From the NCBI GenBank assembly GCA_017476785.1, contig JAFUZD010000119.1, forward strand, positions 1-46,056: 46,056 nucleotides of DNA, read 5' to 3'. This document shows, piece by piece, positions 1 through 46,056 of the stretch. Source of the stretch: Prevotella sp. (GTDB taxonomy: Bacteria > Bacteroidota > Bacteroidia > Bacteroidales > Bacteroidaceae). The notes beneath the pieces are model-generated. The model saw only the letters and a list, made by a program, of their open reading frames with translations, had not been told where the DNA came from and searched no databases. A program made the translations under genes and the position numbers. The stretch's first letter is position 1, and each line of letters opens with the position of its first letter.

Positions 1-2523
1 AACACCCTTCTGGTCGAGCACTTGGAACGGGTCTACCTTCAGAATCTTCTTCTCCAAGTAGACGGGGAGGAACGATGCGATGTCGTCGCGCGAGTAGCCG
101 AACGTCATCTGCGTCAGGTCGTTCGTACCGAACGAGAAGTATTCTGCCTCGGTAGCAATGCGGTCGGCAGTCAGGGCTGCACGCGGAATCTCGATCATCG
201 TACCAATCTCAAACTCCACTTCGATGCCCTCAGCCTCGAACACTTCCTTAGCGGCATGCTGGATGACTTCCTTCTGCTGCTTCAGCTCATAGAGCGTACC
301 AATCAGCGGCACCATAATCTCGGGCTTCGGATCCTTACCCTCTTTCTTCAGCTCGCAGGCTGCACCGAGGATGGCACGGGTCTGCATAGCGGTAATCTCG
401 GGGAACGTGATGCCCAGACGGCAGCCACGGTGACCCAGCATCGGGTTGTTCTCTGACAGCGAGTCCACACGGCGCTTGATAGCCTCTACGCTGACTCCCA
501 TCTCCTTAGCCATTGTCTCCTGACCGGCCAAATCGTGGGGAACGAACTCGTGGAGGGGCGGGTCGAGCAGACGGATGTTTACGGGCAGGCCGTCCATTGC
601 CTCAAGAATGCCCTTGAAGTCGGCCTTCTGATAGGGCAGCAGCTTGGCCAGTGCCTTCTCGCGTCCCTCGGCCGTGTCGCTCAGAATCATCTCGCGCATA
701 GCGATAATCTTCTTGTCGTCGAAGAACATATGCTCCGTACGCGTAAGACCGATACCCTTAGCACCGAAGGCGCGAGCCACGCGGGCGTCGTGCGGTGTGT
801 CGGCATTGGTGCGCACCTGCAGCTTGGTGTACTTGTCGCAGAGGTCCATCAGCTCCTTAAAGTCGCCACTCAGCTCAGCAGCCTTTGTGGGCACTTCGCC
901 AGCATACACCTGACCCGTCGTACCATTAATAGAAATATAGTCGCCTTCCTTATAGACTACGCCGTCAATCTCGACCGTCTTCTTGTGATAGTCCACATTC
1001 AGTGCACCCACACCGCTGACGCAGCACTTGCCCATACCGCGAGCCACCACGGCAGCGTGCGACGTCATACCGCCGCGAGCCGTGAGAATACCCTCGGCAG
1101 CAGCCATACCGGCGAGGTCTTCAGGCGAGGTCTCGATGCGCACCAGCACCACCTTATGGCCGTCCTCGTGCCAAGCCTTTGCGTCATCAGCGTGGAATAC
1201 AATCTGACCGCAACCGGCACCCGGGCTGGCGGGCAGGCCCTGTGCGATGACCTTAGCCTTAGCCAGTGCCACCTTATCGAACACCGGGTGGAGCAGCTCG
1301 TCGAGCTTGTTGGGCTCGCAGCGCTCAATGGCCGTCTTCTCGTCGATCATTCCTTCGTGCAGCAGGTCGATGGCAATCTTCACCATAGCCGAGCCCGTGC
1401 GCTTGCCGTTACGGGTCTGGAGGAACCACAGCTTGCCCTCCTGCACGGTGAACTCCATATCCTGCATATCGTGGTAGTGCTGTTCCAGCTTGTTCTGGAT
1501 GCCGTCCAGCTCCTTATAGATTTCGGGCATTGCCTCCTCCATCGAGGGATATTTCGAGGCGCGCTCTTCCTCAGAGATGCCTGCGCGCTCGGCCCAGCGC
1601 TGCGAACCCAGCTTCGTAATCTGCTGCGGCGTGCGGATACCAGCCACCACGTCTTCGCCCTGAGCGTTGACCAGATACTCACCGTTGAACACGTTCTCGC
1701 CGTTGGCAGCGTCGCGGCTGAAGCATACACCCGTAGCCGACGTGTCGCCCATATTACCGAACACCATAGCCATCACGCTCACGGCCGTACCCCACTCGTC
1801 GGGGATGCCTTCCATCTTGCGATAGAGGATGGCGCGCTCGTTCATCCAGCTGCGGAACACGGCGCAGATTGCGCCCCAGAGCTGCTCTATCGGGTCGTTG
1901 GGGAAGTCCTTGCCCGTGCGCTCCTTAATAGCGGTCTTGAAGCGCTTCACCAGCTCTTTCAGCTCGTCTACGCTCAGGTCCTTATCCAGCTTCACGCCGC
2001 GCACGGCTTTCACCTGCTCGATAATCTCCTCAAACGGGTCGATGTCTTCCTTATTCACCGGCTTCATCTCCAGCACCACGTCGCCGTACATCTGCACAAA
2101 GCGGCGGTACGAGTCGTATACGAAGTGGGGGTTGTTGGTCTTCTTCACCATACCCTCGGCCACCTCGTCGTTCAGACCGAGGTTGAGGATGGTGTCCATC
2201 ATACCCGGCATCGAAGCGCGTGCACCCGAACGGACGCTGACCAGCAGCGGGTTCTCCTTATCGCCGAACTTCGAGTTCATCAGTTCCTCAATGTGCTTCA
2301 CGGCGGCCATCACGTCGTCGTTGAGCAGCTGCATTATCTTCTCCTGACCTACCTCGTAGTATTCGTTACAGCAGTCAGTCGTAATGGTGAATCCCGGGGG
2401 AACGGGCACACCAATCAAGTTCATCTCGGCGAGGTTGGCACCCTTACCGCCGAGCTGCTCGCGCATCTGCGCGTTACCCTCGGCCTTACCGTTACCGAAG
2501 GTATAAACTCTTTTTTCGCTCAT
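1..2523 (-). CDS. ppdK: Pyruvate, phosphate dikinase (partial, C-terminus outside window)
   Basis: Interconverts pyruvate + ATP + Pi with PEP + AMP + PPi in the cytoplasm, a key step of PPi-linked glycolysis or gluconeogenesis in Bacteroidales. The 841 codons visible read without interruption from ATG at 2523 (MSEKRVYTFGNGKAEGN) to the window edge. The N-terminal nucleotide-binding region carries GGKGANLAEM and SVRSGARASMPGMMDT; the swivelling phosphohistidine domain has GGMTSHAAVVARG with the catalytic His at about residue 489; the PEP/pyruvate barrel begins after it, with GLTRTEHMFF and, near the edge, SFGTNDLTQMTFGYSRDD. Family members are roughly 900 residues, so about 60-70 residues including the catalytic-Cys segment lie beyond the left edge. 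It is divergent from the HU-family gene and has its own promoter. Confidence 0.97.
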   Translation of the reverse strand, partial: MSEKRVYTFGNGKAEGNAQMREQLGGKGANLAEMNLIGVPVPPGFTITTDCCNEYYEVGQEKIMQLLNDDVMAAVKHIEELMNSKFGDKENPLLVSVRSGARASMPGMMDTILNLGLNDEVAEGMVKKTNNPHFVYDSYRRFVQMYGDVVLEMKPVNKEDIDPFEEIIEQVKAVRGVKLDKDLSVDELKELVKRFKTAIKERTGKDFPNDPIEQLWGAICAVFRSWMNERAILYRKMEGIPDEWGTAVSVMAMVFGNMGDTSATGVCFSRDAANGENVFNGEYLVNAQGEDVVAGIRTPQQITKLGSQRWAERAGISEEERASKYPSMEEAMPEIYKELDGIQNKLEQHYHDMQDMEFTVQEGKLWFLQTRNGKRTGSAMVKIAIDLLHEGMIDEKTAIERCEPNKLDELLHPVFDKVALAKAKVIAQGLPASPGAGCGQIVFHADDAKAWHEDGHKVVLVRIETSPEDLAGMAAAEGILTARGGMTSHAAVVARGMGKCCVSGVGALNVDYHKKTVEIDGVVYKEGDYISINGTTGQVYAGEVPTKAAELSGDFKELMDLCDKYTKLQVRTNADTPHDARVARAFGAKGIGLTRTEHMFFDDKKIIAMREMILSDTAEGREKALAKLLPYQKADFKGILEAMDGLPVNIRLLDPPLHEFVPHDLAGQETMAKEMGVSVEAIKRRVDSLSENNPMLGHRGCRLGITFPEITAMQTRAILGAACELKKEGKDPKPEIMVPLIGTLYELKQQKEVIQHAAKEVFEAEGIEVEFEIGTMIEIPRAALTADRIATEAEYFSFGTNDLTQMTFGYSRDDIASFLPVYLEKKILKVDPFQVLDQKGV

Positions 2524-2573
2524 TAGTTTTAGTTATTATTTACGATTAACATTAAATTGATTTTTCGTAGACG

Positions 2574-2603
2574 CAAAGGTAATACTTTTCCGCCGAAACA
2601 CAA
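2574..2603 (-). promoter_or_regulatory. Promoter of ppdK
   Basis: On the minus strand TTG (2601-2603), 19 bp, then TACCTTTG (2574-2581) match the Bacteroidetes -33/-7 consensus. This places transcription start about 45 nt before the ppdK ATG. Between this and the opposing HU promoter (about 2604-2696) no feature was seen other than a short GGCC-rich inverted repeat near 2667-2680. Confidence 0.75.
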
Positions 2604-2696
2604 AAGAAAAAGGTGAAAAATTGCCAACCACACTTTACATTTCTATATTTCTGCGCGCCAATATAGGCCGCCGGCCAATGAAAAGTGGCCTAAAAC

Positions 2697-2727
2697 TTGC
2701 ATTCGCTTGTCTGATTTTGTATCTTTG
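2697..2727 (+). promoter_or_regulatory. Promoter of HU-family gene
   Basis: TTG at 2697-2699, 20 bp spacer and TATCTTTG at 2720-2727 match the Bacteroidetes -33/-7 pattern. Start of transcription is expected near 2733, which puts the palindrome array at 2746-2804 inside the 5' leader and gives a leader of about 120 nt before the ATG at 2855. Confidence 0.75.
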
Positions 2728-2743
2728 CACGGCTGGCGTGAGA

Positions 2744-2827
2744 ATGAATTCTCGCGAGAATTCGGACAATTCTCGCGAAAATTTCCCCAATTCTCGCGAG
2801 AATTCATCTTCAGGACATCCATATTAA
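2744..2827 (+). CDS. Possible 27-residue leader peptide with heptad repeat
   Basis: ATG at 2744 opens about 10 nt downstream of the predicted transcription start and runs to TAA at 2825-2827. The product is 27 residues and consists mostly of three NSREN(S/F)(D/P/S) heptads, because the 21-bp DNA repeat is seven codons long. It ends 27 nt before the HU-family ATG. It could be a real leader peptide affecting translation of the next gene, or merely an open frame forced by the DNA palindromes. I see no independent evidence of translation. Confidence 0.3.
   Translation: MNSRENSDNSRENFPNSRENSSSGHPY
2746..2805. repeat. Array of three 16-bp palindromes at 21-bp spacing (copy 1)
   Basis: Units of AATTCTCGCGAGAATT are centred at 2754/2755, 2775/2776 and 2796/2797, exactly 21 bp apart. 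The first extends to an 18-bp perfect palindrome (2746-2763), the third is perfect, and the middle has one altered half (CGAAAATT). The array lies in the predicted leader of the HU-family gene. The same arrangement recurs at 13680-13737. Two-turn spacing suggests repeated binding on one face of the helix; in RNA, units 1 and 3 could pair with each other. Confidence 0.9.
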
Positions 2828-2854
2828 TTAATCGTTAATACCAAACAACACACA

Positions 2855-3238
2855 ATGATCAGTTACATTATCCAAAAAGAAAAGAACAGTTCGCGGCCAT
2901 CGGCAGGGAAGTACGTGGCACGCGCAGTACACGACATCGTCAGCAACGAGCAGATAGAGCAGGAGATACAGCACGTCTGTTCGGCCACGCCGGCAGACGT
3001 AAAGCTGGTGCTCACGGCACTTTCAGACGCCCTGCGCCACCACCTGCAAAACGGCCACATCGTCAAGCTCGACGGCATTGGCCAGCTGAAGCTTGAGCTT
3101 GTCAACCACCCTGCCAGCACACTTGAGGAGTTTCGTGCCGACCGCAACATCAAGGGCGTCCGCCTGTGCGTAGTCCCCGAGAGTCGCAACGGCAGACAGA
3201 AGTTCTACGACGGCGTGAAGTTCAGACGGCTGGAGTGA
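2855..3238 (+). CDS. HU/IHF-family DNA-binding protein (Bacteroidetes HU-related type)
   Basis: The 127-residue protein resembles the Bacteroidetes hu-related DNA-binding family: an N-terminal extension (MISYIIQKEKN..GKYVARAV), the helical dimer region (VKLVLTALSDALRHHLQNGHIVKLDGIGQLKLEL) corresponding to the HU body, and a basic arm region ending GVKFRRLE. Such proteins bind and bend DNA; a specific role is not known. Start is ATG at 2855; it is followed directly by a strong terminator, so the gene is probably transcribed alone. The phased palindromes in its leader make autoregulation an attractive inference, but that is not shown by the sequence. Confidence 0.9.
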   Translation: MISYIIQKEKNSSRPSAGKYVARAVHDIVSNEQIEQEIQHVCSATPADVKLVLTALSDALRHHLQNGHIVKLDGIGQLKLELVNHPASTLEEFRADRNIKGVRLCVVPESRNGRQKFYDGVKFRRLE

Positions 3239-3242
3239 GCGA

Positions 3243-3285
3243 GATTGGCCCGATTTCAACGAAATTGGGCCAATCTTCTTTTTTT
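3243..3285 (+). terminator. Rho-independent terminator after HU-family gene
   Basis: A 15-bp stem (3243-3257 with 3261-3275, one G-T pair) around a three-base loop is followed by a run of eight T residues within 3279-3286. Confidence 0.9.
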
Positions 3286-3299
3286 TCAGAATTTTGATG

Positions 3300-3307
3300 T
3301 ATATTTG
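3300..3307 (+). promoter_or_regulatory. -7 element for rlmD
   Basis: TATATTTG matches the Bacteroidetes -7 motif; no clear -33 TTG at the expected distance. It overlaps an upstream in-frame ATG at 3294, which argues that translation starts later, at 3330. Confidence 0.55.
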
Positions 3308-3329
3308 CATTCGCAAACTAATCAACGTT

Positions 3330-4781
3330 ATGACGCGAAAGAAGAAACCGCTACCAATACTGGAGAACATAGAAATAACCGACTTTGCTGCTGAAGGGAA
3401 ATCGCTGGCACGGGTGAACGAGATGGTGGTCTTTGTGCCGTGGACGGTGCCGGGCGACGTCGTTGACTTGCAGGTGCGCCGCAAGAAGCACAGCTTTATG
3501 GAGGCTGAGGTCATCCGCTTCATTGCGCCCAGCCCCCTGCGCCGTCAGCCGTTCTGCCAGCACTTCGGCACGTGCGGCGGCTGCAAGTGGCAGATGCTGC
3601 CCTACGAGGAGCAGCTGCGGATGAAGCAGCAGCAGGTGCACGACCAGCTGACACGCATCGGGAAGGTGGAACTGCCCGAGCTGCGTCCTATTATGGGCAG
3701 CGCCAAGACGCAGGAGTACCGTAACAAGCTGGACTTTGGGGCGTCGAACCGACGCTATCTGACAACGGAGGAAATCAAGAGCGGGCGCGAGTTCCAGCGC
3801 GATGCACTGGGATTCCACATCACGGGCGCCTTCGACAAGATTCTGCCCATCGAGAAGTGCTGGCTGATGGACGACCTTCACAACCGCATACGCAAGGAAA
3901 TACGCGACTATGCCATTGCCAACGGCATCGCATTCTTTGACCTGCGCGCGCAGACGGGACTGCTGCGCGATGTCATCATCCGCAACTCAAACACGGGCGA
4001 ATGGATGGTCATCGTGCAGTTCCACTACGACGAGCCGGCCGACGAGAGCCGGGCTCAGAAGCTCTTGCAGCACGTTGCCGATAAGTTCCCGGAAATCAGC
4101 GCATTGCTCTATTTGGATAATCAAAAATGCAACGATACCATCGGCGACCAAGAGATACTGGTATTCAAAGGCAACGACCACATCTTCGAGACGATGGAAG
4201 ACCTGCGCTTTAAGGTGGGACCGAAGAGCTTCTACCAGACTAACACCGAGCAGGCCTACCATCTGTACAGCGTCGTGCGCGAGCTGGCATTTCAGTCTTC
4301 AGCGCAGCCCTCGGCACCCAGCCCTCAGCCCGAAGCACTCCCGCTGATTTACGACCTGTACACTGGCACCGGCACCATTGCCAACTTCGTGGCGCGGCAG
4401 GCACGGCAGGTCATCGGCATCGAATACGTGCCCGAGGCCATTGAGGACGCAAAGGTGAACTCGCAGCTGAACGGCATCGACAACACGCTGTTCTACGCCG
4501 GAGATATGAAGGACATACTGACCGACGACTTCATCGCCCGCCACGGGCAGCCCGACGTCATCATCACCGACCCGCCACGGGCCGGGATGCATCCCGACGT
4601 GGTGAAGACCATCCTGCGGGCAGCTCCGCAGCGCATCGTCTACGTCAGTTGCAACCCCGCCACGCAGGCCCGCGACTTGGCCGACCTCGATGCAGCCTAT
4701 CGGGTGGAAGCTGTGCAGCCGGTGGATATGTTCCCCCATACGCCGCACGTTGAGAATGTAGTATTACTAACCAAAAGATAA
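3330..4781 (+). CDS. rlmD: 23S rRNA (uracil-5-)-methyltransferase, RlmD/RumA type
   Basis: A SAM-dependent m5U methyltransferase of the TrmA/RumA family, acting on 23S rRNA. From the chosen start (MTRKKKPLPILENIEITDFA, 483 residues) a TRAM-like RNA-binding domain fills the first ~60 residues, then iron-sulfur ligands C76, C82, C85 (CQHFGTCGGC) and C177, and the Rossmann methyltransferase domain with DLYTGTGTIANF and the nucleophile C441 in VSCNPATQARDL. An ATG at 3294 is also in frame, but the -7 box lies over it. A proline/serine-rich linker (SSAQPSAPSPQPEALP) precedes the SAM motif. The porin gene follows after only 5 nt. Which uracil is modified (1939 or 747, or both) cannot be decided here. 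Confidence 0.9.
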   Translation: MTRKKKPLPILENIEITDFAAEGKSLARVNEMVVFVPWTVPGDVVDLQVRRKKHSFMEAEVIRFIAPSPLRRQPFCQHFGTCGGCKWQMLPYEEQLRMKQQQVHDQLTRIGKVELPELRPIMGSAKTQEYRNKLDFGASNRRYLTTEEIKSGREFQRDALGFHITGAFDKILPIEKCWLMDDLHNRIRKEIRDYAIANGIAFFDLRAQTGLLRDVIIRNSNTGEWMVIVQFHYDEPADESRAQKLLQHVADKFPEISALLYLDNQKCNDTIGDQEILVFKGNDHIFETMEDLRFKVGPKSFYQTNTEQAYHLYSVVRELAFQSSAQPSAPSPQPEALPLIYDLYTGTGTIANFVARQARQVIGIEYVPEAIEDAKVNSQLNGIDNTLFYAGDMKDILTDDFIARHGQPDVIITDPPRAGMHPDVVKTILRAAPQRIVYVSCNPATQARDLADLDAAYRVEAVQPVDMFPHTPHVENVVLLTKR

Positions 4782-4786
4782 TCACA

Positions 4787-5875
4787 ATGAAAAAACTATT
4801 GACACTGGCTCTGATGGCTTGCACGCTGACTGCCAATGCCCAAGAGCAAAAAACTACGAACAACAGCGACATTCCCCAGTGGGTGAAGAACATAAAGTTA
4901 AGCGGATATGGTATGGTGCAATATCAGGCTGACGACAAGTACAAGAACACCGTCAATGAGAACGGCGAGCCCGACGTGGCCAAGAACTCAGAGAATGCAT
5001 TCAACCTGCGACTGCTGCGTCTGATTCTGGACGGCAAAATCGGCGACGTGGCGTGGCGCGCACAGGTGCAGGGCTCGTCAAATCCCGGCCCGGGAAATGC
5101 TACCGCCTATCTCGTCGACCTGTATGCCGAGTGGCAGAAGTACGACTTCTTCCGCGTGAAGGTGGGCCAGTTCAAGCGTGCCTTCACCTTTGAGAACCCC
5201 ACCCACCCCATCACACAGGGTTGGTACTCGTATGCTATGGTGGTCAACAACCTGTCGGGCTTCGGCGACCGCACGGGCGAGAAGTCGTCGGGTGGACGCG
5301 ACATCGGTCTGCAGGTGCAGGGCGACTTCCTGAAGAATGCCTCTGGCCGCAACCTCATCCACTATCAGGTGGGCGTCTACAACGGCGAGGGCATCAACAC
5401 CAAGGATAAGGACAACCGCAAAGACATCATCGGCGGACTGTGGGTGATGCCCGTAAAGGGACTGCGCATCGGTGCTTTCGGATGGACAGGAAGCCGGGCC
5501 GACGTGGGCGAGAAGAACCGCTACGCTCTGTCGGCTGAGTGGGATAAGGACGACTGGACTTTCCGCACGGAGTACATCCACAGCCAAGGCTACGGTGCCG
5601 ACCGCAGCTTGGTCGACAAAGCCGATGGTTTCTACGCTTTCGGCATCGCGCCCGTGATATCGAAAAAGCTGTACGCAAAGGCACGCTACAACCTCTACCG
5701 CCAAGCTAAGGAATGGGGCTCGTCGATGTCGATGTACGAGGTGGGCGTCAACTATATGTTTACCAAGAACCTACAACTGAACGTGGAGTATGCCCGGGTG
5801 AACGACCGCACCATCATCAAGTCCGACAAGCACAACTACAACTTCTTTGATGCGCAGCTCGACTTCAGGTTCTGA
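4787..5875 (+). CDS. OprO/OprP-type porin
   Basis: A 362-residue outer-membrane protein with signal peptide MKKLLTLALMACTLTANAQ, then a barrel with alternating hydrophobic strands, ending in the sequence DFRF with the terminal aromatic residue typical of outer-membrane barrels. Segments such as LRLLRLILDGKIGDVAWRAQ, YAEWQKYDFFRVKVGQFK and GRDIGLQVQGDF fit the phosphate-selective porin O/P family. The true substrate is unknown; in Bacteroidetes these porins are not reliably phosphate-specific. It starts 5 nt after rlmD and lacks its own promoter, so it is read in the same operon. Confidence 0.88.
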   Translation: MKKLLTLALMACTLTANAQEQKTTNNSDIPQWVKNIKLSGYGMVQYQADDKYKNTVNENGEPDVAKNSENAFNLRLLRLILDGKIGDVAWRAQVQGSSNPGPGNATAYLVDLYAEWQKYDFFRVKVGQFKRAFTFENPTHPITQGWYSYAMVVNNLSGFGDRTGEKSSGGRDIGLQVQGDFLKNASGRNLIHYQVGVYNGEGINTKDKDNRKDIIGGLWVMPVKGLRIGAFGWTGSRADVGEKNRYALSAEWDKDDWTFRTEYIHSQGYGADRSLVDKADGFYAFGIAPVISKKLYAKARYNLYRQAKEWGSSMSMYEVGVNYMFTKNLQLNVEYARVNDRTIIKSDKHNYNFFDAQLDFRF

Positions 5876-5906
5876 CAGTAGGCACGCATCCGTGAAACAA
5901 ACGAGA

Positions 5907-5940
5907 AAAGGGTTGAAGCAACGCACGGCTTCAACCCTTT
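5907..5940. terminator. Bidirectional terminator between porin and flippase genes
   Basis: A perfect 13-bp stem (5907-5919 with 5928-5940) with an 8-base loop. On plus it is followed by ATCTTTTTC; on minus by CGTTTGTTT-type sequence. The stop codon and last codons of the flippase gene (TCA at 5931-5933 on plus) lie inside the stem. Confidence 0.8.
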
Positions 5941-7412
5941 ATCTTTTTCATCAACGACTGCCACAGATTCGTCTTCTTCTTTAATATGTATAAGGAGAAG
6001 CCCGCACTGAGCGCCATCAGCAGACTGCCCAGCAGCCAATACGCCACTCCGCTGACCCACAGCGTCAATGCATAGGTTGCCACGCCCAATGCAATCTGGA
6101 AGGCAGCATAGCGCACCACGACCGGCGACATTCGGTACTGATAGCGCCAGTAGGCATAGCCCAGCACCAGCAGGAAGTCGAACACATAGGCCACCGTGAT
6201 GGCGACGCCTGCCCCCAAAAGTCCCCAGTGATTGAAACCGGCCATCATCAGCAGCACGAACACCACATAGTACACCCCGTCGAGCAAGAGGAAGGACAAC
6301 GAATAGCCGCGAGCCAACGTGATATAGGCCACGGGAAGCGTGAGCACACGCATATACATTGCCAGCGCGGCCGTCTGTGCCATCTCTATGACCGGCAGGA
6401 ACGCGTTGCTGAACATCAGCGGAATCAGCAGCGGCAACCACACTATCAACACGACGAGCATCGGCGAGATGATGAGCAGCGAAACGGCCATCTGCTGGTT
6501 AGCCACGTTGTTGGTTGCCTCGATATCCTGATTGACGGCCGAGAGTCGCGGGAAATAGTCGGTCTCCATTGCCGAAAACACCATCCCGGCATAGGTAACG
6601 GTCAGCATATAACCGGCATTGTAGAGGCCCAGCATATCCAAGTTGCCGCTGACGTTGAGGAACGAGCGGATAAACATCTCGGCTCCAGTGCCAATAATAC
6701 CTGCCAGCGTGAAGGCCACACCCAGCTTCACCATCTCCATCCCCTCGCCAAAGATTCCCTTCGCGCCTCTGACCTGATAGGGGAAAAGGCGGAACGACGA
6801 GCGGAGCGTCAGCAGCATCACGGCTAATGCCATCAGCGTAATGACCGGCACGATACCCGTCTCGCCAAAGAAATAGTAAATGGGCATTGATATCAGCAGC
6901 GCAGCAAACACAGAGGCAATCTGGATGCCTGCCAGCGACTTGAGCTGGCGCGCTCCCTTCAGAATGGCCGTCTCGCCACCCGTGACAGCTATCATTGCCA
7001 CCGTGGGGGCCAAGAGGACGAAGTGGAGCGTGTGGTCGCCCCAAGAGAAGGTGTAGCGGCTGAGCAATGGGCCCACGACGATGCATACCAGCATACCGGC
7101 AAGCGCGGTCAGCAGGCTCCAGCCACGCACCACTTTGACAAAGTGGGCAATGCGCTGCCGGTCGCCGCTGTCGAACAGCTCGGACACGTGACGCACCGCG
7201 CTGAACGAGATGCCAAGATTAGTAGCCTGAGAAATAAAGTTGATGGTGGTATTGAACAGCGATGCCAGTCCCATTCCGCCCGGCCCCAGCAAGATGGCTA
7301 CAAGCTTATTGCGTACAAGCCCTATCAGAATGTTCAGGCCCTGCACGCCGCCGAAGATGCCGGTATACTTCAATATATGGCTATAGCTTTCTTCGCTATT
7401 CTTTTCTGTCAT
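5931..7412 (-). CDS. Wzx-like O-antigen/polysaccharide flippase
   Basis: A 493-residue, strongly hydrophobic protein with about a dozen predicted membrane segments and a short cytosolic start (MTEKNSEESYSHILKYTGIFGGVQGLNILIGLVRNKLVAILLGPGGMGLASLFN). The opening GGVQGLNILIGLVRNKLVAILLGP pattern and overall length fit the polysaccharide biosynthesis (MATE-like/Wzx) superfamily, which moves lipid-linked sugar units from the inner to the outer leaflet of the cytoplasmic membrane. It ends in KKIKG within a terminator. No convincing promoter was found upstream. It lies head to head with three glycosyltransferase genes, supporting a role in one surface glycan pathway. Confidence 0.88.
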   Translation of the reverse strand: MTEKNSEESYSHILKYTGIFGGVQGLNILIGLVRNKLVAILLGPGGMGLASLFNTTINFISQATNLGISFSAVRHVSELFDSGDRQRIAHFVKVVRGWSLLTALAGMLVCIVVGPLLSRYTFSWGDHTLHFVLLAPTVAMIAVTGGETAILKGARQLKSLAGIQIASVFAALLISMPIYYFFGETGIVPVITLMALAVMLLTLRSSFRLFPYQVRGAKGIFGEGMEMVKLGVAFTLAGIIGTGAEMFIRSFLNVSGNLDMLGLYNAGYMLTVTYAGMVFSAMETDYFPRLSAVNQDIEATNNVANQQMAVSLLIISPMLVVLIVWLPLLIPLMFSNAFLPVIEMAQTAALAMYMRVLTLPVAYITLARGYSLSFLLLDGVYYVVFVLLMMAGFNHWGLLGAGVAITVAYVFDFLLVLGYAYWRYQYRMSPVVVRYAAFQIALGVATYALTLWVSGVAYWLLGSLLMALSAGFSLYILKKKTNLWQSLMKKIKG

Positions 7413-7457
7413 TACATTTAACTTAACGCTGCAAACCCCATTTTATTGCAGGAGGAT

Positions 7458-7488
7458 TTGGCTATTTAGCATTTTTACTCTATCTTTG
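7458..7488 (+). promoter_or_regulatory. Promoter of glycosyltransferase operon
   Basis: TTG (7458-7460), 20 bp, TATCTTTG (7481-7488) is an excellent -33/-7 match. Transcription should begin near 7493-7495, at or next to the first ATGs (7491, 7497), so the mRNA is predicted to be leaderless or nearly so. Confidence 0.75.
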
Positions 7489-7490
7489 CA

Positions 7491-8402
7491 ATGAATATGG
7501 GCAAGCCGGCACTGACTGTTATTATCCCTGTATATCGCGTGGAGGACACGCTCGACAGATGCATCCAGAGCGTGGTCGGACAAGCGGCAGAAGGGATGGA
7601 AATCATTCTCGTGGATGATGGCTCAGATGATTCGTGCCCGCAGCGATGCGACGAATGGGCCCGGCAAGACGAGCGCATTCTGGTCGTCCACCAGCCAAAC
7701 GGCGGGCTGAGCAAAGCCCGCAATGCGGGGCTTGATATAGCCCGAGGCGACTACATCACGTTTGTCGACTCTGACGACTACATTGAGGCTGGCACCTACC
7801 CTGCTCTGCTCCGTCTCTTGCAGCAGCATCCCGACTACGACCTCTTAGAGTTTCCATACGAGAAAGACCGCGTATACACGTTCGGCGAGCAGACCTACGA
7901 GGATGTCGGCGACTACTGGCTTCGGTGCCAAGCCTACAGCCATACGTTCGCCTGCAACAAGATTTATCGGCGGGCACTGTTCGACGAAGTGCGCTTCCCA
8001 AAGGGAATGCTCTTCGAAGATGCCTACACGCTGCCGCTACTGCTGAAGGCAGCCAAGCGAGTGGCTACGACCGAGACCGGCAGATATCACTACACCATCA
8101 ATCCCAAGGGCATCACGGCTACGGCCGATGGCAATGGGCTGGCAATGCTACTCAATGCTCATCTGGGCAACGGAATGCCGATGGACGACCGCTATTATAT
8201 GCACCTGCTCAACATCCAGATGGATGTCTACGAGCTGACCGACGCGCCCATCAAGCTATCAGCGCGCAGGGTCAGCACGCAGGGGCTTCCTCTCAAGATG
8301 AAAGCGAAAGCTATTCTTAATAACACAATAGGAATCAGACGATTATGCAGACTCAACAAAGCACTTCACAAGATAAGAAACCGCTTGTCAGCTTCGTCGT
8401 GA
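7491..8402 (+). CDS. Glycosyltransferase family 2
   Basis: A 303-residue GT-A fold enzyme. The nucleotide-sugar site is clear: LTVIIPVYRVEDTLDRCIQSV, EIILVDDGSDDS, GGLSKARNAGLDIARGDYITFVDSDDY with the metal-binding D93-x-D95. It transfers an unidentified sugar to a growing glycan on the cytosolic face. ATG codons at 7491 and 7497 are both possible; the promoter position favours 7497 (MGKPALTV). Its last 58 nt overlap the next glycosyltransferase gene in another frame, implying translational coupling. First gene of a three-gene operon divergent from the flippase. Confidence 0.9.
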   Translation: MNMGKPALTVIIPVYRVEDTLDRCIQSVVGQAAEGMEIILVDDGSDDSCPQRCDEWARQDERILVVHQPNGGLSKARNAGLDIARGDYITFVDSDDYIEAGTYPALLRLLQQHPDYDLLEFPYEKDRVYTFGEQTYEDVGDYWLRCQAYSHTFACNKIYRRALFDEVRFPKGMLFEDAYTLPLLLKAAKRVATTETGRYHYTINPKGITATADGNGLAMLLNAHLGNGMPMDDRYYMHLLNIQMDVYELTDAPIKLSARRVSTQGLPLKMKAKAILNNTIGIRRLCRLNKALHKIRNRLSASS

Positions 8403-9331
8403 CTTACTACAATCTTCCCGTCGAGTGGCTGCGCAGATGTATTGACAGCATCCTCGCACTGCCGCTCACCGACACCGAGCGGGAGATTATCGTAGTCGAC
8501 GATGGGTCGGACGACAGCCCGATGAAGGTGATTGCAGAATATGGCGACCACCTCATCTACCTGTGGGAAAAGAACGGCGGGCTGAGTGTGGCGCGCAATA
8601 AGGGAATCAGCGTAGCCACCGGTCAATACCTGCAGTTTGTCGATGCGGACGACTTCCTGATAAAGGAGCCTTACGGGCATTGTCTGGACATTGCCCGTCA
8701 TCAATCGCCCGATATGGTCATCTTCGACTTCACCGACGATGACACCCAGCAGCCCGCATTCACGACTTCTGCCCCCGAAAGCGGCAGCCACTACCTGCGC
8801 CACCACAACATCAGGGCTACGGCGTGGGGCTATCTGTTCAAGAAGTCGTGCCTAAGCGAGCTGCGCTTCACCGACCGCATCTATCACGAAGACGAAGAGT
8901 TCACTCCGTTGCTGTTGCTGCGGGCCGACACCGTCGTCACGACCGACGCAAAAGCCTATTGCTACCAGAAGCGGGCTGACTCGATAATGACCAGCCAAGA
9001 GCCCAAGAACGTACAGAAACGGCTGGACGACACGCGAGACGTCATCCTCAGGCTCAATGCGACAGCCGACACACTGCCCGCTCCCGAGCATAAGGCGATG
9101 CAACGAAGAGTGGCCCAACTGACGATGGACTATATCTACAACATCATCTGCCAGACGCGAGACCGCCAGCAACTCAGCGGCAGGATTGCCGAACTGAGAG
9201 CGAACGGGCTGTTCCCCCTGCCCGACCGAAAGTACACCAAGAAATACACTTGGTTCCGGCGGATGAGCAGCAACCGCGCCGGACTGGCACTGCTGTTCCA
9301 TATCCTGCCTGCGCTGAAGAAAGAAAGATAA
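8345..9331 (+). CDS. Glycosyltransferase family 2
   Basis: A 328-residue GT-A glycosyltransferase: VSFVVTYYNLPVEWLRRCIDSI, EIIVVDDGSDDSP, NGGLSVARNKGISVATGQYLQFVDADDF with D100-A-D102 as the metal/nucleotide motif. The region RIYHEDEEFTPLLLLRAD is the typical acceptor-side ED segment of capsule-type GT2 enzymes. Donor and acceptor sugars are unknown. It starts inside the preceding gene (58-nt overlap) and ends 4 nt before the next one. The C-terminal ~130 residues are helical and basic and may lie against the membrane. Confidence 0.9.
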   Translation: MQTQQSTSQDKKPLVSFVVTYYNLPVEWLRRCIDSILALPLTDTEREIIVVDDGSDDSPMKVIAEYGDHLIYLWEKNGGLSVARNKGISVATGQYLQFVDADDFLIKEPYGHCLDIARHQSPDMVIFDFTDDDTQQPAFTTSAPESGSHYLRHHNIRATAWGYLFKKSCLSELRFTDRIYHEDEEFTPLLLLRADTVVTTDAKAYCYQKRADSIMTSQEPKNVQKRLDDTRDVILRLNATADTLPAPEHKAMQRRVAQLTMDYIYNIICQTRDRQQLSGRIAELRANGLFPLPDRKYTKKYTWFRRMSSNRAGLALLFHILPALKKER

Positions 9332-9335
9332 GAAG

Positions 9336-10430
9336 ATGAAGATACTACTGCTCAACGAATGTAGCAACGTGCACGCCACGCTGGCAAAGGGACTCAGGGA
9401 ACTGGGCCACACGGTGACCGTGGTCTCCGGCGGCAACGGCTGGCGCAACTACCCGCGCGACATCTCTATTGTGCGCCGCTCTGCCTCCCATCTTGATGGC
9501 ATCCGCTACATTGCACAGCTCTATGCCACCCTACCGCGCCTGCGGGGCTACGATGCCGTGCAGATCAACAACCCCATCTTCTTCGACATCAGGGCCGAGC
9601 GGCTGTTTGCTGTCTACAACTACCTGCGCCGCCACAACGGGGCGATGGTGATGGGAGCCTTCGGAACCGACTATTACTGGGTGCATACGTGTATGAACGA
9701 CAAGCCGCTGCGATACAGCGACCACAACTTCGGCGACGAGGTGCGCACAGGGCCAGAGGCCTTAGTCGACCAGCGCGAATGGATTGGGACGACGAAGGAA
9801 AGGCTCAACCGATACATTGCAGCCGACTGCGATGGCATCGTGCCCTGCTTGTACGAATACTGGGCGTGCTATCAGCCCGTCTTCCCCGACAAGACCCGCT
9901 TCATCCCGCTCCCCATCGTGATGCCCGACAACGTTGCCGTCAGACCGCACGACCGTCTGAAAGTGTTCATCGGCATCGACCGCGACCGCAATGTCTATAA
10001 AGGAACGGACATTATGCTCCGCGCTGCCCAAGACCTGCTGACACGCTATCCGGAGCAGATGGAACTGCAGATTGCCGAGTCGGTGCCCTTTGCCGAGTAC
10101 GAGCAGATGATGAACGACAGCGACGTCATTCTGGACCAGCTGTACAGCTACACGCCTTCAATGAACTCACTGCTGGCAATGTCCAAAGGCATCGTGGTCA
10201 TCGGGGGCGGCGAACCCGAGAACTATGAGCTCATCAATGAAAAGGAGCTGCGGCCCATCATCAACGTGCAACCCAGCTACGAGAGCGTCTATATGGAACT
10301 GGAGCAGCTGCTGCTCCATCCCGAACGCCTGCCCGAGCTGAAGCGGCAGAGCATCGAATACGTCCGCCGCCATCACGACTACCGCAGCGTAGCCCGCCAG
10401 TACGCCGACTTCTACCAAGACCTACGCTGA
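9336..10430 (+). CDS. Glycosyltransferase, GT-B fold (GT4-like)
   Basis: A 364-residue protein beginning MKILLLNECSNVHATLAKGLRELGHTVTVVSGG, the N-terminal Rossmann domain of a GT-B glycosyltransferase. The C-terminal domain has VFIGIDRDRNVYKGTDIMLRAAQDLL, DSDVILDQLYSYTPSMNSLLAMSKGIVVIGGGEPENYE, corresponding to the donor-binding region of GT4-like enzymes. It probably adds a sugar in the same pathway as the two preceding GT2 enzymes, 4 nt upstream. Specificity cannot be read from the sequence. Confidence 0.85.
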   Translation: MKILLLNECSNVHATLAKGLRELGHTVTVVSGGNGWRNYPRDISIVRRSASHLDGIRYIAQLYATLPRLRGYDAVQINNPIFFDIRAERLFAVYNYLRRHNGAMVMGAFGTDYYWVHTCMNDKPLRYSDHNFGDEVRTGPEALVDQREWIGTTKERLNRYIAADCDGIVPCLYEYWACYQPVFPDKTRFIPLPIVMPDNVAVRPHDRLKVFIGIDRDRNVYKGTDIMLRAAQDLLTRYPEQMELQIAESVPFAEYEQMMNDSDVILDQLYSYTPSMNSLLAMSKGIVVIGGGEPENYELINEKELRPIINVQPSYESVYMELEQLLLHPERLPELKRQSIEYVRRHHDYRSVARQYADFYQDLR

Positions 10431-10457
10431 GCCAACTCCGCCAGACAGCACAAAAAG

Positions 10458-10496
10458 AAGGGCAGGAAATCCCATTGATAGGGATTTCCTGCCCTT
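10458..10496. terminator. Terminator shared by glycosyltransferase operon and rpsP
   Basis: A perfect 16-bp stem (10458-10473 with 10481-10496) around a 7-base loop. The T-rich tail (CTTTTTG) is on the minus side, so it chiefly serves rpsP; on plus only a weak T tract follows. Confidence 0.88.
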
Positions 10497-10523
10497 ACGC
10501 ATTGTTCCTTTTCGAGAAGCGGC

Positions 10524-11078
10524 TTATGCCTCTGCGGGTGCAGCCTCTTCTGCGGGAGCCTCAGCAGCAGCCTCTTCGGCAGCCTTTGCAGCCTCAGCTT
10601 CAGCCTTGGCAGCAGCAGCGGCAGCTTTCTTGTCAGCCACCTTCTGGGCAATTGCCTCGTTAATCTTCTTCTCTGCCTCAAGCTCCTTTGCCACAGCTTC
10701 CTTCTTGGCCTTAGCCTCCTGCTCGCGGATAGCGTCGCTACCCTTCACTTTGTCAGCTTTCCAAGCGTCAAACTTCTTCTGAGCAGTTGCCTCGTCGAAA
10801 GCGCCCTTCTTTACGCCACCACGCAGGTGCTTCATCAGGTAAACGCCCTCACGGCTAAGAATGTTGCGGACGGTGTCCGTAGGCTGTGCACCGGTTTCTA
10901 CCCAATAGAGGGCACGGTCGAAATTCAGATCTACTGTGGCAGGATTGGTGTTAGGATTGTACGTACCAATCTTCTCAGTAAACTTACCATCACGTGGTGC
11001 TCTTGCGTCAGCGATGACGATGCGATAGAAGGCATAGCCCTTACGACCGCCGCGCTGCAATCTGATTTTTGTTGCCAT
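10524..11078 (-). CDS. rpsP: 30S ribosomal protein S16 with long C-terminal tail
   Basis: The first ~80 residues ([42 protein letters not shown]...) are canonical S16, a small-subunit protein that binds 16S rRNA. Usual bacterial S16 is about 80-90 residues; this one is 184, with a charged helical segment followed by an Ala/Glu/Lys-rich tail ([23 protein letters not shown]). Extended S16 is usual in Bacteroidetes; the role of the tail is unknown. It has its own promoter and a strong terminator, so is probably monocistronic. Confidence 0.97.
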
Positions 11079-11140
11079 TTTTTAATGAATGTTTTAATTA
11101 ATAAATTGAATTCCGTGCTACTATCTCGTAATAGCGGCTG

Positions 11141-11148
11141 CAAAGGTA
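11141..11148 (-). promoter_or_regulatory. -7 element for rpsP
   Basis: TACCTTTG on the minus strand, about 60 nt before the rpsP ATG. No clear -33 TTG at the usual spacing. The stretch 11149-11235 beyond it holds nothing else recognisable and no hairpin for the gene ending at 11236. Confidence 0.6.
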
Positions 11149-11235
11149 GGCATTTTAGCTGAGAGTTGAGAACGGGGAACGGAGAGTTTAAGCATTATTA
11201 ACATAACGCACGGCCCCGCGGTTTGCCGTCTTCTC

Positions 11236-11865
11236 TTACTGCTTGGTCAGTGTCAAACCAGCCTGCATCCCCGTCACTTTGTTCATCAGCGAGGTGATGG
11301 TCTTCAGATTGGCATTGCCCGATGCATTGCCTACGGTCTTGAAGAGCTCCAGCAGCTTGGTGGCATCGGTCACGAACTGCAGCGTCTTTCCGCTCAGCTG
11401 CGTGGTCAGTGCGATGGTCTTCACGCCGCCATAGGTCATCTGCAGCTTCTTGTCCTGCACGGTCCACTTGCCCGAGATGGTCTTCGAGCCGATTGTCTCG
11501 GTGAACGTGCCGTCCGACTTGAGCGTCAACGACATTGCGCCGGGCTTGATGCCCACCTTATTCAATTGCGTCTGCAGCTTCTTCTCTACCTGCTTGGCGG
11601 CCACTTTGGCGGCAGTGTTGGTCAGGAAGTTGTCCGACTGAAACACCACGGCAGGCTCTGTGTACACCCAAGTCCCCGCCAGATTTTCGGCAGAAGCCTG
11701 CTTGTCGCCAGAGAATACGGAAGTCAGGTTGGACACGATGTCGCCCGTACTGCCCGAACCGAGCACGCCGCCGACGATATTTCCCAAGTCAATCTGTGCG
11801 TTCGCACTTACGCCGGACATCAGCATCAGGCTGAGTGCTGCGGCTTTCAACGAAATTTTCTTCAT
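11236..11865 (-). CDS. DUF4923-like secreted protein
   Basis: A 209-residue exported protein with signal peptide MKKISLKAAALSLMLMSGVSANAQ. The mature part contains LAGTWVYTEPAVVFQSDN and LKSDGTFTETIGSKTISGKWTVQDKKLQMTYGG, a lipocalin-like beta-barrel pattern as found in the DUF4923 family of Bacteroidetes. No enzymatic motif is seen; family function is unknown. Single gene with its own promoter. Confidence 0.8.
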   Translation of the reverse strand: MKKISLKAAALSLMLMSGVSANAQIDLGNIVGGVLGSGSTGDIVSNLTSVFSGDKQASAENLAGTWVYTEPAVVFQSDNFLTNTAAKVAAKQVEKKLQTQLNKVGIKPGAMSLTLKSDGTFTETIGSKTISGKWTVQDKKLQMTYGGVKTIALTTQLSGKTLQFVTDATKLLELFKTVGNASGNANLKTITSLMNKVTGMQAGLTLTKQ

Positions 11866-11902
11866 ATCAATTTGTATTTAAATGACGTTTAGTTTCGAGT
11901 GG

Positions 11903-11933
11903 CAAAATTACGATTTTAAGTCATAATGCCCAA
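11903..11933 (-). promoter_or_regulatory. Promoter of DUF4923 gene
   Basis: On minus: TTG (11931-11933), 20 bp, TAATTTTG (11903-11910). This gives a leader of about 35 nt. Confidence 0.7.
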
Positions 11934-11972
11934 ATTATTTAGATGAAATTTCCTTTTATAACTTTTTTTGAG

Positions 11973-11980
11973 TATTTTTG
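11973..11980 (+). promoter_or_regulatory. -7 element for glycosyltransferase at 12010
   Basis: TATTTTTG matches the -7 motif; no TTG at 19-20 bp upstream. It lies within the codons that would be used by an upstream TTG start at 11968, so the start at 12010 is preferred. Confidence 0.5.
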
Positions 11981-12009
11981 CAAGCATCGCAACAATCACC
12001 GAGACGACA

Positions 12010-12906
12010 ATGAATACACCCGCCAAGAACGAGCTCTCAATCCTGATTCCGACCTACAACGATGTCTGTACGTCACTGGTTGAGGCACTGTGCCGGCAGG
12101 CCGAGCCGACGGGCATACGCTACGAGGTCATCGTGGCCGACGACGGGTCGACCCGCCGCGACGTGATTGAGGCCAACCGGGCCATTAATGCCCAACCCAA
12201 CTGCCGCTACATTGAGCGAGCGGAGAACAGTGGGCGGGCGGCCATCCGCAACTTTCTGGCACAGCAAGCCCGCTACCACTGGCTGCTCTTCATCGACGGC
12301 GATATGATGATGGCTGCCGACGACTATCTGCAACGCTACCTACGGTGCGAGGCGACGACGGTCATCGACGGCGGCGTGGTCATCAAGGGCGATGCCAAGC
12401 AGTATGCCCACAACCTGCGCTACCTGTATGAAGAACGGGCTGCACAGCACCATACGAGCGAGAGGCGGCAGCAGAAGCCCTATCAAGACTTCCACACAGC
12501 CAACTTCCTCATCCGCCGCGACCTGATGCTCGCCCACCCTTTCGACCTCCGTTTCCGCCACTATGGCTATGAGGACGTGCTCTTTGGAAAGACAATGCAG
12601 CAGAACGGCATCCCGCTGGCGCACATCGACAACCCGATGAGCTTCGAGGTGTTTGAGTCCAATACCCATTTCATTGCCAAGACCGAGGAGGGACTGCGCA
12701 CGCTCCGGCAGTTCAGCAGCGAGCTGAGAGGCTACAATGCGCTGCTCGACACGACGCAGCGGCTGAAGCGATACCACGTAGTCCTGCCGCTCGTCAGATG
12801 CTGGCACCGCCTTTTCGGAGCCGCCGAGCGCCGCAACCTGACGGGTTGCCGCCCATTCCTGCCCCTGTTCCAAGTCTATCGGCTGGGCTACTTCCTGTCG
12901 CTTTAG
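12010..12906 (+). CDS. Glycosyltransferase family 2
   Basis: A 298-residue GT2 enzyme from ATG at 12010 (MNTPAKNELSILIPTYNDVC). It shows EVIVADDGSTRRDV, ENSGRAAIRNFLAQQARYHWLLFIDGDMMM with D96-G-D98, and the acceptor-side segment FRHYGYEDVLFGKTMQQNG. It is not in the 7.5-10.4 kb operon and has its own promoter, but the function is probably also in glycan assembly. It ends in a terminator hairpin. Confidence 0.88.
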   Translation: MNTPAKNELSILIPTYNDVCTSLVEALCRQAEPTGIRYEVIVADDGSTRRDVIEANRAINAQPNCRYIERAENSGRAAIRNFLAQQARYHWLLFIDGDMMMAADDYLQRYLRCEATTVIDGGVVIKGDAKQYAHNLRYLYEERAAQHHTSERRQQKPYQDFHTANFLIRRDLMLAHPFDLRFRHYGYEDVLFGKTMQQNGIPLAHIDNPMSFEVFESNTHFIAKTEEGLRTLRQFSSELRGYNALLDTTQRLKRYHVVLPLVRCWHRLFGAAERRNLTGCRPFLPLFQVYRLGYFLSL

Positions 12907-12928
12907 CGGCTGATGACAGTCAAAAAAT

Positions 12929-12966
12929 GAGGAGAGGTGAACGCTTTCGTGCGTCCACCTCTCCTC
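12929..12966. terminator. Terminator between glycosyltransferase and small exported protein gene
   Basis: An 11-bp stem (12929-12939 with 12956-12966) with a partly self-complementary loop (ACGC/GCGT). The T6 run is on the minus side, serving the gene ending at 12986; on plus only GTTTAG follows. Confidence 0.8.
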
Positions 12967-12985
12967 GTTTAGTCAAGTATAGTTT

Positions 12986-13477
12986 TTATTCGTTGTTCTC
13001 TGTCAGGTCAGTATTCGACGGCAGTGCCTGAAACGTCAGCTTCGTATAGCCTTTGAAGTCGTCGAACTGCAGTTGGAAGTTGGCATACTGATAGAAGTTG
13101 CCGCCCGTGTTGTGGGTGTCGCGAATCGGCTTGCTCTTAGCAAGCGCGTTCAGGATGCGGTTGTAGACCACGTTATCGTCGGCGTCGTCGGCAATCTGTA
13201 CGGTCTCCGAGACGACGACCCCGTCCTGAACCCGATAGGTATAGTCACCGGCAGCATAGAGCTGGAAAGCATCGGTCTCGAGTATCGGCTCCAGTTCGCC
13301 CACCTGTGCCTGCAGGTCTTCCAGCGTCAGGTTCACTTTGTTGATAGGCTCCTGATTGGCATCCAACTGAATATACTGATTGTCCACTTCCGCTACTTCC
13401 TGTGCATTGGCAAACGTGGCACCGAACAATACCAGTGCACTTGCAAACAATATTCTCTTCATTTCTTTCATTGTCAT
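12986..13477 (-). CDS. Small exported protein of unknown function
   Basis: 163 residues as given; ATG codons at 13477, 13471 and 13462 are all possible, and 13462 (MKRILFASALVLFGATFANAQ) starts right at the signal peptide. The mature domain is acidic with TLEDLQAQVGELEPILETDAFQLYAAGDYTYRVQDGVVVSE and ends FQALPSNTDLTENNE. I do not recognise the family. It has a -7 element about 60 nt upstream and a strong terminator, so is a single-gene unit. Confidence 0.78.
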   Translation of the reverse strand: MTMKEMKRILFASALVLFGATFANAQEVAEVDNQYIQLDANQEPINKVNLTLEDLQAQVGELEPILETDAFQLYAAGDYTYRVQDGVVVSETVQIADDADDNVVYNRILNALAKSKPIRDTHNTGGNFYQYANFQLQFDDFKGYTKLTFQALPSNTDLTENNE

Positions 13478-13538
13478 CTTCTTTTAATTCTTACCTTTTC
13501 GAGCCAAATTGGTTTTAGTTTTCTCCTTTTTGACAATG

Positions 13539-13546
13539 CAAAGATA
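13539..13546 (-). promoter_or_regulatory. -7 element for gene at 12986-13477
   Basis: TATCTTTG on minus. No -33 TTG at 19-20 bp. The palindrome array (13680-13737) lies about 135-190 bp upstream. Confidence 0.6.
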
Positions 13547-13605
13547 ATAAATTAAAAGAAAACCGACCGCATTTTCAACTAAAAAAGTGTGAAAAATACC
13601 ATTCA

Positions 13606-13649
13606 TTAGGTAACTTTTTGACGCTTATCAAGCGATAAAGTGTACCTAA
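13606..13649. repeat. Imperfect 44-nt inverted repeat
   Basis: Arms TTAGGTA/TACCTAA, ACTTT/AAAGT and CGCTT/AAGCG nest around an ATC loop, 17 pairs in all with a small internal loop and a single-base bulge. There is no T-run, so it does not look like a classic terminator. It lies 30 bp from the second palindrome array, in the 3' region of the phytase-like gene. Function unknown. Confidence 0.6.
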
Positions 13650-13679
13650 CGACAGCCTCAGCGCAGGAAAACGAGAAAA

Positions 13680-13737
13680 AATTCTCGCGTAAATTCTAAA
13701 AATTCTCGCGAGAATTTCTGGAATTCTCGCGAGAATT
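13680..13737. repeat. Array of three 16-bp palindromes at 21-bp spacing (copy 2)
   Basis: Units of AATTCTCGCGAGAATT are centred at 13687/13688 (degenerate, right half CGTAAATT), 13708/13709 and 13729/13730 (both perfect), again exactly 21 bp apart as at 2746-2805. The array begins 8 nt after the stop codon of the phytase-like gene, so it would be its 3' UTR, and it is upstream of the exported-protein gene on the same strand. Confidence 0.9.
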
Positions 13738-13745
13738 TGCGCTGG

Positions 13746-17977
<4,232 letters not shown>

Positions 17978-17998
17978 TTATATTTATATCAGTCATTG

Positions 17999-19105
17999 TT
18001 ACAATTCCAGCTCCTTATAGGGCAGCCCGAACACATCAGCCACAGCCCGATAGACCACGCTGCCCTCCACGATGTTCAGTCCGCGGCGCAGCGCAGCATC
18101 CTCGCGGCAAGCCTGCCGCCAGCCTTTGTCGGCCAGTGCAATGGCATAGCGCAGCGTAGCATTGGTCAGAGCCGTCGTCGAGGTATTGGGAACAGCTCCC
18201 GGAATATTGGCCACGGCATAGTGGACGATGCCGTCCACCTCGTACACAGGATTGCTGTGAGTCGTGGGATGCGACGTCTCGAAGCAGCCGCCCTGATCGA
18301 TGGCCACGTCGACGAGCACCGAGCCCGACTCCATCTCTTTCAGCATATCACGCGTAATCAGATGAGGTGCCTTATCGCCCGGAACGAGCACTGAGCCGAT
18401 GACGATGTCGGTCTCTGGCAGCTCGCGGCGGATATTCTGCTCTGATGAGTATAGCGTACGCACGTTGGCTGGCAGTTCCATCTCCAGTTGGCGCAGGCGC
18501 GGCAGCGAGATGTCTGTGATGGTCACATCGGCTCCCATTCCAGCCGCGACGCGTGCAGCAGCCTCGCCCACGGTGCCGCCGCCAAGAACGAGCACCCGCG
18601 AACGGCGCACTCCCGGCACACTGCCTATCCACTTGCCTTTTCCGCCCAGCGGCTTCTGCAGATAGCAGGCACCGTTGAGCACGGCCATCCGTCCTGCCAC
18701 CTCGCTCATCGGAGCCAGCAGCGGCAGTGAGCCATCGGCCTGCTGCACCGTTTCATAGGCCAAGCAGACGCTGCCGCTGAGCAGCATCGCGTCAGTCAGT
18801 TCACGGTCACAGGCAAAGTGGAAGTAAGTGAAGAGCAGCTGCCCCGCACGGATGAGCGGGTACTCGGGGGCTATGGGTTCTTTCACCTTCACTATCATAT
18901 CAGCAATGTCGTAGACGTTTTCGATGGCCGGTACAATCGAGGCACCCGCCGCCTCATACTGCGCGTCACTGAAGCCGCTGCCCACGCCTGCCGTATGCTG
19001 CACATAGACGCTGTGTCCGCGCTTCACCAGTTCTGCCACTCCCGCCGGGGTCATCCCCACGCGGTTCTCATTGTTCTTAATCTCCTTTGGAATTCCGATT
19101 CTCAT
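17999..19105 (-). CDS. ald: Alanine dehydrogenase
   Basis: 368 residues, full length. Catalyses NAD-dependent interconversion of L-alanine and pyruvate + ammonia in the cytosol. Key residues are in their family places: R15 and K75 (IVKVKEP) for substrate, H96 (LFTYFHFACD), the NAD-binding glycine motif VLVLGGGTVGEAAARVAAGMGA, and SVLVDVAIDQGGCFETSHPTTHSNPVYEVDGIVHYAVANIPG. It is the first gene of a possible ald-lacZ-phytase-like transcript; the metabolic link is not obvious. Confidence 0.97.
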   Translation of the reverse strand: MRIGIPKEIKNNENRVGMTPAGVAELVKRGHSVYVQHTAGVGSGFSDAQYEAAGASIVPAIENVYDIADMIVKVKEPIAPEYPLIRAGQLLFTYFHFACDRELTDAMLLSGSVCLAYETVQQADGSLPLLAPMSEVAGRMAVLNGACYLQKPLGGKGKWIGSVPGVRRSRVLVLGGGTVGEAAARVAAGMGADVTITDISLPRLRQLEMELPANVRTLYSSEQNIRRELPETDIVIGSVLVPGDKAPHLITRDMLKEMESGSVLVDVAIDQGGCFETSHPTTHSNPVYEVDGIVHYAVANIPGAVPNTSTTALTNATLRYAIALADKGWRQACREDAALRRGLNIVEGSVVYRAVADVFGLPYKELEL

Positions 19106-19148
19106 AGCCGTAAATCATTTAGAAGGTTAATAAATGCGTTTGTTGCTA

Positions 19149-19156
19149 CAAATATA
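19149..19156 (-). promoter_or_regulatory. -7 element for ald
   Basis: TATATTTG on minus, about 44 nt before the ald ATG. The expected -33 TTG is not present at 19-20 bp. Confidence 0.5.
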
Positions 19157-19219
19157 CAAAATATATCAATAACTGGCTAAAGATTGGGAAAGATTAACAT
19201 TCTCTGCCGTGCAAAAACA

Positions 19220-19255
19220 ATCGGCAGGCAAAGCCTGTACGCTCTGCCTGCCGAT
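19220..19255 (-). terminator. Terminator after DUF2461 gene
   Basis: A perfect 10-bp GC-rich stem (19220-19229 with 19246-19255) is followed on the minus strand by TGTTTTTG. It lies about 75 nt after the DUF2461 stop. Confidence 0.8.
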
Positions 19256-19331
19256 GATATAAAGTCCTCAATGAAGGCCGAATCGGCCCATAGCATTTCT
19301 TCTGCATACCGGCGCCACTGCACATCGGTCG

Positions 19332-20030
19332 TTATTCATAGTCATCAATGACGGAATTGGTGAAATCCATCATTGGCTTGGCGGCACGGAAGACGCGTTC
19401 CATCTGGTCGAGCCAGTCGGGACGGGCGTAGAAGTCGTCGGGCACGCGATGCCAGCAGCAATAGTCCTTCTGACGCAGATAGTGGATGTGGGCATAGTCA
19501 CGGGGAAAGCCTGCGGGGGCTGTCTTCAACCGTTCCAGTCCGAATCCCTGCGGCGACTCCCACGTGGCGTCGGCCGGTGCCCCGAAATATTGCCGGAACG
19601 CTTTGTTCTCCACACAGCGCAGCCATTCTTCCTCATTGGCCATTATCTCGTTGCGGCACGAGGTCAGGATATGGGTGGGCAGCCAGTAGTTGCCAGCAGC
19701 CAGCATACTGCCCTCGGGCTCCAGATGGATGTAGTAGCCACCGTGGAGGGCTTTCTTGCCGTGAGCGGCAATGTAGGCACCGAAGTGGTTCTTGTAGGGC
19801 GACTTGTCGGCAGAGAAACGCGTGTCGCGATAGAAGCGGTAGGTGGCGTCCTTCACGGTGATGTGAGCTATGGACGCATCGAACGTTGCAATGCGGGCAA
19901 TGGCATCGGCCACCCCCTGCTCAAACTCGGCCTTTGCCTCAAGATAGCGGTCTTTGTGCTCGTTGAACCACACGCGGTTATTGTTGGCGCTGACGTCGCG
20001 CAAGAATTGGAATATCAGTTCAGTATTCAT
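19332..20030 (-). CDS. DUF2461 family protein
   Basis: 232 residues from ATG at 20030 (MNTELIFQFLRDVSANNNRVWFNEHKDRYLEAKAEFE). The motifs LRDVSANNNRVWFNEHKDRY, YRFYRDTRFSADKSPYKNHFGAYI and GGYYIHLEPEGSMLAAGNYWL are typical of DUF2461 (TIGR02453), a widespread cytosolic family of unknown function. An upstream in-frame TTG at 20054 falls within the -7 box and is not the start. Single gene with its own promoter and terminator. Confidence 0.9.
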   Translation of the reverse strand: MNTELIFQFLRDVSANNNRVWFNEHKDRYLEAKAEFEQGVADAIARIATFDASIAHITVKDATYRFYRDTRFSADKSPYKNHFGAYIAAHGKKALHGGYYIHLEPEGSMLAAGNYWLPTHILTSCRNEIMANEEEWLRCVENKAFRQYFGAPADATWESPQGFGLERLKTAPAGFPRDYAHIHYLRQKDYCCWHRVPDDFYARPDWLDQMERVFRAAKPMMDFTNSVIDDYE

Positions 20031-20051
20031 CGCTTTGTTGTTATGTGAGCA

Positions 20052-20059
20052 CAAAGATA
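20052..20059 (-). promoter_or_regulatory. -7 element for DUF2461 gene
   Basis: TATCTTTG on minus, 22 nt before the ATG at 20030. The region where the -33 element would sit is occupied by the heptanucleotide repeat at 20067-20094. Confidence 0.65.
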
Positions 20060-20066
20060 GAAAATA

Positions 20067-20094
20067 ATTAAGAATTAAGAATTAACAATTAAGA
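20067..20094. repeat. AT-rich tandem repeat, 7-bp unit x4
   Basis: Four units of ATTAAGA (the third is ATTAACA) directly behind the DUF2461 -7 box. Two other repeats of the same period occur at 29895-29922 and 42387-42407. Confidence 0.85.
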
Positions 20095-20331
20095 ATTATT
20101 TCGTAAATTTGGATAAAATCGCAAACCTTTTGTACATAAAGGCAGTTTGGGGAATTAGGGGAAATCGGGATTACGGATAAAAGACCTTTCTAATTTCCTC
20201 ATTCTGCTGTGACTTGCGTATCAAAGAACACATAGTCAAGCAAAGGTCCTAAAAAATGTCAAAACCCCTATTTGTGAGTTAAATAACACAAAATCTTGTA
20301 CGTTTTTAAGCCCCACTTTCGTATATATTAT
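20095..20331. other. Intergenic region before nuclease-like unit
   Basis: AT-rich stretch with no gene. It starts with ATTATTTCGTAAATTTG (20095-20111), 15 of 17 identical to a sequence at 21858-21874 just before nth, and containing a possible plus-strand -7 element (TAAATTTG). A weak TACGTTTT lies at 20299-20306, but I see no confident promoter for the following unit. Confidence 0.5.
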
Positions 20332-20553
20332 ATGCAAGACAATAAAAATGTACTGACAACAGCACGGCAGATGGTCATTGACGAACTTTTTGCCGAGATA
20401 TTAGAGGCTCCACAAGTTTATGATATAGAGACTGTAAGTAAAGAACTGCCGAAAGTTGCAGAAATCATTGCGGAGGAAATGCAATTGATGTATGGAGTAG
20501 CTATCTCTGAAGACGACATTACAGATTATCTGAAAACGATACCCAAAGACTAA
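20332..20553 (+). CDS. 73-residue protein of unknown function, first gene of nuclease-like unit
   Basis: From ATG at 20332: MQDNKNVLTTARQMVIDELFAEILEA..., a small acidic, mostly helical protein ending ISEDDITDYLKTIPKD. No signal peptide or membrane segment. The gene ends 5 nt before the nuclease-like gene, so the two are made together; a partner, inhibitor or specificity subunit would all fit, but nothing in the sequence chooses between them. AT-richer than the flanking genes, as is the rest of the unit, which suggests acquisition from elsewhere. I do not recognise the family. Confidence 0.75.
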   Translation: MQDNKNVLTTARQMVIDELFAEILEAPQVYDIETVSKELPKVAEIIAEEMQLMYGVAISEDDITDYLKTIPKD

Positions 20554-20558
20554 AGCAA

Positions 20559-21431
20559 ATGAGGCATTTAACAGATAGTTTCTTTGATGAACTAAAGAAT
20601 GACGATGGACGATTTCACGAAATACTTGAAATTGTCAGGTGGGACGACACTTTAGACCTCGAGTTGAGAGGTGATTATTGCACGATTTACTACCGAGGCG
20701 GCAGACTGCTCTCCTTTACCGAAGACGGCAAACTTAGCGGAATTGACAGGAAATACCTCAAGCCAGACGAAGAGCCTATGGAGGCGAAACTATCTAATGT
20801 TAGCGCATATATGGCGTGGGCAAAACAGAAGATAGACTATTACGTCAGCCAAGAAAGGAATCATTTAGGCGAGAAAGAGATTCAGCAGTTGATTGTGCGT
20901 GAGAATAACTATTCGTCTAATGCACCCGATACGGATTTCTTCATCGTAGATATGGAATATCAAGATGGGAGCGACAAACGGTTTGACCTTGTAGCACTAC
21001 GATGGGACTCTACAAGTTCTGCACGACGGACAGGTAAAGTGAAACTCTATGTGATAGAAGTCAAGCAGGGATTTGGTGCCGTCAGAACCATTTCGGGGTC
21101 TGGTTTGAAAAAACATCTTGAAGACTTTAAGAGATTCAGCAAGGATACCAAGGACTTTAAGGAAGATATGATAAAGGTTTTCCAGCAGAAGTTTGACTTA
21201 GAGTTGCTGCGTGATGTAGATAACTTGAAAGAGAAGGTTAAACAACTGAAAGTAGAAGAGGATGTTGAGTTCGCCTGCATTATGGCGAACTATAAGCCTA
21301 CAAGCAAGGAGCTCCTCAACGAACTGGAAGAAATCAGCGATTGCCAGTTCTTTACTTCCTCATTGATGGGATATGGCCTATACAGCAAATTCTTAGTAGG
21401 TAAAGATACCGTTATCAAACTATTGAAGTAA
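20559..21431 (+). CDS. PD-(D/E)XK nuclease-like protein
   Basis: 290 residues, cytosolic. The middle carries the pattern of a PD-(D/E)XK nuclease core: an upstream Glu-containing helix (QQLIVRENNY, E115), then KRFDLVALRW with D143, a strand-turn, and LYVIEVKQG with E167-x-K169, followed by a helix (KKHLEDFKRF). The N-terminal ~110 residues (MRHLTDSFFDELKNDDGRFHEIL) and the lysine-rich helical C-terminus are unfamiliar. The fold call is from motif spacing only. Its TAA overlaps the ATG of the next, broken gene (TAATG), and it starts 5 nt after the 73-aa gene. Composition is AT-richer than neighbours. A DNA-targeting or defence role is an inference. Confidence 0.75.
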   Translation: MRHLTDSFFDELKNDDGRFHEILEIVRWDDTLDLELRGDYCTIYYRGGRLLSFTEDGKLSGIDRKYLKPDEEPMEAKLSNVSAYMAWAKQKIDYYVSQERNHLGEKEIQQLIVRENNYSSNAPDTDFFIVDMEYQDGSDKRFDLVALRWDSTSSARRTGKVKLYVIEVKQGFGAVRTISGSGLKKHLEDFKRFSKDTKDFKEDMIKVFQQKFDLELLRDVDNLKEKVKQLKVEEDVEFACIMANYKPTSKELLNELEEISDCQFFTSSLMGYGLYSKFLVGKDTVIKLLK

Positions 21432-21816
21432 TGAAAATCAAGATACACAGACCAACCCAAATCGGAGGATGCATCACTGAAATAGCGACAGCAACAAGCC
21501 ACATCATCATTGACATTGGCCATAATCTGCCAAGTGCAGGAGACGAGCAGGACAACTTCGACAATGCAGATATTATCAGATGTCTGACTAAGTGTAGAAT
21601 TTGTTCACCCAACGCGAAATCATACATACCAGCGGGCACGCCGACAAACAAACCCTCGCTATGGTATGTAACACATTTGCACCGCGATTAGCCATTATCC
21701 CTATTCACAGGGAACTTACATCAGACTTCGCGTCTTTGCCATTGAAAGATGAACTGAAAGACAGAATCGTTACGGCAAACAAATCTGTGTATAACATTCA
21801 AATGGAATTTGATTAG
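21431..21816 (+). pseudogene. Remnant of metallo-beta-lactamase-fold hydrolase gene
   Basis: The first ~45 codons in frame with ATG 21431 (MKIKIHRPTQIGGCITEIATATSHIIIDIG) match the N-terminus of a family of ~350-residue MBL-fold (RNase J-like) proteins. The reading then ends in unrelated residues, while another frame from ~21610 gives REIIHTSGHADKQTLAMVCNTF and LAIIPIHRE, the C-terminal His motifs of the same family. The middle, including the HxHxDH metal motif, is absent. So the gene has a large internal deletion with a frame change. Its ATG overlaps the stop of the nuclease-like gene, indicating that it was once the third gene of the unit. Confidence 0.8.
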
Positions 21817-21866
21817 ATTTAAAGCAATAAGTATAGAAAATGCTTTTCTAATTCAGCATTATTTCG

Positions 21867-21874
21867 TATTTTTG
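21867..21874 (+). promoter_or_regulatory. -7 element for nth
   Basis: TATTTTTG, 20 nt before the nth ATG, within the extended context ATTATTTCGTA seen also at 20095 and, in part, before valS. Confidence 0.55.
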
Positions 21875-21893
21875 TGCCCACATAATACAAACG

Positions 21894-22562
21894 ATGAAAC
21901 GAGAAGAGAGATACAAAGCGGTACTGGCGTACTTCCGCGAACAGATGCCGGAGGTACAGACGGAGCTGGAGTTTGGCAGCGTGTTCCAGTTGCTGGTAGC
22001 TGTGGTGCTCAGCGCACAGTGTACGGACAAGCGCATCAATCAGGTGACGCCCGAGCTGTTCCGCCACTACCCTGATGCCCATACAATGGCTGAAGCCGAA
22101 CCGGAGGACGTGCTGGAGTATATCAGCAGCGTGTCGTACCCCAACGCGAAAGCCAAGCATCTGGTGGAACTGGCGCGCAAGCTGGACAGTCTGTATGGCG
22201 GCGAGGTACCACAGGATATGAACGCGTTGCTCGATTTGCCGGGCGTGGGGCGCAAGACGGCCAATGTGATTCAGTCGGTAGCCTTCGGCAAGTCGGCGAT
22301 GGCCGTGGATACGCACGTCTTCCGCGTCAGCCACCGGCTGGGACTAGTTGGAAAGAAAGACGACACCCCCTATAAGGTGGAGCAGATGCTGACAAAAAAA
22401 ATACCCGCGGAAGATATTCCACGGGCACATCACTGGCTGCTCTTACACGGCCGTTATGTCTGCACTTCGCGCCGTCCGCACTGCGAGCGGTGCGATTTAG
22501 CTACCGTTTGTCCTTCTGCGAGCCTCGCATCTGCTGGCGGTGGAAACGGTTCTCGGCCATAA
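21894..22562 (+). CDS. nth: Endonuclease III (DNA glycosylase/AP lyase)
   Basis: Removes oxidised pyrimidines in base-excision repair. 222 residues: helix-hairpin-helix LPGVGRKTANV with catalytic K121, D139 in AVDTHVFRV, and a [4Fe-4S] cluster from C190, C197, C200 and C206 (C-x6-C-x2-C-x5-C). All key residues are present. The last ~16 residues after the cluster (SASLASAGGGNGSRP) are translated from DNA that is also the 3' end of the opposite-strand gene; the coding overlap is 62 nt, and this tail is unlikely to matter for activity. Confidence 0.97.
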   Translation: MKREERYKAVLAYFREQMPEVQTELEFGSVFQLLVAVVLSAQCTDKRINQVTPELFRHYPDAHTMAEAEPEDVLEYISSVSYPNAKAKHLVELARKLDSLYGGEVPQDMNALLDLPGVGRKTANVIQSVAFGKSAMAVDTHVFRVSHRLGLVGKKDDTPYKVEQMLTKKIPAEDIPRAHHWLLLHGRYVCTSRRPHCERCDLATVCPSASLASAGGGNGSRP

Positions 22563-22926
22563 TCACATCGTATACTTTCTTGGCTGGCAATACACTGAAG
22601 AACTTGTTGTGATAGGTCTGTTCTATCTTGCGCAGCTCAATATTCCACTTGTCGCACTGACGCACGGCGTTGGCACAGGCTTTCTCATCGGCAGGATGCG
22701 ACTTGCACAGGCGGCGCATCTGGTCGTAGATGACGCGCTGCTTGCTGTGCATCTCTTTGAGCAACGGGAAGAACTTGGCCGACTCGGACGGCGTAAGGCT
22801 GGCCTCGCGCGTGATGAACGCTTCCATTTCGGCCTCAAAACGCTCGGGCGAGAACTTCCGTTTCTCCTGTGCGCTGACGGTCAGTACCATCAGCAGGCTG
22901 AGTAATATGACTACGTATCGTTTCAT
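22501..22926 (-). CDS. CpxP/Spy-like periplasmic protein
   Basis: 141 residues with signal peptide MKRYVVILLSLLMVLTVSAQ. The mature protein is helical and basic, with FEAEMEAFITREASLTPSESAKFFPLLKEMHSKQRVI resembling the LTPxE..KFxPLxxEM segment of CpxP/Spy-like Bacteroidetes proteins that follow sigma/anti-sigma genes. Likely an envelope-stress sensor or chaperone; that is inference from context and helical pattern. Last gene of the sigma operon, 33 nt after the anti-sigma-like gene, overlapping nth tail to tail. Confidence 0.75.
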   Translation of the reverse strand: MKRYVVILLSLLMVLTVSAQEKRKFSPERFEAEMEAFITREASLTPSESAKFFPLLKEMHSKQRVIYDQMRRLCKSHPADEKACANAVRQCDKWNIELRKIEQTYHNKFFSVLPAKKVYDVIMAENRFHRQQMRGSQKDKR

Positions 22927-22959
22927 TCCTTATTCTTTTCTATCAATGATGGGGTTCTT

Positions 22960-23307
22960 TCAATTGTCTGCCAGACAGGCATAGATGTCTGTATTGTCGA
23001 GCATTGCATAGTCGGCATAGTCATCCATATAGGTATCCTGCACGGCAACGGCCTGCGCTTCGGCAGCCGACGGGATGCGGGCAAAGCGGACGGCCACGCT
23101 GCTGATGACAAAGACCAGCAGGCAGGCGGCGGCATAGAGCAACGGCCGCATACGGGTCAGTATGGTACGCCGAGACGGAATGACGGGCACGGGCTGCTGC
23201 TCCAACTGCTCAAGCAACTGGGCTTCGAGGTGCTCGAAATAGCCCTCGGGAACGGTGAATGGCCGCTCGGTTCCTGCTTTCGTTCTGATGAACTGTTCTT
23301 CGCTCAT
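22960..23307 (-). CDS. Putative anti-sigma factor, membrane protein
   Basis: 115 residues with one membrane helix (about 54-74, RPLLYAAACLLVFVISSVAV). The N-terminal cytosolic part contains PFTVPEGYFEHLEAQLLEQL, a motif usual in short Bacteroidetes proteins encoded next to ECF sigma factors. The acidic C-terminus would be periplasmic. It lies 52 nt after the ECF sigma gene, which supports an anti-sigma role; no zinc-binding ZAS motif is seen. Confidence 0.72.
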   Translation of the reverse strand: MSEEQFIRTKAGTERPFTVPEGYFEHLEAQLLEQLEQQPVPVIPSRRTILTRMRPLLYAAACLLVFVISSVAVRFARIPSAAEAQAVAVQDTYMDDYADYAMLDNTDIYACLADN

Positions 23308-23359
23308 TGTTGTTTCGTTTGTTTTTTCTGTTTTTATGACGTGATAATGGTGAAAAAGT

Positions 23360-23908
23360 TTAATCGCGCTGACGGAAAAACTCTGCTATTTTCTTTACCG
23401 CAATATGATAGGAGGCCTTTAATGCGCCCTCTGACGTTTGGAGGATGCGGCTCATCTCGCTGTATTTCATATCGTCGAAGTAGCGCAGATTGAACACCGT
23501 ACGCTGCACGTCGGGCAGGCGGGCTATGGCCTCCTGCAACAGAGCAGCCGCCTCGTCGCCGTCGAAATAGCGGTCGGCAATCAGCGTGGCGGCAATCGCT
23601 CCGTCGGCATCGTCGGCACTGATCTTGGCAATATTCTTCTGTCTCCGCACAAAATCGAGGCTCTCATTGATAGCTATGCGATAGAGCCACGTGGAGAGTT
23701 TGGAATCGCGGCGGAAGGAGTCGAGGCTGCTCCACGCCTTCAGCATCACATTCTGCATTACGTCGTTGGCATCTTCGTGAGACAGCACAATGCGGCGCAC
23801 CTGCCAGTACAAAGGCTCGCTGTACTGACGCACCACCTGCTCAAAGCCCTTACGTCGGGTCTGCGGATTGTCAAGCAGGGAGATGATATGCTTCTCGTCG
23901 GCATTCAT
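23360..23908 (-). CDS. ECF-type RNA polymerase sigma factor
   Basis: 182 residues. Region 2 reads EDANDVMQNVMLKAWSSL, DSKLSTWLYRIAINESLDFVRR and region 4 reads LPDVQRTVFNLRYFDDMKYSEM, SEGALKASYHIAVKKIAEF, both typical of sigma-E/ECF factors. Directs transcription of a stress or envelope regulon. It begins 14 nt after the L,D-transpeptidase gene and is followed by anti-sigma-like and CpxP-like genes, so the whole forms one operon. The linker between regions 2 and 4 is Asp/Ala-rich. Confidence 0.93.
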   Translation of the reverse strand: MNADEKHIISLLDNPQTRRKGFEQVVRQYSEPLYWQVRRIVLSHEDANDVMQNVMLKAWSSLDSFRRDSKLSTWLYRIAINESLDFVRRQKNIAKISADDADGAIAATLIADRYFDGDEAAALLQEAIARLPDVQRTVFNLRYFDDMKYSEMSRILQTSEGALKASYHIAVKKIAEFFRQRD

Positions 23909-23922
23909 AGTCGGGAAGAAAT

Positions 23923-25512
23923 TTAACGCATATAGGGCTGCAGATGCTGATAGACCACTCCGTCGAAGCCGTAGACATCGGGATAGTATTGCAGCTGGTC
24001 GTGCAGGTCGGGATAAATCGTGAAGTATATAATATATAAAGGTACGCGAGGAGACACATTGTGCGAGTGAATCAGCTTGCGGTCGTCCTCGTTGGGATGC
24101 GAGTGCACGAAGTCAATACCCTGCTGCGTCTCCGGCTGCATCCCCATCGAGATGCGCAAGCGGTCGAGCAGCCACGCATCTGGCGAATTAAGCAGGAAGC
24201 GCGCCAAATCGAAGGGGCGCTCCACACGCACACAACCGTGGGAGACACCACGATTATCGCGCGAAAAGAAAGCACGGGTCGACGTATCGTGCAGGAAGAC
24301 GGAGAAATTATTGGCAAAACGGAAGACGATGCGCCCCAGCGAGTTGCCTGCCCCACCCTCTTGTGCCACACGATAGTCGCCACTCAGCAGCATCGAACGC
24401 GAGGTGGCCTCGGGACTGACGTGCTCGCCTGTTTGGCGATTGTAGATGAAATAGCGATGACGGCTGAAATAAGAGGGATCGCCAGCGTGGTGAGCCACGT
24501 CGGTCTCGACGATACTCATCGGAATAATCCAGTTGGGATTGACATCCATCCGCTCTATCTCACTGACCAACTGTGGGGTCTTGGTCTTCGTCGTGCCGCA
24601 TCCCACCCGCATTTCCATCTTCTCGCCGGGACCGATGGCATAGAGATGAAAGGCCGGAATATTGACTATGACGCGCTTGCCGTTCTTAGGCATCGCCTTC
24701 TGATAGCGCCAGCGACACCGCTCCATATTTACTAAAATCCGCTTACGGGCATCGTCATTTTCTGCTTTCGGCAGTTCGCGCTGCAACCGATAGAATAACG
24801 AGTCGACCGGCCGGCTGTCGGCCAATGCTTCTGCCACGCTGTCATTGGCCACCTGTCGCAGCAAAGCGGTATAGAAGTGCGGATTAGGCCGTTCAAGTGC
24901 CACGTCGTAGAGTCTTCGAAAGGTCTTCGCGTTGCCCAGTGTGTCAGTCAGGTCGGCATCCACCCGGTTGAGGATATAGTTGGGATTGGTAAAACCAAAG
25001 CGCTGACCACTCACATAGCGCAGCCAAGCTCGGGTCAGCCGATACTCCAGTCGGCCCGCCACATTGCTGATGGTATTTGCTTCGTCATCGAAGTGCAGCG
25101 TGCGCATCCGCTCATAATCGGCTTCAATCTGCTCCACACCGAAGGCTCGCTCCGTCAGCCCCATCTCGCCCACTTGCCGCAACTGCTGCAGAAAGACATC
25201 GGCACGCTCATCAACCCCTAAACGCGAGACCCAGACCAACGGCCCTCCACTACGGTAGTATTGACGTATGAAGCCGTCGATGCTGACCGAGTCGCGGCCC
25301 GTCCCTGCCAATTCGCTGATAACAGTATGAATCTGGTGGGAGTCTAAAGCAAAAGCAGGCGTTCTCAAATCTGAAAACGCCTCCATTGATATTTGTTGAT
25401 GCTGATTGGCTATGGGGTCATTGCATCCTACTGACAGGAACAATGCAAGCAGCAGAATGATTAGCGAATAGCAACCTTTCTGACTACTTTGCCGATTTTC
25501 AAGATATAGCAA
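23923..25512 (-). CDS. L,D-transpeptidase (YcbB-like), lipoprotein
   Basis: 529 residues. The N-terminus has a hydrophobic stretch and lipobox LSVGC with Cys30, so it is probably a lipoprotein facing the periplasm. A scaffold region (~60-270) precedes the YkuD catalytic domain: VIVNIPAFHLYAIGPGEKMEMRVGCG, H408 (FSVFLHDT) and the active site GVSHGCVRV with H425 and Cys427. It forms 3-3 (or protein-linked) peptidoglycan crosslinks or processes stem peptides. The ATG at 25512 lies inside the preceding gene (52-nt overlap), and the signal sequence requires this start. The sigma factor follows 14 nt later. Confidence 0.92.
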   Translation of the reverse strand: MLYLENRQSSQKGCYSLIILLLALFLSVGCNDPIANQHQQISMEAFSDLRTPAFALDSHQIHTVISELAGTGRDSVSIDGFIRQYYRSGGPLVWVSRLGVDERADVFLQQLRQVGEMGLTERAFGVEQIEADYERMRTLHFDDEANTISNVAGRLEYRLTRAWLRYVSGQRFGFTNPNYILNRVDADLTDTLGNAKTFRRLYDVALERPNPHFYTALLRQVANDSVAEALADSRPVDSLFYRLQRELPKAENDDARKRILVNMERCRWRYQKAMPKNGKRVIVNIPAFHLYAIGPGEKMEMRVGCGTTKTKTPQLVSEIERMDVNPNWIIPMSIVETDVAHHAGDPSYFSRHRYFIYNRQTGEHVSPEATSRSMLLSGDYRVAQEGGAGNSLGRIVFRFANNFSVFLHDTSTRAFFSRDNRGVSHGCVRVERPFDLARFLLNSPDAWLLDRLRISMGMQPETQQGIDFVHSHPNEDDRKLIHSHNVSPRVPLYIIYFTIYPDLHDQLQYYPDVYGFDGVVYQHLQPYMR

Positions 25513-25781
25513 CCTTTTGGTACGTTTAGTTCAATACGCTGTGCCGGACTTTCTATTTTTACTGTCATCACGTGCTTTCCCGTGAGCGAAACCACTTCGA
25601 GCGTCTCGCCTGCTGCGCCAGTAACGCTCAGTATGGAGCCACTGACAATGACGTTCACCGCCCGGTCGTCTATCTGCTCCGTAGCTGGCCCTGCAGTCTC
25701 TTCTGCATATCCGCGCATAGGTGCGGCCAGTACAAGCGCCGTTGTCAATGTGATGATGAGTAGTCGTTTCGTCATACGCAA
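25461..25781 (-). CDS. Small exported protein with Por-tail-like domain
   Basis: 106 residues; signal peptide RLLIITLTTALVLAAPMRGYAEE (start at 25781 or the ATG at 25775). The mature part ends LEVVSLTGKHVMTVKIE, RIELNVPKGCYILKIGKVVRKVAIR, which closely follows the pattern of the type IX secretion C-terminal signal domain but with no cargo domain in front. It is the first gene of the transpeptidase-sigma operon and overlaps the transpeptidase gene by 52 nt. Role unknown. Confidence 0.75.
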   Translation of the reverse strand: MRMTKRLLIITLTTALVLAAPMRGYAEETAGPATEQIDDRAVNVIVSGSILSVTGAAGETLEVVSLTGKHVMTVKIESPAQRIELNVPKGCYILKIGKVVRKVAIR

Positions 25782-25797
25782 ATCGATATAATTTTTG

Positions 25798-25828
25798 CAA
25801 ATATAGGAAGATTATTTGGATGCGCCAA
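25798..25828 (-). promoter_or_regulatory. Promoter of envelope-stress operon
   Basis: On minus: TTG (25826-25828), 20 bp, TATATTTG (25798-25805). It lies directly after the rnz stop codon, giving a short leader of ~12-18 nt. Confidence 0.75.
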
Positions 25829-25851
25829 ATTTTTCGGTATGAAATTGCATT

Positions 25852-26757
25852 TCACGCCTGAAATACCGCCCCCTCATCGGCCAAAACCACATTTGGGAAC
25901 ACTTCCTTTGCCTCGTCGAGCAGCTGCCGTTCGTCATCGTAACGCGAAGAATAATGGCCTAATATCAGCTGCCCCACCCCAGCATCGCGAGCCACCCGAG
26001 CGGCTTCGCGGGCAGTAGAGTGATAGTATTTGGCGGCCATCTGGGCATTGTCGTCAGCGTAGGTACTCTCGTGATAAAGCGTCGTCACTCCCTCCAACCG
26101 CCGGTACAGCGATGGGATATAGCGCGTATCGCTGCAATAAGCATAGCTGCGAGGCGGCTCTCCCGGCTTGACCAGACGCCAGTTGGGCACTACCACCCCA
26201 TCTTCCGTCGTCCAGTCAGCTCCGGCTTTGATATTACCAATCTGGCTGACGGGAATGCGATAGAAGTCAATCATATCGCGACGGATATGGGGCAATGTCG
26301 GCTTCTCACGGAACAAGAAGCCACAGCACGGTATGCGATGCTCCAGCGGAAGCGTCTCCACCGTCAGGCCCTGATCCTCGTAGACAACCTTTTGCTGTGT
26401 AGTGTCAATCGCGTGGAAAGTGACTTCATAACCCAATCCGGCACAAAACAAGGCCAACTGCTGACGGAGCATATCGCCCAACTCGGCCGTTGCATAGATA
26501 TGAAGCGGTGCCGTGCGTCCCAACAGGCCGAAAGTGGAAATCATTCCGATAAGCCCGAAACAGTGATCGCCGTGTAGGTGAGAGATGAAGACCGTATTGA
26601 TTTTGGCAAAGCGCAGATGAGAGCGACGCAGATGCATCTGCGTGCCCTCACCGCAATCTATCATATACAGTCTGTCGCGCAACTCCACAACCTGCGCCGA
26701 GGCGTTATGCCTCAGCGTGGGCAACGCGCTGCCACACCCGAGGATATGAACTTTCAT
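25852..26757 (-). CDS. rnz: Ribonuclease Z (tRNA 3'-endonuclease)
   Basis: 301 residues. Metallo-beta-lactamase-fold tRNase Z that trims tRNA 3' ends. The metal motif is H60-x-H62-x-D64-H65 (FISHLHGDHCFGL), with further ligands in CSDTRY and ILGHYSSRY, and the flexible-arm region VVPNWRLVKPGEPPRSYAY. The tRNA genes in this window mostly lack encoded CCA, in keeping with the need for this enzyme. It starts 3 nt after the lipoprotein gene, in the mazG-lipoprotein-rnz operon. Confidence 0.96.
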   Translation of the reverse strand: MKVHILGCGSALPTLRHNASAQVVELRDRLYMIDCGEGTQMHLRRSHLRFAKINTVFISHLHGDHCFGLIGMISTFGLLGRTAPLHIYATAELGDMLRQQLALFCAGLGYEVTFHAIDTTQQKVVYEDQGLTVETLPLEHRIPCCGFLFREKPTLPHIRRDMIDFYRIPVSQIGNIKAGADWTTEDGVVVPNWRLVKPGEPPRSYAYCSDTRYIPSLYRRLEGVTTLYHESTYADDNAQMAAKYYHSTAREAARVARDAGVGQLILGHYSSRYDDERQLLDEAKEVFPNVVLADEGAVFQA

Positions 26758-26760
26758 CGG

Positions 26761-27429
26761 TCAGATTTTATAGTCTTCCTCCGAATATTCTTCCAGCTCG
26801 ATATTGGCTGCGGGGTCAGTGTTCGGCTTCTCGCGCTCATACTCGAACTCATCCTCCTCGTTCTTGTAGACGAGAGAGTCGGCTCCCAGTACGATGATGT
26901 CGTAGACATTCACCTCTTCCTCTTCGCCGCCACCGTCGCGTATCGACATAATCTCCAGCCGACCGTTCACCAGTTTCCACGTCTTATAAATGATGGTGCT
27001 CTGGTCAATGCTCTCGGCTACGCCTCCGTCTTTCAGGCTGATACCAACCATCGAACTGCCGTCAATGGGATTAGGCATCACCCAGTTTCCCAGCAACGTG
27101 GTCTCGTTGATGACCAGTGTGGCCATTCGCTTGTCATTGTCAGTGAGTACGGCCATACGGTCGCCGCTCTGTATTCCGCCAAGTACACGGCCAGCCTCCT
27201 GTGCAGCAGTAAGGCTTAGGTTCAGCGTGTCACCATTGTCGGTCACCAGTTGCAGGGTATTCATTGCCGTCCCATCGCCACAGATGCCATAGATGGTCTG
27301 ATCGGCATCAACGACCGTCACTACCGAATCCGTTGCGTCGGCAGAAGCCTGTTGCTGCGTTTGTCCACCACAGCCATACATCGTAAGCCCTACGGCTGCC
27401 AGCATTCCAATGATTTGAATCTTTCTCAT
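26761..27429 (-). CDS. Lipoprotein with lipocalin-like domain
   Basis: 222 residues with a lipobox (LTMYGCGG, Cys20). The mature part has two beta-rich halves, with LLGNWVMPNPIDGSSMVGISLKDGGVAESI and TWKLVNGRLEIMS forming a lipocalin-like pattern common in Bacteroidetes lipoproteins, and an acidic C-terminal tail (ANIELEEYSEEDYKI). Function unknown. Middle gene between mazG (38 nt) and rnz (3 nt). Confidence 0.8.
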   Translation of the reverse strand: MRKIQIIGMLAAVGLTMYGCGGQTQQQASADATDSVVTVVDADQTIYGICGDGTAMNTLQLVTDNGDTLNLSLTAAQEAGRVLGGIQSGDRMAVLTDNDKRMATLVINETTLLGNWVMPNPIDGSSMVGISLKDGGVAESIDQSTIIYKTWKLVNGRLEIMSIRDGGGEEEEVNVYDIIVLGADSLVYKNEEDEFEYEREKPNTDPAANIELEEYSEEDYKI

Positions 27430-27467
27430 AATACACTTATATTTTTTGTTCTTCTTTCCTTAAATCC

Positions 27468-28262
27468 TCAGTCATTAGCTCGCTCCGCATCCTTAGCCTC
27501 ATTCCACAACCGGTCCATCTCAGCCAGTGTCATTTCAGTCAGAGGCTTGCCTGCTTTTATGCTATGCTGCTCGATGTAGTTGAAGCGTCGAATGAATTTC
27601 TCGTTTGTATGTTCCAGTGCATTGTCGGGATTGAGCTTGTAAAGACGGGCGGCATTGATGACGCTGAAGAGGAAATCGCCCAACTCCTCCTCAGAGCGTT
27701 GCCGGTCTTCGCGTTGCAGTTCCTCCTGCAGCTCGTCCAGTTCTTCACGCACCTTCGCCCACACATCGCCACGGTCTTCCCAGTCGAATCCCACATTGCG
27801 TGCCTTATCCTGAATGCGATAGGCTTTGATGAGCGACGGCAGTGCAGCAGGCACACCCGAAAGCACACTCTTGTTGCCGTCTTTCTCCTTCAACTTGATT
27901 TGCTCCCACGTCTCCAGCACTGCCTGCGCATCCTTTGCCACTTGGTCACCATAGACGTGCGGATGGCGGAATATCAGCTTGTCGCACAGCTTGTTGCAGA
28001 CATCTGCTATATCAAACTGTTCTTTCTCCGAGCCAATCTTTGCATAGAAGCATACGTGCAACAGCACGTCGCCCAATTCTTTACAAATCTCTTTCTGGTC
28101 GTTGCGTATCAGCGCATCGCACAGTTCGTAGGTCTCTTCTATCGTGTTGGGGCGCAGGCTCTCATTGGTCTGTTTCCGGTCCCACGGACATTCTACGCGC
28201 AAGCGGTCGAGCACGTCGAGCAACCGCCCGAAGGCTTCCATTTTTTCTTCTCTCGTATGCAT
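27468..28262 (-). CDS. mazG: Nucleoside triphosphate pyrophosphohydrolase MazG
   Basis: 264 residues from ATG at 28262 (MHTREEKMEAFGRLLDVLDRLRVECPWDRKQTNESL). Hydrolyses NTPs to NMP + PPi, a housecleaning or stress role in the cytosol. Two tandem MazG domains: the first with EETYELCDAL and ELGDVLLHVCFYAKI, the second with EEELGDFLFSVINAARL; CPWDRKQT is the family signature. The TTG at 28286 lies in the -7 box and is not the start. First gene of an operon with the lipoprotein and rnz. Confidence 0.96.
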   Translation of the reverse strand: MHTREEKMEAFGRLLDVLDRLRVECPWDRKQTNESLRPNTIEETYELCDALIRNDQKEICKELGDVLLHVCFYAKIGSEKEQFDIADVCNKLCDKLIFRHPHVYGDQVAKDAQAVLETWEQIKLKEKDGNKSVLSGVPAALPSLIKAYRIQDKARNVGFDWEDRGDVWAKVREELDELQEELQREDRQRSEEELGDFLFSVINAARLYKLNPDNALEHTNEKFIRRFNYIEQHSIKAGKPLTEMTLAEMDRLWNEAKDAERAND

Positions 28263-28283
28263 ACGGTTTCTGTAATTACCGCA

Positions 28284-28291
28284 CAAAGATA
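28284..28291 (-). promoter_or_regulatory. -7 element for mazG operon
   Basis: TATCTTTG on minus, 21 nt before the mazG ATG. No TTG at 19-20 bp. Between this and the AraC gene (28292-28383) nothing else is seen. Confidence 0.6.
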
Positions 28292-28383
28292 CGCCTATTT
28301 TCTCAAACGCCCAAACAAAACATTCGGAATTTGCATTCCATCACGATTCTACAATTCGGTGCCGACAGTGCCAACGCATTGAT

Positions 28384-29262
28384 TCAGAGCCGTGTCCTGT
28401 ATTTCTTAGGGGAGATTCCCTTCATACGAGTGAAAAAGCGACCGAAACTTGACTGATCGGAGAAGTGAAGTTGCTCGGAGATGGCAGCAATACTGAGACC
28501 AGACGTCTGCAGCAGCCACGAAGCCTCCATCAACAACATCTGGTTGATATAGTCCACCACGGTGCGACCAGTCATCTGTCTGACCACACGCGACAGATGG
28601 GTTGTGGTGATAAAGAGCTGGTCGGCATAAAAGCCCACATCGCGGTGTTCGATGAAATGTTCTGGCAGGAGGCGGATAAAACCAAAGAAGATGTTTTCTG
28701 TGCGCATTGAAATCGTATTGTGCTTCAGTGTATGCTCCATAATGTTCATCAAGTCGAGCAAGAACAGGGTATAGAGCGTGCGAAGACTGTCGCACAGAAA
28801 CAGATGATTGCTTTTCAAATAGTCGATGATAAGGTTCATCCGACTTTCCAGCAGAGTGGCCGCATCGGCAGAGAGGTGCAGTTTCGGTTCGCTGAGCTGT
28901 ACCACGGGGAAATAGGCCGCGCGCAATATATTACGGACAACGGAGATGTCAAAAGTCGTCTGCTCGTCGGCCATCAGGCAGATGCCACGATAGTCGTCCG
29001 ACGCACTCAGGATGGTAATGGTGAAGCCCGGCGCATAAGTATAGAGGTCACCGGGACTGAGTGTCATTCTGCGACCATTGCTTATCACCACCATCCTGCC
29101 TCGGGTAACAAGTGTAAAGGTGTAGCACCAAAGCGATTGCTGCAGTGTGTTGGTCAGAAATGTCTTCTCTGCATCAGTATGGATACAGAAGATTTCGTCG
29201 GAAACAATCTGCTCTGGTTCCATACCAATATAAACCCTTAGAAAGTCGCGTAGTCTATACAT
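28384..29262 (-). CDS. AraC-family transcriptional regulator
   Basis: 292 residues. The C-terminal ~100 residues form the double helix-turn-helix of AraC/XylS regulators: VGFYADQLFITTTHLSRVVRQMTGRTVVDYINQMLLMEASWLLQTS and SIAAISEQLHFSDQSSFGRFFTRMKGISPKKYR. The N-terminal half has a cupin-like stretch (GRMVVISNGRRMTLSPGDLYTYAPGF) that may bind an effector. Targets unknown; it is divergent from the ferritin-like cluster, which is a reasonable candidate. Confidence 0.92.
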   Translation of the reverse strand: MYRLRDFLRVYIGMEPEQIVSDEIFCIHTDAEKTFLTNTLQQSLWCYTFTLVTRGRMVVISNGRRMTLSPGDLYTYAPGFTITILSASDDYRGICLMADEQTTFDISVVRNILRAAYFPVVQLSEPKLHLSADAATLLESRMNLIIDYLKSNHLFLCDSLRTLYTLFLLDLMNIMEHTLKHNTISMRTENIFFGFIRLLPEHFIEHRDVGFYADQLFITTTHLSRVVRQMTGRTVVDYINQMLLMEASWLLQTSGLSIAAISEQLHFSDQSSFGRFFTRMKGISPKKYRTRL

Positions 29263-29290
29263 TAATAAAATCTACTTGAATTATCAGCTG

Positions 29291-29298
29291 CAAAGTTA
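29291..29298 (-). promoter_or_regulatory. -7 element for AraC regulator
   Basis: TAACTTTG on minus, 29 nt before the ATG; no clear -33 TTG. Confidence 0.55.
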
Positions 29299-29376
29299 CG
29301 AATAAAACTTCACATTTTGTTCGTTTCGGTAGAATTTCTACTCAATCAGGTCTAATACGATATCAAAAAAATGCCC

Positions 29377-29384
29377 TATCTTTG
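29377..29384 (+). promoter_or_regulatory. -7 element for ferritin-like gene cluster
   Basis: TATCTTTG, 38 nt before the ATG at 29423. The -33 position lacks TTG, as may be expected if an activator (for example the divergent AraC protein) is needed; that link is inference. Confidence 0.6.
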
Positions 29385-29422
29385 CAAACAAATCATTTTT
29401 ACCTAAAAAAGAAGAAAGAATT

Positions 29423-29884
29423 ATGACTAAAGAAGAAGCATTGAAGCAGTTTGCCGAACTCGGCGCTGTGTGGTTTGGAAACAGTAAGCAACATTTTGCC
29501 TTCTCGGCCTACTGCCGTCTGCAAGGCTGGAACAAACTGGCCGACAAGTGGAAAGAAGAGGCTGAAGAGGAGTGGGAAGAGGCAGAAGAGGTGCTGCAGC
29601 GTCTGGTTGAGCTCGGCTGCAAGCCCGCTGACCTTCAGGAAGCAATGAAGACTGTGGAGTTCCCCTTCTATGACGATCCAAAGCAGCAGATTGAGACTGA
29701 TTTCACACCGGATGCCGTCAAGCAGTTGAGCGAACTGGCAGAGGCTTTCAACGACGACTACCCCACCAAGAAGCTCATTGAGAAGTGGATTGACGACGAG
29801 AAGAACCATATGGCTTGGGAGGCTCAGTACCTGAACTATATCAACAAGCTGGGCTATGAGAATTTCCTCACAGCTATGATGTAA
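29423..29884 (+). CDS. Ferritin-like protein
   Basis: 153 residues, helical and very acidic. Helix segments FAFSAYCRLQGWNKLADKWKEE, AEEEWEEAEEVLQRLVELG and KLIEKWIDDEKNHMAWEAQYLNYI recall the four-helix bundle of ferritins and bacterioferritins, including a Glu-x-x-His pair (EKNH). In the first EExxH motif the His position is Glu (EEEWEEA), so a standard di-iron site is not certain. Cytosolic; iron or oxidative-stress role inferred from fold and neighbours (PNPOx-like, MBL-rubredoxin, ZIP). First gene of the cluster. Confidence 0.7.
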   Translation: MTKEEALKQFAELGAVWFGNSKQHFAFSAYCRLQGWNKLADKWKEEAEEEWEEAEEVLQRLVELGCKPADLQEAMKTVEFPFYDDPKQQIETDFTPDAVKQLSELAEAFNDDYPTKKLIEKWIDDEKNHMAWEAQYLNYINKLGYENFLTAMM

Positions 29885-29894
29885 TCAAAACGAG

Positions 29895-29922
29895 TTGATA
29901 ATTGACAATTGATAATTGATAA
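29895..29922. repeat. AT-rich tandem repeat, 7-bp unit x4
   Basis: Four units of TTGATAA (second TTGACAA) abut the start codon at 29925, in the position normally used for ribosome loading. Change in copy number would alter the sequence before the ATG but not the reading frame of the gene. Confidence 0.85.
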
Positions 29923-29924
29923 TT

Positions 29925-30098
29925 ATGAAAGAGCAAGTATTACAGGCTATGCACGAGGCAGGCAAGCCCGTCTCGGCCGGCGAAGTGACGAAGGCACTGG
30001 GTGCCGACCGTAAGGAAGTTGACAAAGCTTTCGCCGAATTGAAGAAGGAGGGTGCTATTGTATCGCCCGTTCGCTGCAAGTGGGAGCCCGCAAAATAA
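29925..30098 (+). CDS. 57-residue winged-helix-like protein
   Basis: From ATG at 29925: MKEQVLQAMHEAGKPVSAGEVTKALGADRKEVDKAFAELKKEGAIVSPVRCKWEPAK. The pattern of three helices and a short wing (GKPVSAGEVTKALGADRKEVDKAF) is that of a minimal winged-helix DNA-binding domain. Function unknown; a regulator of the cluster is plausible. It follows the ferritin-like gene by 40 nt, much of which is the heptamer repeat. Confidence 0.78.
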   Translation: MKEQVLQAMHEAGKPVSAGEVTKALGADRKEVDKAFAELKKEGAIVSPVRCKWEPAK

Positions 30099-30109
30099 TT
30101 GGAACCTAT

Positions 30110-30178
30110 AAGGGGAGGTCAGGCCGGAGTGACTGAGCGACTGCGCTGAAAGACACCAAGTCTGCCTCCCTTTTTTAT
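30110..30178 (+). terminator. Hairpin with T-run, possible terminator or structured leader
   Basis: AAGGGGAGGT (30110-30119) can pair with GCCTCCCTTT (30164-30173) over ten positions with wobbles, followed by TTTT. The ~44-base interior is GC-rich and has its own AGCG/CGCT-type complementarity. It separates the winged-helix gene from the PNPOx-like gene, so may terminate or attenuate. Confidence 0.5.
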
Positions 30179-30208
30179 TCACCTAAAGCATCTACAACAA
30201 AAAAAACA

Positions 30209-30607
30209 ATGGAAACAGCAAAGAAAGTTTTCGAGTTCCTTGAGAAAGCAGGAACGTTTTATCTCGCAACAGCAGAGGGCGACCAGCCCCGCGTACGTCC
30301 TTACGGAGCGATGCTCTACTTTGAGGACAAGATTTACATTATGGCCTTCGGCAAAACCAATGCCACCCGCCAGATTGCCCAAAACCAGAAGGCTGAGATT
30401 TGTGCCTTTAAGGGTCAGACACTGCGCATCGAGTGCCGTCTGGTAGAGGACAACCGTCCAGAGGTGGGTAAGGCTCTCGTTGAGAAGATGCCCGTACTGA
30501 AACCCGTCCTCGGTGAGAATGGCGAGAACGGCGTGATGTACTATCTGAAGGACGCTAAGGCCGACTTCTTCAAGATGATGGAATTAGTAGAGACTGTAGC
30601 CTTCTGA
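30209..30607 (+). CDS. Pyridoxamine 5'-phosphate oxidase-like (split-barrel flavin) protein
   Basis: 132 residues. The opening FEFLEKAGTFYLATAEGDQPRVRPYGAMLYFEDKIYIMAFGKTNATRQIAQNQKAEICAF follows the split-barrel FMN-binding family (PNPOx-like). Such proteins use FMN or F420/heme; the exact reaction is not defined. Cytosolic. The ZIP transporter gene starts 1 nt after its stop. Confidence 0.88.
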   Translation: METAKKVFEFLEKAGTFYLATAEGDQPRVRPYGAMLYFEDKIYIMAFGKTNATRQIAQNQKAEICAFKGQTLRIECRLVEDNRPEVGKALVEKMPVLKPVLGENGENGVMYYLKDAKADFFKMMELVETVAF

Positions 30608-30608
30608 A

Positions 30609-31385
30609 ATGGCGTTAGTCATAGGACTACTCATCCCCTTAGCAGGAACCGTACTTGGGGCAGCATTCGTCTTCCTGATGAAAGACGAGATGTCACCTCG
30701 TCTGCAAAAGTCGTTGTTGGGTTTTGCATCGGGTGTAATGGTGGCAGCATCGGTATGGTCGCTGCTCATCCCTGCGATGGAGATGGAAGAAGCGAAAGAC
30801 GTGTGGTCGGTATTCCCTGCCGCAGTAGGGTTTCTATTGGGTATGGGTTTTCTATTGCTACTCGATGAACTGACACCCCATCTGCACTTGGGAACTGATA
30901 AGCCAGAGGGTCCCCGCTCGCATCTATCTCGCACGGCGATGCTCGCATTGGCTGTTACCATCCATAATCTACCAGAAGGTATGGCCGTGGGCGTCGTGTT
31001 TGCCGGAGCGGCGAACGGGGCAGCTGGCCTATCGCTTGCCAGTGCGCTGGCCGTCTCTATCGGCATCGCTATCCAAAATGTGCCGGAGGGCGCTATCATC
31101 TCTATGCCTATGCGGGCAGCAGGCAACTCAAAGTGGCGTTCTTTCGCCATCGGCAGCCTAAGCGGAGCTGTCGAACCAATTGGTGGCTTGGCCGTGGTAT
31201 TATTAGCTTCGCTGATGACGCCCGTACTACCTTATATGCTGGCTTTTGCCGCAGGTGCTATGTTTTATGTAGTCATAGAAGAACTGATTCCCGAAGCTTC
31301 AGAAGGTGAACACTCAAACCTTAGCACCATTGGTTTCGCCATCGGTTTCGTGCTGATGATGGTACTCGATGTGGTGATGGGGTGA
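30609..31385 (+). CDS. ZIP-family metal transporter
   Basis: 258 residues with about eight membrane helices. The metal-binding signatures of ZIP transporters are present: HNLPEG (119-124) and QNVPEG (156-161) in adjacent helices; the variable loop has HLHLGTDKPEGPRSH. It likely imports zinc, iron or manganese across the cytoplasmic membrane (ZupT-like). One nt after the PNPOx-like gene and 32 nt before the MBL-rubredoxin gene. Confidence 0.93.
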   Translation: MALVIGLLIPLAGTVLGAAFVFLMKDEMSPRLQKSLLGFASGVMVAASVWSLLIPAMEMEEAKDVWSVFPAAVGFLLGMGFLLLLDELTPHLHLGTDKPEGPRSHLSRTAMLALAVTIHNLPEGMAVGVVFAGAANGAAGLSLASALAVSIGIAIQNVPEGAIISMPMRAAGNSKWRSFAIGSLSGAVEPIGGLAVVLLASLMTPVLPYMLAFAAGAMFYVVIEELIPEASEGEHSNLSTIGFAIGFVLMMVLDVVMG

Positions 31386-31417
31386 CCTTTAATCATTAAC
31401 ATAATAACAAATACACA

Positions 31418-32359
31418 ATGGAAATCAAAGCAGTAAAATTCAGACGTGACGGGTTCTATACCCAGCCTTTTGCCTTTGGCGGTGAAGAAGGGATGGATAA
31501 GTTTGACCACAACATCCGCTATCGTGGCAGCCTGCAGAACTATGTCATTGATACCGGCTCGGAAATTATTCTGGTAGACACTGGGCTCCCCGCAGGATTC
31601 CCGGAAGAGACGCCTGACGAGACATCGAAAGCATACACAGGCAAGAACATCTGTGATTATATGGATGCACTGGCCGCACTGGGCTACCGCCCAGAACAGG
31701 TGACGAAGATTCTCCTCACTCACCGCCACGGCGACCATTCAGGCGAACTCCGCTCATTTCCCAATGCGAAGATTTACGTGAATGCCGAAGAAATGCAGGC
31801 CAACGAGTTGCAAGGCCTGTCCAATTTGGTGCCAGTAGACTTCACCGACGGAGCGTACCATAACTTTCCCGAAGCTCAGAACATTTGTGAGGGTGTGTGG
31901 TTCATCAAAGCTAAAGGACACACCCGCGGCAACAGTCTCGTGATTGCCGAAAATGACGGGCTGTACTATATGTTCCAAGCAGACATCACCTACGTGGACG
32001 AGGCCTTATATGAAAACAAGCTGTCTGTCGTGTTTGACGACCTGCCTGCAGCCCGCGAGACACTGGACCGCGTACGTGAATTCGTCCGCAACAACCCCAC
32101 TGTATATATGGGCACCCACACCCCGCAGGGCTACGAAAATCTGGAAGCCAAGCGCGTGATGGATTTGGACAACCCTGTACCGACCATCCTCGCAGAGGCC
32201 GATTTCACGGAAACAAAGACTTCTGGGAAGTATGTCTGCTCTATCTGCGGCTATGTGTATGACCCGGCAGAGCACGACGGCGTGGCATTTGAAGACCTGC
32301 CGGATGACTGGCGCTGTCCTCGCTGCAAGCAAGGCAAGGAGAAGCTCAATAAGGCATAG
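31418..32359 (+). CDS. MBL-fold hydrolase with C-terminal rubredoxin domain
   Basis: 313 residues. N-terminal metallo-beta-lactamase domain with H102-x-H104-x-D106-H107 ([13 protein letters not shown]), further ligands in AKGHTRGN and MGTHTPQG. The last ~40 residues are a rubredoxin: C274-x2-C277 ([11 protein letters not shown]) and C300-x2-C303 (WRCPRCKQG), with the usual DDW. Unlike flavodiiron proteins it lacks a flavodoxin domain. The Fe(Cys)4 site suggests electron transfer to or from the metal centre; substrate unknown. Fits with the ferritin-like and flavin-binding neighbours. Confidence 0.9.
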
Positions 32360-32408
32360 CAGCCTGATGTAAGGTAGCTTTGGCTTTGCCAGACTTACTT
32401 TTCGTTCG

Positions 32409-32444
32409 GAAATGGAAAGAAAAAAGTTTTTTTCTTTCCATTTC
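32409..32444. repeat. Near-perfect A/T-rich inverted repeat
   Basis: GAAATGGAAAGAAAAAA (32409-32425) is matched by its reverse complement ending at 32444, with only a few bases of loop. It lies between the MBL-rubredoxin stop and the valS promoter and may serve as a terminator. Confidence 0.6.
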
Positions 32445-32458
32445 TCTCACTTATTTCG

Positions 32459-32466
32459 TAACTTTG
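32459..32466 (+). promoter_or_regulatory. -7 element for valS
   Basis: TAACTTTG in the context TTATTTCGTAACTTTGC, 34 nt before the valS ATG. No T-box-like leader is present. Confidence 0.6.
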
Positions 32467-32499
32467 CAGCTGATTTTGCAAAATTAGGAACAACGGAAT

Positions 32500-35193
32500 A
32501 TGGAATTAGCAAGTAAGTACGACCCGAAAGAGGTCGAAGCAAAATGGTACCAATACTGGTTGGACAACAAACTCTTCAGCAGTAAGCCTGATGGACGTCA
32601 GCCCTACACCATCGTGATTCCACCGCCCAATGTGACCGGTGTGCTACATATGGGGCATATGCTGAACAACACGATACAGGACATTCTCGTACGCCGCGCA
32701 CGAATGGAGGGAAAGAACGCCTGCTGGGTGCCGGGAACTGACCACGCCTCGATTGCCACAGAAGCAAAGGTGGTGAAGAAGCTGGCTACCGAAGGTATCA
32801 AGAAGCGCGACCTGACACGTGAGCAGTTTCTCAATCACGCTTGGGACTGGACCCACGAGCACGGTGGCATCATTCTGAAGCAACTCCGCCGGCTGGGTGC
32901 CTCGTGCGACTGGGACCGCACGGCATTCACGATGGACGACCAACGGTCGGAAAGCGTCATCAAAGTCTTTGTTGACTTATACAAGAAAGGACTTATCTAC
33001 CGCGGATTGCGAATGGTAAACTGGGATCCCAAAGCACTGACGGCCCTCTCTACCGAAGAAGTCATCTATCGCGAAGAGCAGTCAAAGCTGTACCACTTGA
33101 AATATTATCTTGCAGAGAATCCTGAACTGCCTAAAGACGCCGAGAGTGCGGGCAACATCATTCACAAGGATGAGCGTGGCTACTATGCAGTTGTTGCCAC
33201 TACCCGACCGGAAACTATTATGGGCGACACCGCGATGTGTATCAACCCGAAAGACCCGAAGAACCAGTGGCTTAAAGGGCAGAAAGTGATTGTCCCGCTG
33301 GTTGGGCGCATCATTCCGGTTATCGAAGACCGTTATGTGGACATCGAGTTCGGAACGGGCTGTCTGAAAGTAACGCCGGCACACGATGCCAATGACTATA
33401 TGCTGGGCAAGACACACCATCTGGAGACCATCGACATCTTCAATCCCGACGGCACTATCAGCGAGCAGAGTCCGCTCTACGTAGGGATGGACCGCTTCGA
33501 CTGCCGCAAGCAAATTGCCAAGGACCTTGAGGCGGCAGGACTGATGGAGCGCGTAGAAGACTACACCAACAAAGTGGGCTATTCGGAGCGTAATCCCGAC
33601 ACGGCCATAGAGCCGCGCCTGTCACTGCAATGGTTCCTCCGGATGCAGCACTTTGCCGACATCGCACTGCCACCGGTAATGAACGACGAAATCAAGTTTT
33701 ACCCGGCAAAATACAAGACGACATACAAGAACTGGCTGGAAAACATACAGGACTGGTGCATCTCACGCCAGCTGTGGTGGGGGCACCGCATTCCAGCCTA
33801 CTACTATAATGATGCTGACGACTATGTGGTAGCAGAAACTCGTGAAGAGGCACTTGCACTGGCCCAGCAGAAGAATCCGGCAATCACTGATGCCGACTTG
33901 CGGCAGGACGAAGACGCGCTGGATACGTGGTTCTCGTCGTGGCTATGGCCCATCTCGCTTTTCGACGGCATCACCCATCCTGATAATGAAGAACTGAACT
34001 ACTATTATCCCACCAGCGACCTCGTAACCGGTCCTGACATCATCTTCTTCTGGGTGGCACGTATGATTATGGCTGGCTATGAATATGTAGGCAAGATGCC
34101 GTTCAAACACGTCTACTTTACCGGCATCGTGCGCGACAAGCTGGGACGCAAGATGTCTAAGTCGCTGGGCAACAGTCCCGACCCCATAGAACTGATTGAG
34201 AAATTCGGTGCCGACGGTGTACGTATGGGTATGATGCTTTCTGCACCAGCCGGCAATGACATTCTTTTCGACGAGGGACTGTGCGAACAGGGACGCAATT
34301 TTAACAATAAGATATGGAACGCCTTCCGACTGGTAAAAGGATGGGATGTGGCAGACATAGAACAGCCTACCGCCAGCCGCACCGCTACGGAATGGTTTGA
34401 AGCCAAATTGAGATTGGTAAACGAGGAGTTGAACGACCTGTTTTCCAAATATCGTATCAGCGAAGCGTTGATGGCTGTCTACCGTCTGTTCTGGGACGAG
34501 TTCTCAAGTTGGTATCTGGAGATGGTGAAGCCAGTATACGGCCAGCCTATCGACCGCACTACCTATGATACGACACTGCGCTTCTTCGATGTACTCCTGA
34601 AGATGCTCCACCCCTTTATGCCGTTTATCACGGAAGAATTGTGGCAGGCATTGTACGAGCGCGAAGCTGGCCAGAGCATTATGCGTGAGCGGCTTCTGCT
34701 GGAGACTGCCAACGAGAAAGAACGCTTGTTGGTAAGCGACATTGAGAACGTGAAGCAGATTGTCAGCGGTGTACGCACTGTCCGTAACCAAAAGAACATC
34801 CCGCAAAAGGACACGCTGGAACTGCAAGCAGTCAGCAGCAACCGCTACGAAGCCTACACGGATGCTATCCGCAAAATGGCCAACCTGAGTGCCATCAATG
34901 TGGTCAACGAGAAGGATGCAACGGCCACCGCCTTTATGGTGGGAACCGATGAGTTTGCTGTTCCTTTAGGTGCGCTGATTGACATTGATGCAGAGATTGA
35001 AAAGCAGGAAGCACAGCTAAAACATCTTGAGGGCTTCTTGGCAGGTGTGATGAAAAAGCTGTCCAATGAGCGCTTTGTAGCCAATGCGCCCGAGGCCGTG
35101 GTGGCAATGGAGCGCAAAAAGCAGAGCGACTCTGAAGAAAAGATTGCCGCATTGCAGGAATCACTCGCCGCACTGAAAGCACAAAAGAAGTAA
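32500..35193 (+). CDS. valS: Valine-tRNA ligase
   Basis: 897 residues, full length for bacterial ValRS. Charges tRNA-Val with valine. The class I signatures are HMGH (50-53, [13 protein letters not shown]) and KMSKS (551-555, RKMSKSLGN); the editing domain contains [12 protein letters not shown] and [23 protein letters not shown] and [14 protein letters not shown] are typical. The C-terminal coiled coil ([24 protein letters not shown]) is intact. Single gene between an upstream promoter and a strong bidirectional terminator. Confidence 0.98.
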
Positions 35194-35225
35194 ACAGAAG
35201 AACGGGAACTTAAATCTATAGCAAC

Positions 35226-35260
35226 AAAAAGCGGCTCAGTTTATCACTGAGCCGCTTTTT
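35226..35260. terminator. Bidirectional terminator after valS
   Basis: A perfect 15-bp stem (35226-35240 with 35246-35260) with a 5-base loop; A/T tails on both sides. The stop and last codons of the zinc-ribbon gene (stop at 35244-35246) fall inside the hairpin. Confidence 0.92.
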
Positions 35261-36275
35261 GCATTTCAACATCCGAGACTTTCCCTTCTGGCGTCACACT
35301 GGCTGTCACATTATAGATCGTTACCTCTGTTCTCGGTTCCACATCTGAAGTTTCCACTTTCTTATGGGCAACGAAGCCTACCTTATATATATACACCCCA
35401 TTGTCAACTTCCTGCTTTTCTATCTGCCAATCCTCACCAAAGGTATAATGGACATTGGGTTGAGTGTCTTTCAGCGCAAGATTACTGAAATGTGCCGTCA
35501 TATAGTGAATGACGAGTTCTCGGTCTGCAGGTGAGAGGACGAGTGCCATCAACCTGTCGTAGGCAGTCTGAGCCTCATCATAGTGAGCTCCATCGCTATG
35601 TTCCTGAAGATATGTCTGATAGGCCTCCGGCGTATTCACCTGCCCTGCCGACACCCAATCAAGCGAGTCGATTAACAGCTTGGCTTCCGTCTGATGAACA
35701 CTGTTTGGATACTTTTTCAGATACTGCAATAGTGACGACTTTGAGCGTGTAGCTACAGCATTCGCCCAGTCAACATCAACTTGCTTGAGTAGTAACAGAT
35801 GGGCCTCTACCGAATCGCGATGAGCTATCGGGGCATTGACATACATATCAAGATAGTTCTGCAACACGGCTGGTTCGCTGCTCTGCATTGCATTTTCATA
35901 GGCTTCCAACTCGTTCTGCCGCTGCGTGTGATAATAGAAATAGGCACCCAACAGCACAATGCTTAAAGCAATTACGAATGCAACCACCAATACGCCCCAT
36001 ACTCCTTTCCGTCGTGAAGACGACTGACGTTCAGAAACATCGGAACTCTCTGGATTTGCCTCAGATGCCGATGACATAACAGGAGCTACACGGAGTGGAG
36101 CAACAGGCTGCAAAGCCACGTGACAGTTGGGACACATCGGCTGATTGTTAAACACAATCTCATTGCAATGAGGGCACTTGGTAATATGACCGGCAATGTC
36201 TATTCCACAACTGGGACAAGTTCTTGCCTGATCGCTAACCTGATGTCCACATTCTGGACATTTGATGATTGACAT
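35244..36275 (-). CDS. Zinc-ribbon membrane protein
   Basis: 343 residues. Two N-terminal zinc ribbons (CPECG...CPSCG and CPHCN...CPNC), a Ser-rich linker, one membrane helix (~91-113) and a long C-terminal domain with repeated short helices (YAQ/TYL-type: LLQYLKKYPNS, YQTYLQEHSDG) reminiscent of TPR-like repeats. Probably a membrane-anchored scaffold with its ribbons in the cytosol; specific function unknown. It follows the GH25 gene by 37 nt, and its last codons form part of the terminator. Confidence 0.82.
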   Translation of the reverse strand: MSIIKCPECGHQVSDQARTCPSCGIDIAGHITKCPHCNEIVFNNQPMCPNCHVALQPVAPLRVAPVMSSASEANPESSDVSERQSSSRRKGVWGVLVVAFVIALSIVLLGAYFYYHTQRQNELEAYENAMQSSEPAVLQNYLDMYVNAPIAHRDSVEAHLLLLKQVDVDWANAVATRSKSSLLQYLKKYPNSVHQTEAKLLIDSLDWVSAGQVNTPEAYQTYLQEHSDGAHYDEAQTAYDRLMALVLSPADRELVIHYMTAHFSNLALKDTQPNVHYTFGEDWQIEKQEVDNGVYIYKVGFVAHKKVETSDVEPRTEVTIYNVTASVTPEGKVSDVEMQKAAQ

Positions 36276-36312
36276 CTTTTCTCTATATTGTTTAATGGAT
36301 GTTTAATATATT

Positions 36313-37011
36313 TTAGTGTTTGTAGCGAATCTCGCGCAATCCGTGCCGCCCCAGAAACCGGCTTTTGTCTATATAGCCATTGACCCCGACAATACGTCCT
36401 TTGCCAGTGTACTGCCACATCGTAATATCACGTTCGTCGGCCAATACGGGTTCCTCGTCAGTATAAAAAGCTATCATCAGTTTATAGGCATCGACCTTTC
36501 CGACAAGATGTTTGTTGTAGAAATTGCGGAATGTATAGAGCAAAGGCTTCTGCCGGTAGGTCTGCTCTATCATCTTTAAGAAAGTGAAGAGCGAGTCGCA
36601 AAACTCATCGGTCGGCAGATTTCCCGTAGTCTCCACATCAATCATCGGAATCAAGTCCTGCTCACCGGGGAGGCACTGCGACATAAAGTTTTCCAACTGC
36701 TTGCGCAACTCCGTACGCGGACGAAAGAAGTGGTAGCTGCCCACCTTAAGACCGTGGCGATGGGCCAGTTCTATGTTACGCTCAAATTTCTCATCAATGC
36801 GGTCGCCCCCCTCAGTAGCCTTCAGATATACATAAGCCATTCGGGTATTCTCGCCCACGGTCTCCCAGAAGACATCGCCCTGATAGTGGCTCAAGTCTAT
36901 ACCGTGAACGTGGTTGCAGGTGTCTTCGCATTGCTCATAGGGATTCTGCGCTTTGGCACTTTGTACTATTGAAGATAATATAATAATTGTATATATAATC
37001 GCTTTTTTCAT
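36313..37011 (-). CDS. GH25 lysozyme (muramidase)
   Basis: 232 residues from ATG at 37011, with signal peptide MKKAIIYTIIILSSIVQSAKAQ. The mature enzyme has the GH25 pattern GIDLSHYQGDVFWETV, YVYLKATEGGDRID, VGSYHFFRP and LIPMIDVETTGN with the catalytic acidic residues. It cleaves the MurNAc-GlcNAc bond in peptidoglycan, in the periplasm or after release. The upstream TTG at 37035 lies in the -7 box. Operon with the zinc-ribbon gene. Confidence 0.93.
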   Translation of the reverse strand: MKKAIIYTIIILSSIVQSAKAQNPYEQCEDTCNHVHGIDLSHYQGDVFWETVGENTRMAYVYLKATEGGDRIDEKFERNIELAHRHGLKVGSYHFFRPRTELRKQLENFMSQCLPGEQDLIPMIDVETTGNLPTDEFCDSLFTFLKMIEQTYRQKPLLYTFRNFYNKHLVGKVDAYKLMIAFYTDEEPVLADERDITMWQYTGKGRIVGVNGYIDKSRFLGRHGLREIRYKH

Positions 37012-37032
37012 TTCCTTCTTACAAATTTCTTG

Positions 37033-37040
37033 CAAAGTTA
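37033..37040 (-). promoter_or_regulatory. -7 element for GH25 gene
   Basis: TAACTTTG on minus, 21 nt before the ATG at 37011; its upstream side is shared with the divergent clostripain-like gene promoter. Confidence 0.55.
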
Positions 37041-37062
37041 CAAAAATCTATCCGCTTTTTTG

Positions 37063-37070
37063 TATCTTTG
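37063..37070 (+). promoter_or_regulatory. -7 element for clostripain-like gene
   Basis: TATCTTTG, 17 nt before the ATG at 37088. Only 22 bp separate it from the opposing -7 box, so the two promoters share their upstream region. Confidence 0.55.
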
Positions 37071-37087
37071 CCGAAAAATAATTGGTT

Positions 37088-38302
37088 ATGAAATATATCT
37101 TAACGCTCATTGTTGGGATTTTCATTTTCTCATCGTGTGAAAAAGAAGATGGACTGGACAACAACGATCCGACAGACACCCGAACTGTCGTTGTATATAT
37201 AGCTGGCGAGAACAATTTGACAGGATACGTCCAGATGAATATGGACAGTATGGCATCGGGTTCCAGAAAGATTGCTGCCACCGACCACTTGATTGCTTAT
37301 GTCGACCGTGCTGCCAGCGGCGAGATGCCCTATGTCGCACGGATTTCCAACGGCGAGATTGAGAAGATTGACTCGCCGTTCAGCAATGAAGACACTTACA
37401 GCTCTGACCCAGAGCAATTCTACAACGTACTCCATTGGATTACGACCCGCTTTCCAGCAGACAGTTATGGACTGGTTTTATGGGGACACGCCGAAGGATG
37501 GATTATCCAGAATGACTCCGTGGAGGTTTCTGCTGGTAGCATTATACGCAGAGCCTATGGTCACGACTCGGGCAACAATACGGCATCTACTGCTACGGGA
37601 AAGTGGCTCAATATCCCTTCGATGGCAATGGCATTGAGCAAGTTGCCTGTCAAATGGGATTTTATCTTCAGCGATTGCTGTTGTATGCAGTGCGTCGAGG
37701 TGGCTTACGAGCTACGCCAATGTACCCATTATCTGATTGGATCGCCTGCCGAGATTCCCGGAACAGGAGCGCCCTACCAGCTGATTGTACCCGATATGTT
37801 CAGCAGACAGCACACGTTCTATCAAAAAATTGTGGACGACTATGTAGAGCAAGCATTCAATCAGCTACCGATGTCGGTTATTAATACGGAGAAGATAGAA
37901 GATTTGGCTGCCGCTACACGCCAACTGCTACAATGCATTGCCCCCACGACCGACAAGATACTGGATATGAATGGGCTCATCTATTATTATGGCAGTATAT
38001 ATCGCGACTATCAGATAATGTATGATATGAGCGACTTCTTTCAGCGATTTGCCTCGGCAGAAGAGTTCCGTATATGGAAGCAAACTGCCGAACAAGCTGT
38101 CATATACAAAAAAAGTGCCACGTCGTGGCTATCCAGCAATCACGTCAATTTCTCGGATTTCTCTGTAACAGATGAAAGATACGGTGGCATCAGTATGTTC
38201 ATTCCTCTTGATATCTATGACGCAAAGGAACTAACATTCAACCATACTTTCCGACAGACGGCGTGGTACTACGCCACAGGATGGTACGAGTATGGATGGT
38301 GA
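37088..38302 (+). CDS. Clostripain-family (C11) cysteine peptidase lipoprotein
   Basis: 404 residues from ATG at 37088, lipobox FSSC with Cys17 (MKYILTLIVGIFIFSSCEKED). The C11 pattern is present: TVVVYIAGENNL, YGLVLWGHAEGW with the catalytic His and WDFIFSDCCCMQCVEVAYEL with the catalytic Cys. It is exported and lipid-anchored; it would cleave after Arg/Lys in family members, but specificity is not clear. It ends 16 nt before the convergent gldE with no hairpin between. Confidence 0.9.
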   Translation: MKYILTLIVGIFIFSSCEKEDGLDNNDPTDTRTVVVYIAGENNLTGYVQMNMDSMASGSRKIAATDHLIAYVDRAASGEMPYVARISNGEIEKIDSPFSNEDTYSSDPEQFYNVLHWITTRFPADSYGLVLWGHAEGWIIQNDSVEVSAGSIIRRAYGHDSGNNTASTATGKWLNIPSMAMALSKLPVKWDFIFSDCCCMQCVEVAYELRQCTHYLIGSPAEIPGTGAPYQLIVPDMFSRQHTFYQKIVDDYVEQAFNQLPMSVINTEKIEDLAAATRQLLQCIAPTTDKILDMNGLIYYYGSIYRDYQIMYDMSDFFQRFASAEEFRIWKQTAEQAVIYKKSATSWLSSNHVNFSDFSVTDERYGGISMFIPLDIYDAKELTFNHTFRQTAWYYATGWYEYGW

Positions 38303-38318
38303 GCCTACATTTGATATT

Positions 38319-39644
38319 TCACTCCACAGGTACCGGCGAATTATGAACAATCACCTTTACCTTTGAGATACGCCGTTCATCCATCTCCAATATCTCAAAT
38401 GTAAAGTTCTTGTATTTTATCTTCTCGTGCATCTGAGGGAAGTCGCCTTTGATTTCCAACAGAAGTCCTGCCAGCGTATCGGCATCACCTTCTACCTCTT
38501 CAAAGGTATCATCGTCTAACTTCAATATCTTATACAAATCACTCAAGAGCGTCTTTCCTTCAAACACAAAGGTATTATTGTTGATGCGGACATAACTCTT
38601 CTCGTCCTCGTCATATTCATCATTTATCTCACCGACTATCTCTTCGAGAATGTCCTCCAGTGTCACCAATCCGCTGGTTCCTCCAAACTCATCAACCACG
38701 ATGGCAATATGCACTTTGTTCTCTTGGAATTCGCGCAGCAGGTCATCTATCTTCTTGGTCTCAGGTACAAAGTAAGGCGGCCGTATCAACGACTGCCAGC
38801 GAAACGTGGACGGCTTGCCGATGTGTGGCAGCAAGTCCTTAATATACAGAATACCACGGATATTGTCAATATGATCCTGATAGACAGGAATACGAGAATA
38901 ATTATTCTCCACCACGCAATGCAGCACATCTGGGAAGGATGACTTAAAATCCAGATTCACCATATCCTGACGGCTCGTCATAATCTCCTTTGCTGTTTCG
39001 TCACCGAAACGTACAATGCCTTCCAGCATCCGTTGCTCATCTTTAATCTCCTCCTTATCCGTCAGTTCCAGTGCCTGTTCCAAGTCATCCACGCTCAGCA
39101 CGTGGTTCTCTCGCTGTACCACTTTTTCTGCCAGTATCCCAGAACGGAGCAGTACCGTTGCAAACGGATAGGTCAGCTTGCGACAGAGCAGGATGCCGTT
39201 CACTGCCCGCCGACAGAATCTGAGCGGCTGCTGCCCACCGTATACCTTTGGCATAATCTCGCCAAACAGCAGAAGCAGGAAGGTCAAGGAAACTGTGATA
39301 CAGAGGAACTGCAACCAGTAGGCATTGCCAAAATCCACCACGTGGGCAATGAAATAGTTGCACAGCATAATGATGGTCACATTCACCAGATTGTTGGTAA
39401 TGAGAATAGTAGCCAACGTGCGTTCCGAGTCCTCACGTAATCGCATTATCTTACGGTCGCCCTCGGTCTTCTCTTCTTCCAGTTCATTCAAATCATTGGG
39501 CGAAAGAGAGAAGAAGGCAATCTCTGAACCGGAAGCAAACCCTGAAGCCAGCAGCAGGATGCAGGCCAACACACCCGCAATGATGGTTCCCACCGAGGGA
39601 GTCATCAACTGCACTTGACCAAATAATTGTTGGAATTCTATCAT
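38319..39644 (-). CDS. gldE: GldE-like hemolysin-family (CNNM/CBS/CorC) membrane protein
   Basis: 441 residues: N-terminal CNNM/DUF21 membrane domain with about four helices (IIAGVLACILLLASGFASGSEIAFFSL, FLCITVSLTFLLLLFGEIMPKVYGG), two CBS domains (MTSRQDMVNLDF..., IRPPYFVPETKKIDDLLREFQENKVHIAIVVDEFGGTSGLVTLEDILEEIVGEI) and a CorC/HlyC transporter-associated domain. In Bacteroidetes the copy next to ssb is called GldE, a gliding-motility associated protein; here it may simply be a membrane ion-related protein. Starts 2 nt after ssb, as is usual for the ssb-gldE pair. Confidence 0.9.
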   Translation of the reverse strand: MIEFQQLFGQVQLMTPSVGTIIAGVLACILLLASGFASGSEIAFFSLSPNDLNELEEEKTEGDRKIMRLREDSERTLATILITNNLVNVTIIMLCNYFIAHVVDFGNAYWLQFLCITVSLTFLLLLFGEIMPKVYGGQQPLRFCRRAVNGILLCRKLTYPFATVLLRSGILAEKVVQRENHVLSVDDLEQALELTDKEEIKDEQRMLEGIVRFGDETAKEIMTSRQDMVNLDFKSSFPDVLHCVVENNYSRIPVYQDHIDNIRGILYIKDLLPHIGKPSTFRWQSLIRPPYFVPETKKIDDLLREFQENKVHIAIVVDEFGGTSGLVTLEDILEEIVGEINDEYDEDEKSYVRINNNTFVFEGKTLLSDLYKILKLDDDTFEEVEGDADTLAGLLLEIKGDFPQMHEKIKYKNFTFEILEMDERRISKVKVIVHNSPVPVE

Positions 39645-39646
39645 TC

Positions 39647-40075
39647 TCAGAACGGAAGATCCTTATCTTTTTCTTCCCGTGAGGGGGCTACTGCCGATGG
39701 GTTTTCTGCCACTTTCACATTAGTATCAGCCTGAGGTGCTGCTGTGTTTCGGGCTGTCAGCATTTCCATATTGTCGGCCCATATCTCTGTTGCCGTGCGA
39801 CGTTGCCCCTGCCGATCATCATAGAAAGTATAGCGGATACGGCCCTCAATGTAGAGCTTGTCACCTTTGTGTACGTACTTCTCTACGACCTCTGCCAGCT
39901 TCTTCCACAGAATCACGCTATGCCAATCCGTACGTTCGGGTACCTGTGTACCGTTCTGCAACGTATATCCGCGTTCGCTCGTAGCCAAGCGTAACCGAGC
40001 TACGGCCACCCCTGCATCTACATAACGTACTTCGGGCTCAGCACCGACGTTGCCTATCAGCATCACCTTATTCAT
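39647..40075 (-). CDS. ssb: Single-stranded DNA-binding protein
   Basis: 142 residues: an OB fold (MNKVMLIGNVGAEPEVRYVDAGVAVARLRLATSERG, ...DWHSVILWKKLAEVVEKYVHKGDKLYIEGRI) and a flexible Ala/Pro tail ending in acidic DKDLPF, the usual partner-binding tip of SSB. Coats single-stranded DNA in replication and repair. It is followed 2 nt later by gldE and preceded by a conserved unknown gene by 24 nt. Confidence 0.97.
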   Translation of the reverse strand: MNKVMLIGNVGAEPEVRYVDAGVAVARLRLATSERGYTLQNGTQVPERTDWHSVILWKKLAEVVEKYVHKGDKLYIEGRIRYTFYDDRQGQRRTATEIWADNMEMLTARNTAAPQADTNVKVAENPSAVAPSREEKDKDLPF

Positions 40076-40099
40076 AATAAATACCTTTATGATGAGTTG

Positions 40100-40642
40100 C
40101 TATTTACACTGCCCCAAATAGCGGAACTTGAAATTCTTACCCTTTGCCGAGGGGAACTGGCTGCGGCTGTCTACGCGCTGACGCAGATGTTCTACGATGC
40201 GATTGTAGCAGTCCTGCCCAGAAACAGCTTTGCACTGAGCAACGAAGTGCGTGTCACGATATTGAAACTTCCCTGTCCCCGGAACCAACTGTACCCGTTT
40301 GAAATCAATAGAGCCTTCGTACCAGCCGGGCAATTCTTCGGTCAAACGTGCCACTGACGGTGACACCATCTTCTCCCGTTCACCCGAAGCAGCATTGTGC
40401 AACGCACGCTTCTCCTTAAAGTCGAGCATTGTGGCGGCCTCGGTCTTGATGATGATAAAGTAGACACGCGGACGAATCTTGTAGCGTTTGGGATAGAACA
40501 CATCACTTTCTACATAGTCGCGTACGTCGGACTCAAGCACTGGATTCATTCCTATCTCGTCGATACTGGCAAGAAATGCAATAGCATCATCCACATTATT
40601 GACTAAGATTTCTTTGTCAAAATAGCGTAAATATAAATTCAT
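40100..40642 (-). CDS. Conserved protein of unknown function upstream of ssb
   Basis: 180 residues, no signal peptide or membrane segment. Segments MNLYLRYFDKEILVNNVDDAIAFLASI, YPKRYKIRPRVYFIIIKTEAATMLDFKEKRAL and VAQCKAVSGQDCYNRIVEHLRQRV are seen. I do not recognise the family. It begins 32 nt after the end of a tRNA-Gly gene on the same strand, and neither a promoter nor a terminator is visible in between. Confidence 0.8.
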   Translation of the reverse strand: MNLYLRYFDKEILVNNVDDAIAFLASIDEIGMNPVLESDVRDYVESDVFYPKRYKIRPRVYFIIIKTEAATMLDFKEKRALHNAASGEREKMVSPSVARLTEELPGWYEGSIDFKRVQLVPGTGKFQYRDTHFVAQCKAVSGQDCYNRIVEHLRQRVDSRSQFPSAKGKNFKFRYLGQCK

Positions 40643-40674
40643 TTAGATGATTGTTTTCCTAAAAATAAAAGAAG

Positions 40675-40747
40675 AGCGGAAAACGGGACTCGGACCCGCG
40701 ACCCCAACCTTGGCAAGGTTGTGCTCTACCAACTGAGCTATTTCCGC
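40675..40747 (-). tRNA. tRNA-Gly (GCC), copy 2
   Basis: 73-nt cloverleaf with acceptor GCGGAAA/TTTCCGC, D arm AGCTCAGTTGGTAGAGC, anticodon stem-loop CAACC-TTGCCAA-GGTTG and T arm GCGGGTCCGAGTCCCGT. CCA is not encoded. Sequence is identical to the copy at 41013-41085. Confidence 0.96.
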
Positions 40748-40773
40748 ATTATTTCAAAGACAAAATAAATTGG

Positions 40774-40857
40774 TGAAGAGGAGGAGACTCGAACTCCCAC
40801 GTCGCAATTGACACTACCCCCTCAAAGTAGCGCGTCTACCAATTCCGCCACCTCTCC
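40774..40857 (-). tRNA. tRNA-Leu (GAG)
   Basis: 84-nt class II tRNA with a long variable arm. Acceptor GGAGAGG/CCTCTTC, anticodon stem CTACT/GGTAG around loop TTGAGGG gives anticodon GAG. CCA appears encoded at 40771-40773. Confidence 0.94.
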
Positions 40858-40881
40858 AACAAAAACACTGAATAAAAAGAG

Positions 40882-40963
40882 TGCCCAGAACAGGACTCGA
40901 ACCTGCACGCCTCGCGGCACACGCACCTGAAACGTGCGCGTCTACCAATTCCGCCACCTGGGC
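40882..40963 (-). tRNA. tRNA-Leu (CAG)
   Basis: 82-nt class II tRNA. Acceptor GCCCAGG/TCTGGGC, anticodon stem CACGT/GCGTG around loop TTCAGGT gives anticodon CAG; T arm GCAGGTTCGAGTCCTGT. CCA not encoded. Confidence 0.94.
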
Positions 40964-41012
40964 ATTTATTCACCGGAGCCATTCTCCAGCGCTCTTTTTG
41001 TTCAATATGTTG

Positions 41013-41085
41013 AGCGGAAAACGGGACTCGGACCCGCGACCCCAACCTTGGCAAGGTTGTGCTCTACCAACTGAGCTATTTCCGC
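41013..41085 (-). tRNA. tRNA-Gly (GCC), copy 1
   Basis: 73 nt, identical to the copy at 40675-40747. First in transcription order of the four-tRNA cluster, about 44 nt downstream of the predicted promoter. Confidence 0.96.
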
Positions 41086-41128
41086 ATTGCCATCCCTCTT
41101 CCGAGGAGCATTTCTCTTAATGCGGTTG

Positions 41129-41158
41129 CAAAGGTACGACTTTTTTCCGAACTGCCAA
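41129..41158 (-). promoter_or_regulatory. Promoter of tRNA cluster
   Basis: On minus: TTG (41156-41158), 19 bp, TACCTTTG (41129-41136). A good -33/-7 match, as expected for stable RNA genes. Confidence 0.75.
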
Positions 41159-41189
41159 AACTTTCAGCTGTTTTTTTGAAAAAAAAGTT

Positions 41190-42347
41190 TCAATCCATCC
41201 GGCAGCGGTAGTCTTCATATCCGTATTGGCGGAGCATCTCAAGCGCCCCGTCAGTATGCAGCATTGCTATCGAAGGATGGGTGATGCCATTGAACATCGT
41301 AGTCTTCACTGTGGTGTAGTGAATCATATCCTCGAAAATGACACGACTGCCCACAGTCAGCGGTCGCTCAAAACGCCACATTCCCATAAAGTCACCCGAA
41401 AGACAACTGTTACCTCCCAAGCGGTAGAGATTCCCAGCTGAGGAGCCGTCGGAAATCTCAGCCCCGCGCACTGCTGGCTGATAGGGCATTTCAAGACAGT
41501 CGGGCATATGACAAGTGAAGCTGGTATTGAGGATAGCCGTGCGGATTCCTTTGTCTTCCACCACATCCACAACTTCGGCAACCAATGGTCCCGTCTGCCA
41601 AGCAAAGGCACTCCCGGGCTCGAAGATTACGTGCAGATGGGGATAGCGCCGATGAAAATCGGCCATCATACTGACCAGTAGCTCAATATCGTAGTCTGCG
41701 CGGGTGACAAGATGACCGCCACCAAAGTTAATCCACTTCAACTGAGGAAACCACGCCGCAAACTTCTCTTCGATATGCACCAACGTGCGCTGGAACACAT
41801 CTGCCCCACTCTCACAATGGCAATGGCAATGAAAGCCTTCCACGTCGGCTGGCAGTTGCTGTGGCAGCTTGTCGGCTGTGATGCCAAAGCGCGTACCCGG
41901 CGCGCAAGGATTGTACAAGGCCGTGCCCACCTCCGAGTATTCCGGGTTGACTCTCAACCCTATGGAACAATGGCCTGCCACACGTCCGTGATAGCGCTTG
42001 TACTGCGACAGCGAGTTAAACGTCAGATGCGAGGAACAGGTGGCTATCTGGTCTATCTCGTCGTCGGTATAGGCGGGCGAGAACGTATGGCACCGCGCCC
42101 CAAACTCCTCGTATGCCAACCGGGCTTCACTGAGCGAACTGGCTGTCGTGCTGCCGATGTACTCGCGGAAGATGGGGAACGTCTTCCACAGCGCAAAGGC
42201 TTTAAAAGCCAAAATCCACTCAGCATCCGTCCGGCGTGCCACATCGCTAATCAACCGAAGGTTGGAGCGCAGCCGTTCCTCCTCTATTATATATATAGGT
42301 GTAGGCACACCCGCGTATGTAAACTTGTCCACAGCTATTCTTGACAT
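41190..42347 (-). CDS. nspC: Carboxynorspermidine decarboxylase
   Basis: 385 residues from ATG at 42347 (MSRIAVDKFTYAGVPTPIYIIEEERL). A PLP enzyme of the alanine-racemase-fold decarboxylases: PLP Lys49 in WILAFKAFALW, HCHCHCESGADVF, WINFGGGHLVTRADYD, FEPGSAFAW, and the C-terminal LNTSFTCHMPDCLEMPYQP and NSCLSGDFMG typical of NspC. Makes spermidine or norspermidine from the carboxy form. The partner carboxynorspermidine dehydrogenase is not in this window. The TTG at 42368 lies in the -7 box. Confidence 0.95.
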   Translation of the reverse strand: MSRIAVDKFTYAGVPTPIYIIEEERLRSNLRLISDVARRTDAEWILAFKAFALWKTFPIFREYIGSTTASSLSEARLAYEEFGARCHTFSPAYTDDEIDQIATCSSHLTFNSLSQYKRYHGRVAGHCSIGLRVNPEYSEVGTALYNPCAPGTRFGITADKLPQQLPADVEGFHCHCHCESGADVFQRTLVHIEEKFAAWFPQLKWINFGGGHLVTRADYDIELLVSMMADFHRRYPHLHVIFEPGSAFAWQTGPLVAEVVDVVEDKGIRTAILNTSFTCHMPDCLEMPYQPAVRGAEISDGSSAGNLYRLGGNSCLSGDFMGMWRFERPLTVGSRVIFEDMIHYTTVKTTMFNGITHPSIAMLHTDGALEMLRQYGYEDYRCRMD

Positions 42348-42365
42348 AAACCCGAAATTTGACTG

Positions 42366-42373
42366 CAAAGATA
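42366..42373 (-). promoter_or_regulatory. -7 element for nspC
   Basis: TATCTTTG on minus, 18 nt before the ATG at 42347; leader only ~10-12 nt. Its -33 side runs into the heptamer repeat 42387-42407. Confidence 0.6.
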
Positions 42374-42386
42374 AAAATAATTACGG

Positions 42387-42407
42387 ATTATGAATTATGA
42401 ATTATGA
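42387..42407. repeat. AT-rich tandem repeat, 7-bp unit x3
   Basis: Three units of ATTATGA, followed by a partial fourth, between the divergent -7 boxes of nspC (42366-42373) and the thiamine-phosphate-synthase-like gene (42417-42424). Confidence 0.85.
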
Positions 42408-42416
42408 ATTATTTTG

Positions 42417-42424
42417 TACCTTTG
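42417..42424 (+). promoter_or_regulatory. -7 element for thiamine-phosphate-synthase-like gene
   Basis: TACCTTTG ends only 4 nt before the ATG at 42429, so transcription should begin at or next to the start codon (leaderless). Confidence 0.6.
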
Positions 42425-42428
42425 CGCT

Positions 42429-43037
42429 ATGAAACTCATACTGATGACCAAATCCACGTTCTTCGTGGAGGAAGACAAGATTCTGGCGGCGCTCTTCGAC
42501 GAAGGCCTCGACAATCTGCATCTGCATAAGCCCGGGGCAGCCCCAATGTACTCCGAAAGACTGCTGACGCTGCTATCCGACGAGCACTATAAGCGAATCA
42601 CCGTCCACGACCACTTCTATCTGAAGGAAGAGTACAAGCTGAAAGGTATCCATATTGACGATGCCACCACCCCTACCCCGCAAGGCTACAAAGGCCATAT
42701 CAGCCGCACCTGTTCGGCCATTGACGAACTGAAAGAAGCCAAACGCCACTCAAACTACGTTTTCCTCAAGAACATATTCGACAGTCAGACCGACCGCGAC
42801 CAGAAGGCATCGTTCACGCCCGAACAGCTGCGAGAGGCATCGCGCCGTGGCCTGATTGACCGCCACGTCTACGCACTGGGCGGAATGAATCTCGACAACA
42901 TACGACAGGCTAAAGACCTTGGATTCGGAGGTGTGGTCATCTGTGGTGACCTCTGGAACCGATTCGATATTCATCAAGAACTGGACTACAAAGAATTGAT
43001 AGCCCACTTTGAGAAACTCAAGAAAGCAATTGGATAG
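42429..43037 (+). CDS. Thiamine phosphate synthase-like protein (ThiE/TenI family)
   Basis: 202 residues from ATG at 42429 (MKLILMTKSTFFVEEDKIL). TIM-barrel family with LHLHKPGAAPMYSERLL, RITVHDHFYLKEEYKLKGIHI, SRTCSAIDELKEAKRHSNYVFLKNIF and VYALGGMNLDNIRQAKDLGFGGVVICGDLW, matching ThiE/TenI. ThiE joins the thiazole and pyrimidine; TenI-type relatives isomerise the thiazole. Which applies is uncertain without the other thi genes. It is 25 nt before prs, and thus probably in one operon with it. Confidence 0.8.
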   Translation: MKLILMTKSTFFVEEDKILAALFDEGLDNLHLHKPGAAPMYSERLLTLLSDEHYKRITVHDHFYLKEEYKLKGIHIDDATTPTPQGYKGHISRTCSAIDELKEAKRHSNYVFLKNIFDSQTDRDQKASFTPEQLREASRRGLIDRHVYALGGMNLDNIRQAKDLGFGGVVICGDLWNRFDIHQELDYKELIAHFEKLKKAIG

Positions 43038-43062
43038 AAACCTATAAACACCTAATCAAACA

Positions 43063-44001
43063 ATGAGTGAGAAAAACTCTTATATGGTATTCGCGGGTAC
43101 TGCCACCAAGTACCTCGCAGAGCGTATCTGCCAGAGTCTGGGATGTCCACTCGGACAGCTGCAGATAACCAAGTTTTCGGACGGCGAGTTCTCCGTATCC
43201 TACGAAGAGTCCATCCGCGGACGCGACATCTTCCTCGTACAGAGCACTTTCCCAAACAGTGACAATCTGATGGAGCTGCTGCTGATGATTGATGCGGCCA
43301 AGCGGGCATCGGCGCGCACCATCAATGCGGTGATGCCTTATTTCGGCTGGGCGCGTCAGGACCGCAAAGACAAGCCGCGCGTCAGCATCGGTGTTAAGCT
43401 CGTGGCCGATCTGCTCAGCGTGGCCGGAGTAGACCGCGTCATCACGATGGACCTGCACGCCGACCAGATTCAGGGATTCTTCGACGTCCCAGTAGACCAC
43501 CTCTATGCCTCGGGCGTCATCCTACCCTATCTGCAGAGTCTGCATCTGGACGACCTCGTCATCGCATCGCCCGATGTGGGTGGCTCCAAGCGCGCCAACA
43601 CCTATGCCAAGTATCTGGGCTGTCCGCTCGTGCTGTGCAACAAGACAAGAGCACGTGCCAACGTGGTGGCTTCGATGCAAATTATTGGCGACGTAGCTGG
43701 AAAGAACGTGGTCATCGTAGACGATATGGTCGACACGGCCGGAACGATTACCAAAGCGGCCGACCTGATGAAGCAAGCAGGAGCCAAGAGCGTACGAGCC
43801 TGTGCCAGCCACTGCGTGATGAGTGGACCGGCGAGCGACCGTGTACAGGACTCGGCACTCGAGGAAATTGTCTTTACCGACTCTATCCCCTATTCCAACC
43901 GCTGTCCTAAGGTGAAACAGCTCAGCGTTGCCGATATGTTTGCCGAAACCATCCGACGCGTTATCAACAACGAGAGCATATCCAGCCAGTATATTGTATA
44001 G
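43063..44001 (+). CDS. prs: Ribose-phosphate pyrophosphokinase
   Basis: 312 residues, full length. Makes PRPP from ribose 5-phosphate and ATP for nucleotide, His and Trp synthesis. Family motifs: KFSDGEFSVSYEESIRGRDIFLVQS, MPYFGWARQDRKDKPR (flexible ATP loop), DLHADQIQGFFDVPVDHL and the PRPP loop NVVIVDDMVDTAGTI. No promoter upstream; translated with the preceding gene. Followed by a strong hairpin. Confidence 0.97.
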   Translation: MSEKNSYMVFAGTATKYLAERICQSLGCPLGQLQITKFSDGEFSVSYEESIRGRDIFLVQSTFPNSDNLMELLLMIDAAKRASARTINAVMPYFGWARQDRKDKPRVSIGVKLVADLLSVAGVDRVITMDLHADQIQGFFDVPVDHLYASGVILPYLQSLHLDDLVIASPDVGGSKRANTYAKYLGCPLVLCNKTRARANVVASMQIIGDVAGKNVVIVDDMVDTAGTITKAADLMKQAGAKSVRACASHCVMSGPASDRVQDSALEEIVFTDSIPYSNRCPKVKQLSVADMFAETIRRVINNESISSQYIV

Positions 44002-44013
44002 GCCAAAGATTAT

Positions 44014-44045
44014 GCCCCCGCCTCTGACCCATCAGAGGCGGGGGC
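44014..44045 (+). terminator. Terminator after prs
   Basis: A perfect 14-bp GC-rich stem (44014-44027 with 44032-44045) with loop CCCA; followed by TTATTGTTGT, a weak T tract. Confidence 0.8.
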
Positions 44046-44076
44046 TTATTGTTGTCAACAACCAACAGATAAGGAA

Positions 44077-45219
44077 ATGATAAACATCCACAAAAACTCT
44101 TCCCACAACGGGCGAAGCAAAAGAGGGAGCATACTGACTGCAGCCCTGCTCGTCCTCTTTGCAGCCTGCCAGAACAACACCTACCGCATCAGCGGCAGCG
44201 GCGAAGCACTGGCCGACGGCGACACACTTTTCCTGACCACCGACCTCATCGAAGGAACGCCTACCGATACCATCGTCATCAGCGAAGGTAAGTTTCAGCT
44301 AAAAGGTGAGACCGACAGCGTACAGCTGGCAATGATTTACAAAGCACAGCAACCCGAAATCAACGTGCCCTTCTTTCTGGAGCCCGGGCACACGGAGCTC
44401 CGATTCTCCCTGACACCCGGCAACTCACGTATAGCAAGAGGTGGCGACATCAACACGGAGTGGCAACGGATGAACGACTCAATAATGGTGGTGGGGCGCG
44501 AGATCAACCGCATAGCTGAGCATATCTATGCGGCAGGCGACAATGCCACTGCCGAAGAGCAACAACGTCAGATGGAGCGTATTGACGAATTGAACGGTCG
44601 TTTCCGCACCATCGTACTTGCCTTTGCGCATAAGAACATCGGCAACGAGTTGGGCTACTTCATCCTGAACTACTATCCGGACGAAGTCATCGACTATGCC
44701 GAGCGGTTGAAACTCATCGAGATGCTACCCGAGCTGATACGTCAGCGCCCTGCCATCCAAGAGATGGAGCGCGAGCTGCGCCCGCTGGTGCAGCAGAGCA
44801 ACGAGCCAATTGCCGACTTCACGATGGAGACGCCTGAGGGCAAGACACTCAGTTTGCTGGCCGAAGTGAAGCAGCACGAGCTGACCATCATCGACTTTTG
44901 GGCCTCGTGGTGCGGTCCCTGCCGCGAGGAAATGCCTCTGATGGTGCGGCTCTACCACGACTATAAGGACCGTGGGCTCGGCATCGTTGGCATCTCGCTC
45001 GACTCCGACCGCGCAGAGTGGCAGGAGGCCATCCGCCAGCTTGGCATCACGTGGCCGCAGATGAGCGACCTGAAGAGCTGGGACAATGCTGCTGCGCGCC
45101 ATTTCGGCATCAACAGTATCCCCCACACGATTGTAGTCGATAAGGACGGGCACATCTTGGAGAAAGGGCTCCGGGGAGCTAAGCTGCAGCTGTTCGTCGA
45201 AGCGAAACTGAAGAAATAA
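44077..45219 (+). CDS. TlpA/ResA-like thioredoxin-fold lipoprotein with DUF4369
   Basis: 380 residues with lipobox LFAAC (Cys31). DUF4369-like N-terminal beta domain (YRISGSGEALADGDTLFLTTDL...EGKFQLKGETDSVQLAMIY), a helical middle, and a C-terminal thioredoxin fold with W278-C279-G-P-C282 (DFWASWCGPCREEMP) and cis-Pro in INSIPHTIVVDKDGHI. A periplasmic thiol:disulfide exchange protein, membrane-attached. Partner protein not identified. No -7 box seen in the 75 nt upstream. Confidence 0.93.
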   Translation: MINIHKNSSHNGRSKRGSILTAALLVLFAACQNNTYRISGSGEALADGDTLFLTTDLIEGTPTDTIVISEGKFQLKGETDSVQLAMIYKAQQPEINVPFFLEPGHTELRFSLTPGNSRIARGGDINTEWQRMNDSIMVVGREINRIAEHIYAAGDNATAEEQQRQMERIDELNGRFRTIVLAFAHKNIGNELGYFILNYYPDEVIDYAERLKLIEMLPELIRQRPAIQEMERELRPLVQQSNEPIADFTMETPEGKTLSLLAEVKQHELTIIDFWASWCGPCREEMPLMVRLYHDYKDRGLGIVGISLDSDRAEWQEAIRQLGITWPQMSDLKSWDNAAARHFGINSIPHTIVVDKDGHILEKGLRGAKLQLFVEAKLKK

Positions 45220-45261
45220 GACTGCCAGAAGGCTGATACAGCAACGCGCTGCTCCACACAA

Positions 45262-45298
45262 AAATCCCCGTTTCCACGCAATGTGGAAACGGGGATTT
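45262..45298. terminator. Bidirectional terminator
   Basis: A perfect 16-bp stem (45262-45277 with 45283-45298) with a 5-base loop; T-rich on both sides (CATTTTAT on plus, TGTG after the T-run on minus). Separates the convergent TlpA-like and phosphorylase genes. Confidence 0.92.
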
Positions 45299-45325
45299 CA
45301 TTTTATGCAGTTGCCTGCCACCGAC

Positions 45326-46056
45326 TTAGTTGTTGTGGGGCAGTTCAAACCACTTCACATAACAGAAGTCCTGACGGTGAGGCAGGTTCTTGTTCTTGGG
45401 ATACATACGGATAGCACTCTTGAAGATGCCGGCCTGCTTCGACTCCAGCTTTGCCTCGAAGGTGAAGAGGTTGCCATCGCGATGGGTCACCTCCAGCGGA
45501 GTCACCGAGAAAATGCGCTCCTCGCCTTCCTTATTGGTATAGAGCTTCACAGCCTCCAAGCCAACAGCGTCGTCAAGGCCCTGCTCGTTAATCACATACT
45601 TGACCGTATAGGTACCACCGGTGACTGCACCCGTAGCAGGAATATCCCATTCGGCCGATACCACGCTGATGGCATCCCAACGCTCGGCCACGGCCTCTTT
45701 CCACTGGGCAATATCCTTAGCCAGACGGTGGTCGTTGGCATCAAGCTGCTTGAAACGCTTTGCCTGCTTCTCGTAGAACTTGGAATAATAGTCGTCGAGC
45801 TGACGCTTCATCGTGTAGTGAGGAGCAATCTGGGCAATAGAGTTCTTGATGACCTTAATCCATCCCTCGCTAAGACCCTTCTTGTTCTTTTTGTAGTAGA
45901 GCGGGATAATCTCATTCTCGAGCAGCGAGTAAATGGTAGCTGCGTCAAGCTGATCCTGATAGCCCTGAGTCTGGTAGGTACGCTTCTCGGTGAGTGCCCA
46001 TCCGGCACCTTCGCGATAGCCCTCAAGCCACCAACCGTCGAGCACGCTGAGGTTGA
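45326..46056 (-). CDS. glgP: Alpha-glucan phosphorylase (partial, C-terminus only)
   Basis: The visible 243 codons are the C-terminal end of a Bacteroidetes-type alpha-glucan (glycogen/maltodextrin) phosphorylase, GT35: [21 protein letters not shown] near the right edge is the family's highly conserved stretch, followed by [54 protein letters not shown] and a beta-rich tail ending [17 protein letters not shown]. Releases glucose 1-phosphate from glycogen-like glucans. The PLP-binding Lys and the N-terminal ~600 residues lie outside the window. Confidence 0.88.

Follow-up and report, generated by a model that had tools for sequence, protein, structure and literature searches.

The 46,056-nucleotide stretch of Prevotella sp. 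DNA analyzed here (the window), which is contig 82 among the 139 of a draft genome (2.72 Mb, 89% complete), carries two arrays of phased palindromes, and its genome contains about sixty such 58-bp elements, which are intergenic and distributed chromosome-wide. We tentatively regard these arrays as cis-acting docking sites for three protein dimers with a chromosome-scale role, a reading to which we assign a probability of roughly 0.4. Our best guess overall is that they are lineage-specific arrays, possibly MITE-derived, that have been kept as putative binding sites.

Arrays in the window and across its genome

Array 1 (positions 2747–2804) consists of three 16-bp palindromic units at a 21-bp pitch, separated by the 5-bp spacers CGGAC and TCCCC, and the same arrangement of three units at the same pitch recurs in array 2 (13680–13737), as a preliminary description of this DNA had reported; neither array is assigned a strand. 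That description also had the motif occurring three times in array 1, and the 21-bp spacing holds, but the sequence is exact in only two of the units: units 1 (2747–2762) and 3 (2789–2804) are perfect palindromes with 0 mismatches, whereas the middle unit (2768–2783) has one mismatch (AATTCTCGCGAAAATT) and the variant right half GAAAATT. In array 2, units 2 (13701–13716) and 3 (13722–13737) are perfect palindromes, and unit 1 (13680–13695) has two mismatches (AATTCTCGCGTAAATT) and the variant right half GTAAATT. The perfect AATTCTCGCGAGAATT accounts for four of the six units of the window, in which six matches at up to 3 mismatches were found against 0.19 expected, a count of six being reached in 0 of 100 shuffles.

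Array 2 is located 8 bp past the stop codon of a minus-strand gene (13746–14861) and 202 bp before another minus-strand gene that starts at 13477. Array 1 indeed lies, as previously proposed, between a predicted start and an HU-family gene: it begins 20 bp beyond TATCTTTG (2720–2727, plus strand), which points into it and which we take to be a Bacteroidetes-type promoter element, and it ends 50 bp before an HU-HIG domain gene (2855–3238, plus strand; PF18291, E 3.2e-18). The HU-HIG gene is a neighbor of array 1, with no evidence of membership in the array system. Within positions 1700–4700 of the window, PPDK is 84–88% identical to its best relatives and rlmD about 75%.

In the whole genome, AATTCTCGCGNNAATT is matched 124 times in the forward and 119 times in the reverse orientation, with 0 for the reversed-pattern control. 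A degenerate exact triple pattern gave 56 matches, corresponding to 55 complete arrays (reversed-pattern control, 0), and a looser search for three units in register at up to 3 mismatches added little, with 61 forward matches (control, 0); both counts include one four-unit array twice. Exactly three units are present in 51 of 56 clusters (first 361 kb), one of the 51 having two poor units. Of the five remaining clusters, two are pairs located at contig ends, two are weak matches that stand alone, and one is an array of four units, the fourth of them poor. Scattering at random single positions, which the preliminary description had named as an outcome that would refute a function, is not what was found: 103 of the 104 perfect copies of TTCTCGCGAGAA in this genome lie within arrays (98 belong to the 55 triples, and 5 to three other arrays, one degenerate and two at contig ends), while one was not placed.

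Units, spacers, and flanks

The half-site consensus of the 55 arrays is AATTCT, with the variant halves AATTTT (30), AATTTA (23), GATTCT (9), and AATCCA (5) as well as rarer forms. Variants of the AATTTT type occupy 22 of 110 middle halves versus 8 of 220 outer halves, and AATTTA is the inner half of an outer unit in 13 of its 23 occurrences. One unit is imperfect in 37 of the 55 arrays and none in a single array, the expectations under independence being 22.5 and 9.2, respectively. Read from the outer units toward the middle, the spacers approximate T-T-C-R-R, and 95 of 110 begin with T.

Mean identity is 0.58 for the spacers and 0.93 for the units, the latter value being raised by a search pattern that fixes CGCG and part of AATT, and the two are uncorrelated across 1485 array pairs (-0.006). 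The invariance of CGCG in the 55 arrays is therefore present by construction. Since the units are conserved and the divergent spacers are not correlated with them, the arrays do not appear to have arisen by the copying of a master without selection on the units, which suggests, as far as sequence comparison goes, that selection acts on the palindromes as predicted protein-binding sites. The view that the strict phasing reflects function is supported, and protein binding is its best reading. Subfamilies by descent were also considered and rejected, as the identities of units and spacers are uncorrelated.

Flanking the 58 bp, the arrays share a weak signal that reads outward over about 8 bases per side, and positions near +22 and +28 stand out more faintly; the first outward flank base is a pyrimidine in 108 of 110 cases. 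Past about 8 bp, the flanks of this genome's arrays are neither conserved nor inverted, and a hidden orientation or longer element was not detected by EM, the orientation of which was no better than that of 10 controls with swapped flanks. Beside these arrays, outward-pointing copies of CCGTCAG are enriched, with 8 in 6.6 kb where about 1.6 would be expected, and no copy points inward.

Placement and spacing

Placement was assessed for 55 clusters (the 56 minus one weak single match), which hold 51 of the 55 triples. None of these clusters lies inside a predicted gene, although 90% of the DNA is coding; with a cruder gene caller, 1 of 58 clusters does. Tandem gaps hold 26 of them, divergent gaps 15, convergent gaps 10, and contig edges 4, a class mix similar to the background of 80 tandem, 39 divergent, and 26 convergent gaps in the same DNA, with the array gaps counted in.

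A Pfam run on 58 of the 59 genes that face a cluster by their 5' end, 6 of the 58 being without a family at E 0.001, returned enzymes, transporters, TonB receptors, a tRNA synthetase, DnaA, a gyrase-B-type protein, MutH, an AAA helicase, and HU-HIG, and no common theme was evident by eye. The special link to the HU gene in the preliminary description is not borne out, HU-HIG being 1 of the 58 annotated genes, and this suggests that the HU gene is incidental to the arrays.

Neighboring triples within a contig (17 gaps) are separated by at least 10,256 bp. When positions are drawn at random within these contigs, 7.4 gaps shorter than 10 kb are expected, and a complete lack of such gaps, as observed (0 of 17), was obtained in 0 of 20,000 simulations; with random placement over all contigs, in which lengths were approximated for contigs without arrays, 7.5 such gaps are expected and none occurred in 2 of 5000 simulations. 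This over-dispersion could stem from recombination loss between close copies. On contig 31 of this genome (G000, L083:13469–15512), one array lies 579 bp upstream of dnaA, with others on its two sides, 14 and 12 kb away. A macrodomain or origin bias finds no support: over the part of the dnaA contig that was read, GC skew does not clearly switch at dnaA, and it changes sign near 44 kb without the change being sustained.

Distribution in relatives

Arrays of the kind found in the window (family 1) are present in 1 of 398 same-genus genomes, which were drawn from a larger genus. In the 397 others, TTCTCGCGAGAA occurs at most twice each and is present in 47 genomes, which is about the chance level because the reversed control is present in 37; the motif is therefore not kept upstream of orthologues, the second outcome that had been named in advance as speaking against a function. 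The pair pattern was found in 0 of 59 relatives and the array pattern in no contig among the GTDB 220 genomes (this genome perhaps being excluded), and no arrays were met in 134 kb scanned earlier at 39 loci of relatives. No array was picked up in 503 kb of relatives by a detector of three strict units, which was thus too strict, as that DNA contains the arrays of relative G275. Viral carriage was rejected since none of the exact patterns of family 1 and of two further families was met in an IMG/VR contig.

These two families were found by pair detectors, which weaker families may escape, in scans that covered five relatives (397 kb), a further 400 kb of G275, and 39 stretches drawn from as many relatives (662 kb), sampling being thin for most relatives. 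Family 2 (GGCAGCGGCCGCTGCC, 22-bp pitch) is present in 12 of the 398 genomes at up to 2 mismatches, with 101 pair matches in G275, 104 in G083, and 1–2 in ten others; its palindromes and half-sites lie inside a longer conserved repeat (L155, L174–L193, L225, L253–L258, and L284–L290). Family 3 (ACAACAGCTGTTGT, 22-bp pitch) is present in 3 of the 398 genomes (G069, G066, and G330) at up to 3 mismatches and, in a named collection, in 24 stretches, of which 14 are from Segatella copri iA622, 9 from Indica, and one from a Prevotella MAG. Its arrays in the Segatella copri group (L271–L283 and L292–L315) have three or four 18-bp palindromic units (GCACAACAGCTGTTGTGC) between inverted flanks. Conserved flanks are longer in families 2 and 3 than in family 1, and those of family 3 are inverted over about 40 bp as judged by eye.

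Of 33 unique family 3 arrays, 28 were placed, and only one of these lies in a divergent gap against 20 of 99 background gaps (56 tandem, 23 convergent, and 20 divergent); the placement of this family is therefore not neutral, unlike that of family 1. The closed genome of G069 has 14 arrays of a family other than family 1 with a smallest gap of about 54 kb and no significant exclusion zone, the largest gap being 0.24 of the genome (P about 0.4 by a hand estimate). Positional homology between families was rejected: among the neighbor proteins compared (107, 32, and 68 for families 1, 2, and 3, the 68 including four loci twice), family 1 shares one neighbor gene with family 2 and none with family 3.

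Five loci with family 3 arrays were matched between genomes, by DNA matches on one or both sides at loci A (Indica L298 and iA622 L295), B (G069 L274 and iA622 L294), and D (G069 L276 and iA622 L297) and by one-side matches at unequal distances from the array at loci C (G069 L275, iA622 L292, and Indica L282) and E (G069 L272 and iA622 L305). At loci C and E, the units are 82–92% identical and the spacers 67–92%, with 100-bp flanks at 0.55–0.72, random sequence giving 0.58 ± 0.03; one locus-C pair has spacers as well conserved as its units (0.92 and 0.92). The units at locus A are 92% identical, with flanks at 0.88 and 0.71; the arrays at locus B are 79% alike, with flanks at 0.59 and 0.58; and locus D, 94–99% alike throughout, is for that reason uninformative. 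Since non-orthologous arrays have a mean likeness of 79% (30 pairs), a value that arrays at matching loci exceed by little and those at locus B not at all, constraint is not distinguishable here from concerted evolution.

Other phased repeats were seen in single relatives. In G275, four GAAACGGCGCCGTTTC-like units at a 21–22-bp pitch form an isolated array (L154:16231–16312), which represents a possible fourth family. In 120 kb of G181, a single 22-bp pair (TGATAGTTATCA) was seen, made up of two near-identical GTATGATAGTTATCAC units with degenerate copies on either side (L159:16606–16645), and it does not recur in that DNA. In 60 kb of G370, an AT-rich pair 22 bp apart was noted along with a run at an 18-bp pitch, and no such array family was found in 120 kb of G219 or 40 kb of G141. 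The 16-mer was not met in the papers searched, and the titles and opening lines of abstracts gave no account of such Prevotella arrays, which is no proof that none has been published.

Discussion

On the docking-site reading, each array would hold three dimers of a single sequence-specific DNA-binding protein along one helix face, since 16-bp palindromes at a 21-bp pitch are two helical turns apart, and about sixty such sites, which occupy intergenic positions across the chromosome and keep a distance of 10 kb or more on one contig, may serve nucleoid organization, segregation, or division-site control in the manner of Noc or SlmA sites. We infer a dimeric protein on the units, its cooperative binding, and a chromosome-scale role: cooperative binding of three dimers fits because the units are kept while spacers and flanks are lost, because the pitch is two turns, and because lone units are nearly absent, and a chromosome-scale role rather than the control of neighboring genes is favored by the orientation-neutral placement, the lack of a neighbor theme, and the over-dispersed spacing. 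The restriction of family 1 to one of 398 genomes would be surprising if the chromosome function were a core one.

The arrays have single features in common with BrickBuilt, REPs, and Noc and SlmA sites, but lack a defining feature of BrickBuilt, REPIN, and Noc. Noc and SlmA sites are single palindromes, whereas the arrays are phased triples. The likeness lies in the tens of dispersed palindromes, about 70 for Noc in Bacillus subtilis and 24–52 for SlmA in E. coli, which serve one chromosome-scale DNA-binding protein according to the portion of PMC4726725 that treats them. In this genome, 89% complete, a second ParB-family gene was not found, and the presence of only one ParB_N match indicates that there is no Noc-type paralogue. 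The centromere site parS is also a 16-bp palindrome, but with a different sequence and as few sites near the origin, unlike about 60 dispersed triples. A site within 2 mismatches of parS was not found in 602 kb and the ParB locus, one being present at 3 mismatches. ParB was rejected as the reader of the arrays since the sole ParB keeps R173 and G201 in an alignment read by eye, residues that go with parS in the part of PMC7383237 on ParB/Noc specificity.

A mobile origin is the most serious alternative and a quite plausible one, though we would stop short of preferring it: the arrays may be selfish or domesticated MITE-like repeats resembling BrickBuilt, non-autonomous, with an internal palindrome minisatellite and a transposase acting in trans, and so old in this species that only the protein-binding units are left. 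Repeats of mobile origin fit because the occurrence is patchy; it is also species-specific, with high copy numbers in few genomes, and the longer conserved flanks of families 2 and 3, inverted in family 3, make a MITE-like origin plausible. As described in PMC4596501, the BrickBuilt MITE of Porphyromonas gingivalis, which is also in Bacteroidales, is dispersed, intergenic, species-limited, and built from short tandem repeats, with a repeat pitch of 23 nt, near two helical turns; the intergenic position is shared by family 1 (0 of 55 clusters inside a gene). The same source gives BrickBuilt spacerless repeats, a leader and tail with inverted ends, and 19 copies in one strain, whereas the arrays are 16-bp palindromes with variable 5-bp spacers, nearly always in three units and about 60 copies, and those of this genome have no leader or tail inverted repeats and no conserved ends beyond about 8 bp. 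Target-site duplications, noted for three of four intact BrickBuilt copies in that account (PMC4596501), gave no signal among the 55 arrays at lengths of 2–9 bp, with 2 at 2 bp (1.94 in shuffles), 1 at 5 bp (0.1 in shuffles), and 0 at the other lengths, and insertion with such duplication was rejected. Further points against a mobile origin are the lack of correlation between spacers and units, the absence of the array pattern from IMG/VR, and the presence of family 3 arrays at matching loci across S. copri genomes.

Like REP and REPIN sequences, the arrays are short dispersed palindromes with an often species-specific sequence, but the former are mostly singlets and dimers according to PMC3733652, unlike trimers in a fixed 21-bp register. 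RAYT (Y1_Tnp, PF01797), the sole transposase family searched, had 0 matches in this genome, which is 89% complete, with control matches in 5 of 14 genomes; a REP/RAYT origin was rejected on this basis, and the result also weighs against a MITE-like one. Beside the arrays, GTAG is not enriched (1.36 per kb versus a background of 3.5), and the corresponding values are 7.7 versus 6.3 for CGTC and 1.21 versus 0.24 for CCGTCAG, the distance of which is variable.

We consider it improbable that the arrays are operators of a global transcription regulator controlling adjacent promoters. Within 120 bp, 26 of the 55 arrays have the promoter-like TAnnTTTG pointing outward and 5 have it pointing inward (15 and 2, respectively, within 60 bp), and many arrays thus lie just upstream of promoters; array 1, located behind a promoter-like element, is unusual in this respect, an inward TAnnTTTG being the exception. 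However, 10 of the 55 clusters are between convergent genes in a background-like class mix, the 58 annotated neighbors have no evident theme, and a regulon is not expected to show a 10 kb minimum spacing.

Hairpins in RNA or single strands, acting as terminators, stabilizers of mRNA 3' ends, or leader structures, are still more doubtful. For the two window arrays, the folding energies of the 58-nt RNA are -25.2 and -26.2 kcal/mol, values that have no shuffle control, and in 21 of 26 tandem gaps the cluster is nearer the 3' end of the upstream gene. Nevertheless, the spacers show no covariation: spacer 1 agrees with the reverse complement of spacer 2 at 123 of 275 positions, below the 137 ± 6.7 of shuffles, and a selected long hairpin was rejected on this ground, which likewise disfavors the RNA structure offered in the preliminary description. 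The single imperfect unit in 37 of 55 arrays breaks the symmetry rather than keeping it, 15 of the 51 clusters placed in gaps are between divergent genes, and positions 2500–14000 of the window contain no Rfam match. An autoregulatory operator specific to the HU-family gene, suggested by the position of array 1 between a promoter-like element and that gene, is hardly credible given the single HU-HIG gene among the 58 facing genes, the absence of family 1 from relatives, and the 127 bp between the PPDK and rlmD matches in relative G265, which leave no room for the HU-HIG gene.

Returning to docking sites, a broader proposition, which we hold to be rather unlikely as a whole, is that Prevotella and Segatella possess previously undescribed chromosome-organizing sites in the form of phased arrays of three or four palindromes, with the specificity of the reader and the sites themselves (AATTCTCGCGAGAATT, GGCAGCGGCCGCTGCC, and ACAACAGCTGTTGT) turning over by lineage. 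To our knowledge, no Noc-, SlmA-, or MatP-like system is known in Bacteroidota. If the arrays are docking sites, they would provide a handle on nucleoid marking in this phylum and would imply that whole sets of sites are replaced between related species; if they are MITE-derived, they would represent a clear case of selection keeping the protein-binding part alone. In either case, the Segatella copri family makes this a question that is testable in strains with public genomes.
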